From Meira nashicola (Eukaryota; Basidiomycota; Exobasidiomycetes; Exobasidiales; Brachybasidiaceae): a DNA stretch of 64,000 nt. The stretch is taken from contig BCJU01000002.1 of the NCBI GenBank assembly GCA_001600355.1, positions 1,674,001-1,738,000 on the forward strand. Direction: 5' to 3'. The first letter of the stretch is position 1. Every line of letters starts with the position of its first letter. This document shows, one piece after another, positions 1-64,000 of the stretch. Made by a program: the position numbers and the translations under genes. Below the pieces are notes generated by a model. It did no database searches, was not told the DNA's origin, and saw only the letters and a list, made by a program, of their open reading frames with translations.

Positions 1-105
1 GCACAAGCTGGATCCGGAAAAGATGATTTCGCAAAACAATTAATGTCTTACACAAATATGCCAAAACAAGTTGCTATGGATTATTTAAGCTCTTTGAAGC
101 ATTGA
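1..105 (+). CDS. 3' end of an unidentified protein-coding gene (cut by window start)
   Basis: Frame 1 is open from the first base to a TGA at 103-105 and gives the last 34 residues of a protein, ending in MDYLSSLKH. The fragment is polar with a helical-looking end. I see no motif that identifies the family. It lies on the same strand as NUP49, 229 nt upstream of that start codon. It could be a final exon or part of a longer exon; the reading frame is inferred from its being open and from codon use like that of the neighbours. Confidence 0.55.
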   Translation, partial: AQAGSGKDDFAKQLMSYTNMPKQVAMDYLSSLKH

Positions 106-334
106 TACTTGTATGCATTCTAGATATCCTATCGAATCAATATGATCGTTTCCCTTTTAAAACCCATTAAAATGACTGACTGATCAGCCATAATTAAGTC
201 TAGTGCACGCGCCGCGTATGAGAAAAAACATTTAGTGTAGCAAGTCCGGCAGACAAGAATCTTCTTGTAGTATAGTCTACGTGTTGTTGTTCTTCTTTTT
301 GTCCTTCACCATCATTTATTGTGTTGCAAAGAAA

Positions 335-1724
335 ATGTCTGGTAGAAGTACATCTTTTTCTAGCTTTGGAGGGCCAACGACTAAACCTTTTTTAGGTTCT
401 AGCTCAATTACAACCAATAATGCTAATCCTACTGCAGCACCAACACCTTCATTCAGCTTTGGAGGTCCTTCAAATCAACCAGCTCAACAGCAACAGCCAG
501 CAGCTACAGGATCTTCATTATTCTCATTCGGTCAACCTCAGCAACAGCAGCCTCAACAACAACAACAGCCTCAACAACAAAGTGGTGGTCTCTTTGGTAA
601 TACGACAAATCAGCAAAGTACTGCAACTGGAGGACTATTTGGTAACAAACCTGCACAACAAACACAAACAGGATTCGGATCATCATTATTCGGGCAAAAC
701 CAAGCACAGCAACAGCCTCCTCAACAGCAAGCAGGAGGTGGATTGTTTGGATCGACTACTACGGCAAGTGCTAATACACCTTTCTCTTTTGGATCTACAC
801 AAACAAACACACAACCTCAACAACAGCAACAACAACAACAACCTTTCTCGTTCGGAGCAACAGCACCTGCACAAATAGGTCAACAAGGAACATCTCTTTT
901 TGGACAATCACAACAAAACCCACAACAACAACAACAACAACAACAAAGTACGCAATTCGGACAATCAGCTAATGCATCTATACAAATCAATCCAAATTCA
1001 CCTTTTGCAAAACAAGCATATCATCAAAAAGAAAGATTTAACGATTTACCTGAAGATCATAAAAAATTATTTGAAGAAATGGAAAAGTATATAAATGGTC
1101 AAATACGTATAAAAGATGAACTACAAACACGCGAATATGGAACGGAAATCAAAAAGAGAATATCCGAGTGGAATGAATTAAGTAACAATATCAGCAATAC
1201 TCTTTTGATCTTACAACAAGATGGTGAATTGATAAAAGGAATTGTTGATCATGTAGAAAAAGATCGTACAGATTTAGCAACTTTATACGAAATTGCAAGA
1301 AACTACAAAGAAGGAAGATCTGATGGTAAACAATGGATCAACTGGCCTGGTGACTTTTTCAACAAAGCTGCTATTGAATTCAGAACGAGGATCAAACGAT
1401 ACAGATCCACTATTGAAGAGATTGAGAAACAATTGGCAACAATTGATACGAGAAATGAGCATAGTCCTCAACTTATTTCTGATGCTATCTTACATCAACA
1501 TGCAATCTTTATGTCTATGGCTTCCAATGTAGCAAATCTACATTCTGAAGTTGATCAGCTTAAACGTGATTACGTGCAGTGGTATCAGGTAAGTTAACAA
1601 ATCATTGAACATGCAAAAATCATGACATTTTGCTGACCAGAGCTTTCCTCTTTTCTCATTGTAGCAACAATACCGCTCGGTTCGAGACCCGTTTGCCATG
1701 TCAGAGTTAACTTCTACGATCTAG
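335..1724 (+). CDS. NUP49: FG-repeat nucleoporin Nup49 (Nup58/p45 family)
   Basis: Component of the central transport channel of the nuclear pore (Nsp1-Nup49-Nup57 complex; Nup62-Nup58-Nup54 in animals). The first ~215 residues are Gln-rich with about a dozen SFG, LFG and GLFG repeats that bind transport receptors. The rest is coiled coil. A stretch around residues 335-420, with a PGDFF motif, an RYRSTIEEIEKQL helix and a closing RDPF, resembles animal Nup58 as I remember it. The start is the ATG at 335; the frame upstream has no ATG. The open frame runs on past residue 418, but a GTAAGT donor at 1589 and a TTGTAG acceptor ending at 1664 remove a 76-nt intron with a CTGAC branch-like site. 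The second exon (1665-1724) adds 19 residues ending SELTSTI. Predicted length 437 aa, normal for the family. Confidence 0.9.
482..960 (+). repeat. CAA/CAG-rich FG-repeat low-complexity tract inside NUP49
   Basis: Runs of CAA/CAG codons (poly-Gln up to about eight residues) separate FG, LFG and SFG motifs. The tract is likely length-variable between strains. Other frames stay open through it only because of its composition, so open frames there are not separate genes. Confidence 0.85.
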
Positions 1725-1805
1725 ATTGATTCAATTGTACAAATTACGAAATACGCAACTTTTTGTTATAATACAGTGTCTACAAGTACACATTTAATTG
1801 TACAT

Positions 1806-3503
1806 TCACGTCGCTCCCCTTCTTGTTCGAAGAATTTTTGATGAAACTTTCTGTTCTTCTGTCGTCGTCGATGCTACCGATTTCTTGCTACGTGAGCGAG
1901 GTATGGACGTTGTTGTTGTTGAATCGCCACTCTTTTTCGTTGCTGTTTTTGCGGCAGGAGTTGCCTTGCTTTGAACTGCTCCTCGGCTGGCTTTCTTACC
2001 TGGAGATACTTTGAGTTTGGTTTCCCTTCCTTCAGTAATATCACCGTCAATCTCGCCAACTTTCCTTTTTGCGGCTGCTTTCTTCTTTGAAGGTGTATTC
2101 GGCTCAGTGTTTGAGGTCGATTCGACATCTGATTGAGATTGCTTGACAATGTCCTCGTTCAGATCTGATGGAGGCTTGCTTTCATTAGGATTCGAATTCG
2201 ACATTATGGTCTGATCACCTGCAATATCTTCCCCAATTTCCACTTGTCCAATATTGATAAATGGCTTCACTGGAGAGCTAGCTAGACTTCCAGGCATCTT
2301 TTCCACAATGGATGGCCGAAGGTGGGAAAAAGTTCGACTATTAGGCGGAGGAACAAAGTCATTTTGTTGCATTGGATGACCAATATTTGGTATGTGGGCG
2401 AAATTTGTCATTGGCGAAGATGGAAGATTGTGAGAAGCAGGTCCCGAAACTATTCTACCCTCTACTCTAATTGATGCATCAGGTAAATCCTTGGGAATGG
2501 ACGGTAACGCTTGCAATTGCTGAAACGTTTCTTGTGTACCTGGAGTCATTCGAGAGGAGACACTTCGTTGACGTGAGGCTGAAGGCGCGTTCCTGTTCGT
2601 GATTGGTGCTGTCCGAACGGAGGATAGAGAATCCATGCTTCTCTGATAACGCAGATTGTTGTCCATACCACCCGAAGTACCAGATCCATTTCTACCATCT
2701 TTTCTAACACTAGAAGTGGATGCTTGACGTGCATTTACTCTCACTCTGGGAGGTGGTACACGATCGGCGTCCAGTATTTGCTTCTGCATTCTTGCCCTAT
2801 CTTCTTCCAACATCATTGTACTTTCCACTTGACCATCATTGCCCCAAGAAGATAAGAGGGAATTCAGTGTATTGCGAAAAGCTGCGAAAAGATGAGCAAA
2901 TGGCAGAGACAACATAAATCGAAGCCAAGGTAAGATGAGTGTTGTTAGTGCGGTCGAATTTATCAAAGGAGTATTTGGACGACCGAGAGGGATGACAAAA
3001 GAATCGAACAAGTGGATGGACAATTGAGCTCGAAATCTAGCAAATACCAAAAAACAAAGAACCTTGATGATATTGTAGAAGGGTACAATGTATCCAAGCG
3101 TATAATCGAACACAGGTTCAGTTCCCTTACATGCTAACCAGATGAACAAGATCTTGAGAGATTCTCTTAATTCTTCCCTTTGTGCTTCGGCTAGAGTGAG
3201 TTGTTTACGCTTTCTACCTTGTCGTTTTGGTTGTACTTCTTCCTTTGTTGTTGAAAATCCAATCTGAAAAGCTGCAAACAATGATAAAGGGGAAGGTGCA
3301 GCTGCTGATAGAGTAGAAGAAAGGGGTTTATAAACGTTGAACAATGTCATGGACCAAATGTACATCGATAAGCCAATGTTGGCTAGTACAAAAAGGCCCA
3401 TGACTGCAATTTTGATGATGTTAAAGAAGGAAGCATTAACATCCACATTTCCCTTTGTCTTAGCGTAGGGTGTTGTTCTTTTAGACGCGTGTTTTTTATG
3501 CAC
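1806..3503 (-). CDS. TB2/DP1/HVA22 (REEP)-type ER membrane protein with a long disordered tail
   Basis: Residues ~115-173 match the TB2/DP1/HVA22 (REEP/Yop1) domain, whose members shape tubular ER: a hydrophobic helix with an EPVFDY-like turn, the PFYNIIKVLCFL hairpin and a downstream FVIPL segment. An extra hydrophobic helix lies at residues ~27-51. After ~residue 225 the protein is Ser/Pro-rich and disordered, ending in Lys/Arg-rich stretches, so it is much longer (565 aa) than Yop1/REEP5 (~180 aa). The 5' end is uncertain. The frame opens at a GTG (3503) with no in-frame ATG before the upstream stop; the first in-frame ATG is at 3401 (residue 35, inside the first helix). Either an upstream exon supplies the start or translation begins at 3401. 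Divergent from the F-box gene (spacer ~150 nt). Confidence 0.72.
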   Translation of the reverse strand: MHKKHASKRTTPYAKTKGNVDVNASFFNIIKIAVMGLFVLANIGLSMYIWSMTLFNVYKPLSSTLSAAAPSPLSLFAAFQIGFSTTKEEVQPKRQGRKRKQLTLAEAQREELRESLKILFIWLACKGTEPVFDYTLGYIVPFYNIIKVLCFLVFARFRAQLSIHLFDSFVIPLGRPNTPLINSTALTTLILPWLRFMLSLPFAHLFAAFRNTLNSLLSSWGNDGQVESTMMLEEDRARMQKQILDADRVPPPRVRVNARQASTSSVRKDGRNGSGTSGGMDNNLRYQRSMDSLSSVRTAPITNRNAPSASRQRSVSSRMTPGTQETFQQLQALPSIPKDLPDASIRVEGRIVSGPASHNLPSSPMTNFAHIPNIGHPMQQNDFVPPPNSRTFSHLRPSIVEKMPGSLASSPVKPFINIGQVEIGEDIAGDQTIMSNSNPNESKPPSDLNEDIVKQSQSDVESTSNTEPNTPSKKKAAAKRKVGEIDGDITEGRETKLKVSPGKKASRGAVQSKATPAAKTATKKSGDSTTTTSIPRSRSKKSVASTTTEEQKVSSKILRTRRGAT

Positions 3504-3654
3504 TGTACCAAAGCGCCCGCATTTAAAGTATGCACTCTGACATGAACATCAAATGTCTAATCAGCTTTTGATCAATTGAGTTTTTTAAAAATTGTATAAA
3601 ATTCCATCATCTCGCTTTTATCTCAACAAAAGATTGAGTCTGAATTGTCTCTAA

Positions 3655-6222
3655 ATGACTTCTCCTCTCACAGAAAATGTCGATAAGCAATTATTGAACC
3701 TTTCATCACTCCCAAAAAAGGTACTACTGAAGATATTTGGGTATCTTGTACCGGAAGATCTTATTCAAGTTACTAAAAGTAGTCGTGGTTTATATAACCT
3801 TGCAACGTATCCAACAATTTGGGAAGAATTTTATTTATGCTTTTGGAAAGAGGAAAATCATGAACGAACTGAAAGTGTTATGCTTTCACGCTGGAGAGAT
3901 ACTCAAAGGATTCGTAATCTTTATAACACCGCTAAAACAGTCATGCTCAAATACCGTGATAATATAGAAGATGATGATAAAGAGATACCACCTTTCCCGC
4001 TATACTTGTCCTCTACGTCAGCATCATGCTTATTCGAAGATCTTAAACAACTAAATTTTTATAGACTGTTTTGCGAACGTATACGAATTGATCAAGCCGT
4101 CTTGCAAATCATCAAGGAAGCGTGCATAGATTATACTACTTGGCCTGCTAAGATGAACGATATTATAGAGAAATATGGAAATGAAGCAAAAGATATTCTT
4201 GTTGCTTTGATCACTACTCAAAAGAGATTTGATAAGAAAGAGGGGTCATATATTAGGTCAAATGATAATTCATCTAATAACATTCTCGGCTTTCCTTCGG
4301 CATTGCAAGTGCGTAAACCATCAACAACTAGATCAAGGAGTCATCATTTATTATCATTACGACTAAGTGAAGAGTTGCTTGCATATTTGCGAGAGGAACA
4401 AGCATTTAAGGGTTTAGAACAATTAAGATTAAAATTATGGCAAATGCAAGAAGATCAAAAAAGTTATAAACCTTCTTGGACTGAATTTAGCTCTATCAAA
4501 CAAGTACCTAATAATGATTTGCCCTTAAATATAACAACGGCTAAACAAACGGAGAATGGAGTTATCTTCTTATCTATGCTAAATGTAGGTGAGGGCTACG
4601 AAATTGCTCACGAGTTAGACATGCTCGCAGTTTCTTGTTCATTATTTTTACGAGAACAAGGTATAAAACTTACTTTAAACGGTCCACAAGAAACTGCAAG
4701 AGGAATCTATAAATTTATGTTTCTACACGGTTTTCGTTGTACGAATTCTTATACGGATAGAGTAGAGTTAAACAAGAACTTTTTGCACTTCTCATTAGAC
4801 GAATCTGGGAGAAAATGTCCTCCATTCATTTTTGCAGTCATCTTCAGTTCTCTTTCATGGAGAATTGGTTTATCTGCTTTACCTGCTTATACACCAATCG
4901 GACCAATGTTAGCAATTCACAACTCTAACAAATCATTTCAAACAGGCTCAAATAATTTTTATTGGCTTAGTATAATGGAAAAAGGTCTAATTTATCAAAC
5001 TTTTCAGATAAAGCAAAAATTTGCTCAAAGTCAATCTAACCTGTTAAGATTAAAAGCAAAAGTTTATACATGGGCACCACTGGAATGCTGTCTTGAAATG
5101 ATTTATAACATTCAGGGTAGTTGTCAACATCACTCTAAATTCGGGAGTACGTATGTCAAATCCGACACTATTCAAATTACGTTCGATAAACAAGATAGTT
5201 TATTTTATAAAAATATTCATCATCACTTTGAAAGAATTATCCTGAAGGACGATAACATCTTCAATCCTAGGGTAACATCGTACAACGTTTATGATCGAAC
5301 ACTATATTTGACTTCATCAGTTTATCCGAGCCCTAAACAACAGCAAACATCAAATTTTAGAAGCTTTCAAACCGGAAGAACATTGGCAAGTGCTGGTAGA
5401 TTTTTGCAATTATTTATACGTTTACCCAATCTTACTTTATTATTTTATTCGTTTAAATCAGCCAAAAATATCATCATCCGAAAAGGCAATATAACTGATC
5501 TGATTGAATTACGTAACTCTAAGCAAGCAATAGCAGAATTGGATTTTATTAGACCAAGTCAGATAAAGGAGAGCTTTAATTTTAATCAATATCAATACTC
5601 AGTTGGTACGACTGTCGTCCATTGGATTTCAGGATGTCCTGCGGTTATCATTCAGAGAATACGAACAAGTTCGATAACTAATCCTAGCTACGAAATCATT
5701 TGCGTAAATGGATCAATTATTCGAGTAAAACATATGGATATTCAACCTGCTGCTATTTCTTTATCAATAGGTACTTATAAAGCATACTTATCAATAAGTC
5801 AATTCGAAAATTTATTAAGAGCTAGGCAGTTGGGTAACATGTTTAGATGTGTCGCTTGTGAAAGTGACGGTAGCTGGTTACGACTAATACCGAACGCAAT
5901 CTCCTCAAATGATGTACCAGGTGAAGAGCAAACTTATCAAGGAACGTTTAGAATGGGAAGCATTTATGAAACATTTTATAATGAATATGATGAAGAAATG
6001 CTTGAACCGGCAAATATTTATAGAGCAGATAATCAAGCTTTCATTAACAATGAATATCCAAAACCTAAACAAGCACTGACTCGTGCTAACTTGATGAAAT
6101 TGCAACGTGAAACTACTGATATAAATCTCAGAAAAATCCATCAAGAAGCATCCAAATATCCAAATCGACATGTATCCCTTTCTGATCTCGTATACTCCTA
6201 TTTGCCATTCATATGTCTATAA
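3655..6222 (+). CDS. F-box protein of the FBXO21 type (F-box, SirB1-like transglutaminase fold, YccV-like)
   Basis: Probable substrate adaptor of an SCF ubiquitin ligase. Residues ~16-60 form an F-box (LPKKVLLKIFGYLVPEDL, then a Trp at the end). Residues ~300-480 resemble the transglutaminase-like/SirB1 domain: a PPFIFAVIFSSLSWRIGLSA helix followed by PIGPMLAI corresponds to the Pro-...-ARRLGL-...-PGH region of that family. Residues ~645-770 resemble the YccV/hemimethylated-DNA-binding fold (SVGTTVVHWISGCPAVI start). This order is that of animal FBXO21. The match is structural in style and divergent, and I cannot confirm the catalytic triad of the middle domain. 855 aa, no intron, AT-rich codon choice. 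Ends 55 nt before the convergent gene at 6278. Confidence 0.68.
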   Translation: MTSPLTENVDKQLLNLSSLPKKVLLKIFGYLVPEDLIQVTKSSRGLYNLATYPTIWEEFYLCFWKEENHERTESVMLSRWRDTQRIRNLYNTAKTVMLKYRDNIEDDDKEIPPFPLYLSSTSASCLFEDLKQLNFYRLFCERIRIDQAVLQIIKEACIDYTTWPAKMNDIIEKYGNEAKDILVALITTQKRFDKKEGSYIRSNDNSSNNILGFPSALQVRKPSTTRSRSHHLLSLRLSEELLAYLREEQAFKGLEQLRLKLWQMQEDQKSYKPSWTEFSSIKQVPNNDLPLNITTAKQTENGVIFLSMLNVGEGYEIAHELDMLAVSCSLFLREQGIKLTLNGPQETARGIYKFMFLHGFRCTNSYTDRVELNKNFLHFSLDESGRKCPPFIFAVIFSSLSWRIGLSALPAYTPIGPMLAIHNSNKSFQTGSNNFYWLSIMEKGLIYQTFQIKQKFAQSQSNLLRLKAKVYTWAPLECCLEMIYNIQGSCQHHSKFGSTYVKSDTIQITFDKQDSLFYKNIHHHFERIILKDDNIFNPRVTSYNVYDRTLYLTSSVYPSPKQQQTSNFRSFQTGRTLASAGRFLQLFIRLPNLTLLFYSFKSAKNIIIRKGNITDLIELRNSKQAIAELDFIRPSQIKESFNFNQYQYSVGTTVVHWISGCPAVIIQRIRTSSITNPSYEIICVNGSIIRVKHMDIQPAAISLSIGTYKAYLSISQFENLLRARQLGNMFRCVACESDGSWLRLIPNAISSNDVPGEEQTYQGTFRMGSIYETFYNEYDEEMLEPANIYRADNQAFINNEYPKPKQALTRANLMKLQRETTDINLRKIHQEASKYPNRHVSLSDLVYSYLPFICL

Positions 6223-6277
6223 TATTATGATACATTCTCCGTTTGTCCTGATCGCAATTATTTACTCTATATATACT

Positions 6278-7929
6278 CTATTTACCCATATGAACTCTCC
6301 ATACCCTCCATCTTGAATGAGCTTGAAGGCCTGCATATGCTTGTGCTTCAGTTTGTTCTTGATCTAAGCCTAATTTTGATCCAACATCTGCCCATCTTGC
6401 TTTTAAAGCCGGATCACTTCTACTTATCGAAAATGGATGACGACCTCGTACATCTTCTTCTCGTGTTGGGTTTGTAAGTTGTGTTCCATCTCCTCCTTCA
6501 TCTTCTTGTGGTGTTGAATCTATCGTCCATCCTTTGTAGAAAAGTTCGTTTGCGTTTTGAATGTTTGATGCTTCTTTCAATGAACGTTCGATTGTTGTGA
6601 TTCTTTTGCTCTTTTGTTTATCTTCATTACTCACTTGAGCAGTTTCAACCCATTTCGAAATCACATTTCGCTTTTCTTGATCCCAATTGCTAACGTCGAG
6701 TGATTTAAGTTGATTTTGCATGATTGGAGCAATGAGTGGATTATACATTGTTGAACCATTTGCCTGTTTTCTTTGTGTCATTGTAGATGCTGAAGATGCG
6801 CTTATTGTTTGATCAAGTGCAAAAATCTCCTTTGACTTCATTGTACTACTTGAAGTAACCCTTTTCAATTGTTTCATTGTGTTTAAATGACTTTCAAATG
6901 GTAAAAGTGCGCTACTATCCTCCTCAATCGTGGTAACGGAAGCAGATGAAGATGCAATCTCTAACATACTGTGTGAGTTCACATCACCTTTGATTGGAAT
7001 TGGAATCGTAATTGTACTTGCTGAACTTCTTCGGTTCGGAATTGTGACTGTACTTGCTGAACTTGTTGGTTCTGCTTTTTTATTTGATTTTATCGAATCA
7101 CCTTTTTTCTCATCCGTTTTTAAACGTGATTCAAGTTTTCGAATATATAGCATCATTTGTTCTTGTTTTTGTTCAGCTATTCGCATAACGTCATAAAGTC
7201 GATTATACTCATTTTGCCAAAAGTCAGAGTCAAAAGTCGCATCTACACATGCTCTTTCATAATATTCTAGAGCTAACAAGAGGGGAGAAGAGAAATGTCA
7301 ATTTTCAAACAAAGGCCTCGACTATTTTGTAAACTTACAAGATTCCAATTCGGAAATTCGAGCAAATGCCTGTTCAAGAAAAGTATGCATCGGTCAATCA
7401 TTCAATAATGATCAAATGGAAGTTATTTTGCATTGCTCACCTGTGATAAGACCGAATGTGTGTTTGGTTCTGCAGAATTCACAAGACTGCCTGCTTCTAG
7501 TTTGGGAATATGTTCTTCTACTGGTGGTACCACCTTGCTTACGTCTTCCAAAGTTGAATCAGGGGAATTAATCGGACCGCGTGAATTACGATCAACAAGT
7601 TCAAGAAATGAAACTGATCTTCTATGAGAACCAAAGCTGTCTTGTTTGACTATTATTGGATGAGCGGAAGAAGAAGTTTGGGATTGAGACTCTCCTTCTT
7701 CTTCCATTTCTTTCTGTTGTGTTGGGAATGGAATGCCCATCTGATCCATATATTGACGAAGTTGTTCATTTCCCATAGAAGTACTTGCCATTTTACTACT
7801 ACGACCATTCAAGGAAGATCGAATCGATTTCATTGCATTTGATGAAGAATGTTCATCAACTCTAGCAGATGCCGTTGTCGGTCTTCGAGAAGGTTTCCTT
7901 GGCATTAAGCCTGCTTTATTACCTGCCAT
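6278..7929 (-). CDS. Uncharacterised coiled-coil protein, three exons
   Basis: Not recognised. The start codon is the ATG at 7929 (MAGNKAGLMPRKP). Exon 1 (7929-7441) is Ser-rich and disordered. A GTGAGC donor at 7440 and a CAG acceptor ending at 7370 remove intron 1. Exon 2 is only 31 nt (7369-7339, AFARISELES). A GTAAGT donor at 7338 and a TTAG acceptor ending at 7273 remove intron 2. Exon 3 runs from 7272 to the stop at 6278. The joined frame is continuous, 504 aa. Exon 2 plus the start of exon 3 makes one heptad-patterned coiled coil of ~55 residues (ISELES through YIRKLESRLK); this continuity supports the splicing. The C-terminus has a Trp/Arg-rich end (RWRVWRVHMGK). A 5' UTR intron at ~7931-7982 (GTACGA...TTCAG) is possible. 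Confidence 0.65.
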
Positions 7930-8297
7930 TCTGAATTGCAGATGGTGTTTGTGAATAGAAAAAGGGAACAAATGATTCGTACCTGGAAGTAAGCAAAGTG
8001 CATAAGCCGTTCTTTTCTGCTTGATATATCATTTTGCAATAGAGAATGAACTTGTCTCAATGACGTGTTGCATCAAACAATCCAATTCGGATTCTTGGCA
8101 CAATGCGTAAAATTTCCGACTACAACCGGTAACAAGGCAAAACACAAACACACACGGCACGCTAGATAGACACGACAAAAATGCTATTGTTTGATATATG
8201 CGAATGAAAAATGTACTGATGAAATCTATGAAAAATATAATGCATTGCTGAAAAGAATGAGCAAAAGTTGAATGCGAAGTTATGCAAAAGTATGTGA
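7930..8297. other. Intergenic: 5' region of the coiled-coil gene, 3' flank of tannase-like gene 1
   Basis: Both flanking genes are on the minus strand. The only structure I see is a possible 52-nt leader intron (7931-7982) directly before the ATG at 7929. Short open frames here have no family features and look accidental. Confidence 0.5.
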
Positions 8298-10613
8298 TTA
8301 TGAGCATTGGAAAGCCTGATAACCATTTTCACCGGTAGAATTTTGACCAGTTTGATAATTGGCATTTAAAGGGTATGGACAGAGTAATCTTGTGTTAATT
8401 AATCCACCTGCATATACTTGTTGGGTAGTAGGTACTTGTGGATCATCATCAGAACCATCTCCGTTTGTTGGAACATGAGAAGGAGGAACCGCTTGTCTTA
8501 ATTGATATCTTGCTGCAACTTGCGTATTAGGCTCAATCGATTTTTCCGCCCAAGCAATGATTGCTAATGAAATATCGTATGCCGATTCAAACTTATAAGG
8601 TCGACTTCCTGCATCATTTTGAGCTGCTCCTCCAAAATTTATTGCTCCTACGCCTTGACGAGTATGTCTCATACCGTAAATCAGATAAAATTTCATAGAA
8701 TTATCAATTTCGGTAGGATCAACTTGCATAGCAGAAGCAGTAGCATTTCTTGCTTGTGTGAAATAGTTAACGGTGGACTGGGGAGAGATTGTGAGATCGT
8801 ATGTACCATGATAAAGGATCAATTTGCCTTCATTCTTGACAAATTCACTCAAATCCGTCTGAACAGCATTCACCAATCCAGGATTAGCTGCATTTCCTTT
8901 TTGTATATCATCAAGACGGATGTCTTTATATGGATTGAATAAACTCGAAGTCTTTGGCCGTTGCAAGGTGACTAATTGATACCAACCACTTGCTTTGCCA
9001 TTTGTACCTTTTAAGCTACCTGCTGAATCTGCTAATCCAGGCCAATAAGCTGGGTATACTTCTTGACCATCTACAACCGTAGCATTGAATAATTGGTAAG
9101 CAGTAGAAATTTGAAGTGGTGTTAGGCAAGTAGAAAAACTTTTACCGTAAGTCGTATTTGTTCCACACTGAAGAACATCCAATTGTGGTATACACTTTTG
9201 CGGTGCAGAGATAATACCATCAATCACACCATCTAAGCCATCACATTGTGCTGTTATAGCATCCTTAATCGGTCCCCACAATTCCAAGTCCGAAAAAAAA
9301 CCATCTCCTCGAAGAACTTTGTCGTGAACAGAGGAAGTGTGCAATTGCCCAATATTGAGCGCTGTAAAATTCACAGCAGGAGCACCTGCAACAATGCCAT
9401 TGAAGTCTTGAGGATAGACTTGAGCTGCACTAAGACCACGCGCTCCGCCCACACTGCTGCCGTAGTAGTAACGATACACCCTATCATTGTCTTTTGAGTT
9501 TCTCACACCCTGTTTTACACCGTAAAAGTAGTTGACTACGTTCTCTGCTAATAGCAAAGTAAGGTGATTTGCTCTCGATGCAAAATCTGTTAATGTCTCA
9601 TTGAAAGCACTCCCTTCCACCCAACTTGTCGATCCTACACCTGAAAAATGACCCAAATTGGTTCCTGCGACAGCAAACATGTATCTTCCCATATAATTCT
9701 TCATTGAAGGCATAGGTACAAATCCCAATTGACCACCATGTCCCATAACAGCAATACGTCCGTTCCATCCTTTACCTTGTCCAAGAATATCATCTCCACT
9801 CAAAGATTGTGTGTCGTTCGTAATTGCACGCTTTTTGTTTGCTGTTTTGGTATCTGTTGGTGGTTGAGATTGTGTTGTGATAGTTTGCGATCCTAAAGTG
9901 AAATCATAAGAAGGCTGCAAAGATGTCGCCGAGCTTGAACCTTTTGATGATTGTTTAAATTCCTTCACAATTCCATTCGCCAAGACAAACGTACCATTTT
10001 CGGTGATCGTGTATGGTGCTGTAGCGGTAGGATAATCTTTTGGTGGCGGAGCAAGTGAAATGCTTGGATCAGATTCAAGTGGAAGCCAAACTTCGCTCAA
10101 AATTGAAGTCATTGAACTTGTTGAAATCTTTGCTCCAAATCTACAAAATGCAGGTAAACCTCCAGTTGGACCATTATTCGAAGCTCGATCATTTAAACGT
10201 CCATATCCCATTTGGGATTTCAAATCTACATCAGGTCCAACATCGTGTAAGATTGAATTGATTGGCGTACCTTTTGGAATTATTCCACGAGGGTATGAAT
10301 TTGTTAATGTTTCTAGAGAAGGCATACTTCCTTCAGGATAGTACATGCTAAATGCTTTCTGAACATTCAGTTCTGCCGGATAATCGATCGAATTTGCCAA
10401 AGCTTCACATACTGATTCTGCTTGTGAACCTGCTTTGGATATTCCAACTCCATTATCTCTAAAAGGATCTAGTTTTGTATGTTTCCTTCTTGTTAAGCCG
10501 AAAGCGAGTCCAAATATCAATCCAAAGAGCAAAAGAATGGCCACCAAAGTGAGAAAGATAAAGACTCTAAGACGAGATCGACCTTTACCGGGTGCTGAGT
10601 TTTTGTTGAACAT
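8298..10613 (-). CDS. Membrane-anchored tannase/feruloyl-esterase family protein (paralog 1), CS-D-HC cysteines absent
   Basis: Tannase/feruloyl esterase B family (alpha/beta hydrolases that cleave ester bonds of gallate or hydroxycinnamate). 771 aa. Residues ~17-41 form one hydrophobic helix after a basic start (GRSRLR) and before RRKHTK, indicating a type II signal anchor with the catalytic part outside. Family hallmarks: GKGWNGRIAVMGHGGQLGF, an AGTNLGHFS segment, nucleophile motif GSSVGG (Ser387), acid in YDLTISPQS (Asp606), and RHT with His650. In the family the Ser and His are each next to a Cys (CS...HC) joined by a disulfide; here they are Ser386 and Thr651. A KKR dibasic site ends at Arg262, just before the GDDILGQGKGW block. 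Tandem with a paralog at 11101-13347. No intron. Confidence 0.83.
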   Translation of the reverse strand: MFNKNSAPGKGRSRLRVFIFLTLVAILLLFGLIFGLAFGLTRRKHTKLDPFRDNGVGISKAGSQAESVCEALANSIDYPAELNVQKAFSMYYPEGSMPSLETLTNSYPRGIIPKGTPINSILHDVGPDVDLKSQMGYGRLNDRASNNGPTGGLPAFCRFGAKISTSSMTSILSEVWLPLESDPSISLAPPPKDYPTATAPYTITENGTFVLANGIVKEFKQSSKGSSSATSLQPSYDFTLGSQTITTQSQPPTDTKTANKKRAITNDTQSLSGDDILGQGKGWNGRIAVMGHGGQLGFVPMPSMKNYMGRYMFAVAGTNLGHFSGVGSTSWVEGSAFNETLTDFASRANHLTLLLAENVVNYFYGVKQGVRNSKDNDRVYRYYYGSSVGGARGLSAAQVYPQDFNGIVAGAPAVNFTALNIGQLHTSSVHDKVLRGDGFFSDLELWGPIKDAITAQCDGLDGVIDGIISAPQKCIPQLDVLQCGTNTTYGKSFSTCLTPLQISTAYQLFNATVVDGQEVYPAYWPGLADSAGSLKGTNGKASGWYQLVTLQRPKTSSLFNPYKDIRLDDIQKGNAANPGLVNAVQTDLSEFVKNEGKLILYHGTYDLTISPQSTVNYFTQARNATASAMQVDPTEIDNSMKFYLIYGMRHTRQGVGAINFGGAAQNDAGSRPYKFESAYDISLAIIAWAEKSIEPNTQVAARYQLRQAVPPSHVPTNGDGSDDDPQVPTTQQVYAGGLINTRLLCPYPLNANYQTGQNSTGENGYQAFQCS

Positions 10614-11100
10614 GGTGAATATGTTTGTGAGTAAGTATGCCTGCGATCACCATAGGATGTCTGAAATGGAAATCATTACAAGTTGGGCACCAAATCAAGA
10701 AAAAAAGGAGGCTTGGCAATCACTCATTCGATCCTTGTATGATGCAAATTACCCCCTCACGCCTTCGGACAACTAAAAATGGTGCGCCCCTGGCTCGAGT
10801 GATAATCAGCCTTGACGCCTTCTTTTGAATGAAAAAAGGACAAACAAGGCCAATGGCGATGATGGATGTGATTGTGAAAAGATGATGATCAATTGTTCAT
10901 AACGGGCAAGGTACATATGTTTAGTAACACTATCGATAGAAGTTTGAATTAAGCGGACTTTGAACGACATATGTACATACACTAGTGTGGAAACATGTAG
11001 GTAGATAGATAAAAAAAGAAGCGGCCGACCGACCGCGTGTTTAAAAAGGGAAAAAAAGGGAATTTCATTGAAGCTAATTTTAGATCTTTTTTTTCGGCGA
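10614..11100. other. Intergenic: promoter of tannase-like gene 1 and 3' flank of gene 2
   Basis: About 490 nt between two tandem minus-strand genes. It holds short A/G runs (around 10700 and 11040-11060) and a T-rich stretch near 11090. I see no convincing gene, RNA or repeated element. Confidence 0.5.
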
Positions 11101-13347
11101 TTAATGAACACATTTAAATGCCTTGTAGCCGTTCGCACCATGCGGGTTGCCGCCTTTTTGAAAAATAGCTTTTGCAGGATAAGGGCATAATAACCTTGTA
11201 AACGTTAAACCGGCAAAATAAGCTTGTTGAGAATCTTTTATTTGTAAATCAACGTCTGGATCACCACCTTTAACATCACGAGGAGGCATAAATTGTTCTT
11301 GTAAATTATAACGAGCTGCAATTTGTTCGTTTATTTCAACACCTTTTTCAACCCATGCAATCAAAGCTAAAGTCATATCATAACTTGATTCAAATTTGAA
11401 TGGTCTACTTCCAGGTTCATTTTGAGAAACACCGCCAAAGTGATAACTTCCAACTCCACCACGTGAATGTCTCATACCATGAATTTGATAAAATTTAAAC
11501 GATTTTCCAACTTGTTCTTCACTAAGTTTTAATGCTGCTGCTGTATCCTTTTTAGCCGCATTGAAATAATCAACTGTTGATTGTGGACTAACGACGAAAT
11601 CTGCTGATCCATGATACATTACCAATTTACCACCTTTCTTGATGAATGCACTTAAATCCGTTTTATCAGCATTTACACCACCTGGATCGGCTGCTATACC
11701 TTTCTTAAGATCAGCAAGTTTTATATCTGTGAATGGATTAAACTTTGGATCTAATTTTGGTTGTTTTAAAACGACTAATTGATGCCATTGACTTCCTTTT
11801 GCGTTTGTTGGTGCTAAACTTGAAGCTGAATCTTCCAATCCAGGCCAATAAGCAGGATAAATTTGTTCACCTTCAATGATTGTTGGTTTATATAATTCAT
11901 AAACTGCTTTTATTTGATCTTGAGTTAAACAAGTTGCATTTGTTTTTCCGTATTGTGTCTTTGATCCACATAATAATTCTTTTTCCAATTCAGGTTTGCA
12001 TTTCGAAGGTTCAGAAATTACACCATCTTCAACGCCATCTAATCCGTCACATTGGCGCATAACCACATCTCGTATCGGACCCCGAAGTGCACCTCTTGTG
12101 AAGAATCCTTTCTTGCCTATTGGAGTAGTCTTGTTATGGACAGAAGCTGAATGGATCTGGGCTGAGTTGAGAGACATAAAATTGATAGCTGGAGCACCAA
12201 CCATAATACCATTAAAGTCATCAGGATAAACTTGTGCAGCTGATAAACCTCGCGCGCCACCAACACTACTTCCAAGGTAATATCTATAAACACGATTGTT
12301 CTCTTTCGCATTACGTACACCTTGTCCTTTACCATAAAATTGATTTACAGCATTTTCAGCAATTAAAAGAGTAACATGATTCGCTCTTGATCCGAAATCG
12401 AGAAGGGTTTGATCGAATTGTGATCCATTTACCCAAGAACTTACACCATTTTGAACGGAAAAGTGACCTAAATTGGTCCCTGCAACTGCAAACATATAAC
12501 GACCCATATATTGTTTCATTGAAGGCATAGGTATAAATCCCAATTGTCCACCATGTCCCATAACAGCAATACGTCCATTCCAACCTTTTCCTTGACCAAG
12601 AATATCATCACCAGATAAAGATTTATTATCACGTTTCATCATCTTTGAAGGTGTTGTTGTAGTTGCATTCTTTTTATCTTCAGGTGGTGCAGGAACATCA
12701 TTTGGTGCAGGTGGATTATAAGCATAAGGTGATGGTTTTACCTTTTTATATTTTCCTTCACGATAATAAAGTGGAGCAGTAATAAAATCACCTTTTGGAC
12801 CAATTTCATATCCAGTCGTATTTGTTGGAAAATCAGGATCAGGAATTGCTAAAGGTATCTTTAGATCAGAAGCAACAGGTAACCAAACTTCCGTTAAAAC
12901 TGAAGTTAAAGGACTTGTTGAAATTTGTAAGCCAAAACGACAAAAAGCAGGTAAAGATCCAACAGGACCGTTGAATGAAATTCTACTTGCTAATCTACCA
13001 TAACCTGCTTGAGCTTTGATATTCAAATCAAATCCAACTCCATCTAAAACTTTATCGATAGGAACTCCATCTGGAATCGTACCGTTTGGATATAATTTTG
13101 TTAACTTTTCTAAAGATAAAGTTGAACCTTCAGGAAAATATTGACTAAACGTATTATTGATCTTTAATCCTGCAGGAGCTTCAAAAGTTTCAGCTAATTG
13201 TTTGCATAACGTTTCTGCTTTATCACCCGCTGTTAAAGTTGAAACTTGAGCATGAACACCAATACGAGGATGTTTACCTGCCTTATAACCTGCGAGCCAA
13301 GTGGCAGTAAGGATAAGAAAGCCTGTAAAAGATTGCATCAGACGCAT
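11101..13347 (-). CDS. Secreted tannase/feruloyl-esterase family protein (paralog 2), CS-D-HC cysteines absent
   Basis: 748 aa, clearly homologous to the gene at 8298-10613 over almost its whole length, with whole blocks identical (for example the GDDILGQGKGWNGR block). The N-terminus differs: a hydrophobic stretch at residues ~5-20 (MRLMQSFTGFLILTATWLAG) that looks like a cleavable signal peptide, so this one is probably secreted. Nucleophile motif GSSVGG (Ser361), acid in ADFVVSPQS (Asp583), and RHS with His627. As in paralog 1 the two Cys of the family motif are absent (Ser360, Ser628). A dibasic KR ends at Arg239, at the position equivalent to the site in paralog 1. Substrate is not predictable from sequence; plant phenolic esters are the family norm. 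No intron. Confidence 0.84.
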   Translation of the reverse strand: MRLMQSFTGFLILTATWLAGYKAGKHPRIGVHAQVSTLTAGDKAETLCKQLAETFEAPAGLKINNTFSQYFPEGSTLSLEKLTKLYPNGTIPDGVPIDKVLDGVGFDLNIKAQAGYGRLASRISFNGPVGSLPAFCRFGLQISTSPLTSVLTEVWLPVASDLKIPLAIPDPDFPTNTTGYEIGPKGDFITAPLYYREGKYKKVKPSPYAYNPPAPNDVPAPPEDKKNATTTTPSKMMKRDNKSLSGDDILGQGKGWNGRIAVMGHGGQLGFIPMPSMKQYMGRYMFAVAGTNLGHFSVQNGVSSWVNGSQFDQTLLDFGSRANHVTLLIAENAVNQFYGKGQGVRNAKENNRVYRYYLGSSVGGARGLSAAQVYPDDFNGIMVGAPAINFMSLNSAQIHSASVHNKTTPIGKKGFFTRGALRGPIRDVVMRQCDGLDGVEDGVISEPSKCKPELEKELLCGSKTQYGKTNATCLTQDQIKAVYELYKPTIIEGEQIYPAYWPGLEDSASSLAPTNAKGSQWHQLVVLKQPKLDPKFNPFTDIKLADLKKGIAADPGGVNADKTDLSAFIKKGGKLVMYHGSADFVVSPQSTVDYFNAAKKDTAAALKLSEEQVGKSFKFYQIHGMRHSRGGVGSYHFGGVSQNEPGSRPFKFESSYDMTLALIAWVEKGVEINEQIAARYNLQEQFMPPRDVKGGDPDVDLQIKDSQQAYFAGLTFTRLLCPYPAKAIFQKGGNPHGANGYKAFKCVH

Positions 13348-13945
13348 GATAAAAGAATGTGTTGTTTAGATTATATAAAAGATGATGAGGATGAAGAGGA
13401 ATAGAGAGAATGGGAAAAGATTGAGTTACTTGAATGCAGTAGCGAGGTAATAAAAGGTCATATCACCTGAATCCTCCTCACTGCTCCTCACTATTCTTGA
13501 CTGCTCTATCGCTTTAGTTACACTTATGCCAAGAAAATGATCTTACTCCGATCAGAAGGGCTGATAAAAACGGCTTTATCCCTGTGTGAAATATGATTAA
13601 ATGAAGGGATAAAAATTATTCATATAGTACGATATATAACCCTTTAAATCCCTCTAGAAAGTTCTCCTTTATTACTCCTCGATTTTCCAAGAATAACGGA
13701 ACCGCTATCAATTTTTGTTATATAGGCGTTCCGCTCTCAGTTTAATGCAGTGACATTATATTGTTAGGTCTTCCGCCTCCTTTTTTAAATTTAGTAAATA
13801 AGAAATGTCAAATGTCATCGGTCACCCCTTTTTTCCTTAACAATCGGTTTCATAATTGCCGAAACCTCTCGCTAATAATAAATCTATTTTAATATTACGT
13901 ACCTAATAATATTGTCAGCCATGTATAAAAAATTAAATCTATAAA
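13348..13945. other. AT-rich intergenic DNA between tannase-like gene 2 and a gag-like relic
   Basis: The region upstream of 13348 should hold the promoter of the secreted paralog. It contains short direct repeats (CTCCTCACT twice near 13475-13495), a 6-bp inverted repeat (CGGAAC at 13697 with GTTCCG at 13728) and long AT runs from 13600 to 13940. No terminal repeat pairs with the other side of the gag-like relic that I can see. Confidence 0.5.
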
Positions 13946-14790
13946 CTATTCAGTGAGTGGAGTAGAGGATACATAAGTAACAAAGCTAGACCAAGGAGAT
14001 ATTTCCGATTGACGTTTAGTGTTTGAATTTGCTATTCCATCATATTTATCCAAATATTGATATGTACTAGCTAGCAAAGCTTGATCATGTTCAAAGATAA
14101 TGTTGATCTGTTCGACTTCTTTTATTAATATATCAATAGATTCTTTTTTTATTCGCCATGTTGTAAGTTGATTTTTTATATGAATCGGTAGCTGTTCAAT
14201 AAATGTTTCCCTAATTAACTCTTCCACTTCTTCAATCTTGTTTACTGCTGATCGTATCATTTCAATCTGCCCTAAAAATTGATTTATAGATTGAAATTTA
14301 AGTGAAATTAAACGTTCACGAGCTTGTTTTGTTGGATGTACAATGGTGAATCGATCTAAAAACCTTCTCCAAAATGTTGAAAATCTTTTCTTATTTGGAA
14401 ATTGAGAAATATAAGAATCAGACCAACTAATTCCAATTTGACCTTTTATATGATTTAATAAACATAAAGTCCATCGATCCGGATGAATAAAATGTTCTCT
14501 TAAGTTGAAATATTCCTACAAAGCCAAACAGCGCAATTACGAAATTCATCCGAATTAAATTCTATAAGAATAGGAATTTGTATTCCAGCTTTCTCCTCAA
14601 ATCCATAATATTCAGGCTTATCTTCCGGTCTTTCTATATCGGATAAATCGTTATCAAAAATAGGTAATTGATCATTTAAAAAAACGGTTATCTTCTGATT
14701 ATCGTCGGATCTTTTAACTTGACTTATGTTATTTTCGTGAGTGATATATGATGCTCTCGGTTGCTTGATTTGAATTATGTTGCGTTCCAT
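13946..14790 (-). pseudogene. LTR-retrotransposon gag-like relic, one -1 frameshift, no pol
   Basis: Two minus-strand open segments form one gag-like reading frame interrupted once. Segment A starts at the ATG at 14790 and ends at a stop at 14502-14500. Segment B opens just after a stop at 14518-14516 and runs to the stop at 13946. The shift must therefore lie in the ~15 nt overlap. The combined pattern is that of Ty3/gypsy gag capsid domains: an AVWL start, WTLCLLNHIKGQ, a FWRRFLDRF block, ARERLISLK, then SINQFL and a long helix with EQLPIHIKNQLTTW. About 281 codons. I see no zinc knuckle after it, no protease, reverse transcriptase or integrase, and no flanking LTRs. An intron cannot repair the frame, because the only GT...AG in the overlap spans ~21 nt. 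It may be a decayed element, a disabled domesticated gag, or carry a base-calling error. Confidence 0.6.
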
Positions 14791-15220
14791 ACCTTAAGTC
14801 AACATCAGCTTACTACTTATGGTTGTTGTGACGTTAAAAAGTCATCGATAATACTTTATCAACTAAACGTTCTAAATTGATAGGAGTTAGGAGAAGAATG
14901 ACATAGCAAGAAGATCAAAGAATGTATTCATGAATATGTTACATTAAGCAAATTTGTTAGAAGAGGCGCTGCGCTTATCAGACGATATGATCAGATTGTT
15001 GCTAAATTTGGCTGATTTGATATTATTCTCAACCTTTGCTTCTTGAACGAGAGTGGAACAACTTGTTTACTAACACATCACGCGCTTAGGCTTCTTGACG
15101 TTTAGGTGTACGCGTAATGTGGACGCACGTCCCATTTGGGTGCACAGTATGTATCAACATTTTACAAGATCTCAATCTTCCTTCTACCCTCATGCACATA
15201 TTTGCAAAAGTACAGACAAA
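14791..15220. other. Intergenic: 5' flank of RPN12
   Basis: About 430 nt between the gag-like relic and RPN12. It holds an ACGCGT palindrome inside TACGCGTA (15109-15116). A frame in phase with RPN12 is open from 15095 but has no ATG before 15221 that looks like a natural start of this family. Nothing else is evident. Confidence 0.5.
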
Positions 15221-16012
15221 ATGAGCAATATCACAAGTACTCACTCTGCTATACTGAAAGCATACTCTTCAGGATCTTCAAACTTGAAAGGACAATTGAC
15301 AAAAGCAAAGATTGAATTAACACAAGCAGGATTACTCGTACCTTCTCCATCCGAAGCAGCAGCTCATCCAAAAGAATTTTCCTTGGCTCGTGATATTCTA
15401 GAGATTGGAGCATTTGATAGTCTAAAACATAAAGATGTTGAAAGTTTTGATCGATATGTTGGCCTATTAAAGGTATTTTATCAAGATTGCGGTTCAAGTT
15501 TACCTTCCTCAAAAAATGAAGAAGCTTTGTTGGGTTTATCATTGTTGCGTTTGCTTTCATCCAATTCGATCTCACAATTCCACACAACACTTGAAAACTT
15601 ACCACCAAATTTGGTCGCCAATTCACCTTACCTCCAACATCCTGTAAATTTGGAAAGATGGCTGATGGAAGGAAGTTATTCAAAAGTATGGAGAGCACGC
15701 AGCGAAGTACCGAGAGAAGAGTACAAGTTGTTTGTTGAGCAATTGATGGGAACTATTCGCAGAGAGATTGCTTCTTGTGAGGAAAAGGCATATGACAGTT
15801 TGCCATTAAGTGATGCAGCCACTTTACTCTTCTTTAACAATATGGAAGAAGTATCCGCATTTGCCGCCGAAAGAGGATGGCAAATCAATCCAACAACTCA
15901 AACTGTTCATTTCACAAACAAAGCCGAACAAGCTGCCAAAGATGCCATTCCCAAGAAAGCCACCATCACATCTAATCTTCAATTTGCCAAAGAACTTGAA
16001 AGCATTGTATAA
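15221..16012 (+). CDS. RPN12: 26S proteasome regulatory subunit Rpn12 (PSMD8)
   Basis: Lid subunit of the 19S regulatory particle, needed for proteasome assembly and turnover of ubiquitinated proteins. 263 aa from the ATG at 15221, close to the ~270 aa of yeast Rpn12. Family features are the N-terminal helical repeats (KAKIELTQAGLLVPS, then ARDILEIGAFDSLKHKD), a central RYVGLLKVFYQD segment, the LMEGSYSKVW block and a PCI/winged-helix end (LPLSDAATLLFFNNMEEVSAFAAERGW). The ATG at 15221 is chosen over upstream in-frame Mets because MSNITSTHSAILKAYSSG aligns with the usual start of the family. No intron. Tail-to-tail with the PPR gene. Confidence 0.92.
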   Translation: MSNITSTHSAILKAYSSGSSNLKGQLTKAKIELTQAGLLVPSPSEAAAHPKEFSLARDILEIGAFDSLKHKDVESFDRYVGLLKVFYQDCGSSLPSSKNEEALLGLSLLRLLSSNSISQFHTTLENLPPNLVANSPYLQHPVNLERWLMEGSYSKVWRARSEVPREEYKLFVEQLMGTIRREIASCEEKAYDSLPLSDAATLLFFNNMEEVSAFAAERGWQINPTTQTVHFTNKAEQAAKDAIPKKATITSNLQFAKELESIV

Positions 16013-16103
16013 ATAGAGTCTTGTTATCAAATGAGCAATCATTTTGTATTACAGAGTGAAGGTATTAAAAATACATAAAGGGATTTGCTAATAATACAAC
16101 GAT

Positions 16104-17339
16104 TCACACACGAGAGCCGTGTTTTGGTGGTTCATCATCAACCACCTCTTCATCAAATAATTGACGTCTATCCTCATCTGTCAAAGCTAGCGAAAATCGA
16201 TCGGATCTTTGCATATATTTCCATCTGTTCTCTTCTTCCCGTCGATCTAGTGATCTTAATGCCCGATTTCCTTCTTCGTCTTTGATCGCCAGTTGTGCAA
16301 ACTCAACTGCTTCTCGCCATACTTCTTCGTCTTGTAGATTTTCGCTAGTTTTGTGATCATGTGCCAAAAGCCTTCTTGCTAATGTTTGAACCAATCCAGG
16401 TGCGTAATTTTTGCCTGATTTGGACCAAGATGGTTTAGCCAATTCGGCAGAATCCAAACATACTCTCGCTGCTTTTTCATCAAGTCGCAAATAAAGAAGA
16501 AATTCAAGATATTGATCCATTGCCCTACAAAATTTGCCGTATTCTGTAATTGCGCTTTCCCATGCTTCTATCTCCGTCGTTCTATATGAATCACCAGTTG
16601 TATTTGTGTATTTGATCTGTTTAGGTGTAAATTTCACCTCTTCATCGACTTTTTCTACATTTTTCACACCTTGATCATGTCTTATTGCATCGTTCCAAAA
16701 TTCAACAAATTGATCAAATGTGGCAATGAATTTCTGAATTAAATTTGTATCACGATCTGCTTGCAATTTTAGGGGAACGGATCCCATGTATAAAGCTCGA
16801 AATGTTTCGAGTGTTGGTGAAACTCCATTCTTTTTCATTACTTGAAGAGTCTTTATAGCTTGCATACCTCTACCTGCACGCAATAAATGTCTCAAAAGAG
16901 GATTGTATACGTATGACGATCTCCTGACAAACGGTTTCATATCCATTACCTTTTTAATTGCTACATCGCATGCATCTGTAGCACTCATATCTGCATGTAA
17001 TAATTTCATCAATCCTTGTGACGCTTTATACCTTTTATCACGTAATGATGTTGCAGATATCATCGGTTGTGATGAACTTCCTCCGTTTTTTTCATAACCT
17101 TTTGTCTGAGAAGGTTTACCGCCGAATTTTTTCTTGAATGGATGAGTATCATCGAAACTATCACCACTCCGTAAGAATACCCTAGATCTCGCTTTCTCTT
17201 GACTTTTCAATCGAATCGCTCTTTCTTGTTGTGGTGTCTTTTTCTCTCCTCCACTATGTTTCCACCGCATTGAATGCTGACAGATCTGAATACACCCCCA
17301 TCCTCTCCTTCTAGCTATAGCAGATCCAATTGCAAGCAT
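16104..17339 (-). CDS. Mitochondrial PPR-type protein, uncharacterised
   Basis: 411 aa from the ATG at 17339. The frame begins earlier at a non-ATG codon, which I discount. The N-terminus is Arg-rich and free of acidic residues (MLAIGSAIARRRGWG...RWKH), as in mitochondrial presequences. Residues ~143-178 form one clear pentatricopeptide motif (SYVYNPLLRHLLRAGRG, then a second helix and GVSPTLETF). The rest is helical with weaker repeats, ending acidic. Such proteins usually bind organellar RNA or the mitoribosome; the specific role is unknown. The C-terminus overlaps nothing and is 91 nt from the RPN12 stop. Divergent from SEC27, sharing a ~400-nt promoter region. Confidence 0.7.
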   Translation of the reverse strand: MLAIGSAIARRRGWGCIQICQHSMRWKHSGGEKKTPQQERAIRLKSQEKARSRVFLRSGDSFDDTHPFKKKFGGKPSQTKGYEKNGGSSSQPMISATSLRDKRYKASQGLMKLLHADMSATDACDVAIKKVMDMKPFVRRSSYVYNPLLRHLLRAGRGMQAIKTLQVMKKNGVSPTLETFRALYMGSVPLKLQADRDTNLIQKFIATFDQFVEFWNDAIRHDQGVKNVEKVDEEVKFTPKQIKYTNTTGDSYRTTEIEAWESAITEYGKFCRAMDQYLEFLLYLRLDEKAARVCLDSAELAKPSWSKSGKNYAPGLVQTLARRLLAHDHKTSENLQDEEVWREAVEFAQLAIKDEEGNRALRSLDRREEENRWKYMQRSDRFSLALTDEDRRQLFDEEVVDDEPPKHGSRV

Positions 17340-17747
17340 TCTTTGCAAGAAATGTTAGATGGACATCAACCATCAAAAAGTGTTAATTGGAGAATGAAAC
17401 ATTTCCCGCTAAAAATTTAAAGTTGCTGTTCACGTGTCAATACTGCAATTCCACACACAGCCAACGCGCTATTGCTGCAATGCTGGAACGGTCTTCGATG
17501 CACACAGGCGTGTAGGATTGACACCGTTCTAGCGCCTACGAACGTCCCTGGATTCGCGGTCGTGCACAAATGGAAGCTAGAACAAAGCATCATGCTGTCG
17601 TTAAAATAACTACTAAACACCATCACCTGTCGAGCCCTACAATCAAAAGGCAACAACTGTCACACTTTGACAGTCCTTTACGATAACGAAAGGAGTCGAC
17701 AGTTGGAAAGGAAGATTTGGCATTACGACTTCTGAGGATAATTCAAC
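17340..17747. promoter_or_regulatory. Divergent promoter region, PPR gene / SEC27
   Basis: Shared 5' region of two genes reading away from each other. It contains a CACGTG E-box/CBF1-type palindrome at 17431-17436. Whether it is bound is unknown. No other structure stands out. Confidence 0.4.
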
Positions 17748-20396
17748 ATGCCGATGCTTCTTGATATTACCAGGAAGCTATTCGCTCGATCCGATCGTGT
17801 AAAAGCTGTCGATTTCCATCCAACAGAACCATGGCTTTTGGCAGGCCTATATACAGGTTCAGTTAACATCTGGAATTATGAAACAGGAGCATTGATCAAA
17901 ACATTCGAGGTGGCCGAAGTGCCTGTTCGATGTGTAAAGTTCATTGCACGTAAGAATTGGTTCGTTGCTGGAAGTGATGATTTTCAATTAAGATGTTTCA
18001 ACTACAACACTCATGAAAAGGTCATTGCATTCGAAGCTCATCCTGATTATATTCGATGCATCGCAGTTCACCCCACAGGCAGCTTCATCTTGACGGGAAG
18101 TGATGATATGACAATCAAAATGTGGGATTGGGATAAGAATTGGAGACATTTGCAAACTTTCGAAGGTCATACTCACTTTGTTATGAATTTAGCATTCAAT
18201 CCAAAAGATTCAAATTCATTCGCTTCTGCTTGTTTGGATCGTACAGTCAAGATCTGGACGCCTGGATCTGCAACGGCCAACTTCACCCTCGAAGCACATG
18301 ACAAAGGTGTCAATTATGTCGAATACTATCATGGAGGTGAAAAGCCATATCTTGTCACAACAGGTGATGATCGCACAGTCAAAATTTGGGATTACATTTC
18401 AAAGTCTTGCATTCAAACTTTAGATGGACATTTGTCCAACGTTTCCTTTGCTTGCTTCCACCCTTCTTTGCCCCTCATCATCTCTGGTTCTGAAGATGGT
18501 ACCGTCAAACTATGGCACAGCAACACATATCGCCTCGAAACAACACTTGATTACGGCCTCGAACGTGCTTGGTGTGTTGCTTACAGAAAGACAGGCAATG
18601 ACATTGCTATCGGTTACGATGATGGTGTTGTGGTTGTTAAACTTGGCAAGGAAGAACCAAGTGTGAGCATGGATACAAGTGGTAAAGTCGTTTGGGCTAA
18701 AGGTGCAGAAGTTCTTAGTGCTAATCTAGGTGCATCCGAAACTGATGCTTTAGTGGACGGACAACGGATCGCAGCTGGATCTCGCGAAATGGGGTCTACC
18801 GAAGTTCACGCGCAGTCTCTTCAACACTCTCCCAATGGCCGATTCGTGACCGTTTGTGGTGATGGAGAATACATTATCTATACCGCTCTCGCATGGCGCA
18901 ACAAAGCATTCGGTACAGGTTTTGCATTTGCTTGGGCAACTGATAGTAACACATACGCTGTAAAAGAAAGCAACAGCCTTGTAAAAGTGTTCCGTAACTT
19001 CCGTGAGCGTGCCAACTTGATCAATATCAATTATGCCGTTGAGGATGTCAAAGGTGGTGCTTTGCTTGGTGTTACAGGCTCAGGATTTGTATGCTTCTAT
19101 GACTGGGATTCAGGAGCTTTGGTCCGTAGAATTGAAGTTGAAGCAAAGGATGTTTCTTGGTCATCGACGGGTGAATTGGTCGCTATTACCAGTGGAGAGT
19201 CGTTCTATATTTTACGATTTGATCGTCAAGCTTATCAAAATGGTCTGGAATCTGGTGAATACGTCGAAGATGAAGGTGTAGAATCCGCATTCGATGTGGT
19301 GACAGAGATCAGTGAAGTAGTAAAAACCGCTAAATGGACTGGAGAATGCTTCATCTACACAAATGCTCAGAATAGAATCCAATACCTAGTCGGAGAACAA
19401 ACACATACAGTCAACCATACAGATACCGAACTATACCTGTTGGGCTACCTACCGTCACACGGTCGTGTCTATCTAGTAGACAAGGATGTTTCGATATATA
19501 GCTTTGCGCTCAGTCTAGCGGTTGTCGAATATCAAACGGCAATTTTACGTCAGGATTATGAGGGCGCAAGTGAAATTCTCAAGACAGTACCAGCTGATCA
19601 ACGAAACCGCATAGCAAGATTCTTGGAATCTCAAGATTTGAAAAAGTTGGCTTTAGAGGTATCTACAGATCCTGATCACAAATTCGATTTGGCCGTTTCG
19701 CTAGACGATTTTGATACAGCACTAGAAATTGCACAAAATGGACCCGAAGCAGGCAGTGAATTACGTTGGAGAACGATTGGTGACAAAGCGCTACAGCAAT
19801 GGAATTTACAACTTGCACTTGAATGTTTCGAAAAGGCATCTGATCTACAAACATTATTCTTGATTGCATCTTCTACAAGTGATCGAGGTTTGCTAGAACG
19901 TATCGCAGAGATGGCATCAGAGAAAAAGATTGTTAATTTGGCAATGAATTGTTACTTGCAATTGGGCGATACAGCCCGAAGTATTGATGTACTTGTTCAA
20001 TCAGGTCGCTTACCCGAAGCCGCTTTATTTGCAAGAAGTTATGCACCTTCACGTGTGCCAGAAATTGTAGAATTGTGGAAAGCAAATTTGAAAGAATCAA
20101 AGAGAAGCAAGCAAGATGCAATTGCTTCTAGTTTGGGTGATCCAAATTCCGATCCAAACGCATTCGAAGAAGGATGGAAAGAAGCTTTGAAGCGTGAAAG
20201 TGAGCTTGCTTCTAAAGGACCAACAGCTCGAGCAAAATTGAACGAAGTACCCAAAGTTGTTGCACCCACTCTCACTAATGGGGCAAATACTACAACAACA
20301 ACTTCCGGTCTAAATGGAAACGGAACAGAAGCATCAGCACAGGATCAATTGACGGAATCAAGCATCGTTGCCGAAGCCACAAGCAATGGCGTTTGA
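17748..20396 (+). CDS. SEC27: Coatomer beta' subunit (beta'-COP, Sec27)
   Basis: Subunit of the COPI coat that forms Golgi-to-ER vesicles; the beta' propellers bind dilysine retrieval signals. 882 aa. The N-terminus (LDITRKLFARSDRVKAVDFHP) and the run of WD40 repeats over residues ~10-300 match beta'-COP, with repeat ends such as TIKMWDWD, TVKIWTPG, TVKIWDYI and TVKLWHSN. A second propeller (~residues 300-590) is followed by an alpha-solenoid (FALSLAVVEYQTAILRQD onward) that pairs with alpha-COP. The last ~60 residues are low-complexity. No intron. Convergent with VAC14. Confidence 0.95.
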   Translation: MPMLLDITRKLFARSDRVKAVDFHPTEPWLLAGLYTGSVNIWNYETGALIKTFEVAEVPVRCVKFIARKNWFVAGSDDFQLRCFNYNTHEKVIAFEAHPDYIRCIAVHPTGSFILTGSDDMTIKMWDWDKNWRHLQTFEGHTHFVMNLAFNPKDSNSFASACLDRTVKIWTPGSATANFTLEAHDKGVNYVEYYHGGEKPYLVTTGDDRTVKIWDYISKSCIQTLDGHLSNVSFACFHPSLPLIISGSEDGTVKLWHSNTYRLETTLDYGLERAWCVAYRKTGNDIAIGYDDGVVVVKLGKEEPSVSMDTSGKVVWAKGAEVLSANLGASETDALVDGQRIAAGSREMGSTEVHAQSLQHSPNGRFVTVCGDGEYIIYTALAWRNKAFGTGFAFAWATDSNTYAVKESNSLVKVFRNFRERANLININYAVEDVKGGALLGVTGSGFVCFYDWDSGALVRRIEVEAKDVSWSSTGELVAITSGESFYILRFDRQAYQNGLESGEYVEDEGVESAFDVVTEISEVVKTAKWTGECFIYTNAQNRIQYLVGEQTHTVNHTDTELYLLGYLPSHGRVYLVDKDVSIYSFALSLAVVEYQTAILRQDYEGASEILKTVPADQRNRIARFLESQDLKKLALEVSTDPDHKFDLAVSLDDFDTALEIAQNGPEAGSELRWRTIGDKALQQWNLQLALECFEKASDLQTLFLIASSTSDRGLLERIAEMASEKKIVNLAMNCYLQLGDTARSIDVLVQSGRLPEAALFARSYAPSRVPEIVELWKANLKESKRSKQDAIASSLGDPNSDPNAFEEGWKEALKRESELASKGPTARAKLNEVPKVVAPTLTNGANTTTTTSGLNGNGTEASAQDQLTESSIVAEATSNGV

Positions 20397-20561
20397 ATGT
20401 CATTTTTTATTCCAAATCCACTTTGTATAGCTATTTTACGATCCTAAAGGACAACAAAATCATGAATATTTTGATTAAAGATTAAAGCAAAAGGGTATTG
20501 AGAATCCGTAAAAGGAATAAAGTTTAAGTGATATTACAAATGATTCGAGCATGTGCAAGAT

Positions 20562-23500
20562 CTATTGTCTGCGTTGTGATGTATTATTTGAGAGGCTCAT
20601 CGTTCGACTGATAAGGTTAGGAACGGATGAATTTGATACATTACCGAAAGGTGTGCTCGAGTTACCTGTTCTACGTACGCCAGGAGAAGTTGGTCGAGTG
20701 ATACCTGGTGTAGGTGTTGTGGCGCCACTTCCGCCACCCGTACTAGCAGCCGTACCGATTGGTAAACGGAAAAAGCTAGAAGCTGATGAAATTTCTCCTG
20801 TACCACCTTTTCCTCCCTTTGTGGAATTACCAGAAGTTGATCGAGCGCCCGGAGCTGCTGCAGTCGCACCACTTCCACCTGTACCGGCGCCCCTTCTTTT
20901 TGCGCTGCTCAAAATTCGTCCATTGCTATTGCTCGACGATCCTAGCGCAACTCTTCCATTCCCGTTGGCATGTCCTGCATTACCACCACTACTTCCAGAA
21001 ATTGCATTGAAATGTAAGGGATTGCTTTCATCGTTTGAATCAATCGATTGTTGTGCTCTTCTTGCTCTTTCATGACGAGCTTGAACTACTTTGAAATGAA
21101 TCAAAAGTTCATTCCACTTTAAATCTTCACGATTGCTTCCAATTATTTTACTACGTGTTGCACTTACGCTGCCACCACTTCCTGAACCTCCTCCTGTGGA
21201 AGAATTACTGGTCGCATTGCCTCGTTCAGAAGTGTTTGAAGTACTCGAGCTCGTACCAATTCCTTGTCCGATCCTACTACCTGATCCTACGTGCAAATAT
21301 CCCAAAGCGCTAACTGCATTCAATCTGTTTCTCAGGGTAGCAAATGCAGAAGATTGTGGTAAAAGCATCAAGAGACCGTATAATGTCTTGAGTAGGTGTG
21401 GATGACGTTCAGGTTCTAGCAATTGCAACCGCAGAGTCATAAAAACGGGTGATTCGATCAATTGCACCAATTTATCAATTTGAATCAAAAAAGGTACCGT
21501 GATCTCTAGATCGGGAAAGATGCTTAACAAATTGCTAGCATGTTCATATGCTTGAGCCAATAAGCATAAGCTCAACGTTGCAACTGCATTGTGACACCAA
21601 CTTCTGTAAAGGCTAACAAATAAGTTTTGACCATCCCTCGTTTCCAAATTTTTTAGTCTCTTGCGAAAATCACTCAGCTCCGGGCTGGTAATAAGAATCA
21701 TATTGAGATTTGTGATCATAATGCTTGCAAATTCCAAATCTTCATCCTTTTCCAAAATTTCTGCTAAGGTACGAAAAACACGTTCGGTATGCAAGGTTGT
21801 GCATAGCTGACGAACAATGATGCTGCCTCTTGCCTCTAATAAACGTCTATCTGTGGAAAAAAGATTGACCAGATTTGCCAAGTATGAGTTGTATGCATCA
21901 TCTGAAGCACCGCTCATTTGTGCCAACAATCTCAAATCACATCTGATTACATCTTCACTTGGATCTGAAAGGGTCTTTAGCAGGGCAGGGAAAGTGCCAT
22001 CATCGATGCTAAGAATCCTTCTAGGTGCTTTTTGATGAAGCATCAAAAGCCATTCTAATGCTGAAACTCGAGTCTCTTCATGTTCATCGATTAGCTGAAG
22101 TGTTAAAACATTCACCGTTGATTGCAAATCGAATGGATCTCCTGTCACTTTGCTGTTATTCTCATTCAAGGACGATAAATTTACTCCCAATGCACCTTCA
22201 GAATTTTGACCGCTACCTCCATGTGCTTCAACGATCGGTTTCAGTCTTGGTGAAATGGCAGGAGAAGCCATCTTCCTCTTCTCTGGCGAATTGGACCCTT
22301 CCGCTTTTGGACTTGAAGATCCTTCTTCGTTTGTTGCTTGTGCTGGAGACCAATTCATTTCTTCAATAATCTGATACAAGTTCACATTCAAAACGTTTGC
22401 CGCATTTTGGATTGCAGGACTATGATGAGCGATATTGGGCAGAATGGAAGGAATAAGTCTAGGCGTAAATGGAATGACAACTTCTTTTACGACCATGAGT
22501 AATTCTGCTATCCACTGTTGCGTTGTAGCTTGAATTTCTTCATCAGGTCCTCCAACGTGATTTAGCAAGATTTCCATGATAGCAGCATAATCTATGCGTA
22601 CTTCTTGAGCTGGAACCCATTCTTCCTCTACTTCTTGCTTAGATGTATTCAGTCCTAAACCTATTTCTGATGTAGAATCACCCTCACCCTCATCCACCTT
22701 TTGATCCGATGTTGTGGTTTTCACCAATCCATTTCTACCTTTTCGCAAATCAGCTTCCCGTCTAGCCCGAGCAATTTCCGCTGCTTCTTGTATCTCACGT
22801 AGAAAGTCGGCAAGTACTTTTGCTGTTGCTACACGAACATCGGTGTTTGGATCGCTGAGATAACGTAGTAATCCATCAAGGAATTGAGGAAGGTAAGTCA
22901 CTAATTCCAGATCAGGAACGGAATCCAACACAGTAATCCAACTGACAAGGTAATTACGAGTAAATGGGGAAAGCACGTAGATACGTTCTGCCAAAAGCGG
23001 AACAAAGCGTGCCAGACTGAATGCCTTATTAGCTGCTGTATCTGCTTCACCTTGTTCTCCACCATGTGTCGTACTTGACTTTTCCCTTGCAACATCCAAT
23101 TCTGCTTGTCCGCCTAAATTACCTTCTGCAGCATCTTGTCGAGCTCTAATTAAAGGCGTATCCTGATATTGCGATATATAATGTGATGCTGCTTCACAGA
23201 CAATATCCTTCAAAAGTCGATCGAGGAGTTCCGCTCCATTCTTTACAGATAATTCGGTATCTGCTGCTAGCTTTGATAGAGCGTCAAAGATTCCATTAAA
23301 ATACATCAAAATTTCTCCTTTGCATACTTTTGCAATGTTGTAAAAGCTTTCACATGCGAAATAACGAATCTTGCTGTCAGGATCCACAAAGCAAGCTAAT
23401 ACAGGCGGCACAATTTGTTCCAAATAAGATGCAATTTCAACACCCAAAGCGATACCTATTCCTGCTAATCCTATCAAACCACCATTTCTTGCATTAACAC

Positions 23501-23687
23501 TTTGTGGATTAGAAACAGAAGAAGTGTTTGAATTGAGTAAAGAACATAATTGTTGAATGATTAAATTGATTCTTGCACGATCATTTTTTGCCAATGCTTC
23601 ACGAGCTTGCTTTTCTAATTCCAATGTTGCAGCTTTACGTTTCTCATAAACCCTATCCAACAGTGCTTTCTGTAAATTGGCATCCAT
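20562..23687 (-). CDS. VAC14: Vac14, scaffold of the PI(3,5)P2 kinase complex
   Basis: HEAT-repeat scaffold holding Fab1/PIKfyve and Fig4 at the vacuole/endosome. 1041 aa from the ATG at 23687 (MDANLQKALLDRVYEKRK). The frame begins 27 nt earlier at a GTG, which I discount. N-terminal HEAT repeats include RNGGLIGLAGIGIALG, and the core VAC14 block (~residues 640-800) holds HNAVATLSLCLLAQAYEHA. The protein is longer than yeast Vac14 (880 aa), mainly because of an insert at ~residues 330-370, a Ser-rich linker at ~450-510, and a Gly/Ser/Asn-rich tail of more than 200 residues. No intron. Divergent from the PP2C gene. Confidence 0.93.
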   Translation of the reverse strand: MDANLQKALLDRVYEKRKAATLELEKQAREALAKNDRARINLIIQQLCSLLNSNTSSVSNPQSVNARNGGLIGLAGIGIALGVEIASYLEQIVPPVLACFVDPDSKIRYFACESFYNIAKVCKGEILMYFNGIFDALSKLAADTELSVKNGAELLDRLLKDIVCEAASHYISQYQDTPLIRARQDAAEGNLGGQAELDVAREKSSTTHGGEQGEADTAANKAFSLARFVPLLAERIYVLSPFTRNYLVSWITVLDSVPDLELVTYLPQFLDGLLRYLSDPNTDVRVATAKVLADFLREIQEAAEIARARREADLRKGRNGLVKTTTSDQKVDEGEGDSTSEIGLGLNTSKQEVEEEWVPAQEVRIDYAAIMEILLNHVGGPDEEIQATTQQWIAELLMVVKEVVIPFTPRLIPSILPNIAHHSPAIQNAANVLNVNLYQIIEEMNWSPAQATNEEGSSSPKAEGSNSPEKRKMASPAISPRLKPIVEAHGGSGQNSEGALGVNLSSLNENNSKVTGDPFDLQSTVNVLTLQLIDEHEETRVSALEWLLMLHQKAPRRILSIDDGTFPALLKTLSDPSEDVIRCDLRLLAQMSGASDDAYNSYLANLVNLFSTDRRLLEARGSIIVRQLCTTLHTERVFRTLAEILEKDEDLEFASIMITNLNMILITSPELSDFRKRLKNLETRDGQNLFVSLYRSWCHNAVATLSLCLLAQAYEHASNLLSIFPDLEITVPFLIQIDKLVQLIESPVFMTLRLQLLEPERHPHLLKTLYGLLMLLPQSSAFATLRNRLNAVSALGYLHVGSGSRIGQGIGTSSSTSNTSERGNATSNSSTGGGSGSGGSVSATRSKIIGSNREDLKWNELLIHFKVVQARHERARRAQQSIDSNDESNPLHFNAISGSSGGNAGHANGNGRVALGSSSNSNGRILSSAKRRGAGTGGSGATAAAPGARSTSGNSTKGGKGGTGEISSASSFFRLPIGTAASTGGGSGATTPTPGITRPTSPGVRRTGNSSTPFGNVSNSSVPNLISRTMSLSNNTSQRRQ

Positions 23688-24018
23688 TCTGATCGACTCT
23701 CGTAACCGCCGCACAAGGCGATCTGAATCAGATTTGAAAGGATACTGGTAATGGTGTGTTTTAATGACGAGGTTTAGAACAACACCTTTCCTATAAACGC
23801 GCTAAAGGGGCGGCGGGTGTACAAAGGTAACATTGAGCTTGTGTGCAAATCTGCTTACCATGGTTCGTGCATTTTTATTGAGTAGTCGGTGTAAACGCGA
23901 ATCAATTTTGTACTTTACTCTCATCGTTTGAAAAGAATAATCGGAAGAAGCATACAGTGATCATTATCACTTTGTTCACATTTTTAAGCTCCTTCTAGCT
24001 TTGTGAACCTTTTCAATA
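23688..24018. promoter_or_regulatory. Divergent promoter region, VAC14 / PP2C
   Basis: 331 nt between two outward-reading genes. It contains a GC-rich patch around 23800-23820 (GGGGCGGCGGG) in otherwise AT-rich DNA and a T-rich, C-rich stretch before the PP2C ATG. No factor is assigned. Confidence 0.4.
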
Positions 24019-26088
24019 ATGCTAAGGCAACAAATTGGAGCACGATTCAATGCTTCTGTATTGTCTAGCATACGATCAAGAGGTGCTGCTGCTGCTGTGA
24101 CAATTGAGAAAAGTCGATATATTTCCCATTCGTCAAAACTTTGTACTCCTGCTAGCAATTCGAAACCTTCGACGAATTCATCTTCATCAACATCTTCTAC
24201 CAACCCTTCAACTTCCTCTAGCTCTGCGCCTAGCTCAAAAGGCAAGAGTGCAAGAGAGTGGGTAATTGTTGGAGCGACAGGTGGAGTAGCCGTAGCAGGC
24301 GCATGGTGGTATTTAACAACGTCTCCTGGCTCAAGTGATCTCACGATTCAGCAACAAAAGCGAACTTTCAGTATGTCACCACCTCCTCGAACACAATTCA
24401 CAATACCAATGCGTGCTTCTGATGGAAGTTTAGTACATTCGAAACCAATTTATACTCTACATCCAAATGAGGTAGATTTCAAACTTCGCGAATTTGAGAA
24501 TAAAACACATGTTACAGACGAAGTATCGCAATGTCTTGTACAACGATATGAGACAAATAGCCTTGCAAGCAATGCTCCTATCGAAGATCGTCATGCTCAA
24601 GTGATTGTTCAAAGAGATCGAGAAGCAGCAGGAATGGAAAAGGAAAAGTTGGGTGATTTGGCTTTCTTTGCTGTCATGGATGGCCATGCTGGATGGTCTA
24701 CTTCGCATCTCTTATCAAATAAACTAATTCCTTTGGTTGCCGTTGAGCTTGATAAAGTCATCAGAGAAGCAGGCGAATATGGTCAAATTGCCAAAGCAAA
24801 AGCAACTTTACCCGCTAAACTTTGGCGCTCGATCTTTGGTGGACCAGAAAGTGTTGCCTCTTCTGAAGCTTTGTCTACATCTGGACTTGATGGAGATCCG
24901 GAAATTATAAAAAGAGCAATAAGTAAAGCATTTCGAGGATTGGACAAGGAGATTGTCAATCGACCAGTTGGATTATTGAAAGAATACGAATTAGCCAGAG
25001 ATGCGATGATAGGAAAGCAAAATGAATCAAAAGGAGAAAAAGAAACAAGAAGACTTTCCTCTTTAGCGCAAAGCGTTTTCCCTCAAGGAAGTTCTTCAGG
25101 TTCAGCAGGTGAAGGTTATACGGTCACACAAAGGAGTGCATATGAGACCATGCTTCCTGCCCTAAGCGGAAGTTGTGCTTTATTGACCTACATTGATACT
25201 ATGCGTGGAGATATTTATGTTGCATGCACAGGAGATAGTAGAGCTGTTGCGGGTTGGTGGGATACTGACAAACAGAGATGGGAAGTTGAAGCATTAAGTA
25301 AAGATCAAACGGGAAGAAATGAAGAAGAAGCAAAAAGGATGAGATCTGAGCATCCTGCATCGGAATCTGAACATGTCATAATGCGCGGAAGGGTGTTGGG
25401 AGGATTAGAGCCAACAAGAGCGTTTGGAGACGCACGATATAAATGGGACAGATCGTTACAAGATCGATTGTACGATGCATTCTTACCACCTGAATCTCGA
25501 TCATCTGTTCGTGGGCCGCCAAAGCACCTTTTGACGCCGCCTTATGTTACTGCTGAGCCTGTTGTAGAATGGAGAAGATTATCACAGAATAAAGGACGTC
25601 AATTGAAGTTTATCATTATGGCAACCGATGGATTATGGGATGATATTTCTAATCAAGATGCAGTAGGCCTTGTTGCTACACATCTTTCAGGCTTCCGTGG
25701 AACTTTGGACGCAGCTGAATTACAAGCAAGATGCTATACGGCTAATAATAAATCTGTTACAGCAGGCGAAGGAACACAGACAGACCATATCGATAAGTCG
25801 GCCCAAGAGACGAAGAATAAGCATCCTTTGTTGAAAGATAAACTTTCTCGATACGTTTTTGAAGATGATAATTTGGCTACACATTTGACCAGAAATGCTT
25901 TAGGTGGTGCAAATCGAGAACGTGTTGCAAGTCTATTGGCCATTCCAGCTCCACATTCACGGCGTTATCGTGATGATATAACGGTCAATGTTATTGTCTT
26001 CAATCAGCCAAGCGAATCAAATATAAACACAAATACACCAGCATCGATTGCTGAGATTACAGAACCAGCTCCAAAAGCAAAGCTATGA
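24019..26088 (+). CDS. Mitochondrial PP2C-type phosphatase (Ptc5 / pyruvate dehydrogenase phosphatase type)
   Basis: Metal-dependent Ser/Thr phosphatase, probably acting on pyruvate dehydrogenase in mitochondria as yeast Ptc5 does. 689 aa. The start is a mitochondrial presequence (MLRQQIGARFNASVLSSIRSRG), a Ser-rich linker and one transmembrane helix (~residues 76-97, ending AWWYL). Catalytic motifs: IEDRHAQ near residue 192, MDGHAG (Asp221, Gly222) for metal binding, SGSCALLTYID, TGDSRAV, GGLEPTRAFGD, ATDGLWDD (Asp537) and RDDITVNV (Asp652/653). Inserts around residues 255-370 lengthen the domain. No intron. Identity as Ptc5 rather than Ptc6 rests on presequence plus membrane helix plus the GGLEPTRAFGDARYKW block. 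Confidence 0.86.
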   Translation: MLRQQIGARFNASVLSSIRSRGAAAAVTIEKSRYISHSSKLCTPASNSKPSTNSSSSTSSTNPSTSSSSAPSSKGKSAREWVIVGATGGVAVAGAWWYLTTSPGSSDLTIQQQKRTFSMSPPPRTQFTIPMRASDGSLVHSKPIYTLHPNEVDFKLREFENKTHVTDEVSQCLVQRYETNSLASNAPIEDRHAQVIVQRDREAAGMEKEKLGDLAFFAVMDGHAGWSTSHLLSNKLIPLVAVELDKVIREAGEYGQIAKAKATLPAKLWRSIFGGPESVASSEALSTSGLDGDPEIIKRAISKAFRGLDKEIVNRPVGLLKEYELARDAMIGKQNESKGEKETRRLSSLAQSVFPQGSSSGSAGEGYTVTQRSAYETMLPALSGSCALLTYIDTMRGDIYVACTGDSRAVAGWWDTDKQRWEVEALSKDQTGRNEEEAKRMRSEHPASESEHVIMRGRVLGGLEPTRAFGDARYKWDRSLQDRLYDAFLPPESRSSVRGPPKHLLTPPYVTAEPVVEWRRLSQNKGRQLKFIIMATDGLWDDISNQDAVGLVATHLSGFRGTLDAAELQARCYTANNKSVTAGEGTQTDHIDKSAQETKNKHPLLKDKLSRYVFEDDNLATHLTRNALGGANRERVASLLAIPAPHSRRYRDDITVNVIVFNQPSESNINTNTPASIAEITEPAPKAKL

Positions 26089-26118
26089 TACATTTTTAAT
26101 TCTATGAAAGATGTTAAT

Positions 26119-27042
26119 TTAATCTGATAAGGCTTCATCAGCTCCGGAAATTCTTTGTGCTAGATCGCGTATCCATTGTGGCATTGCTTGTACGACTGGT
26201 GCTAAGCGAGCCAGGTAAGGACGATAGATGTATGAGCTTTTATTGAGTTGGATTGAATCCACGATATCTTCTGCTATTGAATTTGGATCTTGCAAAGGCA
26301 TCAAAAATCCACCAATTCGTGACATTTTAGCTTTTGCGAATAAAGGAGTCGTCATTTGGCCCAATACAACAATTGATGTGCGTATATTTGGCTTACGATA
26401 TATTTTATCCAATTCATATCGTAATGATTCCATTAAACCTGTTAAAGCATGTTTACTTGCAACATAATCACCTAACTTACTCACCCCAACATATGCCATT
26501 ACTGAAGAAGTTGCAACGATATGACCTCGACCCAGATCGATCATGTCAGGCAGAAAAGCACGTAAAAGGTAATATGATGAGGTAAAGTTGACGTTTATAG
26601 TTTTTTCAAATTGACCTTGGGGTAAATCTAGTAATGGTGCACCATACATGATTCCGGCATTATTGATTAAAATTGATACTTTTTTATCCTTGAATTGTTC
26701 TTTGATCTTGTTTGTTAATTTTGAAATTTCTTCTGGTTTGGTAATATCACATTGAATGCTAATAGCTTTTGGGTAACTATCATCGCTTTCTTCTAGCCAA
26801 TCATTATTTTTGATATCAACGCAGATCACTCCACCACATCCTCTTTTGATCAATTTCTTAGCAATAGAAGAACCCAGTCCACCCGAAGAACCTGTAACGA
26901 TTGCAATTTGATCATTCCATTGAAAAGAACCTTGTTTAACTTCATTTAAGATTTTATAAGGAATATAAATAATTACCAAAAGAGTGATTGCAAATACAAT
27001 CTCTTGCCTTCTATCATAAAGCGTATTTATGAATTCTTGCAT
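26119..27042 (-). CDS. Membrane-anchored short-chain dehydrogenase/reductase (SDR16C / retinol-dehydrogenase-like)
   Basis: 307 aa from the ATG at 27042. The frame opens at a TTG at 27150, which I discount. An N-terminal hydrophobic helix (~residues 15-30) anchors the enzyme, probably in the ER or lipid-droplet membrane. The Rossmann motif TGSSGGLG lies at ~51-58, NNAG at ~127-130, the catalytic Ser in SSVMAY near 179-180, and YVASK at Tyr193/Lys197. The cofactor segment ends in an acidic residue (CVDIKN), favouring NAD(H). The layout fits DHRS3/RDH10-like and fungal lipid-linked SDRs; the substrate is unknown. Tail-to-tail with PP2C (30 nt gap). Confidence 0.82.
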   Translation of the reverse strand: MQEFINTLYDRRQEIVFAITLLVIIYIPYKILNEVKQGSFQWNDQIAIVTGSSGGLGSSIAKKLIKRGCGGVICVDIKNNDWLEESDDSYPKAISIQCDITKPEEISKLTNKIKEQFKDKKVSILINNAGIMYGAPLLDLPQGQFEKTINVNFTSSYYLLRAFLPDMIDLGRGHIVATSSVMAYVGVSKLGDYVASKHALTGLMESLRYELDKIYRKPNIRTSIVVLGQMTTPLFAKAKMSRIGGFLMPLQDPNSIAEDIVDSIQLNKSSYIYRPYLARLAPVVQAMPQWIRDLAQRISGADEALSD

Positions 27043-27861
27043 CTTTTTGTATGCTTCCTTTATGATCGTTTGAAAGTACGAATGTTCAACTTCTTCCCGC
27101 TTCCCCCAAATAAATGCACTAAAAAATACTCCTAAGTGGAGAAAAGTCAATCTCGCACGGACGCGAAAGGGTCAAATTATAATAATACCTTAAGTTTGTG
27201 TGACAAGAGAGCACTCTCAAAGCAAACATATGTATGTAATCAAAGCATATGACTGCTCTGTATCAACAAGCTTCTAGACTTCCCTTCTTTGCTCAGGATT
27301 GTCAAACTGAGGAACGTTGATTGCATGGAATACCCATATCTAGGCACGCCGTAACCCCCTTACATCAAGATTGACATCTACGCTGACTTGCAAAAGAACA
27401 ACAAAAAGCACCAGAGCACATTTTTGACAGTTTTCAGAACCACGCGGCGCGACGCGTTGTTTCAAGAATGTCCCGGCTTTCCGTAGGTAGCAAAATTACC
27501 GCCGGAAAAGAATGGACACTAATATAAACAACACAACTTTTAGACACAAATTAAAGCTCACTTTAAGCCCCTATGGAATTTTATGAAGTTTAGAGCGGCC
27601 AAGCGTGTTGTTCTGGAGATTAACACTTCCTAGGGTGTAGGAATGGAACAATCGAGCATGAGAGCGGAGGGAAAATAGAAATAGAACTCGCGCCCATTTG
27701 TAAACAAAATATCCCTCCAGACTTTCCCCGCCCATTGAACTTGTTTCAGTTCTTACACATCACCTTTGACCTTTTCACTCCATCACCCTCTCCACCTTAA
27801 TCCTATTCAACACCACTCTCTTTTCAACACACACACTCATTCAACCTTGATCGACAACAAG
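27043..27861. promoter_or_regulatory. Long divergent promoter, SDR gene / Kre9-Knh1-type gene 1
   Basis: 819 nt. Features seen: an ACGCGT (MluI-box) palindrome at 27452-27457 beside a second ACGCG core (27442-27446); an imperfect 12-bp inverted repeat with 7-nt loop (arms 27478-27489 and 27497-27508, two mismatches); and a long C/T-rich leader from ~27752 to the ATG at 27862, typical of strongly expressed fungal genes. Functions are inferred from pattern only. Confidence 0.45.
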
Positions 27862-28698
27862 ATGCGTTTTTCAATCTTTGCTGCATTTTTATCTTTAGCC
27901 ATCTTGGCAAAAGCAGAAAACAATCCTGATGACCCAAACGGTTCACTTTTTTATTTGGTAAAGCCAGCATGTAATTATTATCGTTGTCAAGTTAAAGTTC
28001 AACCAGGAACTGTTTTACCAATCGAATGGCTTAATCCTGTTAAAGGTAAAATTGATATCTTTTTCAATCCAGAAGATGATCAAAAAGGTTTACAAAGATA
28101 CACGATTGCCAAAAATATAGGAGCACATAATAACAAGAACAAATGCAACGCCGCTGGTCAAAACGGATGTGGTGCTTTCGATTGGACTGTACCAAATAAC
28201 GTAAAGCCAGGTAATTATTCAGTAGAAATTCATAGCTTAAAACAAAAGAAAGTACATGGTTATTCGGATATCGTGACAGTTATTGCAGGTAAACGCAAGC
28301 GAAGTGAACCAGAAGAAGTCAAAAAGGATGATAAGGAAACCAAGAAGCCTAAACATGTGAAAGATGAAACAAAACAACACAAACATCACAAAAATGCAAC
28401 TGAATCAGCTTTACATCATCACAAACACAAAAACGCAACTGAACCTGTCAAACATCACCATCATAATAAAAGTGCAAAACATCACAAGCACAAGAACGCA
28501 ACCGAAACAGCAAAGCATCATCACAAGGGCAAGACCGCACACAACAAACATCATCATCATCACAAGAACGCAACACATTCAGCTAAACATGAACACAAGA
28601 AGCACAATAGTACAACTGAAGGCAAGAAGCACACTAAAAACGCAGAGAAGAACAAAACAAGCGAGCATAAACGCATGGTTCAAACTGCCTTATACTGA
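27862..28698 (+). CDS. Secreted Kre9/Knh1-type domain protein with a His-rich, sequon-rich tail
   Basis: 278 aa from the ATG at 27862, with an 18-residue signal peptide (MRFSIFAAFLSLAILAKA). Residues ~19-140 match the N-terminal domain shared by Kre9/Knh1 and the Ser-Thr-rich GPI-anchored family of cell-wall proteins: LPIEWLNP, a FFNPED strand, and FDWTVP...VKPGNYSVEI. Four cysteines (in KPACNYYRC and KCN...NGC) are shared with the next gene. A Kex2-like KRKR lies just after the domain. The last ~110 residues are an imperfect repeat of His/Lys clusters separated by KNAT-type sequons: seven N-X-S/T sites. No GPI signal is seen at the end. Suggested role: cell-wall or surface protein, the tail perhaps binding metal. 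Gene 29049-29522 is a paralog without the tail. Confidence 0.75.
   Translation: MRFSIFAAFLSLAILAKAENNPDDPNGSLFYLVKPACNYYRCQVKVQPGTVLPIEWLNPVKGKIDIFFNPEDDQKGLQRYTIAKNIGAHNNKNKCNAAGQNGCGAFDWTVPNNVKPGNYSVEIHSLKQKKVHGYSDIVTVIAGKRKRSEPEEVKKDDKETKKPKHVKDETKQHKHHKNATESALHHHKHKNATEPVKHHHHNKSAKHHKHKNATETAKHHHKGKTAHNKHHHHHKNATHSAKHEHKKHNSTTEGKKHTKNAEKNKTSEHKRMVQTALY
28345..28680 (+). repeat. Degenerate His/Lys plus N-glycosylation-sequon repeat array
   Basis: Imperfect tandem units of CAT/CAC and AAG/AAA codons followed by an Asn-Ala-Thr, Asn-Lys-Ser/Thr or Asn-Ser-Thr codon triplet. Units vary in length from about 8 to 20 codons, which suggests growth by unequal exchange. The array is read in the frame of the gene at 27862-28698. 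Other long frames here are composition effects. Confidence 0.75.
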
Positions 28699-29048
28699 AG
28701 TTGATACTATTCTAGGTCATTTTTCATAGATATCCCTGTATTCCTCCTATCATATGATCTATAATTATTGGACTACGTCTGATGATCTCGTCGCGTAGCA
28801 TTGTTAAGATGCAGATTCAATACGATTTATTTCATTTTCGAGGAGCATGTGTCTAATAGGGGAGAGAAACTCACTTAAGAATCAAGATCTTGCATGCTCG
28901 GCTGAATCTTGACGAAAATGAAGGCGTCAAAGGGGTGAAGGATAAGGGAAGCATTTTGTGATCGTCGTGAAAATATGAGTTCTTCTCCTTTGTGTCTTTT
29001 TGTTTTTCCTGCCATCATCTTCTTTTTACTATTAACCACTGTTCAATC
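28699..29048. other. Intergenic: 3' flank of Kre9/Knh1-type gene 1 and promoter of gene 2
   Basis: 350 nt between the tandem paralogs. The last ~65 nt are T/C-rich (around 28980-29040), like the leader of gene 1. I see no other gene or repeat. Confidence 0.45.
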
Positions 29049-29522
29049 ATGCGTTGGATTACACTCGTAACTACCTTTTCTTTTGTATTTGCACTCACTG
29101 CACTAGCAGATAATGATCCAGATAATCCAAACGGAAAAGCCTATTTTTTAGCAAAACCAGCTTGCGATTCATACAAATGCGAAGTTAAAGTTCATCCTGG
29201 TGATACTTTACCGATTGAATGGTTAAATCCTGGAAAAGGTAAAATTGCAATTTATTTTAATCCAGAAGAAGGAGAAAAAGATTTAAAACGTTATACGATT
29301 AAAGATAAAATTAGTTCACATAATAATAAAGATAAATGTGATCCTGAAGGTCAAAAAGGATGTGGTTCATTTGATTGGACAATACCAAAAGATATCAAGC
29401 CAGGAAAATATTCAGTAGAACTTGCTGGTATTTCAGATAAAAACATGCACAGTTATTCCGACATCGTTACCGTTTTATCAGGTACGAAGGATAAACGTAA
29501 ATTTAAGCGAGTACTTTTTTAG
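29049..29522 (+). CDS. Small secreted Kre9/Knh1-type domain protein (paralog 2, no His tail)
   Basis: 157 aa from the ATG at 29049, chosen because it starts a clean signal peptide (MRWITLVTTFSFVFALTALA). The mature part aligns along its whole length with the domain of the previous gene: DNDPDNPNGKAYFLAKPAC, LPIEWLNPGKGKI, YFNPEEG, FDWTIP, IKPGKYSVEL and YSDIVTVLSG. The four cysteines are in the same places. It ends shortly after the domain in a basic stretch (KDKRKFKRVLF) with KR pairs where the paralog has its KRKR and long tail. It was probably made by tandem duplication with gain or loss of the tail. Likely a cell-wall or extracellular protein; function unknown. Confidence 0.78.
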   Translation: MRWITLVTTFSFVFALTALADNDPDNPNGKAYFLAKPACDSYKCEVKVHPGDTLPIEWLNPGKGKIAIYFNPEEGEKDLKRYTIKDKISSHNNKDKCDPEGQKGCGSFDWTIPKDIKPGKYSVELAGISDKNMHSYSDIVTVLSGTKDKRKFKRVLF

Positions 29523-29623
29523 CAAGATAAATTGCAACTGAATAGCATTCCTTTAGGGTATGTGTGTTGCTGTGAATATGAAGCAATATATGAATATAAT
29601 ACATGTGAAAAAACGGCTTTAGA

Positions 29624-31612
29624 CTACCTGTTTGCATTTTGATTTTGTAGCCTTTTCGGCCATTCTTTGCGGGATGTCCATTCACCTTGACGACCGAAAC
29701 GCCAATTGGCTTCAAACGCAAGACCGTTTGAATTTCTTGAACGACCGATCGGTAAGAACCAGCCAAGAACATTATCACCCATCGCTTGACGCCAATTTGG
29801 ACCGCTTGCATTCCACCATGCTAAAGGTTTGATGATGTCTTGATCTGTTGTATGAAATGTGGTTTGTGTTAAATCTTTCAATTCGCTTTCTTTTCCGACG
29901 ATCATTGGTTTATGCACTCCATCTAACCAAAATAGATTTGCTTCTGTTTTTGGTTTACCCCATTGTTCGGCCCATTTGGCTTTCATTGCATTTCTTGCAC
30001 GAATTTGAGCGAACCAATCCGGTTTAGGTCTTCCTTCATGTCTTGCAGAATCTACTACCCATCGATCGATAAGGATGTCCTCCCTTGTCTTTTGTCTTTC
30101 ATAACCCATATGTTCAATCGTACTCAAATTGACAATGAACATATAGGTATGAGTAACGATCAAAGCGGTAGTGAAAAGGATAAACATTGCACAAATAGGA
30201 AAAAGGCTGATCATATATCCATCGATAGACCATGCTTGATTTCCAAATCGATTCCTTCTTTGAATTCCACGTCTGAACAAAATTGAATTAACAATGAGAA
30301 CGTAATATTCAAGAACGGTTACCCATTGCAAGAAATTATAAAAGAATTTATGATTTCGAGCTCCAACGCAACCTCCAACCCAAGGGCAATGATGATCCAT
30401 CTTTAAAACACATGTGCCGCAATGTCTACAATGATGTGCTCTTGGTGGCTTGTGTCTTCTGCATCGATAACAGTATGTATTAGAAGGACGTAAAGGGTAT
30501 GCTTTTTGTGGTACTCGCAGAGGTTCAGGTAGAGGTGGCTTGCTTGGTACTTCACCATCTTTTGGTCCTGCCCAAGCTTCTGGATCGGGAATTGTGACCC
30601 CTTTCTTGGGAATTTCTTGGTCCGACCTACCAACAGTTGCGTCAATCTTTTGTGCTTCATCAGATTTTGCCAATAAGCCCGCTCCAGCTGCACCCATTGC
30701 GGCAGGTAATGATGGATCGATGGGCTCTTCATTTGCAAGTCTTGCTTCATCTGTAGTTGATCCACCTTTTCCTATAAATGATTGTTGTACTGAATTTGTT
30801 TGATTTTGAATATATTGATATGACTCTTCTCCATCAGGAGAAGGTTGATCGGAAATTTCTACATGATCACGTACATATCCTGGACCTGTAACGACAACTT
30901 TAATATACGACCATATAGTCAAAAGCCATAAAATATTGAAAACAACCAAAAATCCTATTCCCTCTGCACGAGTAGCCGTTGCCCTTTCTTGTTGTCGAAT
31001 TGCATTGGCACATATTCTCCAAACGAATACGATGTACACCCAACTCAAAATGACTGCCACAAGAGGTATAATTCCTTTTCGCTGAATGAAATTATCCCCT
31101 TTTGGTTCAATCACTTTTCCATCATCTTCCACTTGTACTCCACCATCTGTTTCTTCTCTTCGTCTCTGTTGTCGTTGTCGTGCTTTAAGTTCTTGTTCAT
31201 CTGACCATGCTTGTAAACGATGACTGCATGCTTCTACACGATCTCGAAAGTCTAACAAACAATTTGGTACTTCTGAATTTCTAGGTAATTGACCTTTTTC
31301 AATTTCAACACTTCCATCATTTTGTATCTCTTTCTGTCCTTCTTGTCTTATAGCTTCGTCGGGTTGAACAATGTCATGCGACACTACTTCTCTGTCATTT
31401 TCTGTAGTATGATTTGGTGTAGGATGAATTGCTCGAATACTACTATCTGAGGTAGTTCTATTGTGAACTTTATCCTCTTTCACAGCCTCAACACCATGCT
31501 GTGCTTCCTGCGTTTTAAAGGTCGAATCGCCTTCTATCGTCCTTGGTCGTTTTCCTGACGCTGAGCTCTCCACTACATCGACACCCTGTCCCTCATCGAT
31601 GGAGACCGCCAT
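29624..31612 (-). CDS. DHHC-type protein S-palmitoyltransferase (Pfa3-like)
   Basis: Transfers palmitate to cysteines of membrane-associated proteins; Pfa3, the likely relative, acts on Vac8 at the vacuole. 662 aa. Residues ~1-180 are disordered and acidic. Membrane helices are at ~187-205 and ~223-245. The cysteine-rich domain ([16 protein letters not shown], then [20 protein letters not shown]) has the catalytic DHHC at Asp406-Cys409. Two further helices follow (~420-440 and ~465-490), giving the usual four. The Pfa3 assignment rests on general layout and is not firm. The last codons (AAC AGG TAG) overlap a GT donor-like site, so a further 3' exon cannot be excluded. Convergent with the Kre9-type paralog. 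Confidence 0.87.
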
Positions 31613-32170
31613 GATGATGATGGATCAGGCACTCTCGATGATAAAGATGATGAAGATGATCGCAAGATAAAAAATTATTTTAAAGAAAGAAAAAAATAAA
31701 AAAAAAGTCAGCCAAGAAAATGCGTGGAGGCTGAAATCAAATCAACACGCAATTCCAACACCGCGGACAAAAAATGCAGTCGGCGCGCTGCATTATTGTG
31801 TTTTTCGAAATTAAGGAAACGCACGCAAGGCATGTTTCTCCGATTTTTGCAAATACATAAAGCACAAATGAAGGTCCGCAAGGAGCCGACTATAATTCTG
31901 TCGGATCTTCGTTATTCGTCACTTCTCAACAGGTTTTGTGTTATAATGTCACTATTGGATAGGGGCTTATGCAACATAGCTAAAATTGATACTGTCCTTT
32001 ACAAGAATAAGATGACATTGATTGAAAATTCCCATTAAAAAATAAAGAATGATTGAGAGATGTACGAATGAGTGAAACTTAAGAAAATTGATGAAGCGGA
32101 GAAAATGAATGAATAAATAAATAAAACAAAAATTAAGCAAGGCAACGTTCATTAAAGTAGCGAAGCAACA
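31613..32170. other. Intergenic: promoter of the DHHC gene and 3' flank of the MDR giant
   Basis: Holds a repeated ATGATG stretch just upstream of the DHHC start (31611-31660), an A-rich tract (~31665-31705) and AT-rich DNA toward 32150. No supported gene; open frames here lack family features. Confidence 0.5.
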
Positions 32171-35100
32171 TCATGAAATACGAACGACAACCGCTCCAGG
32201 TTCTTCTTCTACACCTTTCAAGGTATTCTCAAAAGCACGTGGTGCTTCTCCAAAAGCCAGAACACTCTTCAATCTTGGACAAACAAGTCCTTCCTCTGCA
32301 GCTTTTCGTACCGCTTCCAACGCTTCTCTGCAATCTTCTGCAGTATCCGTTCCAACCCATTCATATCCTATATGTTTTGTATCTTTCTTGAAAAATGTTC
32401 TTCTAAGTGAGCGTAAATGTGATTTCAAATTAGGATTGCCTACGATCGATTGTAAATCTCCAAAGCATGTGCAAAATTGACCTTCATAAGCTAAAACTCT
32501 ACGAGCAGCATCATAAACACGTCTACCGCCCACAGTATCCACAACCAGATCGAAACTTGATTCATGTAATGTGTTCAAAGCCCAAAGTGGTTCACCAATA
32601 ATCACTTCATGTGCTCCATTTGCTTCACAAATTGCCACTCCATCAGTCACTTGATTGGGACAATGAGCAACAATGATCAATCCAAGCGTTGCACATTCTT
32701 GCATCGTCAATAAACCAACGCCATCATGTGCGTTCAAGATTAAAACACGCGAGCCACGTTTTAATTGAGAGCAATGGTTAGTCATCAATTGATGTGCCAT
32801 CACTCCAACAGAAGGTAAAGCTGCAATTTGTTCCATTGTTAAACAATCTTCTGGTGCTTTTGCCGTTAGATCTTCTTCGATTGTCATAAATTCGGCAAGC
32901 GCTCCACATTTGCGACTATTTTGCAATCCAAACACAATATCTCCCATTCGCATTCTCTTTACTTCCCATCCGGTTTCCATTACTCGCCCACAAAAGCTGC
33001 GTCCAGGAACGAATCCGAAAGCATTTTCACTTCGAACTTTTTCACGTAAAAGCAATCTGTCCATTTCATCAATAGAACATGCGATCACTTGAACGAGTAA
33101 TTGTGTTGAACCAAGTTTTCTGGGCGGAGGTGTATGTGAAGTAAGCGACATGGTAGTCTTTTGCAATTCTTCAACCAAAGATCCTTCTTGTCTAGTAGAA
33201 TCAAACGAACCACGACGTGATTGTTGATCGGCCGTAGCAGTTACATCTATCGAAGATCGTTTTTTACGTAAGCTCTTCGAATGACGGAATGCGCCACTGG
33301 TAATAGAAATAGTGTTCATTGTCGTCTTGGCGTACAAACGATCATCGATAGCATTGGAAGCTTTGACAGGATCGCGTGCTCTATACGAGCTTTGCGGAAC
33401 ATTTGGCAAGCTAGCAACGCTATTTTGTGATTGCATCCCTAATGAAACTTGAGAATCTTCGCCCATATAACCACTTCCGCCCCAATTATGCGAACCATCT
33501 AAACTTTCAGAGACTGGAACGCTTAGCCTTCGGGCAGCACCTGGATTTGGATGTAAGAATGTATCAGTTGCTGCGCCAATTGGAGCATTTCTAATTACTG
33601 AAGGCGAAGGACCAGAATGAACACTGCTTTGACTTCTTGTAGCATAGGATTGTGCTTGATAGATAGGCGATGCATATCCGGACGAAGAGGCTCCTACTGG
33701 CATATGACTGACAGGCGATGCATATCCCGATGCAGGCGCAGATGGAAGTGCAGGGCTTGCTCTGTCTTGATCGATTGGGCTATTTTCCCATTCACTAATA
33801 GCAGACATTAATGAAGTTTGTGCATGACCATTGTGTGAAGGGCTGACTGTCCTAATCTTTCTTGGCACTGAAGGTGTATTCTTTGCAGCCCCTCGTGATG
33901 AAGAAGCCTCAGAAGCAGCAGACGAAGACAATGCCGAAGATGAAACGGCCGATGAACGCCCAGACCTTCCAGATACACTCACTGCCGGAGAAGGAGAAGG
34001 AGAAACAGATCTAGAATGTACTGGCAAAGAATCAGAGCCTCGAGAGGATGAGCTAGCGTCGCTGTGATTGGTTGTAGGCAAAGCCAATGACGCTAAACCT
34101 TCTGAAAGCGATGGTTGCATAGACGCAGATCGAGGTGGAACAGCGCGATTGGCATGATCCATATATACATTTGTCAAAACTGGCATTGGTTCAGCTTCAG
34201 CTTCATCAGCTCTTGCTTTTCCAGCTGCTTTTTTACTCTTGCTCTTTCTTCTTTTCACAGTCGGATCTGACAAGTCCTCTTGAACCTTTTCAAAATTAGA
34301 CGAATGACGACGTTGTGCAGAGGTGGCAACTGTTGTCGCTACCAAACCGGGCGGCAAGCTTAAACCCCTACCTTGATATTCAGGGAATGAAGTCATATTC
34401 GCACTATTCTTCTTATTAGATGACTTCTTACCAACGCTGCCTTTAGATCGAGTGCTCGAAGATCTCTGCATGCCCATAGATGATTCCATAGAACTGATTG
34501 GATCATCCGTCTCTTCGGTCAACGTTGGAGGAGTACGTACCATCGATGATTTGATATGATGATTACTTTCAACTGCTGGTGGTGTTGGTGGAATCAAATT
34601 CACGCCAAAAGACGGTTGTTGCTTCTCATTTCTTGGAGTCTTGTTATCATCGTACGCAGGTTCTTCATGTGCGATAGCAGCCGGCGTCAAGTCATTATCT
34701 GGATACACTCCATTTGCATCTTGTGCTTCAAATGAGGGAACTGGCGGCAAAGGAAGCTTCTTTTCCTGTGGTGAAGGTGCAATAGCCGGGTCGCCATATG
34801 ATACAGTGGGCGAGAATGCTGATTTGGGTTGCAAAATACCAAAGTTTCTATCCAAGAAATCGGAAGCGCCTGGAGTAGCAGGACCAGTACTTGCAGCGCT
34901 TTCGCCTGACCATAATTCTGAACCAGGTGGCGGACTTCTAGCATTCGATGCATCATGAATTTCATGTGCAATTTGTGTACTGCCAGTGGTTTGCTTTGAT
35001 TGTTCGTCGTCTGTGCCATCATCACTTCTTGTAATAGAATTTGACGGTCTCACAGGTACAGGAGATTGCATTTTGACCTGCTCTGAAATGTCTGATGCAT

Positions 35101-38100
35101 TGGAGGTAGTGTCAACAGAGCTTCGAGTTGCCTGTTGTTCATGTTGTTGTTTACCAGGTTTCTTGGCATCTCCATCGAGTCCAACTTTCTCGGTATCGTT
35201 CAACTTCTCTGCAGCAGGTGCGCTCTTTTCTTTGATAATCTTTGATTTCTTTGTCTTGTCTTTCGAAGATTGGAACGAGAATAAGGTATCAGCTAGTGAT
35301 TTCGGTTCAGGCTTGCTTCCTTTGATGGCAGATTTGGCAGGTGCTGGTTTATCCTTACTTGCCGTAACTTTCATGGCCGGTTCGGCCTTCATTGGTGGTG
35401 AAGAGGGGGGAGAAAGAGATAATTCCGAAGTTGAACTCTTTCCTGGACTGCTTGTTTGTGGTTCTTTACCCTTCTTTGCAACAGATTTTGCACCAGGTGG
35501 TGTCCAAATATGATCAAGAGTAGAACGTTCATCTTTCACCTCTTCAACCTTTTCTTTTGAATCAGGTAAAAGCTTGCCTCTAGCAATCGATACACCACCC
35601 ATCTCTTTCGGCTTGGGAGCACGCTGCCTGGGTCGATCGAGAACGCTACTCTTCTTCTCAGTTTGACCATTCACATTTGTTGTACTACTTGAACCTGCAA
35701 GACTGCCTCCACTAAAAAGAGATCGTAATCTTGATTCGCCGCGAGGCGAAGCTGAGGTGCCATCGTCCGTCGAAGCTGAAGAGAGTTGACGAGTATGCGT
35801 AGGCGCAGTTGTGACTTCTTTTGTGATTGTTGCGGGAGAAGATGCAGTATTTGTCTTGACATCCTTCTTTGACCGCAGGCTAGCATTATCTCCAGATTGG
35901 TTCAACAGCCAAAGAGCGGCAAAGCTTGGTGCTATTCCACTTTCGACTGTACGAGCATCGCTTGAATCTTGAACGCCCTTGCTTGGTGATTCTCCTTCAG
36001 CGCGTAACCTTCGAACTTCATTAATTCGTTCTTGAGCGTTGATTGTGAGTACATCTTGAGCTGTGATTGAATTATTCTTTGTATCAGGATGAGCACCAAT
36101 ATCCAAGCCAAGCTGACCTACAGTCGAAACAAGATTGTTGTTCCAATCAGCAGAATCAAATTTATCCAAAATTCCAGAAAGTGATTCTCCAAAGAAATCT
36201 TCGCCTACTTTCATATTTCGCAAACGTTCTTGTTCAGCTTTTATTCTTGCGCGCAATTCCTCATCTGCTTCATCGTCAGACTTTGAGCCGGTTGAGTCTT
36301 CATCATCATCAGACATTTTGATTCGCCTTGATGAAGAAGAGCGCGAATGTGTGCCAATTCGCATGATATTGCTTGCACCAAAGGAAGTTCCTAAACTCAA
36401 ATCACTCAAACGTCTTTGTAACGTACCTGGACGAGAAGAGCGCATAGATTTAGCGTCATCTCCGTCCAGCTTTTTCGTCTTTTGATCGAAAGTGACTGTA
36501 GCACGTCCAGTTTGTTGACTGCCGACTGACTTTGCGTCATCATCATCTTTGAGCGCTTCGATTGCTTCTGTCTCTTCTTCAGGCTCTGTGACTGATTTGT
36601 GGATCTTTTCTTCATAGACTGATGCTGTAGGTGTTGGAGGCGTTGGTTTCTCACGAATTGCAGGAGGAAGGATTGGGTTATTCGCTGGCGTTGATTCATA
36701 AGATAAGGGAGAAAGGGCATCCACAAAGGCTTCATCGTCTGTACTGCTACTGCTGTGATCGGAAGAAATTGCCATCGATGCAGCATTTGAGGTATCTAAC
36801 TTCTCCAAATCTCCCCGATTTTTCAGCATTGGCGAAGGAATATGCTCACTCTTTGGCTTGCTAATTTGTACGCTTGGAATTTTTGGATCGTCTCCCGAGA
36901 TAATCGAATGTTCTGCGTCGTCTGATTGTCTCGATTCAGCTACAGATGCGGATCTTAGCGATTGATTGCGAGACGTAGAGGCACTTCCTATCAATACCGG
37001 CGCAGGAGGACTCGAAGAACTATAACGTGCTTTATTCAAAGCTGATTCGAATGCTCGATATTTAGGTGCTTCACGAGTTGGCGAGCTAGGTCCGGCAGCG
37101 ACGACGGGAGTGGGAGCGACAACACCTTTAACTGATCGTTTCGATGAAGGAGATCCTACGCTACTTCCATCTTCATCTTCTTCGCGAACGACTTCGAGCA
37201 TCCTTTGTCTGCGTATTTCTTCCTCGTCTGATGATGATTCATCCGATTCATCCTCTTCCTCGCTTCCATCGGATGATACTGAAGGTTCTTTCGTCTGTTG
37301 CACAGCTTCCCGTTGCTCTCTCTGACCGGCATCTAAATCTCTTTGAACTTCATGTGTACGCGAATCTATCTGAGGGTATCCATTTTGTCTTATATGTGGG
37401 CTTTGAGATGCAGAGGTATTTTTGAATTGTGTAGTAGCTCCAATGATTGTTCCGGGTTGCCATGAAGTGACGTAATCGGCTCCCTCTTCGCCTGGAGGAG
37501 GACTTCCAACGACTTGACTGGCAGCGCGCGCAATCAAATCTTGATTTTTCACTCCTGGATCACGCAAATTCTGTTCGAATTGAGCATCATCTTGCAACTC
37601 TTTCTGAATGCGTTCATAATGACTCTTTCTCCTTTCCAAATTCACACTTCCTCGTCCTTTGGTCGCTGCTTCTGTCATGTTTGGCGCATCTCGAATGCCT
37701 TCCCATGCTTTTGATATTTCTGTTCCCGACATTGTCTTCATGAAATCTTTCCAATCCGCTCCTTCGGATTGTTTGTTATTTCCGTCCTGTGAAAGTCTTC
37801 TTACGTGTGGACTGCTTGCCAAAGAACCTGGCATGCGAGAATGTTGATTTGAAATCTGAGGCGGTGGTGACATTGCCCGAGATTGAGGCGGTGGTGACAT
37901 GGCTCGAGATTGAGGAGGAGGAGATGTGACGCGGGATTGAGGAGGAGGAGATAGGGCACGAGACTGAATGCTGTTTGTGCTTGGTTCTCTCTTTAAATCT
38001 TGACTGGCAGCAGTACTGAGTTTCGACTTGGATGATTTAGGCTGTAATGTCGGATTGAGCTTACTCGCACCCAAGGGAGCTACATCAGATTGCAACCTAC

Positions 38101-38803
38101 CTTGACGAACAGGACTTGCTTGTCTGGCAGCATTCAAAGCCGCATCTACTGGCATAGGTGGAGGAGCAGATCCACCATAGGCTCTAGGAGATGTACCGTA
38201 ATCACTTTGAGCTACTCTTCTGGGCTTCGCTCCTGATCCAACACCAGCTAAGCCATGAGAGTTCCAAGGGACTTGACCTGGCGCTGGTTCAGGCTCAGAG
38301 AATATGCTCTCGCCAGCAATACTGCCTGCTCTACTCCTTCTTCCTATTCCTAAACTGCCTGATTCCCACCATCTTTTCTTTTTTGTAGTAGTTGCTTGGC
38401 TATCAGCTACGGATGGAGGAGCTCCAGCGTAGTTTAGACCACCATTAATAGAAGGATAGTAACCTGCTGGAGCTGTTCCATTACTGAATACACTTGAATC
38501 TCCAGCTATGGATTGTCTGCTCTTCTTTCTTCCGAAACGAGACTTGAAGCCGAGCGTTGATGTCGAGACGCCTGCTTCTGATCCTCCGTATTGACTCAAG
38601 TTGGCTTTACTGCTCTTTTTGAACAGTGATCCTCCTAGCATTGAAGTTTGCGCGGAAGAGCCAGGAGCGTTGGGTAGGTCGGAAGGTGCTTTCCATTTTT
38701 GTCCTCGAACCGATCCATTTACCTTTCCATTCCCATCAGCAGGTGGAGCATAATTTTGTGAAGGCCTGTTAAGGATGCTATCGAGGAATGTATGTCGTGG
38801 CAT
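32171..38803 (-). CDS. Giant disordered protein with a C-terminal MDR (zinc-free quinone-reductase-like) domain
   Basis: 2210 aa in one exon, start ATG at 38803 (MPRHTFLDSILNRPSQN). Residues 1 to ~1885 are Ser/Pro/Lys/Glu-rich with no fold I recognise and many SP/TP sites. They include four 9-residue SPPP repeats near 279-314, acidic runs near 500-530 and a helical stretch near 850-900. Residues ~1890-2210 form an MDR (alcohol dehydrogenase/enoyl reductase) domain: PGRSFCGRVMETGWEV, GDIVFGLQ, GALAEFMTIEEDL, IAALPSVGVMAHQL, then a Rossmann core and FDLVVDTVGG. No structural-zinc cysteine cluster is seen. The nucleotide loop reads NAHDGVG (2024-2030) where active enzymes have GAAGGVG, so NADPH binding is doubtful. 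Yeast Ast1/Ast2 are non-enzymatic MDR proteins and a possible analogy. Role unknown. Confidence 0.75.
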   Translation of the reverse strand: MPRHTFLDSILNRPSQNYAPPADGNGKVNGSVRGQKWKAPSDLPNAPGSSAQTSMLGGSLFKKSSKANLSQYGGSEAGVSTSTLGFKSRFGRKKSRQSIAGDSSVFSNGTAPAGYYPSINGGLNYAGAPPSVADSQATTTKKKRWWESGSLGIGRRSRAGSIAGESIFSEPEPAPGQVPWNSHGLAGVGSGAKPRRVAQSDYGTSPRAYGGSAPPPMPVDAALNAARQASPVRQGRLQSDVAPLGASKLNPTLQPKSSKSKLSTAASQDLKREPSTNSIQSRALSPPPQSRVTSPPPQSRAMSPPPQSRAMSPPPQISNQHSRMPGSLASSPHVRRLSQDGNNKQSEGADWKDFMKTMSGTEISKAWEGIRDAPNMTEAATKGRGSVNLERRKSHYERIQKELQDDAQFEQNLRDPGVKNQDLIARAASQVVGSPPPGEEGADYVTSWQPGTIIGATTQFKNTSASQSPHIRQNGYPQIDSRTHEVQRDLDAGQREQREAVQQTKEPSVSSDGSEEEDESDESSSDEEEIRRQRMLEVVREEDEDGSSVGSPSSKRSVKGVVAPTPVVAAGPSSPTREAPKYRAFESALNKARYSSSSPPAPVLIGSASTSRNQSLRSASVAESRQSDDAEHSIISGDDPKIPSVQISKPKSEHIPSPMLKNRGDLEKLDTSNAASMAISSDHSSSSTDDEAFVDALSPLSYESTPANNPILPPAIREKPTPPTPTASVYEEKIHKSVTEPEEETEAIEALKDDDDAKSVGSQQTGRATVTFDQKTKKLDGDDAKSMRSSRPGTLQRRLSDLSLGTSFGASNIMRIGTHSRSSSSRRIKMSDDDEDSTGSKSDDEADEELRARIKAEQERLRNMKVGEDFFGESLSGILDKFDSADWNNNLVSTVGQLGLDIGAHPDTKNNSITAQDVLTINAQERINEVRRLRAEGESPSKGVQDSSDARTVESGIAPSFAALWLLNQSGDNASLRSKKDVKTNTASSPATITKEVTTAPTHTRQLSSASTDDGTSASPRGESRLRSLFSGGSLAGSSSTTNVNGQTEKKSSVLDRPRQRAPKPKEMGGVSIARGKLLPDSKEKVEEVKDERSTLDHIWTPPGAKSVAKKGKEPQTSSPGKSSTSELSLSPPSSPPMKAEPAMKVTASKDKPAPAKSAIKGSKPEPKSLADTLFSFQSSKDKTKKSKIIKEKSAPAAEKLNDTEKVGLDGDAKKPGKQQHEQQATRSSVDTTSNASDISEQVKMQSPVPVRPSNSITRSDDGTDDEQSKQTTGSTQIAHEIHDASNARSPPPGSELWSGESAASTGPATPGASDFLDRNFGILQPKSAFSPTVSYGDPAIAPSPQEKKLPLPPVPSFEAQDANGVYPDNDLTPAAIAHEEPAYDDNKTPRNEKQQPSFGVNLIPPTPPAVESNHHIKSSMVRTPPTLTEETDDPISSMESSMGMQRSSSTRSKGSVGKKSSNKKNSANMTSFPEYQGRGLSLPPGLVATTVATSAQRRHSSNFEKVQEDLSDPTVKRRKSKSKKAAGKARADEAEAEPMPVLTNVYMDHANRAVPPRSASMQPSLSEGLASLALPTTNHSDASSSSRGSDSLPVHSRSVSPSPSPAVSVSGRSGRSSAVSSSALSSSAASEASSSRGAAKNTPSVPRKIRTVSPSHNGHAQTSLMSAISEWENSPIDQDRASPALPSAPASGYASPVSHMPVGASSSGYASPIYQAQSYATRSQSSVHSGPSPSVIRNAPIGAATDTFLHPNPGAARRLSVPVSESLDGSHNWGGSGYMGEDSQVSLGMQSQNSVASLPNVPQSSYRARDPVKASNAIDDRLYAKTTMNTISITSGAFRHSKSLRKKRSSIDVTATADQQSRRGSFDSTRQEGSLVEELQKTTMSLTSHTPPPRKLGSTQLLVQVIACSIDEMDRLLLREKVRSENAFGFVPGRSFCGRVMETGWEVKRMRMGDIVFGLQNSRKCGALAEFMTIEEDLTAKAPEDCLTMEQIAALPSVGVMAHQLMTNHCSQLKRGSRVLILNAHDGVGLLTMQECATLGLIIVAHCPNQVTDGVAICEANGAHEVIIGEPLWALNTLHESSFDLVVDTVGGRRVYDAARRVLAYEGQFCTCFGDLQSIVGNPNLKSHLRSLRRTFFKKDTKHIGYEWVGTDTAEDCREALEAVRKAAEEGLVCPRLKSVLAFGEAPRAFENTLKGVEEEPGAVVVRIS
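37858..37965 (-). repeat. 27-bp tandem repeat (four units) inside the MDR giant gene
   Basis: Four imperfect copies encode a SPPPQSR-plus-two 9-residue unit, SRAxSPPPQ in register. Copies differ by third-base and a few coding changes. SPPP sites are candidates for proline-directed kinases or WW/SH3 binding. Confidence 0.75.
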
Positions 38804-40471
38804 GATGGAGTGTGCTATTGCTCAAGGGAGCAGTGGTATATGATACGTGAAACGATGTATATTGATTGTTGTAAATGAGTGCGTCTTTATTACTGCATGT
38901 TGTGCGTGTTATTGTATGGACGAGAGAGACGATCGGATTTTGCTACAACTCAGATAAAAGATCGAATTGCAAAGCGGAAGTCTCAGGTTGTATTACCTGG
39001 CTATTCTCCAATCGAATCCCCTTTGTCGGAATGAACAATCTAATCTCCGATGCTACCGAAAAAAAGCACTTTTTGTGTATCAATCACCTTTGTTTGAAAG
39101 CGGTGATTAATAGATCAAAAGCAAACGTATGATCGTAGTCGTCGTCTTTTTTTCCTTTGTGGAAAGAAGAGAGATGTGACCAAGAGATCTATGTACGTGG
39201 AGATAGATTGCTTGTATTGATGTATGTATGTATGAATGATGAATTGAAATTTAATGATTCGGTAACCATAACCCGCATAAGAACACTTTTTTTCTGAGAG
39301 CTAATGCTGCAGAAAAAAAGTAGGGCCCATAGACAATGTATGGCATGGAACGCGAATACACTAAACTGGAATTTGGCTGAAGCGTGCGTGTGCTGCGCGA
39401 GGAAAGCGAGGTGAGAAATTAATATACATATTCTGGTTGAACTAAATTGACAAAATGTTTAGCGTAATACAATTTGTTATATTCATACTTGGCTTCGCCG
39501 TGCGTGCAGTACATATTCTAAGTAGACTATGCGTGTGCGTAAGTGTGCATAACTTGAGCGGATTTCCCTGCAAAATTGGAAACGGAGCAAGTATTGTACC
39601 AAAGGGGTCTTCTCAGGGTTACGCACAGTAAAATTTCTGCAATCAATCGATTTTCGTCCAATTCTCTCGCTCTCCCTCTCTCTATTTCGGCGAATTTGGT
39701 CGTGTTCTATTGCACAATGACAGTGCAGCGCAGCTCTGCCCATTCACCTTTCTCACGCATACATACAGATCTACATATATATGCGTACATACCTTTCTGT
39801 GTGACACTGTCTCGTGGCCGTATTTAGTAAGAAGTTCTAGCTATTCTTTGAACAGATCTTCCTTTCTTTCTTTTAGAAGAGATTCTCGCGGGGGGCTTGC
39901 ATGAACATTTTGCTGCCCCTTATTTTCGATCTTTGCACATGATCACTGACAGGCCACGGAATTACACAGCCTCGCAATAAATAGCATATACATATAGTAG
40001 AGGCTTGAGCGTTCTTTAGTCTAGAATCTCTCTAAAATCACACAACGGTTCCGATAGAATTAAAGATGATCACATAAGCAGAAAGCCTTGCAAAATGTGG
40101 TTGCTTTGTGAGCCTTCTCCGGAAGTAAGCACGATATCACCCATGACTCAAATCATAACAAACTCATACATTGTCCTCGGATATGTACATAACCTGTGAA
40201 GTTTTCTTGGTCTTATGAATTAAATTCTTCCTTAGCCAAGAAATCACTCGGCAAGCAAATTGACAACTAATCAGAGAGAGGTATTAACGTACGCGTATAA
40301 ATTTAGGTGGAGTTGAGAGGCACGAGAATTTCTTAACGTGTGTATGACTGAGAAGAAAGCTAAAATGCAGGATCCGCGGACATTTTTTCCCAGTCATTCC
40401 ACTACGAAGAATATGTTTGCAAGATAAAAGACGATAATACAACTGGATAGGATCATCGATGAAGGACAATT
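38804..40471. promoter_or_regulatory. Long divergent intergenic region, MDR giant / ABC-F gene
   Basis: 1668 nt, the longest gene-free stretch. It contains TGTA repeats (39221-39233), a C/T-rich block with CTCTCGCTCTCCCTCTCTC (~39660-39683), an AT/TA-alternating piece (~39770-39785) and an ACGCGT palindrome (40291-40296) ~180 nt before the ABC-F start. Open frames on both strands lack family features or introns that join them. I see no tRNA or known RNA gene. Confidence 0.4.
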
Positions 40472-43147
40472 ATGTCAAAAATGAGCGAAGGAACGGCAGA
40501 TGAAACGAATTTGATACAAAGTCATGTACAATTAATGCTGACTGAATTACCAGCAAATATTGTGTCAACTTTGAAAGCTGTTAAATCCTTTACGAAATTA
40601 CAAAAATGTTTATTGACATTTTTTCAATCACAAAGAAGTTCAACTGATCAACAAACGTTTGAAAAGAAAGTAAGAACGATTTTATTGGATGGTGGAATGG
40701 CAAAGACAGCTACGATTGAATTAATTGGCAGATGGAAAAATCGAAAGATTGCGCCAATCATAGAAGCAGAACCGAAAAAGCCAAAGAAGAAAAAGGTTGA
40801 AATTATCAAAAAAGAAGAAAGTGCTCCTTCAACAAGTCAACAAGAGAATGGTGGAGATAGCAAAGAAGGAAGTGTTGAAGGTAAGCAAAAGATTAAATTG
40901 AAAGAACGAAAGCATCTTGCAACTCAAGCAGCAGCAAATGCAAAGATTTCTAATTGGGCAGAAGATGTTCATTCAAGTCAATTAGAAGCAGAAATGGCAG
41001 CTTTAGCAATACGTGCAACCAGTCAAGAATCAAGATTTTACACAGAATACACTACTACTGCAACAAAGGAGATCGATTTGAAAGATGTGAATTTGTTCGT
41101 TGGCGAGAAACAATTACTCAATGACGCTCATATACGTATCAAAGAAGGCGTCAAATACGGTCTTGTAGGCAAGAATGGAGCTGGTAAATCAACACTTCTA
41201 CGTGCTTTAGGTGATGGTCTCATTCCTGGATTGCCGTCTAATGTGAAAATTTTACTCGTTTCACAATTGGGCATTGAAGAATCACTACGTATTTTGGCAA
41301 GATCCGAATCAAGAGCTTTGACAGTGCTTGATGCAGCTTTACAGGGAGATAAACAACGTGTACAAGCTGAAAGGGAAGTTGACACTCTCTCCAAAGCCAT
41401 AGACGCACAAGATTCCAAAGGTTTACAAGAAGTTGTTAAAGAACTTTGGCGTGATAGATCATTTGCTGAATTAGAAGAAGCAAGAAGGATATCTTTACGT
41501 AGAAGTGGTGCGATCGGTAAACAAGCAAGAACAGCATTAATCGAAGCAGAGAAACGATATGAAGATGCTAAAGCCGATTTTCCTCAACACGGAAATGAAG
41601 ATGATTGGGAGCAACATGCTTCCAAATTGCACGCTGAAGCAATGACTGTATTGGAAGAATCGGATGCGGCAACAGTTGTTCCACGTGCACATGCAATATT
41701 GCGAGGCTTAGGTTTCACTGATGAAATGATTCAAAAGCCATACTCGAATCTATCTGGAGGTTGGAGATCTCGTTGTTCCTTAGCCTCAGCTTTGTTATTG
41801 TCCAATCATGTCTTACTTCTCGATGAACCGATCAATTTCCTCGATTTACCAAGTATATTATGGTTAGAACAATTTGTTCGTAATAGCGAAGAGACCGTCA
41901 TTACAGTGGCACACGATGTCGAATTCTTAAATATGGTAAGTGATGAACTTATTGTAGTAAGTAAGAACAAGTTAGAGTACTTTGATGGCAATTTAGCCGA
42001 ATATATGCGCACCAAAAGAAGGCAACACAAACATGCTGTTAAACAACAAGATGCGCTGGACAAAAAGAAAGATTTGATCGAAAAATCTATTCAAGAAGGC
42101 AGAAAGCAAGCCAAAAAGAGCGGTGACGAGAATCGAATGAGGATGGTGAAAAGTAGACAAAAGAAGCTCGAAGATCGATGGGGGTTGGAGAGAAATGCAG
42201 CCGGACATCGATTCAAGCTCAATCGTGATTTAGGTGGTTACTATTTAACCTCTCGTGCTGGTATAGAAATCGAAGAACAAGGTCCACCGGTCCATTACGA
42301 ATTTCCCGATCCAGATCCATTGCCATTTGCTGCTTCTTTGTTGCATTTGGAAAATCTTACGTTTCAACATCAAACAGCAAAACGACCTTTGCTAAAAGAT
42401 GTCAATATAACAATCGATATAGGAGATCGAATCGGATTAGTAGGACCAAACGGACATGGAAAGACTACATTATTGCAATTGATTATGAGTGAAAGACAGC
42501 CAAGTTCAGGTAATATTCAAAAGCATAGCAGGATGCGAATTGCATATTATGCACAACAAGCAATGGCAGATGTTGACTTTCAAACGTCAAAACAAACGGC
42601 TTTAGAACACTTTTTAGAGAATTGTTCGGCACAAGAATTATTGAATGAGAATCGAGCAAGAGGATTTTTGGCTCAATTTGATCTTAAAGGTAGAACTGTT
42701 GATGCACTTCCAATTGGAAAATTAAGTGGTGGTCAAAGAGTAAAACTTTTATTGGCAGAAGTTGTTTGTAGTGGACCTCATATTTTGATCTTGGATGAAG
42801 TGACTACGCATATGGATAGTGATTCTATTCGAGCATTGATTGGTGCTCTTAAACGATTTCGAGGAGCTGTGATTTTAATTTCACATGATCGACATGCTAT
42901 AAAAGAAGTGATTGAAGGAAAGCCAACAGAAGAAATGCAATTATCAGGTTCCGAAGAAGAATCAAGCGAAGAAGAAGAAGATGAAGATGAACAACTTACA
43001 TCTTTGAATCCTTCAGGCACAGCCCCTCAACGTAAGACGTATTTAGTACGGAATGGATGTGTGAAAGCGCTTGAAAGAGGAGTAGAAGAATATGTCAATA
43101 CTGTAGAACAATCCATGCAAGCCAGCTTTTCCACTTATCCCGATTAG
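40472..43147 (+). CDS. ABC-F family twin-ATPase (translation/ribosome-type), variant second Walker B
   Basis: Soluble protein with two ABC cassettes and no membrane segment, as in Gcn20/Arb1/New1-type factors that act on ribosomes. 891 aa. Cassette 1: Walker A GKNGAGKST (233-241), signature LSGGW, Walker B LLLDEPINFLD (Asp451, Glu452). A basic, charged linker follows (~520-590). Cassette 2: Walker A GPNGHGKTT (658-666), LSGGQ, Walker B LILDEVTTHMD (Asp775, Glu776), then an ISHDRH switch. The usual ABC-F box is DEPTNHLD; here it is DEPINFLD and DEVTTHMD, with catalytic Glu kept in both. N-terminal ~90 residues are helical and unrecognised; a Lys-rich stretch follows (PKKPKKKKVE). A Glu/Asp-rich insert (SEEESSEEEEDEDE) lies near the C-terminus. 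No intron. Not clearly Gcn20, Arb1 or New1. Confidence 0.85.
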   Translation: MSKMSEGTADETNLIQSHVQLMLTELPANIVSTLKAVKSFTKLQKCLLTFFQSQRSSTDQQTFEKKVRTILLDGGMAKTATIELIGRWKNRKIAPIIEAEPKKPKKKKVEIIKKEESAPSTSQQENGGDSKEGSVEGKQKIKLKERKHLATQAAANAKISNWAEDVHSSQLEAEMAALAIRATSQESRFYTEYTTTATKEIDLKDVNLFVGEKQLLNDAHIRIKEGVKYGLVGKNGAGKSTLLRALGDGLIPGLPSNVKILLVSQLGIEESLRILARSESRALTVLDAALQGDKQRVQAEREVDTLSKAIDAQDSKGLQEVVKELWRDRSFAELEEARRISLRRSGAIGKQARTALIEAEKRYEDAKADFPQHGNEDDWEQHASKLHAEAMTVLEESDAATVVPRAHAILRGLGFTDEMIQKPYSNLSGGWRSRCSLASALLLSNHVLLLDEPINFLDLPSILWLEQFVRNSEETVITVAHDVEFLNMVSDELIVVSKNKLEYFDGNLAEYMRTKRRQHKHAVKQQDALDKKKDLIEKSIQEGRKQAKKSGDENRMRMVKSRQKKLEDRWGLERNAAGHRFKLNRDLGGYYLTSRAGIEIEEQGPPVHYEFPDPDPLPFAASLLHLENLTFQHQTAKRPLLKDVNITIDIGDRIGLVGPNGHGKTTLLQLIMSERQPSSGNIQKHSRMRIAYYAQQAMADVDFQTSKQTALEHFLENCSAQELLNENRARGFLAQFDLKGRTVDALPIGKLSGGQRVKLLLAEVVCSGPHILILDEVTTHMDSDSIRALIGALKRFRGAVILISHDRHAIKEVIEGKPTEEMQLSGSEEESSEEEEDEDEQLTSLNPSGTAPQRKTYLVRNGCVKALERGVEEYVNTVEQSMQASFSTYPD

Positions 43148-43988
43148 TAACTGTATGTATGTATGTAAATCAATGTTCCGATGTCATAATAGATTACGTC
43201 TTATTTGACAGTTTAAATCATTGATCGATCCCACATCTGCATCAAAAAGCAGTGCATTGTCCGGGACATGTATGTGTAACACAGCACAGCATATATGAAC
43301 AAAGTCCGAAAAGGTTCTCGCCCATTAATGTGTAACGTGCGAATAATTGAATGTGATTTTAGCGTGCTAATGTGCGTGCGAGTGTTAAAATAGACCGGCG
43401 GCATACGCAAACTCATCTTCAAAAGACAAAGAAGAAAGTGTTGATGTGTGTGTGTGTGTGTTTGTTGTTCTTTCTTGTGTTACACATATAAAATGCTTCA
43501 TTTGCCGCGTTCCAAAATAGAGTGGGGCACATTCACAGTGAATATGCAAAACGAAATACTCATCCCCGCCGCCGGCAAAGAGCGAAACATATAGACTACA
43601 TACACTGATTATTGCACACACTTCCACATGGAGATTTCCCTTTCTGCACGTTTTGTTCGTAATCATTCCATAAAAAGAGTGTTGAAATACGTCAATTGTT
43701 CAGAAATTGGTGATTGTGCGCAGACGCACATGCTGAGGCTGTGCGATTGCGAAGGTTGTGATGTGTGTGTGCACGGTTCATAATTCAATAATTGAGAAAT
43801 GACGATTGCCAGCATTTTGTCCGTTGTTTGCACTTTATGTACAATACTCCTTTTGTTTGAGAGTGAAGTTGGTTTTTAAGAATTAAGACTTGTCTATATA
43901 AAGCACAAAGATTATTCAATCACATCTTCTCTTCCTTCCACAACTACATTCTCACTACAACACAAAACACAAAAACAATTTAGAAAAA
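43148..43988. other. Intergenic: 3' flank of ABC-F and promoter of the CipC-like gene
   Basis: 841 nt. It holds TGTA repeats just after the ABC-F stop (43153-43165), a (TG)8 microsatellite (43445-43460), and the TATA box and leader of the CipC-like gene at the right end. The open frames here are not supported. Confidence 0.45.
43895..43903 (+). promoter_or_regulatory. TATA box of the CipC-like gene
   Basis: TATATAAAG ~90 nt before the ATG at 43989, followed by a C/T-rich then A-rich leader. This is the layout of a strongly or inducibly expressed fungal gene, and the clearest core promoter in the window. Confidence 0.55.
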
Positions 43989-44355
43989 ATGGGTTTCTTT
44001 GACAGCGATAGCCACAACGAAGTTTACAACGGCGAACCTCATGAGTGAGTATACATACGATCCTATCAGATCAATGTCATTGCTGACGATCATCTTTTTT
44101 TATCATCACCTTAGGTCTAAGTGGAGTCATGAATTAGTCGGTGGTGCAGCCGGATTTGCTGCTATGCGTGAATACGAAAAGTATGAAGAAAAGAACGGCA
44201 AACCTCAAAACCATCAATTGGCCAAAGAACTTTTGGCAGGTTTCGCTGGTGCAGAAGTTGATAAACTTTTCGAAACCAAAGGATTGGACTTCCTTGACCG
44301 CGAAAAGGCAAAGCGTCATGCACAAGAAGAAGCTCAAAACAACCTCAACTATTAA
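43989..44355 (+). CDS. CipC-like small stress protein (DUF3759), two exons
   Basis: 98 aa. Exon 1 (43989-44044) starts MGFFDSDSHNEVYNGEPH. A GTGAGT donor at 44045 and a CTTAG acceptor ending at 44114 remove a 70-nt intron that splits the Glu codon. Exon 2 (44115-44355) continues SKWSHELVGGAAGFAAM, then ELLAGFAGAEVDKLFETKG and LDFLDREKAKRHAQEEA. The SHELVGGAA, AGFAGAEVD and ETKGLDF blocks are hallmarks of the CipC/DUF3759 family, first found as a concanamycin-induced protein in Aspergillus and often raised in infection-related or stress growth. The biochemical role is unknown. Length and intron-near-start layout fit the family. A TATA box precedes it. Confidence 0.9.
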
Positions 44356-44492
44356 GAAGATTAATATCATCATCATCAGCATTCACTTGTAGAAGATAAG
44401 CTTTTCATTTTCAATGTGACTAATGATATCATGATATAATATAATAAGTGATTGAAAGTATCAGAATTTAGTAAAATGAATGTCACTCTTCT

Positions 44493-44975
44493 TCACTTGC
44501 CAGTTGCCCAAGAGAACCATCCTTTTGCTTTTTGTGAAATTGCTTCTTGATCGCTCTTTGCTCTTTCTGCTTTTTTCTCCATTTCTTTCCTTACTTCTTC
44601 TTCTAATTGCCTTCTAACATCTGCTTCCAATTCTCTTTGTTCACGACCATCCAAATATTGCCATGTAAGCTGTAATGAAAAGTATACTGCACTTGCGTAA
44701 GCTAAAACACGAATGAATGGTGGCCAGATTTCACGATAGACTAATTTATGTTTCGATTTTGGCTGCTTATCTTGTGATGAACTTTGTTGTGATGATTGTG
44801 GTTGTTGTTGCTGCTGTTGAGCTGAATGTATAGTCTCTCGTGAAGGTGAGACAGGAGTTGGAGGTGTGGATGGAGTATTTGTACTCTCGAATCTGATCCG
44901 TTGTACTATGATCGAAGATGATCGAAGTGATTGTGACCTTTTGGCCATCAGAACGGCTCTAGATACAGGTAACAT
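44493..44975 (-). CDS. Putative mitochondrial single-pass membrane protein, uncharacterised
   Basis: 160 aa from the ATG at 44975. The frame begins farther upstream at a TTG, which I discount. Visible parts: a basic presequence-like start (MLPVSRAVLMAKRSQSLRSSS through RIRFEST), a Ser/Pro and poly-Gln linker (~32-72), one membrane helix (~86-108, FIRVLAYASAVYFSLQLTW) and a highly charged coiled coil (~110-150), ending WFSWATGK. The order suggests inner-membrane insertion with a soluble helical tail. No family recognised. Head-to-head with the gene at 45309. Confidence 0.6.
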   Translation of the reverse strand: MLPVSRAVLMAKRSQSLRSSSIIVQRIRFESTNTPSTPPTPVSPSRETIHSAQQQQQQPQSSQQSSSQDKQPKSKHKLVYREIWPPFIRVLAYASAVYFSLQLTWQYLDGREQRELEADVRRQLEEEVRKEMEKKAERAKSDQEAISQKAKGWFSWATGK

Positions 44976-45308
44976 GACTGATTGACCTGACTGGCTCAAG
45001 CTTTTATTCTTGAATATGGGTAATGAATGGCGGTCGTTTTGGTTGAGATGAAAAAAAAAAGCCACTTCCGGTCCGTGCCTTTTCACTTTTGGAGCCCTAG
45101 CGCGCCACAACTTTAATTACAGGAGCTGACTGCTGCTGGTCTTGTGTTGATCTTGAGAAAAAACACGCGTTGTTTAATTAATAATACCCAGAGATTTTTG
45201 GGGATCTTTTTTATTTTAAGTTGATAATACAGTTGACCACGCGATTATGACAATTTGTTTCTTTCGTTGCTATCATCACACTTTAATATCAATGATTCAG
45301 CAGCTGTG
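44976..45308. promoter_or_regulatory. Divergent promoter region between two uncharacterised genes
   Basis: 333 nt, with an ACGCGT palindrome at 45165-45170 and an A/T-rich stretch after it. The first exons, if any, upstream of 45309 are not evident. Confidence 0.4.
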
Positions 45309-47015
45309 ATGGAAGCTTGGAATTATAGCGGGAACGGTGCAAATTCCCAAAATGGATTTACTACAGGCGAAAGTAGTCGGAATGCATCCGGTCATCGAAC
45401 CACTCAATTACCCAGTCGAAGAAGGCAATTAGGAGGTTTGCCTCTACATCCATCTCGAAGACCGCCGCCTCCATCGCATATAAGCTCAACAAGTTCAAAT
45501 AGTAATTTTGTTCCTGCTCTCTCTTCTCCTTTACGAATGAGTGAATCAAACGAAATTCCGGAACCATCCGTCTTTCTTACGCCCAATTCGATCTCGCGTA
45601 AAAGGTCGCATTTTGCCGCATCCACCACTTTACCTTCTAATGAGACTATCTATAATTCCGATCCTTTTCAACAGCCAGGCGAGAGCTATCAAAGGAGATC
45701 AGCTCATATTCATCATTCGCCAATGGATGCTCCAGATTTGGCTGATAGTTCTGTTTTATCACACGGATCCATTCCAACAGGTTCTCCAACCAGCAAATAC
45801 GGCTCATGGTCACGTAAGACAGGATCACTACAAGCAAGTCATTTTTCAGAACCACAAACAAGTCAACCACTCAGACCACCTCAAGGCGAATTCAGCTTCC
45901 AAGCACATGCGCCATCCTTCTTTCAATCAAGTGTAAATCAAATGGATTCGTCTTCACTGCATTCAAACGAACAGAATTGCGAGACCAGTTCGATGGCTTT
46001 TGCTCGACTTGCACAAGCACAAAGGCAACAACAGGATGCCAGAAGGCTTGCAACATCAGGAGCAAACAATCTCCCCGCTGAAAGTGAATCAGCTGATGAT
46101 CATAATGATGGACCTCCTGTTAAAAAGAGAAGGGGTGTTGCAAGTACAATCGTTGATGGTGCTTTGAGTGCGGCTCTGTATACAGGAGCAGCTGCTTTAA
46201 CTGCATATTCGCTATGGTCTAGCTGGGGAAGAAAAGATGAGACCGCAGAAGAACCAACAAACGCACAAAATCATCCAGGCTTGACTGAAAATCGTGAAAA
46301 GCTGCCTCCAGGCGCATTGGAAGAGCCTCCTCCGCCCTACACAGTAGCGGGCAGCTCAAAAGGTCCCGGTGAATCTCCAATGAAGAATGGAAGACCGGTA
46401 CATGTCTTTGTTTCATCAAGAAGGAGAAGACCAGTCTTTGCTACACATCGTTCAAGCAAGAATACTCCAAAACGAAGGTTGAGCGCATTGAATGATCTCT
46501 CACAACAGTCAACGTCCGTGATACCCAGTAGCACTTCCCAACAACAACAAGAAGAGGAGGTTGATGATGACGATGATGAAATGTTCAAGCGATTTCAGTC
46601 AAAGATGTCTAATCTCATCGAAGAGGGAACGCGAGCTCTCAATTCAGAGGCTGATTTGAGCGCGATGGACTTGGAAGATGACGATGATTATAGCTTTCAA
46701 AGTGCAAGGCTATCACCGAGCAAAAGTGATTCTCGTTTAGTATCTGGTCAAGCTTCCTTTCCCTTTCAACTTCCAAGAAGTCAAACAACAGCTTTCACAT
46801 TCGGAAATGAAGCTTTGAGAAGACCGCAAAATACATCCAGTCTTTTCAATTCTCATTCATCATCTACTTTTGATGCCTCTACATCAACAACTTCTCCTAG
46901 GTCACCATTTTTATCTTTGGCAAGTCGTGATCCAAACAGTCCTTATGGTCGTATTTCGCGACCGGGCAGTACAATTTCATCACCAACTTTAACTGCTCGA
47001 AAACGTCTACATTGA
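45309..47015 (+). CDS. Disordered protein with a basic cluster next to one hydrophobic helix, uncharacterised
   Basis: 568 aa from the ATG at 45309 (MEAWNYSGNGANSQNG). The frame opens earlier at a non-ATG codon. Most of it is Ser/Pro/Gln-rich. A single hydrophobic stretch (~residues 278-305, GVASTIVDGALSAALYTGAA, ending in a Trp-Ser-Ser-Trp) follows directly on a KKRR cluster that would pass as a nuclear-localisation signal. The C-terminal third has an acidic run (DDDDDE) and LPRSQTTAFTFGNEA. NLS plus adjacent helix is the layout of some inner-nuclear-membrane or pore-linked proteins, but the sequence alone does not prove this. No family recognised. Confidence 0.55.
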   Translation: MEAWNYSGNGANSQNGFTTGESSRNASGHRTTQLPSRRRQLGGLPLHPSRRPPPPSHISSTSSNSNFVPALSSPLRMSESNEIPEPSVFLTPNSISRKRSHFAASTTLPSNETIYNSDPFQQPGESYQRRSAHIHHSPMDAPDLADSSVLSHGSIPTGSPTSKYGSWSRKTGSLQASHFSEPQTSQPLRPPQGEFSFQAHAPSFFQSSVNQMDSSSLHSNEQNCETSSMAFARLAQAQRQQQDARRLATSGANNLPAESESADDHNDGPPVKKRRGVASTIVDGALSAALYTGAAALTAYSLWSSWGRKDETAEEPTNAQNHPGLTENREKLPPGALEEPPPPYTVAGSSKGPGESPMKNGRPVHVFVSSRRRRPVFATHRSSKNTPKRRLSALNDLSQQSTSVIPSSTSQQQQEEEVDDDDDEMFKRFQSKMSNLIEEGTRALNSEADLSAMDLEDDDDYSFQSARLSPSKSDSRLVSGQASFPFQLPRSQTTAFTFGNEALRRPQNTSSLFNSHSSSTFDASTSTTSPRSPFLSLASRDPNSPYGRISRPGSTISSPTLTARKRLH

Positions 47016-47167
47016 ACTTTTTTACACATACATACCACTACTTGTACAGTATTCGTCTAATTCTTTTGCTCTCTATATTGCTGCTGTAGTGCTTTTTGTG
47101 CTCTGCCTTTTTCTAATCACACACTCGCTGTACTACCTTGCCACGAATCTATTTGATACCCATTTGC

Positions 47168-48784
47168 CTATTTTTGCGTGTCATCTTCATCAAGATGCAA
47201 ATGATCCATGAATTGTTTTTGAGCTTGTAAGAGAGCCATCAAAAGATCTTTAGGAACTGGTACCATATTTGTCCCATTTCTACAACTTTCTGACGGCCCA
47301 ATATGAATATTAACACTTGAAGATGAAGCTTCTGCAGCGGTATAATAGCTTGGATCTTCCATTGCTAAAGATGTATTAGATGATGAATTCCTTTTATGAT
47401 GATGATGATGATGATTTACTCGATCAGTAATTGTTTCAACGCCTGAACTTTCACGAGTATGTGAGACGATTGCTTTCTTTTGTAAAGACGTATTCAACCC
47501 TTTCCCAGTTGATGCAGAGACGGAAGACTTGCTTTCAGGCAGCGATAATGTACGCGGTAGACTCTCAACAACAATCAGTGAATCATTTGGATTCTCATCA
47601 TCATCTTCTTCTTTTGTACTTTTTTCCACAGAAGCACTATCAACATCATGCTTCTCAAACTTTGCTTCTGAAGGTCTAGGTGAAACGGGATAAACCATAT
47701 CCCGCCAAGCTTCTTTTCCGAATACTTTTGCACAAGATTCTTCAATTCTAGCAAGCTTTCGTTTTAATTCTTCCACCTCGATCGTTTTATGTTCATTATC
47801 GCGTTGTAAACCTTCTAAAATTCTTTCTTGACTTGAAAATTCATGTTCTAATTGACGTGCTGCTAAACGGGTTAACCCATTTCCACCATTTTCAGATATA
47901 TCTCTTAATAATTTTGATGGATCAGATTTCAAATTTTTGATTTCTTCAAATGCAGCTTCATAAGATGAAACTGAATTTTGACTTTCTGTTTCTTCATTTT
48001 TCACTTTTGTAGAAATAGATGTTATGCTTTCTGTTTCCATCTTTACTGATGCAACTGATGATTGTGCAGAAGATACAGCTGGACTTGATGTTGTCAAGTA
48101 AACATTATTTCTAGGAGGTGAAATTTTTGCAGCGGTAGGTATCATGGCTCTATGACGACGGAAATTTGTTGTTCCCAAAGGCCCTTTACTCGTTCTAGGT
48201 ACAGCTATAGTTGAGCTGCGCTTTGCAATGCTTTCATCTTGAAGTTTATTTGCTGCAAGTTGAGATGGTAATCGGTTTGGTTCAATTTTTCCCGGAAATA
48301 ATTTCCCATTTTGAGAAGTATTTCCTTTACCAAACAAAGAGCTACTCTTCCTTTGTCTCGGTAATTTTGATTCACCCAATGCTATACCTCTTACCGATGC
48401 AATAGTCGAAGATGATTTATTCACTGTTTTTGTCGGAATAGGTGTACTAGTCGTTGGATTTGGAATTCCACTATTTGTTTTAATCGTCTTTTTTCCAACG
48501 CTTGATTGATTGGAAGAAATTGATTCTGCGCTTGTAGAAGATCTTCTTTGAATTCGATGTAACAATGATCTAGTAGGTGTTGCAGGTGGCAAGGATGAAA
48601 GTTGAGATGAAATTGGTGGTGGTCCTTTTAGTGTTGTTTTACGACTTAAAGAATCAGATTCAATAGTCGTTTTCACTGAAATTGATGATTTTTCAGATTG
48701 TGAAGATGGAGATTTTCCTTCATTTGATGGAGTGCTTGATGGATTGAGTAATCGACTCTTACGACTCATGGTAGGAAACGGCAT
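47168..48784 (-). CDS. Ser-rich coiled-coil protein with a His run, uncharacterised
   Basis: 538 aa, start ATG at 48784 (MPFPTMSRKSRLLNPSS). A second in-frame Met at residue 6 is an alternative start. Residues 1-270 are Ser/Thr/Pro-rich with SP/TP sites. Residues ~298-345 form a coiled coil (LTRLAARQLEHEFSSQERI onward, heptad-patterned). Acidic residues (KEEDDDENPND) and a run of seven His codons follow, then a hydrophobic-helical end (LLMALLQAQKQFMDHLHLDED). No known domain; a cytoskeletal or cell-polarity scaffold would be typical of this composition, but that is a guess. Convergent with the gene ending at 47015. Confidence 0.55.
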   Translation of the reverse strand: MPFPTMSRKSRLLNPSSTPSNEGKSPSSQSEKSSISVKTTIESDSLSRKTTLKGPPPISSQLSSLPPATPTRSLLHRIQRRSSTSAESISSNQSSVGKKTIKTNSGIPNPTTSTPIPTKTVNKSSSTIASVRGIALGESKLPRQRKSSSLFGKGNTSQNGKLFPGKIEPNRLPSQLAANKLQDESIAKRSSTIAVPRTSKGPLGTTNFRRHRAMIPTAAKISPPRNNVYLTTSSPAVSSAQSSVASVKMETESITSISTKVKNEETESQNSVSSYEAAFEEIKNLKSDPSKLLRDISENGGNGLTRLAARQLEHEFSSQERILEGLQRDNEHKTIEVEELKRKLARIEESCAKVFGKEAWRDMVYPVSPRPSEAKFEKHDVDSASVEKSTKEEDDDENPNDSLIVVESLPRTLSLPESKSSVSASTGKGLNTSLQKKAIVSHTRESSGVETITDRVNHHHHHHKRNSSSNTSLAMEDPSYYTAAEASSSSVNIHIGPSESCRNGTNMVPVPKDLLMALLQAQKQFMDHLHLDEDDTQK

Positions 48785-49807
48785 TTTGTCAGATAGTACA
48801 GCATTTGATGATGGAAGAAGACTGTAAACAGCGCATGTTTATATGAAAGTTGTAAATGTGACAACCTCCTTGCAACGGTTCCGTTTTTATTGCGGCAATC
48901 CTGTGTGCTTGTGTGACTGAATAACCTTTTAAACTCCTTTTAAAATTCATCTTTTTTGCAAATCACATACATCTTCATTCTGCCCCCTGAAATAAGTTTG
49001 ATCGGCGTAACATATTAACGCCTTTCGACACGTCTGATCGGAATTGCCAAATGCCATTCAATACACGAATAAATGCAAGTGACATGTCCCTAAAATTCCG
49101 ATTTAAAAGTTAGCCAAGTAAGTGACCGGCCTTAATTCGTGCGGCCGAGTAAACAGACATGAGGAGAAAACTCCCTCGTTCTTCAATCCCTTCATCATTT
49201 CTAAAGTACCTTATCCATGCTTCCATTGCCATCAAAGTTGATCGACAAGGAAAAGTCTATGGGACACAATCACGTGTCCGCTTAGTCCGCTTCCCGGTCT
49301 CCGCTCTTGTTGTCGTAATAGAAAACTTGTCATTGGATGAAAGAGCTTTCCATATTAAGCAAGTGTTATGCAAACACACTCCTGAAGTGCCTTTTCTATG
49401 GTTTTTTCTTGAGCGCTTTACGCGCGCCTTTTTTCTTAAACCAGTCAATCAGTATCTTTGATTACCTGCGTACGCGTGCGTGTGAGTATTAAGAATACCA
49501 CAATGTGCCTGAGCTTTGTATCCCTCGGTCATTCATTGTTTCAAAGCGTAAAAGAAGAGGCAAAACAGCTAAGCGTCCCCACTGTGAAAAAGCAAGCTTG
49601 CTGACGATATAGCGTATGTAGAAGTACAATTCGCAAAATAAAAAAGCTTCTCTATTCGAAAGTGGATCAACTTTTATCTTTTTGTCGTACGCCATCAATC
49701 ATCGTCCGATTCACATTTTATACACAAAGTTTCGGATTCAGTTATTAGAACTCTTCTTATTCGACATATTTCACTCCATTGCATCACAACAAAATAGATT
49801 CGCAATC
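48785..49807. promoter_or_regulatory. Divergent intergenic region, coiled-coil gene / CYB5
   Basis: 1023 nt. Notable: a perfect GGACAC-N6-GTGTCC inverted repeat (49262-49279) whose right side overlaps CACGTG (49271-49276), a patch of TTACGCGCGCC (~49418), and ACGCGT at 49472-49477. A 100-codon plus-strand frame (49159-49461) with an ATG is present but shows no family feature. Confidence 0.4.
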
Positions 49808-50362
49808 ATGTCTGAAAGCAAAAAGATTACAATGGATGAGGTTAACAAGCACAAATCGCAAGGCGATCTTTGGCTAATCGTGCACGGAAAGGGTGAGTAA
49901 AGGGATACAAACTGACCTTCTAGGAGGATGGCCATCTTCTTTGATCTATATACTGATTCTCTTTTGTTTAAATCGTCACACAGTTTATGATGTCTCTAAA
50001 TTCATGGACGAACATCCAGGAGGTGATGAAGTCTTACTTTCAGAAGCAGGAAGGGATGGTTCAGATGCATTCGAAGATGTTGGTCATTCAGATGATGCAC
50101 GTGCTCTATTACCTGGAATGCTCAAAGGTGATTTGGAAGGTGCTGAACAATCAAAATCTTCCGGAGGTGGCTCTGCACCAAAGGTGAACCAAGCAGTTCA
50201 AGAAAGTGGAAAGTGAGTATATGCTCATATTCAAAAGGTGCACATAAACAAAGATTATTGACTCTTTCTCCTCTCTTATCTTCTCGTATCAGCCCAATCC
50301 TCATGTTCATTCCTTTGATCTTGTTGGGAGCTTGGTTGGCATACCGTTACACTCAAGGTTAG
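49808..50362 (+). CDS. CYB5: Tail-anchored cytochrome b5, three exons
   Basis: Electron carrier of the ER supporting desaturases, sterol enzymes and P450s. Exons 49808-49892, 49984-50212 and 50293-50362, with GTGAGT donors (49893, 50213) and CAG acceptors (49983, 50292). The joined frame gives 127 aa: [19 protein letters not shown] start, [19 protein letters not shown] with heme-ligand His in HPGG, second ligand in [11 protein letters not shown], a Gly/Ser linker, and a C-terminal membrane anchor ([19 protein letters not shown]). The stop is TAG at 50360-50362 (TQG end). An alternative donor-like GTTAGA lies at that stop and a CAG/TAG-type acceptor at ~50486; a fourth exon would replace the last residue with ~25 others. 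Confidence 0.9.
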
Positions 50363-51595
50363 ATACTTACTAATCTTAATCACACTGAAGAAGGATACAA
50401 GGTCAATCGCATTGATATATGTGTAATGATGCTCATATGGAAAGAGTGGCTTTGTATGCGCTCGTAACTTCCTTTTTCTTTGGGTAGAATCGATCTTCAT
50501 GTACTTCATTGCTAGAGCCGCATCCAATAAAAGCATCCAAAATGATCATTCTGCGCCTTGAAATCATGATTCTTTCAGAGTCAGAATTAAAAATTCATCA
50601 AGAATACGTTAAATATTGCTATACATTTATTCCGAATGAAATGACCGCTGATTGCCTTATAAATATTGCTATAATGACATTCTCTGTTTTTAAATCTCCA
50701 CATAATCACTCTTTCACCTTTTCTGCTCGAATAGCATACACTTTCCACAATTTAATATTAATCTTTGATTCCAGCTCGTACTGATTACGTACACACTTTC
50801 TCGTATACATTTTCCAACCTAGTCAGGTGAGATTTTTTCCCATCGTCCGATCTGCATCATCTCTTATCGTCAAGCCACGATACTAACCAGTTTCAAGCAC
50901 AGAAAAAGACATTTATGCGTTCATGAATAAGTGTTTTGTTCTCGTTTTTCTTTCATTTTCACGCGCAAAAGCCTAGTCTAATAAGAATTTTGTGGGGTGC
51001 CTTATTCCTTTATTCCGGACTTTTTTTCCTCTAAACGCGGAGTGAAGAATTAAGCCTACAGTACAAACGCCTTTGTTTTTTGTTTTTTATATTTATCTTT
51101 TGCATACAACCCCAGCATTTTATTCATTCAAATGCGTCTGCCCGCACATAGCTCGGAGAAGTGAAGTGATTTAAGCCTCCACTGGTCATGTGTGTGTATA
51201 TGTTCAAATTTCTCTCATTTGAAGCCTTCTTTCAGTTTTAACGAATATGAGATTGACTTAAGGATCTGTACATACATACAATTTTAATGTCGTGAGGGTC
51301 AAAATTTTACCTTTATCTCATGCCGCACAGATGTAGTCCCCTTTTTATTCGGGCTCTTGTACAACCGATTGCCCCGGAATGTATGTATACTCCGTCTTGT
51401 TACACATACCTACGTATATTCCGCACATTGCGAAAGCGGAGTACCATCAATCACAAAGTTTAGATTAGTACTACCGTCTCGTGTATCACAAGGGTGTTTG
51501 CTCGGAAGGGAAAGATATCGGTCAAAGGAAGTTTTGATTGAGAAAACTACCATCCTTCGATCATCTCGATACGAGAAGAAAGCATCCAAGAAAAG
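50363..51595. other. Intergenic: CYB5 3' flank and TMEM135-like gene promoter
   Basis: 1233 nt, AT-rich with pyrimidine runs (~51010-51030 and ~51070-51095). I see no convincing gene, tRNA or long repeat. A possible last CYB5 exon (see CYB5) would be at ~50487-50565. Confidence 0.45.
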
Positions 51596-53647
51596 ATGCC
51601 ACCTCCTACTTTGCCTGATTCCAATATAAGGAATCGTGCAAATGCAGGTTTCACGATTGGTGATGGGACAAGGACACCTGAAAGCAAAGATACTTCACCT
51701 GAACGACCTCCAACAAGAGATCCAGGATTACGTTTGCCTGCATTCACTTCGATGAATCGTACAAAAGATGGTGAAGAACTCGTTTCAGAATCTGAAGATG
51801 AACAAAGTGCATTTAATAGATGGTCAAAAGATCAACCTCTTACGCCAAATATCGCAGAAAGTGCACAACAACTAAGAAGATCTTTAAGTGTTCATGGATT
51901 ACACGAACTTGCAAATATGCCTCCTAAGCAACTTAGAAGTGCGGTAGGTAGCAAAATTTGGAGACCACACGATGAAGTAGCTAAAATTCCAAGCGATTGG
52001 GAACGATTGGCCGTTCATGTTGTAAGAGGAGGATTACGATCGTTCAATTTGGCATTCATGTTGCGCGGTTCAGTGATGGTAGTATTCGCTTTAATTCGCG
52101 CTTTACGAACAAAGAAAGCTCAAGGAAAAGCATTTCTATTGGCATTCTTTGGAGCAGAAAATATTCGATTCAGTTTGATGTTTGCTGCTTGGTCAATGTT
52201 GTACAAAGCAACATCCAATTCACTTAGATTGATGACACCACTCGCAAATACGACAAAGACAAGAGGACAAAGATCGAAATCTGTCCCATCAACTAGCAAA
52301 GAAGAAGGTACTTCGATGAGCAGACAAAGCAGCAGTGGAGGTGCGCCTGTAGGAGCAAATGGAGATACAAGTGGGGATGAATTTCATCTTGAATCAGGTC
52401 ATGCTTCGGGTACAGCTACACCTAGAAGTGGATGGAAGGAATTGGAAGGTAAAGAAGGAGAAGAGTTGGCAAAAGCAAAATCTAAACAGAAACATAGAGC
52501 ATTCATGCGTGATCCTAGAAGTCGTGTTTGGCATGCTTATGTTGCTGGTGCTGTTAGTGGTTTGGCTATCCTTGCCGAGCGTAAAGAGAGTCGAATCAGT
52601 CTTGCACAACAATTAGTTGTTCGTGGATTAGAAGGTACCTACAATTCTGCTCATTCAAAAGGTTTGATCAGTATTCCTAATGGTGCCGTTCTCACCTTTG
52701 GTCTAGCATGCGGTCAAATTATGTATGCATGGCTCAACAAACCAGAGACGTTACCAAGAGGATACATTTCATGGATCACACAAGCATCACATATCGCACC
52801 TACTGCTTTACCTATTCACCGTGATACGATGGATGGAAAGACAGCAAGCGTTGATGTGATCAAACGACTTCTCCCGGATGGTGAATTGCCTGCACCTACA
52901 ACTTCTTCCAGTGGAAAAGAAATCTTCCCCAACCTTGGAGCAAACAAGCATAACCGCCGTGGTATAATTGGATCAAATGTTAAGCGAATCAGTGATATGA
53001 TTGAAGAGGTAAAGAACGGCAAAGTGTACAGTCACGTTCCATGTGAAGTTGTTCATCCATGGGAATCAAGCCATCTTTGGAGTCCAGTTGACCGTTTCTT
53101 AGAAGTGACAAGGTGGATCTTACCAGTCTATATGACTTTACACTTTGTTCCTGCCATCTTTTTACGTATGAGAGCATTCCGAAAAGATCCTCTACGTGTA
53201 TTCTTGAGATCTTTGTTTGGATCCGTTCGTTCTTCTTCCTTCTTGGGAGCGTTTGTGATCATCTTCCAAACAATCTTTTGCTCTTGTCACTCGCTGCACG
53301 ATAAGATTCTCAGCGATCCTCGTTTAGCAGCAATCGTACCTGAATGGGCTCGTAAATCTCTCGTTTCAACTGCAATGCATTGGTGGGCCGGTTTTGCAAC
53401 TTGTCTTTCTTTATTTATCGAACATAAACGTAGAAGAACAGAATTGGCAATGTACGTTTTGCCAAAAGGAATGGAAAGTGCTTGGAGCGTAGCACGTCAA
53501 CGTTCTTGGGTACCTTTTGTACCTGGTGGAGATCTTTTACTCACAAGTGCAGGTATGTCACTCGTTATGGGAACTTATGCTCAAAATCCTGAACATCTTT
53601 CAGGTATCGTTCGTAGAATTGTTTATCAATTCGTTGGTCGTAATTAG
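51596..53647 (+). CDS. TMEM135-family membrane protein
   Basis: 683 aa, start ATG at 51596. Animal TMEM135 and its fungal relatives are multipass proteins linked to mitochondria, peroxisomes and lipid handling. The N-terminal ~120 residues are disordered. Family-type segments: ERLAVHVVRGGLRSFNLAF then FALIRALRTKKAQGKA, a FFGAENIRFSLMFAAWSM helix, VWHAYVAGAVSGLAILAE with a basic end, TFGLACGQIMYAW, and the C-terminal HWWAGFATCLSLFIEHKRR followed by RTELAMYVLPKGMESAW, which is the signature block. A Ser-rich insert (~residues 220-300) is longer than in animals. No intron. Function in fungi not established. Confidence 0.83.
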   Translation: MPPPTLPDSNIRNRANAGFTIGDGTRTPESKDTSPERPPTRDPGLRLPAFTSMNRTKDGEELVSESEDEQSAFNRWSKDQPLTPNIAESAQQLRRSLSVHGLHELANMPPKQLRSAVGSKIWRPHDEVAKIPSDWERLAVHVVRGGLRSFNLAFMLRGSVMVVFALIRALRTKKAQGKAFLLAFFGAENIRFSLMFAAWSMLYKATSNSLRLMTPLANTTKTRGQRSKSVPSTSKEEGTSMSRQSSSGGAPVGANGDTSGDEFHLESGHASGTATPRSGWKELEGKEGEELAKAKSKQKHRAFMRDPRSRVWHAYVAGAVSGLAILAERKESRISLAQQLVVRGLEGTYNSAHSKGLISIPNGAVLTFGLACGQIMYAWLNKPETLPRGYISWITQASHIAPTALPIHRDTMDGKTASVDVIKRLLPDGELPAPTTSSSGKEIFPNLGANKHNRRGIIGSNVKRISDMIEEVKNGKVYSHVPCEVVHPWESSHLWSPVDRFLEVTRWILPVYMTLHFVPAIFLRMRAFRKDPLRVFLRSLFGSVRSSSFLGAFVIIFQTIFCSCHSLHDKILSDPRLAAIVPEWARKSLVSTAMHWWAGFATCLSLFIEHKRRRTELAMYVLPKGMESAWSVARQRSWVPFVPGGDLLLTSAGMSLVMGTYAQNPEHLSGIVRRIVYQFVGRN

Positions 53648-53751
53648 ATAAATACATGCCTAATATGTTGTAGCTAGATACATTGCTGGACTATTTGTAA
53701 TACATTTTCAATCGTACGAAAAATTGTTGCACATTATGATGATCTTTTTGA

Positions 53752-54456
53752 TCACTCCCTTTTCACAGTGCTTGAACTATGACGCCTGCGTAAATTGCGA
53801 GTCGATGAAGGACTACTGGAAACATCTGACCTGGATGAGGTGAGTGACGTCCTTCCGCGGGTTTGAGAATCTTCGTCAGTTGCATCAATGTGAGCAGCCG
53901 AATTGGTTGGGTCCAAATGTGTCTCCATATCTTTACGAAGCTTGCTCCAGTGTTGCGAGACTGCACTCTTTGACCGTGTAGTTGTCGATGCCTTGTTGAC
54001 GATCTTTTTGATCTCATCCCAGTTCACATTTCCATCTCCGTACTTCACCACAGCCTTCCATAGAAGGACATTCTCTGCATCTGACCAAGGCTGTGTTTTG
54101 TTTGAGTCCGTCTTGGCAGAATTGATCTGAGGTTGAGATTTGTTAGGTGTGGTATTCGCGCTTGATGAACTGCTCAGAGACATCATACTTGATCTTGAAC
54201 TCGTTGTTGATCTTGTGGAAGGACTTGTTGAATGTTTTTCTTTCTTCATCTTTCTTGACAAAGGTGATGGTGAACCTTCTCTGATTGCCAAACGATGATC
54301 ACGTTCTAAGCGTGATCTAGATGAAGGTGTCAATCGACGAGCAGGCGATTGATATGGATCAATTTTACGTGTAGGAGCAGATTTTGATATAGGTGTATGT
54401 GGAATTCGTTTTGCATGCCCAACAGTTTGGAAGTCATCTTCACTATCGCTCGTCAT
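53752..54456 (-). CDS. SANT/Myb-domain nuclear protein, uncharacterised
   Basis: 234 aa from the ATG at 54456 (MTSDSEDDFQTVGHAKR); an earlier in-frame stretch lacks a good start. Residues ~121-176 form a single SANT/Myb-type helix-turn-helix with the expected tryptophans (QPWSDAEN, LLWKAVVKYG, NVNWDEI, QHWSKLRKD). The flanks are Ser/Arg/Lys-rich and disordered. Probable DNA- or histone-binding function. Which complex it serves is unknown. The gene reads toward the TMEM135-like gene, with ~100 nt between their ends. Confidence 0.68.
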   Translation of the reverse strand: MTSDSEDDFQTVGHAKRIPHTPISKSAPTRKIDPYQSPARRLTPSSRSRLERDHRLAIREGSPSPLSRKMKKEKHSTSPSTRSTTSSRSSMMSLSSSSSANTTPNKSQPQINSAKTDSNKTQPWSDAENVLLWKAVVKYGDGNVNWDEIKKIVNKASTTTRSKSAVSQHWSKLRKDMETHLDPTNSAAHIDATDEDSQTRGRTSLTSSRSDVSSSPSSTRNLRRRHSSSTVKRE

Positions 54457-54907
54457 TATGACTTTGGTCAAAGTTTGAATAGCTTTGTTGAGGTAGTCAA
54501 TGAAGCTTAAGGAAATGACATATTTGCAATGCAAAACTTCTTTCAGTGTTGAAAAAAGGAAACATCCTCATCACCACACGTCTCGATTCGGGTGTAAAAG
54601 TCGTTGCAGCTTCAGATCTGTGAAAAATGTCAATTCCAGAATAAAGAAAGAAAGGCCTGTGCATTTGATGAAATGCTGAGCAGACTCGCTAGACATGGAT
54701 TATGAAACGCCTTTGTACCTGACTGTTCAACTTGTATTGTCTTTTCTGCCTATCTCCCTTTGTCTTTCACCCTCCAACATCGTTCAGTACAAACTCCGAA
54801 CGGAACCGATCAAGGCTGATTCTGTTTGATCCGTACTTGATCTGATGCACGAACCACCGCCGCGTCTCTGGGACAAATATTTGTCGTCGTCGTTCTTTGT
54901 CACATTT
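54457..54907. other. Intergenic: promoter of the SANT gene and 3' flank of TRS23
   Basis: 451 nt, C/T-rich around 54725-54780. No supported gene; the open frame starting at 54845 is probably chance. Confidence 0.45.
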
Positions 54908-55312
54908 TCAAATAGATGTGACAATCCTTTCAATTGCACGATCAAATCCTTCAACTCGAATTGGCATTTCAGGCGTATAAAATGGATTTTTCATCACTTG
55001 ATCCGCATAACATTCATATGCACGTTGTAAAGCAGCTTGTGGATTAGGATGCCAAGGTGAAGAAATTAAAACGAATTTTATACCTGTTGGAGTGAGTAAA
55101 ACTGTCATTTTAAAATTATCAGCTTCTAATGTTTCTAATCCTGCATTAAATGTATTTTGAACGGGATTCAATCTTGCTGTGATTGCATGAACTCCGTGTA
55201 AAGTACCGGCTAAGATTAATGCTTCATTTGATGTTAACTTTTGGGTTCCAACGAACTTGTCAGATTGAAAGATTAATCCTCCTGCCTTATTGATTATCCA
55301 TAATGAAGACAT
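54908..55312 (-). CDS. TRS23: TRAPP complex subunit Trs23 (TRAPPC4/synbindin)
   Basis: Core subunit of the TRAPP tethering complexes, the guanine-exchange factors for Ypt1/Rab1 in ER-to-Golgi transport. 134 aa from the ATG at 55312: MSSLWIINKAGGLIFQ matches the start of human TRAPPC4 (YVVNKAGGLIYQ as remembered), LTSNEALILAGTLHGVHAI corresponds to its LTSNEKLMLASMFHSLFAI, then TGIKFVLI, YECYADQVMKNPFY and MPIRVEGFD. It lacks the insertion that separates the first strand from the longin core in animals (~85 residues), so it is shorter than human TRAPPC4. The open frame extends upstream to 55456, but that part is not conserved-looking. No intron. Confidence 0.9.
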   Translation of the reverse strand: MSSLWIINKAGGLIFQSDKFVGTQKLTSNEALILAGTLHGVHAITARLNPVQNTFNAGLETLEADNFKMTVLLTPTGIKFVLISSPWHPNPQAALQRAYECYADQVMKNPFYTPEMPIRVEGFDRAIERIVTSI

Positions 55313-55797
55313 GTTTGCCAAAAGTGCAGAGGTAGGTGGGTAGGTAGATGAATACTTTAGGTCAGGGTTCTTGGTCAAAAAAAATAAAAGCGGCTTATTC
55401 CCTTCTTCAGCCAAACCCTGTTTTGTACGGAACGAAACGCTCAAGCCATTTTTCACTTTCTTCCCTTTCTTAGCTTGGTTTTCTAGACTACATCAAGCCT
55501 CATGAAGGCACAACTTCACGCTGCACTAAAACGTCATGTATCATGGAAAGATACCACAGTGGTTGCGTGCCTGTTAGTACGCGAACTTTTTGTGTCAAGA
55601 TGTGGAGAATTGATAGTATCTGAATATCGGAAGGGACAAGATCGATATCTAGACTATGTATGTGTGTAGCATTTAGTCCGGGAATGTGGATCGAATCTAT
55701 ATCTAAGTCTTCCATCCGAACCATCACACAGAAAACAAAGGGATTGAAAATTGTCCTTTCCCTTCATTGACCATATATTTGAATTTGACTTGCTATC
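55313..55797. promoter_or_regulatory. Divergent intergenic region, TRS23 / TMEM69-like gene
   Basis: 485 nt between two outward-reading genes. Nothing recognisable beyond A/T-rich leader sequence before 55798. A minus-strand open frame (55500-55727) lacks support. Confidence 0.4.
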
Positions 55798-57015
55798 ATG
55801 ATTGGACCTGTAGCAAGCCGTAGGGTTGGCTTGCTGATCAACACTTCCAGATCATCATGGACGACTCGTTCAAGTGTGATTGCAATGCCAAGAATGACAT
55901 CTTTATCAAACACTCATTCAAATACGATTCAACAACGTTTATTATATACTTCTCCAATCGTTCGAGCTGCTAATCCACAATCAGGTAAACCTGCTTCGGA
56001 TAATTTAGAACATATGGTGAAAAATGTAAAAGAAGAAGCAAAAGGAGTAGGAGCTTCAATTGGATCAGCAGTTGCAGGAACTTCATCTACATCAGAAAGT
56101 GCAAATCAACAACAGGCAAAAGAAGCAGGACAAACGAATGAATTGGTTTCTGATGCAAAGACTATCGTAGGTGAAATGGTTCTTAGAGTTCCAAGACCTG
56201 CTTTACTTTGGGGAGCAGCAGGAATTGTACCTTACGTTAGTACAGCAGGTGCTTCCGTTTATCTTGCTCGTCAAGCACAATTAGTAGCTCAAGGTTTAGA
56301 TTCTCATATCGATTTCGAAACTGCATCTGCTTTATTACTTCATGCAGAAAATGTTCAAATCACTTTTGGCGCTGTTTTATTATCTTTTTTGGGTGCAATT
56401 CATTGGGGTTTCGAATTCGCAAGATTTGGTGGTGAAGTTGGAAATAGAAGATACTTTTTAGGTTTAATTCCCGTTATGGTCGCTTGGCCAACGTTAATGT
56501 TAACTCCTCAATTAGCTTTAGTCGGTCAATGGGCAGGTTTCGTTTTAACTTGGTTTATTGATTTACGTGCAACTTCTCAAGGTTGGGCACCAAAATGGTA
56601 TTCTTCTTATCGTTTCGGACTTTCACTCGCAGTTGGAATTTCAATCATTGCAACTTTAGCCGGAACAAATTATTACGATTCAGATAATTCACGTTCTTCC
56701 GCAAAAGGTATCGGTCGTAGATTATCAAAAGTGAGCGCAGAAGCATCAGAAAAGACTGAAGATATGGCCAAACGTGTTGCAGCAGGCGATCGAGGTACAC
56801 CTGTTCATCAAGAAAAAGTTGGAGGTGACGTTCAAGCAGAACATACAGGTGAACAAGGAGATAGCTTTGTAAAGATTCGTAACCCAAAACGTGAAGAAGA
56901 AGAACGCAAGAAGAAAGAAGAGGAAGAAAAGAAGAAGAAAGAAGAGGAAAAGAAAAAGAAGGAAGAAGAATCAAACAAGGATGATAAAAAGGAAGGAGGT
57001 GAAGAGAAGGAATAA
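55798..57015 (+). CDS. DUF3429/TMEM69-family mitochondrial membrane protein
   Basis: 405 aa, start ATG at 55798. The first ~60 residues are basic and presequence-like. Residues ~123-280 form the DUF3429 domain of several membrane helices: RPALLWGAAGIVPYVS, then ASALLLHAENVQITFGAV, SFLGAIHWGFEFARFGG, FLGLIPVMVAWPTLM, QLALVGQWAGFVLTWFIDL and a Trp-rich loop GWAPKWYSSYR. The family is expected in the mitochondrial inner membrane; its function is unknown. The last ~40 residues are a Lys/Glu alternation ending GGEEKE. No intron. Convergent with the Nudix gene. Confidence 0.82.
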   Translation: MIGPVASRRVGLLINTSRSSWTTRSSVIAMPRMTSLSNTHSNTIQQRLLYTSPIVRAANPQSGKPASDNLEHMVKNVKEEAKGVGASIGSAVAGTSSTSESANQQQAKEAGQTNELVSDAKTIVGEMVLRVPRPALLWGAAGIVPYVSTAGASVYLARQAQLVAQGLDSHIDFETASALLLHAENVQITFGAVLLSFLGAIHWGFEFARFGGEVGNRRYFLGLIPVMVAWPTLMLTPQLALVGQWAGFVLTWFIDLRATSQGWAPKWYSSYRFGLSLAVGISIIATLAGTNYYDSDNSRSSAKGIGRRLSKVSAEASEKTEDMAKRVAAGDRGTPVHQEKVGGDVQAEHTGEQGDSFVKIRNPKREEEERKKKEEEEKKKKEEEKKKKEEESNKDDKKEGGEEKE

Positions 57016-57114
57016 TTGCAACCAAAACTATATGTGACCCATTTTTTCCGTTTCGATTGATCATTATGGATATGCAATGTTTTTCGTGATGTAGTGTACA
57101 AATGTGATTTTTGA

Positions 57115-58169
57115 TTACAGCTTTGAAGTTACTTTTTTCTTGTGATTTTGTTGAGCAGTGATGTATTGTTTTTGTATTGCTTCTTCGACGCTTTTTTGAC
57201 TTGTATCTTCTCCTTTTTTATTTTCATCATCATCTAAAGGTTGTTGAAAGCCAGACATTCTTGGCCTTACCCTTCTTTTTCGAATTGCTAAAGGACCCGT
57301 AAAAACCATTTTGATTAATTCAGGAGTTGTTGGTTGATCAGGTGCACGAACGCTAAATTCAGGTAATCGATTAAATGCAACCGAAGCAGCAAAAATTAAA
57401 ATATCACTCGTTAATCCTCTTATTGGATTTCTTGTATCCCAAAAAATATGTCTTCTATAACGTTTACTTCCAATCCATCGAAAATCCGTACATGTATGCC
57501 AATCACTAGGAGGTGAAATGAGAGATTTAGGCGCATTTTTATCATCCAAATCAGATGATAATCGAAGTGATTTTCGCATGTCTGGTGAAGGGAAATGTTC
57601 CAAGAATGCCGCCAATGGGACTGAGAATAGCTGTGATACTTCCAGTGGATTGAGCTTGGGCTGATTGGGGTGTAAAGTATTCATTAGTCATCCTTATCTC
57701 ATCAAAAGCAATGCAATTCACTTACCTTAATCAGTGGATCCAAGATCAGAACAACAAAAGGCGTTACCAGCAATTCATTAATACTGATAAACGGTTCCAA
57801 CTCACACAAAAGTGGCGCTCTTTTTGAATCGATTGGTAAACCTGTTTCTTCCCATGCTTCTCTTCTTGCTGTTGCTTCTAAATCCGCATCTGTTGCTTCA
57901 AATCTTCCACCTGGTAATGCTGTATCTCCACCTTGACTTCTAAGAGTACTACTCCTTTGACTTAAAATAACATAAAGATCTCCATTCCTTCCAGGAAATA
58001 AACATAGTAAGACTGCCGCCCTTCTATATGCAGGTACAGATTCAGGACATGGTTCACTTCCTTTTCCAGGTTTATGTTTACTCAAATTTCTTAATGCTTG
58101 TAATGATTCATCCGTTAAAGGTCCTAACTCTGGCGGACTAGGTAAGGATATATGCGTCACTTTTGGCAT
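57115..58169 (-). CDS. Nudix hydrolase, CoA pyrophosphatase (NUDT7/NUDT8/Pcd1 type), two exons
   Basis: Cleaves CoA or acyl-CoA to phosphopantetheine and 3',5'-ADP; Pcd1 is peroxisomal. Exon 1 runs from the ATG at 58169 (MPKVTHISLPSPPEL) to 57726, exon 2 from 57660 to the stop at 57115. The intron (57725-57661) has a GTAAGT donor and a TCAG acceptor and keeps frame (LIKP-KLNPLEVSQLF). 329 aa. Nudix box: GGRFEATDADLEATARREAWEE, with metal-ligand glutamates in REAWEETG. RSQGGDTALPGG before it and the LLCELEPFISINELLVTPF block after it fit the CoA subgroup. The C-terminus is long with a basic stretch (IRKRRVRPRMS) and an NHKKKVTSKL end; no clear peroxisomal SKL-type signal beyond the terminal SKL residues themselves, which do read as PTS1. 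Confidence 0.88.
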
Positions 58170-58561
58170 CTTTGACTGAACCTTGTTTTGCCCCTTTCCT
58201 CGTTGCTGCCACACCAAAAAATGGATGATGGCAACAAAGAAGACAAATGCGCCGGCTTCAATTTGTCCGGGCGAGCGGTAAAGGTACTTTATTTTACGCG
58301 CCGAAAAGGCACACGCAGACTAGACTACTTAATTTTGCAAAAGTGTGGGGAACAAGCAAACTTAAGAGGGAAGATTGTATTTCAATTCGTTCTTGTAACT
58401 ATGATGAGTGTCCATGGCTTAATTCCTACTTGTGAATTTCTGAGATTAAAGCCAGTTTGCGATTAAGAACTACGGATTGTTGGCGTGATAGGGTTCTACT
58501 TGACGCATGTATCGTTCTTCCTCCAAACAAGCAATCCAACAAGGCTGCCTATGAAGGGACT
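58170..58561. other. Intergenic between the Nudix gene and a small open frame
   Basis: 392 nt forming the 5' region of the Nudix gene. I see no supported feature; the plus-strand open frames (58188-58466) have no start context or family match. Confidence 0.4.
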
Positions 58562-58735
58562 CTAGTATGATTGAGAATCTTTTGAGCGTTTTTCCGTATT
58601 CCAATTAGGTCTGTTACACCAAGAATGTGGTGGTCCTGCTCGAATTTCGATATATTCTACGGCTGCAAAAGATGATGATGACAAGAGTGCAAAGAGAACA
58701 AAAATGCCCATCAATGTTTTCAAAAAATAGGTCAT
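58562..58735 (-). CDS. Possible 57-residue secreted peptide precursor
   Basis: ATG at 58735 to TAG at 58562. The N-terminal ~25 residues are a good signal peptide (basic Lys, then FVLFALLSSSSFAA). The rest is VEYIEIRAGPPHSWC, then NRPNWNTEKR and SKDSQSY: one Cys and one dibasic KR near the end (a Kex2-type site). No family recognised. It sits in an otherwise empty ~1-kb spacer. A chance frame of this length is possible, but the coherent signal-peptide composition makes it worth keeping. It has no CAAX end, so it is not a standard basidiomycete pheromone. Confidence 0.35.
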   Translation of the reverse strand: MTYFLKTLMGIFVLFALLSSSSFAAVEYIEIRAGPPHSWCNRPNWNTEKRSKDSQSY

Positions 58736-59202
58736 GATGACTCAAGTCTGAAACTTTTAGTTTGTAAAGGAAGGATAAGGAAAAGGTGGAAGAGTGAAGC
58801 TGGTAGTGCTTCGAAGGGATGAGATCCGGAACAAGTCAAGCCTTGCTTTTGATACAGTACTCTGATAATTCTCTTGGTTGTCCGGCAGTTCCTTTGACAA
58901 ATTTCGCTTCCTCAGCTCGTAGCTATGTGTCCACTCGCAGATTCATGCAAGTACATGTTTCTTTTACCCTTCCCCCAAACATCTCGCAGGTTAATATTAC
59001 TCAAGATTGATGACATAGCGCAAGAGACATACTCTACAATTTAGTAATAATCTGGCTGATAAATACATAATGAATATAAATGGAGGGTATCCTAGATAAG
59101 AATATACAAATAAAACCGTTGGAAAGTGGTTGCATCAATCATTTCCGATCCTAGTAATAAGCCGTAAAAAGCGATAGGGAGGTTGTAAGATGGTATAGTA
59201 CA
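58736..59202. other. Intergenic between the small open frame and the Ser-rich gene
   Basis: 467 nt. Downstream flank of the minus-strand gene ending at 59203 and possible promoter of the small frame. AT-rich, with no other supported features. Confidence 0.4.
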
Positions 59203-60822
59203 TCAATTGACATCAGAAGGTTCTAAGCGCAATGCAAGTGGATCACGATTATCAACATTTCCAGTTGTACCTGAAGCTATATTGTCTTGTGAACTGATCG
59301 CAAGACGTCCTTCATTGATCCGTCGTAAAGTTTCATCAGCACGCGATAAAGTTGCTAGTGCTCTATCCAAACTTCTCTGTCCACCTTCTTCTTCTTCGGC
59401 AGAATGATTTTCATCACGTTCATCTTCTGATTCTTCAGTATATCTTCTTTGATCTTGACGTCTACGTGAAGAGAAATTTTCGAAATCACTAGAACGACTT
59501 TCATCAGCGCGTTCGAACGAAAGACCCGGTCCTCCAGTTTCATTCATTCGATTCAAAGCTGCATGAACTGCACTCAATCTAGAACGAGAACCTGAATCAA
59601 TACTTGATCCATAAGCACGCTGAGCAATAGAAATCACTTCTAATGCTCTTTCCCGTCTGTTTTGCCTTTCTCCCTGTTGTTCAGGCGACATACGCAAAAA
59701 GTCAGATTCAGTAGCAGATCCAGAACCATCAGGACGTAAAAGAGGTGCTAAAGTAGAATCCAATCCACCTCGTGAGCCCAAAGAAGAAGCTTGCGTTGTC
59801 GAATTAGAAGATGGAGTAGAGGAAGAAGTTGACAAAGTCGGATGAGACGAAGAAGGTGATCGTTGTTCCGAAGGAAATGATTGAGTCAAAAAACGTTGAA
59901 CGAATACTGAATCTGTATCATTCGTATGTGAACCTGGTGGAACGGAGACATGTGATCCATCGCGGGATATAGACAGTATTCCACTAGCTCTACGTGGGAT
60001 CGGGGAAGACGTATGATTGGCGTTACTACCTGGCCTTGATATCAAATCGTCTCGTCTTTGTTCCAATCGTCTTCGTATAGAGGATGTATCACGCTGTAAC
60101 CATCTATGTGCGCCTACTAAGCTACTGCTGGGGCCGTTTCCACTTCCACTGTTCTGTTGATTTACACGAAATATTCTAGAAGTTGCACCTCCATCGTAAC
60201 CTAATTCGGAATTCATCAATCCTGGTTCGGGTGCGTTTAAAGTAGAGAATACAGTTCGTGTTGGTGGTGGACTGTTACCTTGTAAACTTTCCGAAGAAGG
60301 ACTACTCTCATTACTCGCTCGATGACGACGATTGCGTTGTGTGATCCCACGAATTTCACCTTGAACGGCACGATTACGCACGATATCACGTTGACATTCT
60401 CTAGTCGTACGTGTATTGAAATTTCTAAATCGTGATTCTAATCGAACTGCTGAAGATGATTCGGCAAAAGATGTTGTTGATGGAGAAGCATGAATTCCAT
60501 CTGCTGTTGTTACGTCATTCGAAGGATCAGTAAGATGAACAGCTTTTGCGATTTCTTTACGTGCAGTGATTGTGATTAATAATTCCATCAAATTGTGAAA
60601 CGTACTATCGTTCTCATCAAGATGATCGACGAATTGTTCAAAAGTGTATGGACGCCGAGATTGAGGTGAAGAATTTGACGCTGCATCTTGACTTCTTGGA
60701 TATAAAACATCTGTATGTTCAATCTCACCTTGATCGTTTAATTTGTTCAACACTTCATGAATCACTCCGCGAAATTTGGTACAAAACGCATCGTCATAAG
60801 AAGTTACCGTTCTTCTGCCCAT
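59203..60822 (-). CDS. Ser/Arg-rich, mostly disordered protein, uncharacterised
   Basis: 539 aa, start ATG at 60822 (MGRRTVTSYDDAFCTKFRG). Residues ~1-100 look like a small helical domain (FRGVIHEVLNKLNDQG, TFEQFVDHLDENDSTFHNLM, ELLITITARKEIAKAV). The rest is Ser/Arg/Asn-rich with a long acidic stretch near 465-480 (ESEDERDENHSAEEEEG) and helices near the end (RSLDRALATLSRADETLRR). No known domain that I can name. The nearest neighbours give no clue. No intron evident. Confidence 0.6.
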   Translation of the reverse strand: MGRRTVTSYDDAFCTKFRGVIHEVLNKLNDQGEIEHTDVLYPRSQDAASNSSPQSRRPYTFEQFVDHLDENDSTFHNLMELLITITARKEIAKAVHLTDPSNDVTTADGIHASPSTTSFAESSSAVRLESRFRNFNTRTTRECQRDIVRNRAVQGEIRGITQRNRRHRASNESSPSSESLQGNSPPPTRTVFSTLNAPEPGLMNSELGYDGGATSRIFRVNQQNSGSGNGPSSSLVGAHRWLQRDTSSIRRRLEQRRDDLISRPGSNANHTSSPIPRRASGILSISRDGSHVSVPPGSHTNDTDSVFVQRFLTQSFPSEQRSPSSSHPTLSTSSSTPSSNSTTQASSLGSRGGLDSTLAPLLRPDGSGSATESDFLRMSPEQQGERQNRRERALEVISIAQRAYGSSIDSGSRSRLSAVHAALNRMNETGGPGLSFERADESRSSDFENFSSRRRQDQRRYTEESEDERDENHSAEEEEGGQRSLDRALATLSRADETLRRINEGRLAISSQDNIASGTTGNVDNRDPLALRLEPSDVN

Positions 60823-61204
60823 GTTGGACTTGAATGACTATTTTCCAAATGATCGAGAAATGATCGAGATATTGGCAGCGATATAGAGGATGGATGATAA
60901 AGAGAGGAGCAACTTTTGGTGATGTGAAAAATCACATCAATAGATGTGGTGAATGTTAGGGAAGATTATAAAAAGTGAATAATTGAGGGCGCGTTTCAAA
61001 AGTCGCGTGTATGTACTACTTGGGTGCTGTGCAAATGCATGCAAGCCTAATTTTGGTGAAAAATGGATGTGAGGTGCATACGCCGTTCGATCTTCATTTC
61101 TCCACACGATTGCAATTTTGACACACAAGTTGATTTAATCTGATCATTACGATTTTATACAACATACAATCTTATACAAATTTGACTAATTCTTTATTTC
61201 TCTA
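60823..61204. other. Intergenic: promoter of the Ser-rich gene and 3' flank of the Zn2Cys6 gene
   Basis: 382 nt. Both flanking genes are on the minus strand. No site of interest seen. Confidence 0.4.
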
Positions 61205-63165
61205 TTATTGCACTCTACCATCTCCAAACAGTTGTGCAAAGAATGAATCATTTTGAGCCAAAGATGCACCAGCCCAAGCAAAGAATTGCAAATCATCAAA
61301 GCCTAAAGTTGAATTGATGTCCGTTGGAATGGTGGACTGTTGTTGACTTGACTCTACTTTTTCCATATCAATCTGTCCGTTCAATGAATCAAGAGGTACT
61401 GCAAGAAGGTCTGTTGCATCTATCAATCGCTCATGTTCGTCTTGTGTAGGAGCATCTTTGGCTCGTGATCCTTGCTCTTCTTGCATTGTTGGTGCACGTA
61501 AAACACCTTCCAAGAATCTTGCATAACAATTGGCAGCCGTATCTTTCGATGAAAGGTTTGCAGCTTCACTCAAGCATTTCCAAACCCGTTGACATCTTGC
61601 ACGCATAGCATTTGCATCAATAAATGTGAACCTTGAAGCCAATTGAGTTAAACGAATTGCAACGATGGCTTCATAACTTGCAGCTACGAACATTGAATTA
61701 TAACAATAAATCAATTTGTTGGGCGGTAATCGTTTGGGAAATGCATCGAGGTAAGTACTGCAAGATTCGTACAAATCAACAATCATTGTTGACATCCAAT
61801 GAGAAGCGGGTATATTGTGTAAAACGAGTCCTAAAAGTTGAACCATTGCATGACTGACGTACAAAGAAGCCAATTCTAGCCTTGGCATTGAAGAAGAAGA
61901 TTCTCCCGTAGTACACCATGCTCTTGACCATGCATCCAAATCAGATTTGCATTGTTCAATATAAAATAATTCTCCGTTGGGTGGTAATCGATGAAATAAT
62001 TGTCTATTTCTCTTGATAATCGTTCGTAATTCAACCATAGAAACAAGAGCAGTATCTGTATAACAAGCTAGAGGATGACAGTGCCACTTTTTACAAACGG
62101 CAAAAATATCTTGTTCTGCTAAAATACTCTTCCTTCCTGTATGTTGTGCTAAAGAGAATTCGTGTAACCAAACATTGATCCATGTTCTTTGAACATTTCT
62201 TCTTTCTCGAATTACACTTTCTGATGTACTTCTTTCGTCCGTGTCACATTCAAAAGATGCTTGCATGTTAATTTCTCCTCCTATTCTTCCTGCATGTGAT
62301 AATAAAGTCCAAGATCGATCTTCTCGAATACTATCTGATGGAGGCTCAAAAGCTGCCAACATCATTAAAGCTTGAACGATTTCTACCGATTTGAAACTTT
62401 GTAGCATAATTGCAGGTAAGACTATATTATGAACATGATTGCAAAGAGCAGATGTTAAACTTTCTTTTCCCTTTTGAGCTCTTGCCATAGTATGACAAAT
62501 GACCGAAATTAATGCATGTGATCTTGATCGAATATACGAAAATGTTGCTAAATTTGGGTCAAAGTATGCTAAAGCTCTGCCAAATGTTTGTAAAAATTGT
62601 TGAAAAAGATCTTGAGCTTCTTGTAATGATAAAATACCACAAACAATTGGATCCAAAGCAGTCGTTTGATCTTGATAACAACAAAAAGTGAAACAATCAC
62701 GAGAACTTTTTCTACAATCCAATGTACTCCAAAAAAGTCGTTCTGCACTTTCGATTGGTAAAAGATCATTTTGTACCGCAGTTCTTGATGGAAAAGATAC
62801 ATCAGATGATGATTTCAAATTAGCCGATGCTGATGCCGATGCAGAAGAAGATGATGATCCTATCCCTTTTGAATCGTAAGCTCTGTTCCAGATTGATTCT
62901 TTCTCGCTTGATGAGCGTGTTGGTGTATGTATGACATTAACTGCTTCCCTCTTGCTTTGTGGACGAATGCAGTCCAAATTACGACTTCTACATCTTTGAC
63001 AAATATCACCATTTACAGTATTACAACGAAGCTGAAGTTTAAAAGAAAAGATTTAGAGATCAGATGATCAATTAATCTCTCTCTTTACATTTGGATCAAA
63101 CTCACCTTTTTATCACGACAAGCAAAGCATGCTAATCGCTTTTGTGGATATGGATCAAAAGTCAT
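61205..63165 (-). CDS. Zn2Cys6 (fungal-type) transcription factor, two exons
   Basis: 628 aa. Exon 1 (63165-63106) encodes MTFDPYPQKRLACFACRDKK. A GTGAGT donor at 63105 and a TTCAG acceptor ending at 63032 remove a 74-nt intron; exon 2 runs from 63031 to the stop at 61205. The joined zinc cluster has all six cysteines (13, 16, 23, 31, 34, 41) at spacing C-x2-C-x6-C-x7-C-x2-C-x6-C. The intron splits the cluster between Lys20 and Leu21. The remainder (~100-560) resembles the fungal_trans regulatory domain with helices such as FQQFLQTFGRALAYFD and RRNVQRTWINVWLHEFSLA. An acidic, Gln/Ser-rich tail (~570-628) may activate. Such factors bind CGG half-sites; two CGG-N4-CCG sites lie in its own divergent promoter, next to a dioxygenase gene. 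Target genes unknown. Confidence 0.85.
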
Positions 63166-63245
63166 GATTTATGCCTTGTATGTATGTACTTGGATGTCAA
63201 AAGGAGAGTCTAGGAACTCCGATTTTGAGAAGGCGTTCATTTGCT

Positions 63246-63255
63246 CGGGGCTCCG
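63246..63255. promoter_or_regulatory. CGG-N4-CCG inverted half-site pair (site 1)
   Basis: CGG at 63246-63248 and CCG at 63253-63255. Zn2Cys6 dimers bind inverted CGG triplets with spacing set by each protein. Binding here is inferred, not shown. Confidence 0.45.
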
Positions 63256-63334
63256 GATGAATGCGTATTTTTTATTTGCGTGGGATTTGACTTCCGCTCA
63301 CTCGCGCGGTAGGCATGTAGACTATAACCTGCTT

Positions 63335-63354
63335 TTCGGAAATCCGAAATTCGG
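63335..63354. promoter_or_regulatory. CGG-N4-CCG palindrome (site 2) followed by a third half-site
   Basis: TTCGG-N4-CCGAA spans 63335-63348, a perfect 5-bp-arm palindrome holding CGG-N4-CCG (63337-63346). A second palindrome, CCGAA-A-TTCGG (63344-63354), overlaps its right arm, so three CGG half-sites lie within 20 nt. Candidate Zn2Cys6 site. Confidence 0.5.
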
Positions 63355-63469
63355 TGCCTTAAACAAAAGATGGCGCCGGTCATTGTCATGTTAGGTATAA
63401 AAGAGTATTTATATTTGGTAAAAATAGTATTCATATCATTGCTACATCCCAAACAAACCAAAAAAAAAT

Positions 63470-64000
63470 ATGAAAATATTCTTATCTTTAGCAAGAAAAT
63501 CATTGCAAGCCAGCCATGGCAAATGGAGCATAGTCCAAAGAAGAGGCTTAGCCACAACGATTAGTACACCTTCTCATACAACAGAAACGGTATTTAGTAT
63601 CAAACCAGAACCAACAGAGAAACGAGAAGGAAGATTAAGCAAGAGAAATATGCAATCAGCATTGGAAGCACTTCATCATGATGGTATTGTGATGCTAGAA
63701 GATGTTATTCCAGGTAATTTATTAGATTCGTTGAATGAGAGAATGTGTAAAGATACAAAAACGTTGATCGGAAGAGGAGAAGATGGACCGTTTAATTATA
63801 ATTTAGGAAATTTACAGCAAAGTCCACCATATGAAATTCAACAATTTTCACCTGAAATATTTTTTAATCCATTAGCAACTAATGTTACAACAGCATTTTT
63901 AGGAGGTAAACCAACGATGTCATTCATTTCATCAAATGCTGCCGTTAAAGCAGAACAAGGTCAACCTGTTCATTGTGATGCAGATTTCGATCATCCAAAT
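63470..64000 (+). CDS. Phytanoyl-CoA dioxygenase (PhyH)-like protein, 5' part (cut by window end)
   Basis: Fe(II)/2-oxoglutarate-dependent oxygenase family. The frame from the ATG at 63470 is open to the last base (177 residues). The N-terminus is basic (MKIFLSLARKSLQAS, then KWSIVQRRGLATT), like a mitochondrial presequence. Family features: LSKRNMQSALEALHHDGIVM, LEDVIPGNLLDSL, and near the end QPVHCDADFDHP, where His168 and Asp170 form the HxD half of the iron site. The distal His and the 2-oxoglutarate-binding Arg lie beyond the window. The substrate is unknown. Divergent from the Zn2Cys6 gene, so it is a candidate target of that factor. No intron before the edge. Confidence 0.75.
   Translation, partial: MKIFLSLARKSLQASHGKWSIVQRRGLATTISTPSHTTETVFSIKPEPTEKREGRLSKRNMQSALEALHHDGIVMLEDVIPGNLLDSLNERMCKDTKTLIGRGEDGPFNYNLGNLQQSPPYEIQQFSPEIFFNPLATNVTTAFLGGKPTMSFISSNAAVKAEQGQPVHCDADFDHPN

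Follow-up and report, generated by a model that had tools for sequence, protein, structure and literature searches.

Serine esterases of the tannase and feruloyl esterase family (PF07519) share a signature, a disulfide that links the residue before the catalytic serine to the residue after the catalytic histidine (CS-D-HC) and so forms a covalent staple beside the triad. The characterized enzymes closest to the proteins described here include feruloyl esterase B of Aspergillus oryzae (AoFaeB, PDB 3wmt) and the esterase 6g21 of the same species; A. niger tannase (7k4o) is more distant. In AoFaeB, the bridge is described as Cys202-Cys458, adjacent to Ser203 and His457 (PMC6986724), and second-hand reports call it crucial for activity (PMC8861512, PMC6769594). 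MHETase of Ideonella sakaiensis is described with five bridges made from ten highly conserved cysteines (PMC7568301). Removal of the staple from the full-length enzyme cost soluble protein: three variants without Cys224-Cys529 formed inclusion bodies or were not expressed, whereas expression succeeded for two lidless variants without the bridge, which had MHET turnover rates of 0.10 and 0.06 per second, versus 0.05 per second for lidless MHETase, all lidless rates being far below that of the wild type (PMC7568301). In PMGL2, an esterase of the HSL family, changing a cysteine pair near the nucleophile to Thr/Ser is reported as neutral, but those cysteines are unbonded (PMC6986724). Palm and co-workers give the bridge as more than 80% conserved in their family block (PMC6461665), a figure that would be in line with a minority lacking it. 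In the limited collection of papers searched, we found no report of natural loss of this bridge.

Two adjoining esterase genes and their active-site residues

The window, a stretch of 64,000 nucleotides (G000:C2:1674001-1738000), is part of a 17.9 Mb fungal genome. Two PF07519 genes adjoin in it, both on the minus strand and with uninterrupted reading frames: paralog 1 (8298..10613, 771 aa) and paralog 2 (11101..13347, 748 aa, model m07cb35ef1d07). Against the Pfam Tannase profile (490 positions, cut-off 29.8 bits) they scored 181.3 and 221 bits, covering profile positions 29-481 and 29-488, respectively. In phmmer comparisons with solved structures, both aligned with feruloyl esterases across the catalytic domain, and their predicted fold is the overall fold of solved PF07519 members. 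They exceed the 522-residue 3wmt chain by 226-249 residues.

The sequence-only reading of this DNA had placed Ser-Ser, Asp and His-Thr/Ser at the active site of the two proteins, and both residues and codons were as it stated. In paralog 1, Ser386 (9456..9458, minus strand, codon AGC) occupies the position of the first disulfide cysteine and is followed by the putative nucleophile Ser387 (9453..9455, AGT); alignment indicates Asp606 (8796..8798) and His650 (8664..8666) as the likely triad acid and base, and Thr651 (8661..8663, ACT) stands at the position of the second cysteine. The counterparts in paralog 2, on the same strand, are Ser360 (12268..12270, AGT), the putative nucleophile Ser361 (12265..12267, AGT), the likely acid and base Asp583 (11599..11601) and His627 (11467..11469), and Ser628 (11464..11466, TCA). 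The Ser-Asp-His triad is thus present in each, whereas the AoFaeB positions Cys202 and Cys458 are Ser and Ser/Thr, and neither paralog has the cysteine before Ser and the cysteine after His that define the CS-D-HC subtype. The motif itself was correctly aligned: GSSVGG lay opposite GCSTGG of AoFaeB and MRHT/MRHS opposite MAHC, with gapless motif neighbourhoods.

Each paralog contains eight cysteines (69, 157, 457, 474, 483, 496, 745 and 770 in paralog 1; 48, 136, 433, 450, 460, 473, 721 and 746 in paralog 2), all of them at the eight other conserved cysteine columns. In paralog 2, therefore, no shifted cysteine replaces the pair, and we rejected the idea that other cysteines stand in for it, all eight being accounted for elsewhere. 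A loss of all disulfides through a move to the cytosol was rejected as well, since these eight remain; by analogy with MHETase, they would form four bridges. The earlier description of the enzymes as disulfide-free went too far, only the triad-adjacent pair being missing. In paralog 2, C433-D434, D437-G438 and D441-G442 lie in a conserved stretch that may hold the ligands of a structural calcium.

A hydrophobic stretch starts at residue 17 of paralog 1, where the structure model shows a helix (14-37), and the protein is probably membrane-anchored, in a type II-like manner. The N-terminus of paralog 2 is hydrophobic with a peak hydropathy of only 1.13; judged by eye, it is probably a secretion signal and the protein probably secreted. 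The anchor of paralog 1 was also seen in the related protein P0006, unlike the other copies looked at, which suggests that one copy acts at the cell surface.

By a six-frame search, at least seven PF07519 genes were found in the genome. Four of them lie elsewhere and are CS-D-HC; the third member of the cluster (L062:3336-5441, minus strand), whose near end is about 3.6 kb to the left of the window, reads Thr-Ser...His-Ser. The three clustered copies differ in their N-termini. The third has one in-frame stop, at codon 95, and its relatives P0009 and P0010 are models of 696 and 692 aa; the gene seems to have been disrupted recently in this genome, unless the stop is a sequencing error. Neighbours in the window are ordinary eukaryotic genes, for an F-box protein (3655-6222), a CSN8/PSMD8/eIF3K-type protein (15095-16012) and a coatomer COPA/B-like protein (17748-20396), and no other esterase or phenolic-metabolism domain was found among the 18 window frames scanned. 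A deposited model from Meira miltonrushii (P0004) resembles paralog 2 at its start and paralog 1 at its end; either the model fuses the neighbouring genes wrongly or the genes are truly fused. Two proteins deposited under the name of the fern Adiantum nelumboides match this fungal genome, P0012 being identical to one of its reading frames and P0136 showing 100% identity over 80% of another; the fern assembly therefore probably includes sequence from this fungus or from one very close to it.

Paired loss of the staple in a fungal subfamily

From a first search (7993 candidates scored), the best 120 of 233 protein matches were aligned with five proteins of the genome, the 125 including the duplicate P0012 (the same as the L004 frame) and the chimeric P0004. 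The nearest named relatives among these best 120 matches were from Meira, Exobasidium, Ceraceosorus and others, which we take to belong to the class Exobasidiomycetes. CS-D-HC was found in 102 of the 125 proteins; 19 had neither cysteine, one (P0016) was truncated after Ser, and three models from polypores (two from Trametes, one from Daedaleopsis) kept CS but had Trp or Leu after His. Two of these three carry additional residues at that point, perhaps through splice-model errors. As a control, a short-form protein encoded in this genome served as query: 119 of its best 120 matches (of 2360) were CS-D-HC, the remaining one (P0205) being Tyr-Ser...His-Cys. With CS-D-HC so prevalent in both sets, the state of the two paralogs is more than chance. 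A second search with the Ceraceosorus protein (7992 candidates scored, all 29 matches kept) added proteins of Tilletia, Jaminaea, Thecaphora, Pseudozyma and further relatives with CS and HC wherever both sides could be read (the His side of P0125 was not read), along with P0132 (Val-Ser...His-Gly) and a bacterial match, P0134 (Leu-Ser...His-Gly).

We built a tree of 47 rows and 683 columns, with the five motif columns removed, from a 37-row long-form subfamily and an outgroup of 10 chosen rows. P0004, P0125 (a fused model) and P0012 were left out, and P0126 was trimmed to residues 1-760. The subfamily, which is fungal, split from the chosen outgroup with support of 100/99. Both cysteines were present in 18 of its rows and neither in 18; P0016 ends before His, and no row was half-lost, which bears out the proposal that the two partners went together. 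The 18 Cys-free fungal rows that cover Ser, Asp and His all retain these residues. The clade proposed for Ser-Ser with His-Ser/Thr was also recovered: 17 rows of this type formed a single group (100/100), with open frames of 458-799 residues and about 50-84% identity to paralog 2. The Ceraceosorus protein (Ala...Val) joined Tilletiaria and Tilletia proteins in a set of eight rows (86/96), within which its position had weak support, and P0132 (Val...Gly) grouped with Cys-bearing Thecaphora and Pseudozyma proteins (100/98). The Parajaminaea protein P0019 is one of the Cys-bearing sisters.

At minimum, three changes were needed for each cysteine column. A single loss for all Cys-free fungal rows was rejected (AU p 0.009), whereas holding the 17 rows and Ceraceosorus together gave p 0.293, compatible with one loss for these; at least two paired losses therefore occurred, and on the tree there were probably three. 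An independent-pairs test had only 2-3 pairs, too few to reach significance. The replacements were chemically diverse (S/S, T/S, A/V and V/G), and the same Cys-free state recurred in ncbi, jgi and lgn sequences.

The absence of the pair did not prove unique to these fungi. In a bacterial survey (53 loci, L009-L061; 46 matches) drawn from two phyla and not representative, 31 distinct PF07519 frames comprised 10 with both cysteines, 20 with neither and one with a single cysteine. Four of the 20 (L012, L019, L037 and L045) were cut, gapped or aberrant at the motif, leaving 16 fully readable. Like the window paralogs, bacterial proteins without the pair (L009 and L033-L054, around an Opitutaceae record; L010, L025 and P0134) keep the triad; unlike the fungal clade, which keeps all eight other cysteines, 13 of the 16 readable frames keep at most one. 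L033-L054 mostly read GxSTGGQQ and have almost none of the conserved cysteines, with G, S, A, H, K or R before Ser and, in 8 of 13 readable frames, Gly after His. Two of the 10 frames with both cysteines (L030 and L031, genome G041) lack triad residues: they keep the pair and the eight other cysteines but have His at the nucleophile Ser and no catalytic His, and are perhaps non-catalytic proteins, a mirror image of the loss of the pair. Since some bacterial proteins lack the pair, PF07519 members without the staple are nothing new; as judged from these sequences, the novelty lies in a fungal subfamily that selectively lacks it while retaining the other cysteines.

A third column that changed with the pair

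In an unplanned, exploratory scan, 99 columns were invariant in the 18 Cys-bearing long-form rows, and three of them differed in each of the three Cys-free lineages, namely the two cysteine columns and column 618 (Lys618 of paralog 2; 11494..11496, minus strand, by arithmetic from the residue number). The chance expectation is about 0.01 shared columns, a figure derived from per-lineage break counts that ignores differences in mutability. Column 618 was Arg in all 18 Cys-bearing long-form rows and Lys in all 16 filled clade rows, with Leu in Ceraceosorus and Lys in P0132. Arg was likewise found in the short-form control (best 120 of 2360 matches), in the 119 rows with both cysteines, the query and the single-Cys row. 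Against a tight link, however, the bacterial alignment had Arg at column 618 in 14 of its 22 Cys-free rows, counting P0001 and P0134, and 15 of 102 Cys-bearing rows of the first alignment lacked it. In the model of paralog 2, this column starts the strand before the His loop and therefore may not touch the bridge.

Probable function without the staple

We consider it fairly probable that both proteins belong to the serine esterases with the tannase/feruloyl-esterase fold and are most likely active, the first probably anchored and the second probably secreted, and that the staple in them gave way to a pair of small residues. The bridge would have tied the nucleophile loop to the histidine loop, and small residues now stand at both positions. 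The long-form scaffold, with about 200 residues in nine stretches that are missing from a short-form relative but mostly present in Cys-bearing members too, may hold both loops by packing and hydrogen bonds and so may have made the staple dispensable, an idea that is correlational. Once one cysteine had been lost, the other would have been left as a free thiol beside the catalytic site and then lost too. Arg618 might belong to the same structural unit as the pair.

More tentatively, in this long-form, smut-related subfamily, the bridge could be a removable unit, deleted pairwise at least twice together with a co-varying Arg618 to Lys/Leu change and with the other cysteines untouched. These fungi would then offer a natural answer to the removal of a staple that full-length MHETase could not lose, the probable result being changed loop dynamics and insensitivity to redox conditions.

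Less likely than the favoured reading is that loss of the staple was selected for. These fungi live on plants, and the gain might have been a His loop of greater mobility, activity on a new substrate, or insensitivity towards reductants and quinones on phenolic-rich plant surfaces. Repetition of the paired loss inside one subfamily, the three clustered copies with their different N-termini and the coupled change at column 618 would suit such selection, but replacements as diverse as those observed resemble tolerance rather than a specific new interaction.

We regard it as improbable that the Cys-free branch consists of inactive or decaying esterase-like proteins. The stop in the third cluster copy, the harm done to full-length MHETase (PMC7568301) and the reported importance of the bridge in AoFaeB (PMC8861512, PMC6769594) would fit decay; the triad conserved throughout the Cys-free fungal rows, the open frames of the clade at its level of identity to paralog 2 and the retained cysteines argue against it. 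An error of gene model, sequencing or alignment, of which the polypore models are a reminder, is hardly credible given the uninterrupted frames in the window, the agreement of three sequence sources and the gap-free motif neighbourhoods, and for the window the DNA sequence itself refutes it.

We thus favour active enzymes that dispense with the staple. In the two paralogs and their closest relatives, the active-site disulfide is gone and the catalytic residues are kept, a modestly surprising variant of a well-known family. CS-D-HC should accordingly not be required when these enzymes are annotated. A natural fungal subfamily that lacks only this bridge, together with its close Cys-bearing sisters, provides matched pairs for the role of the bridge and for its compensation.
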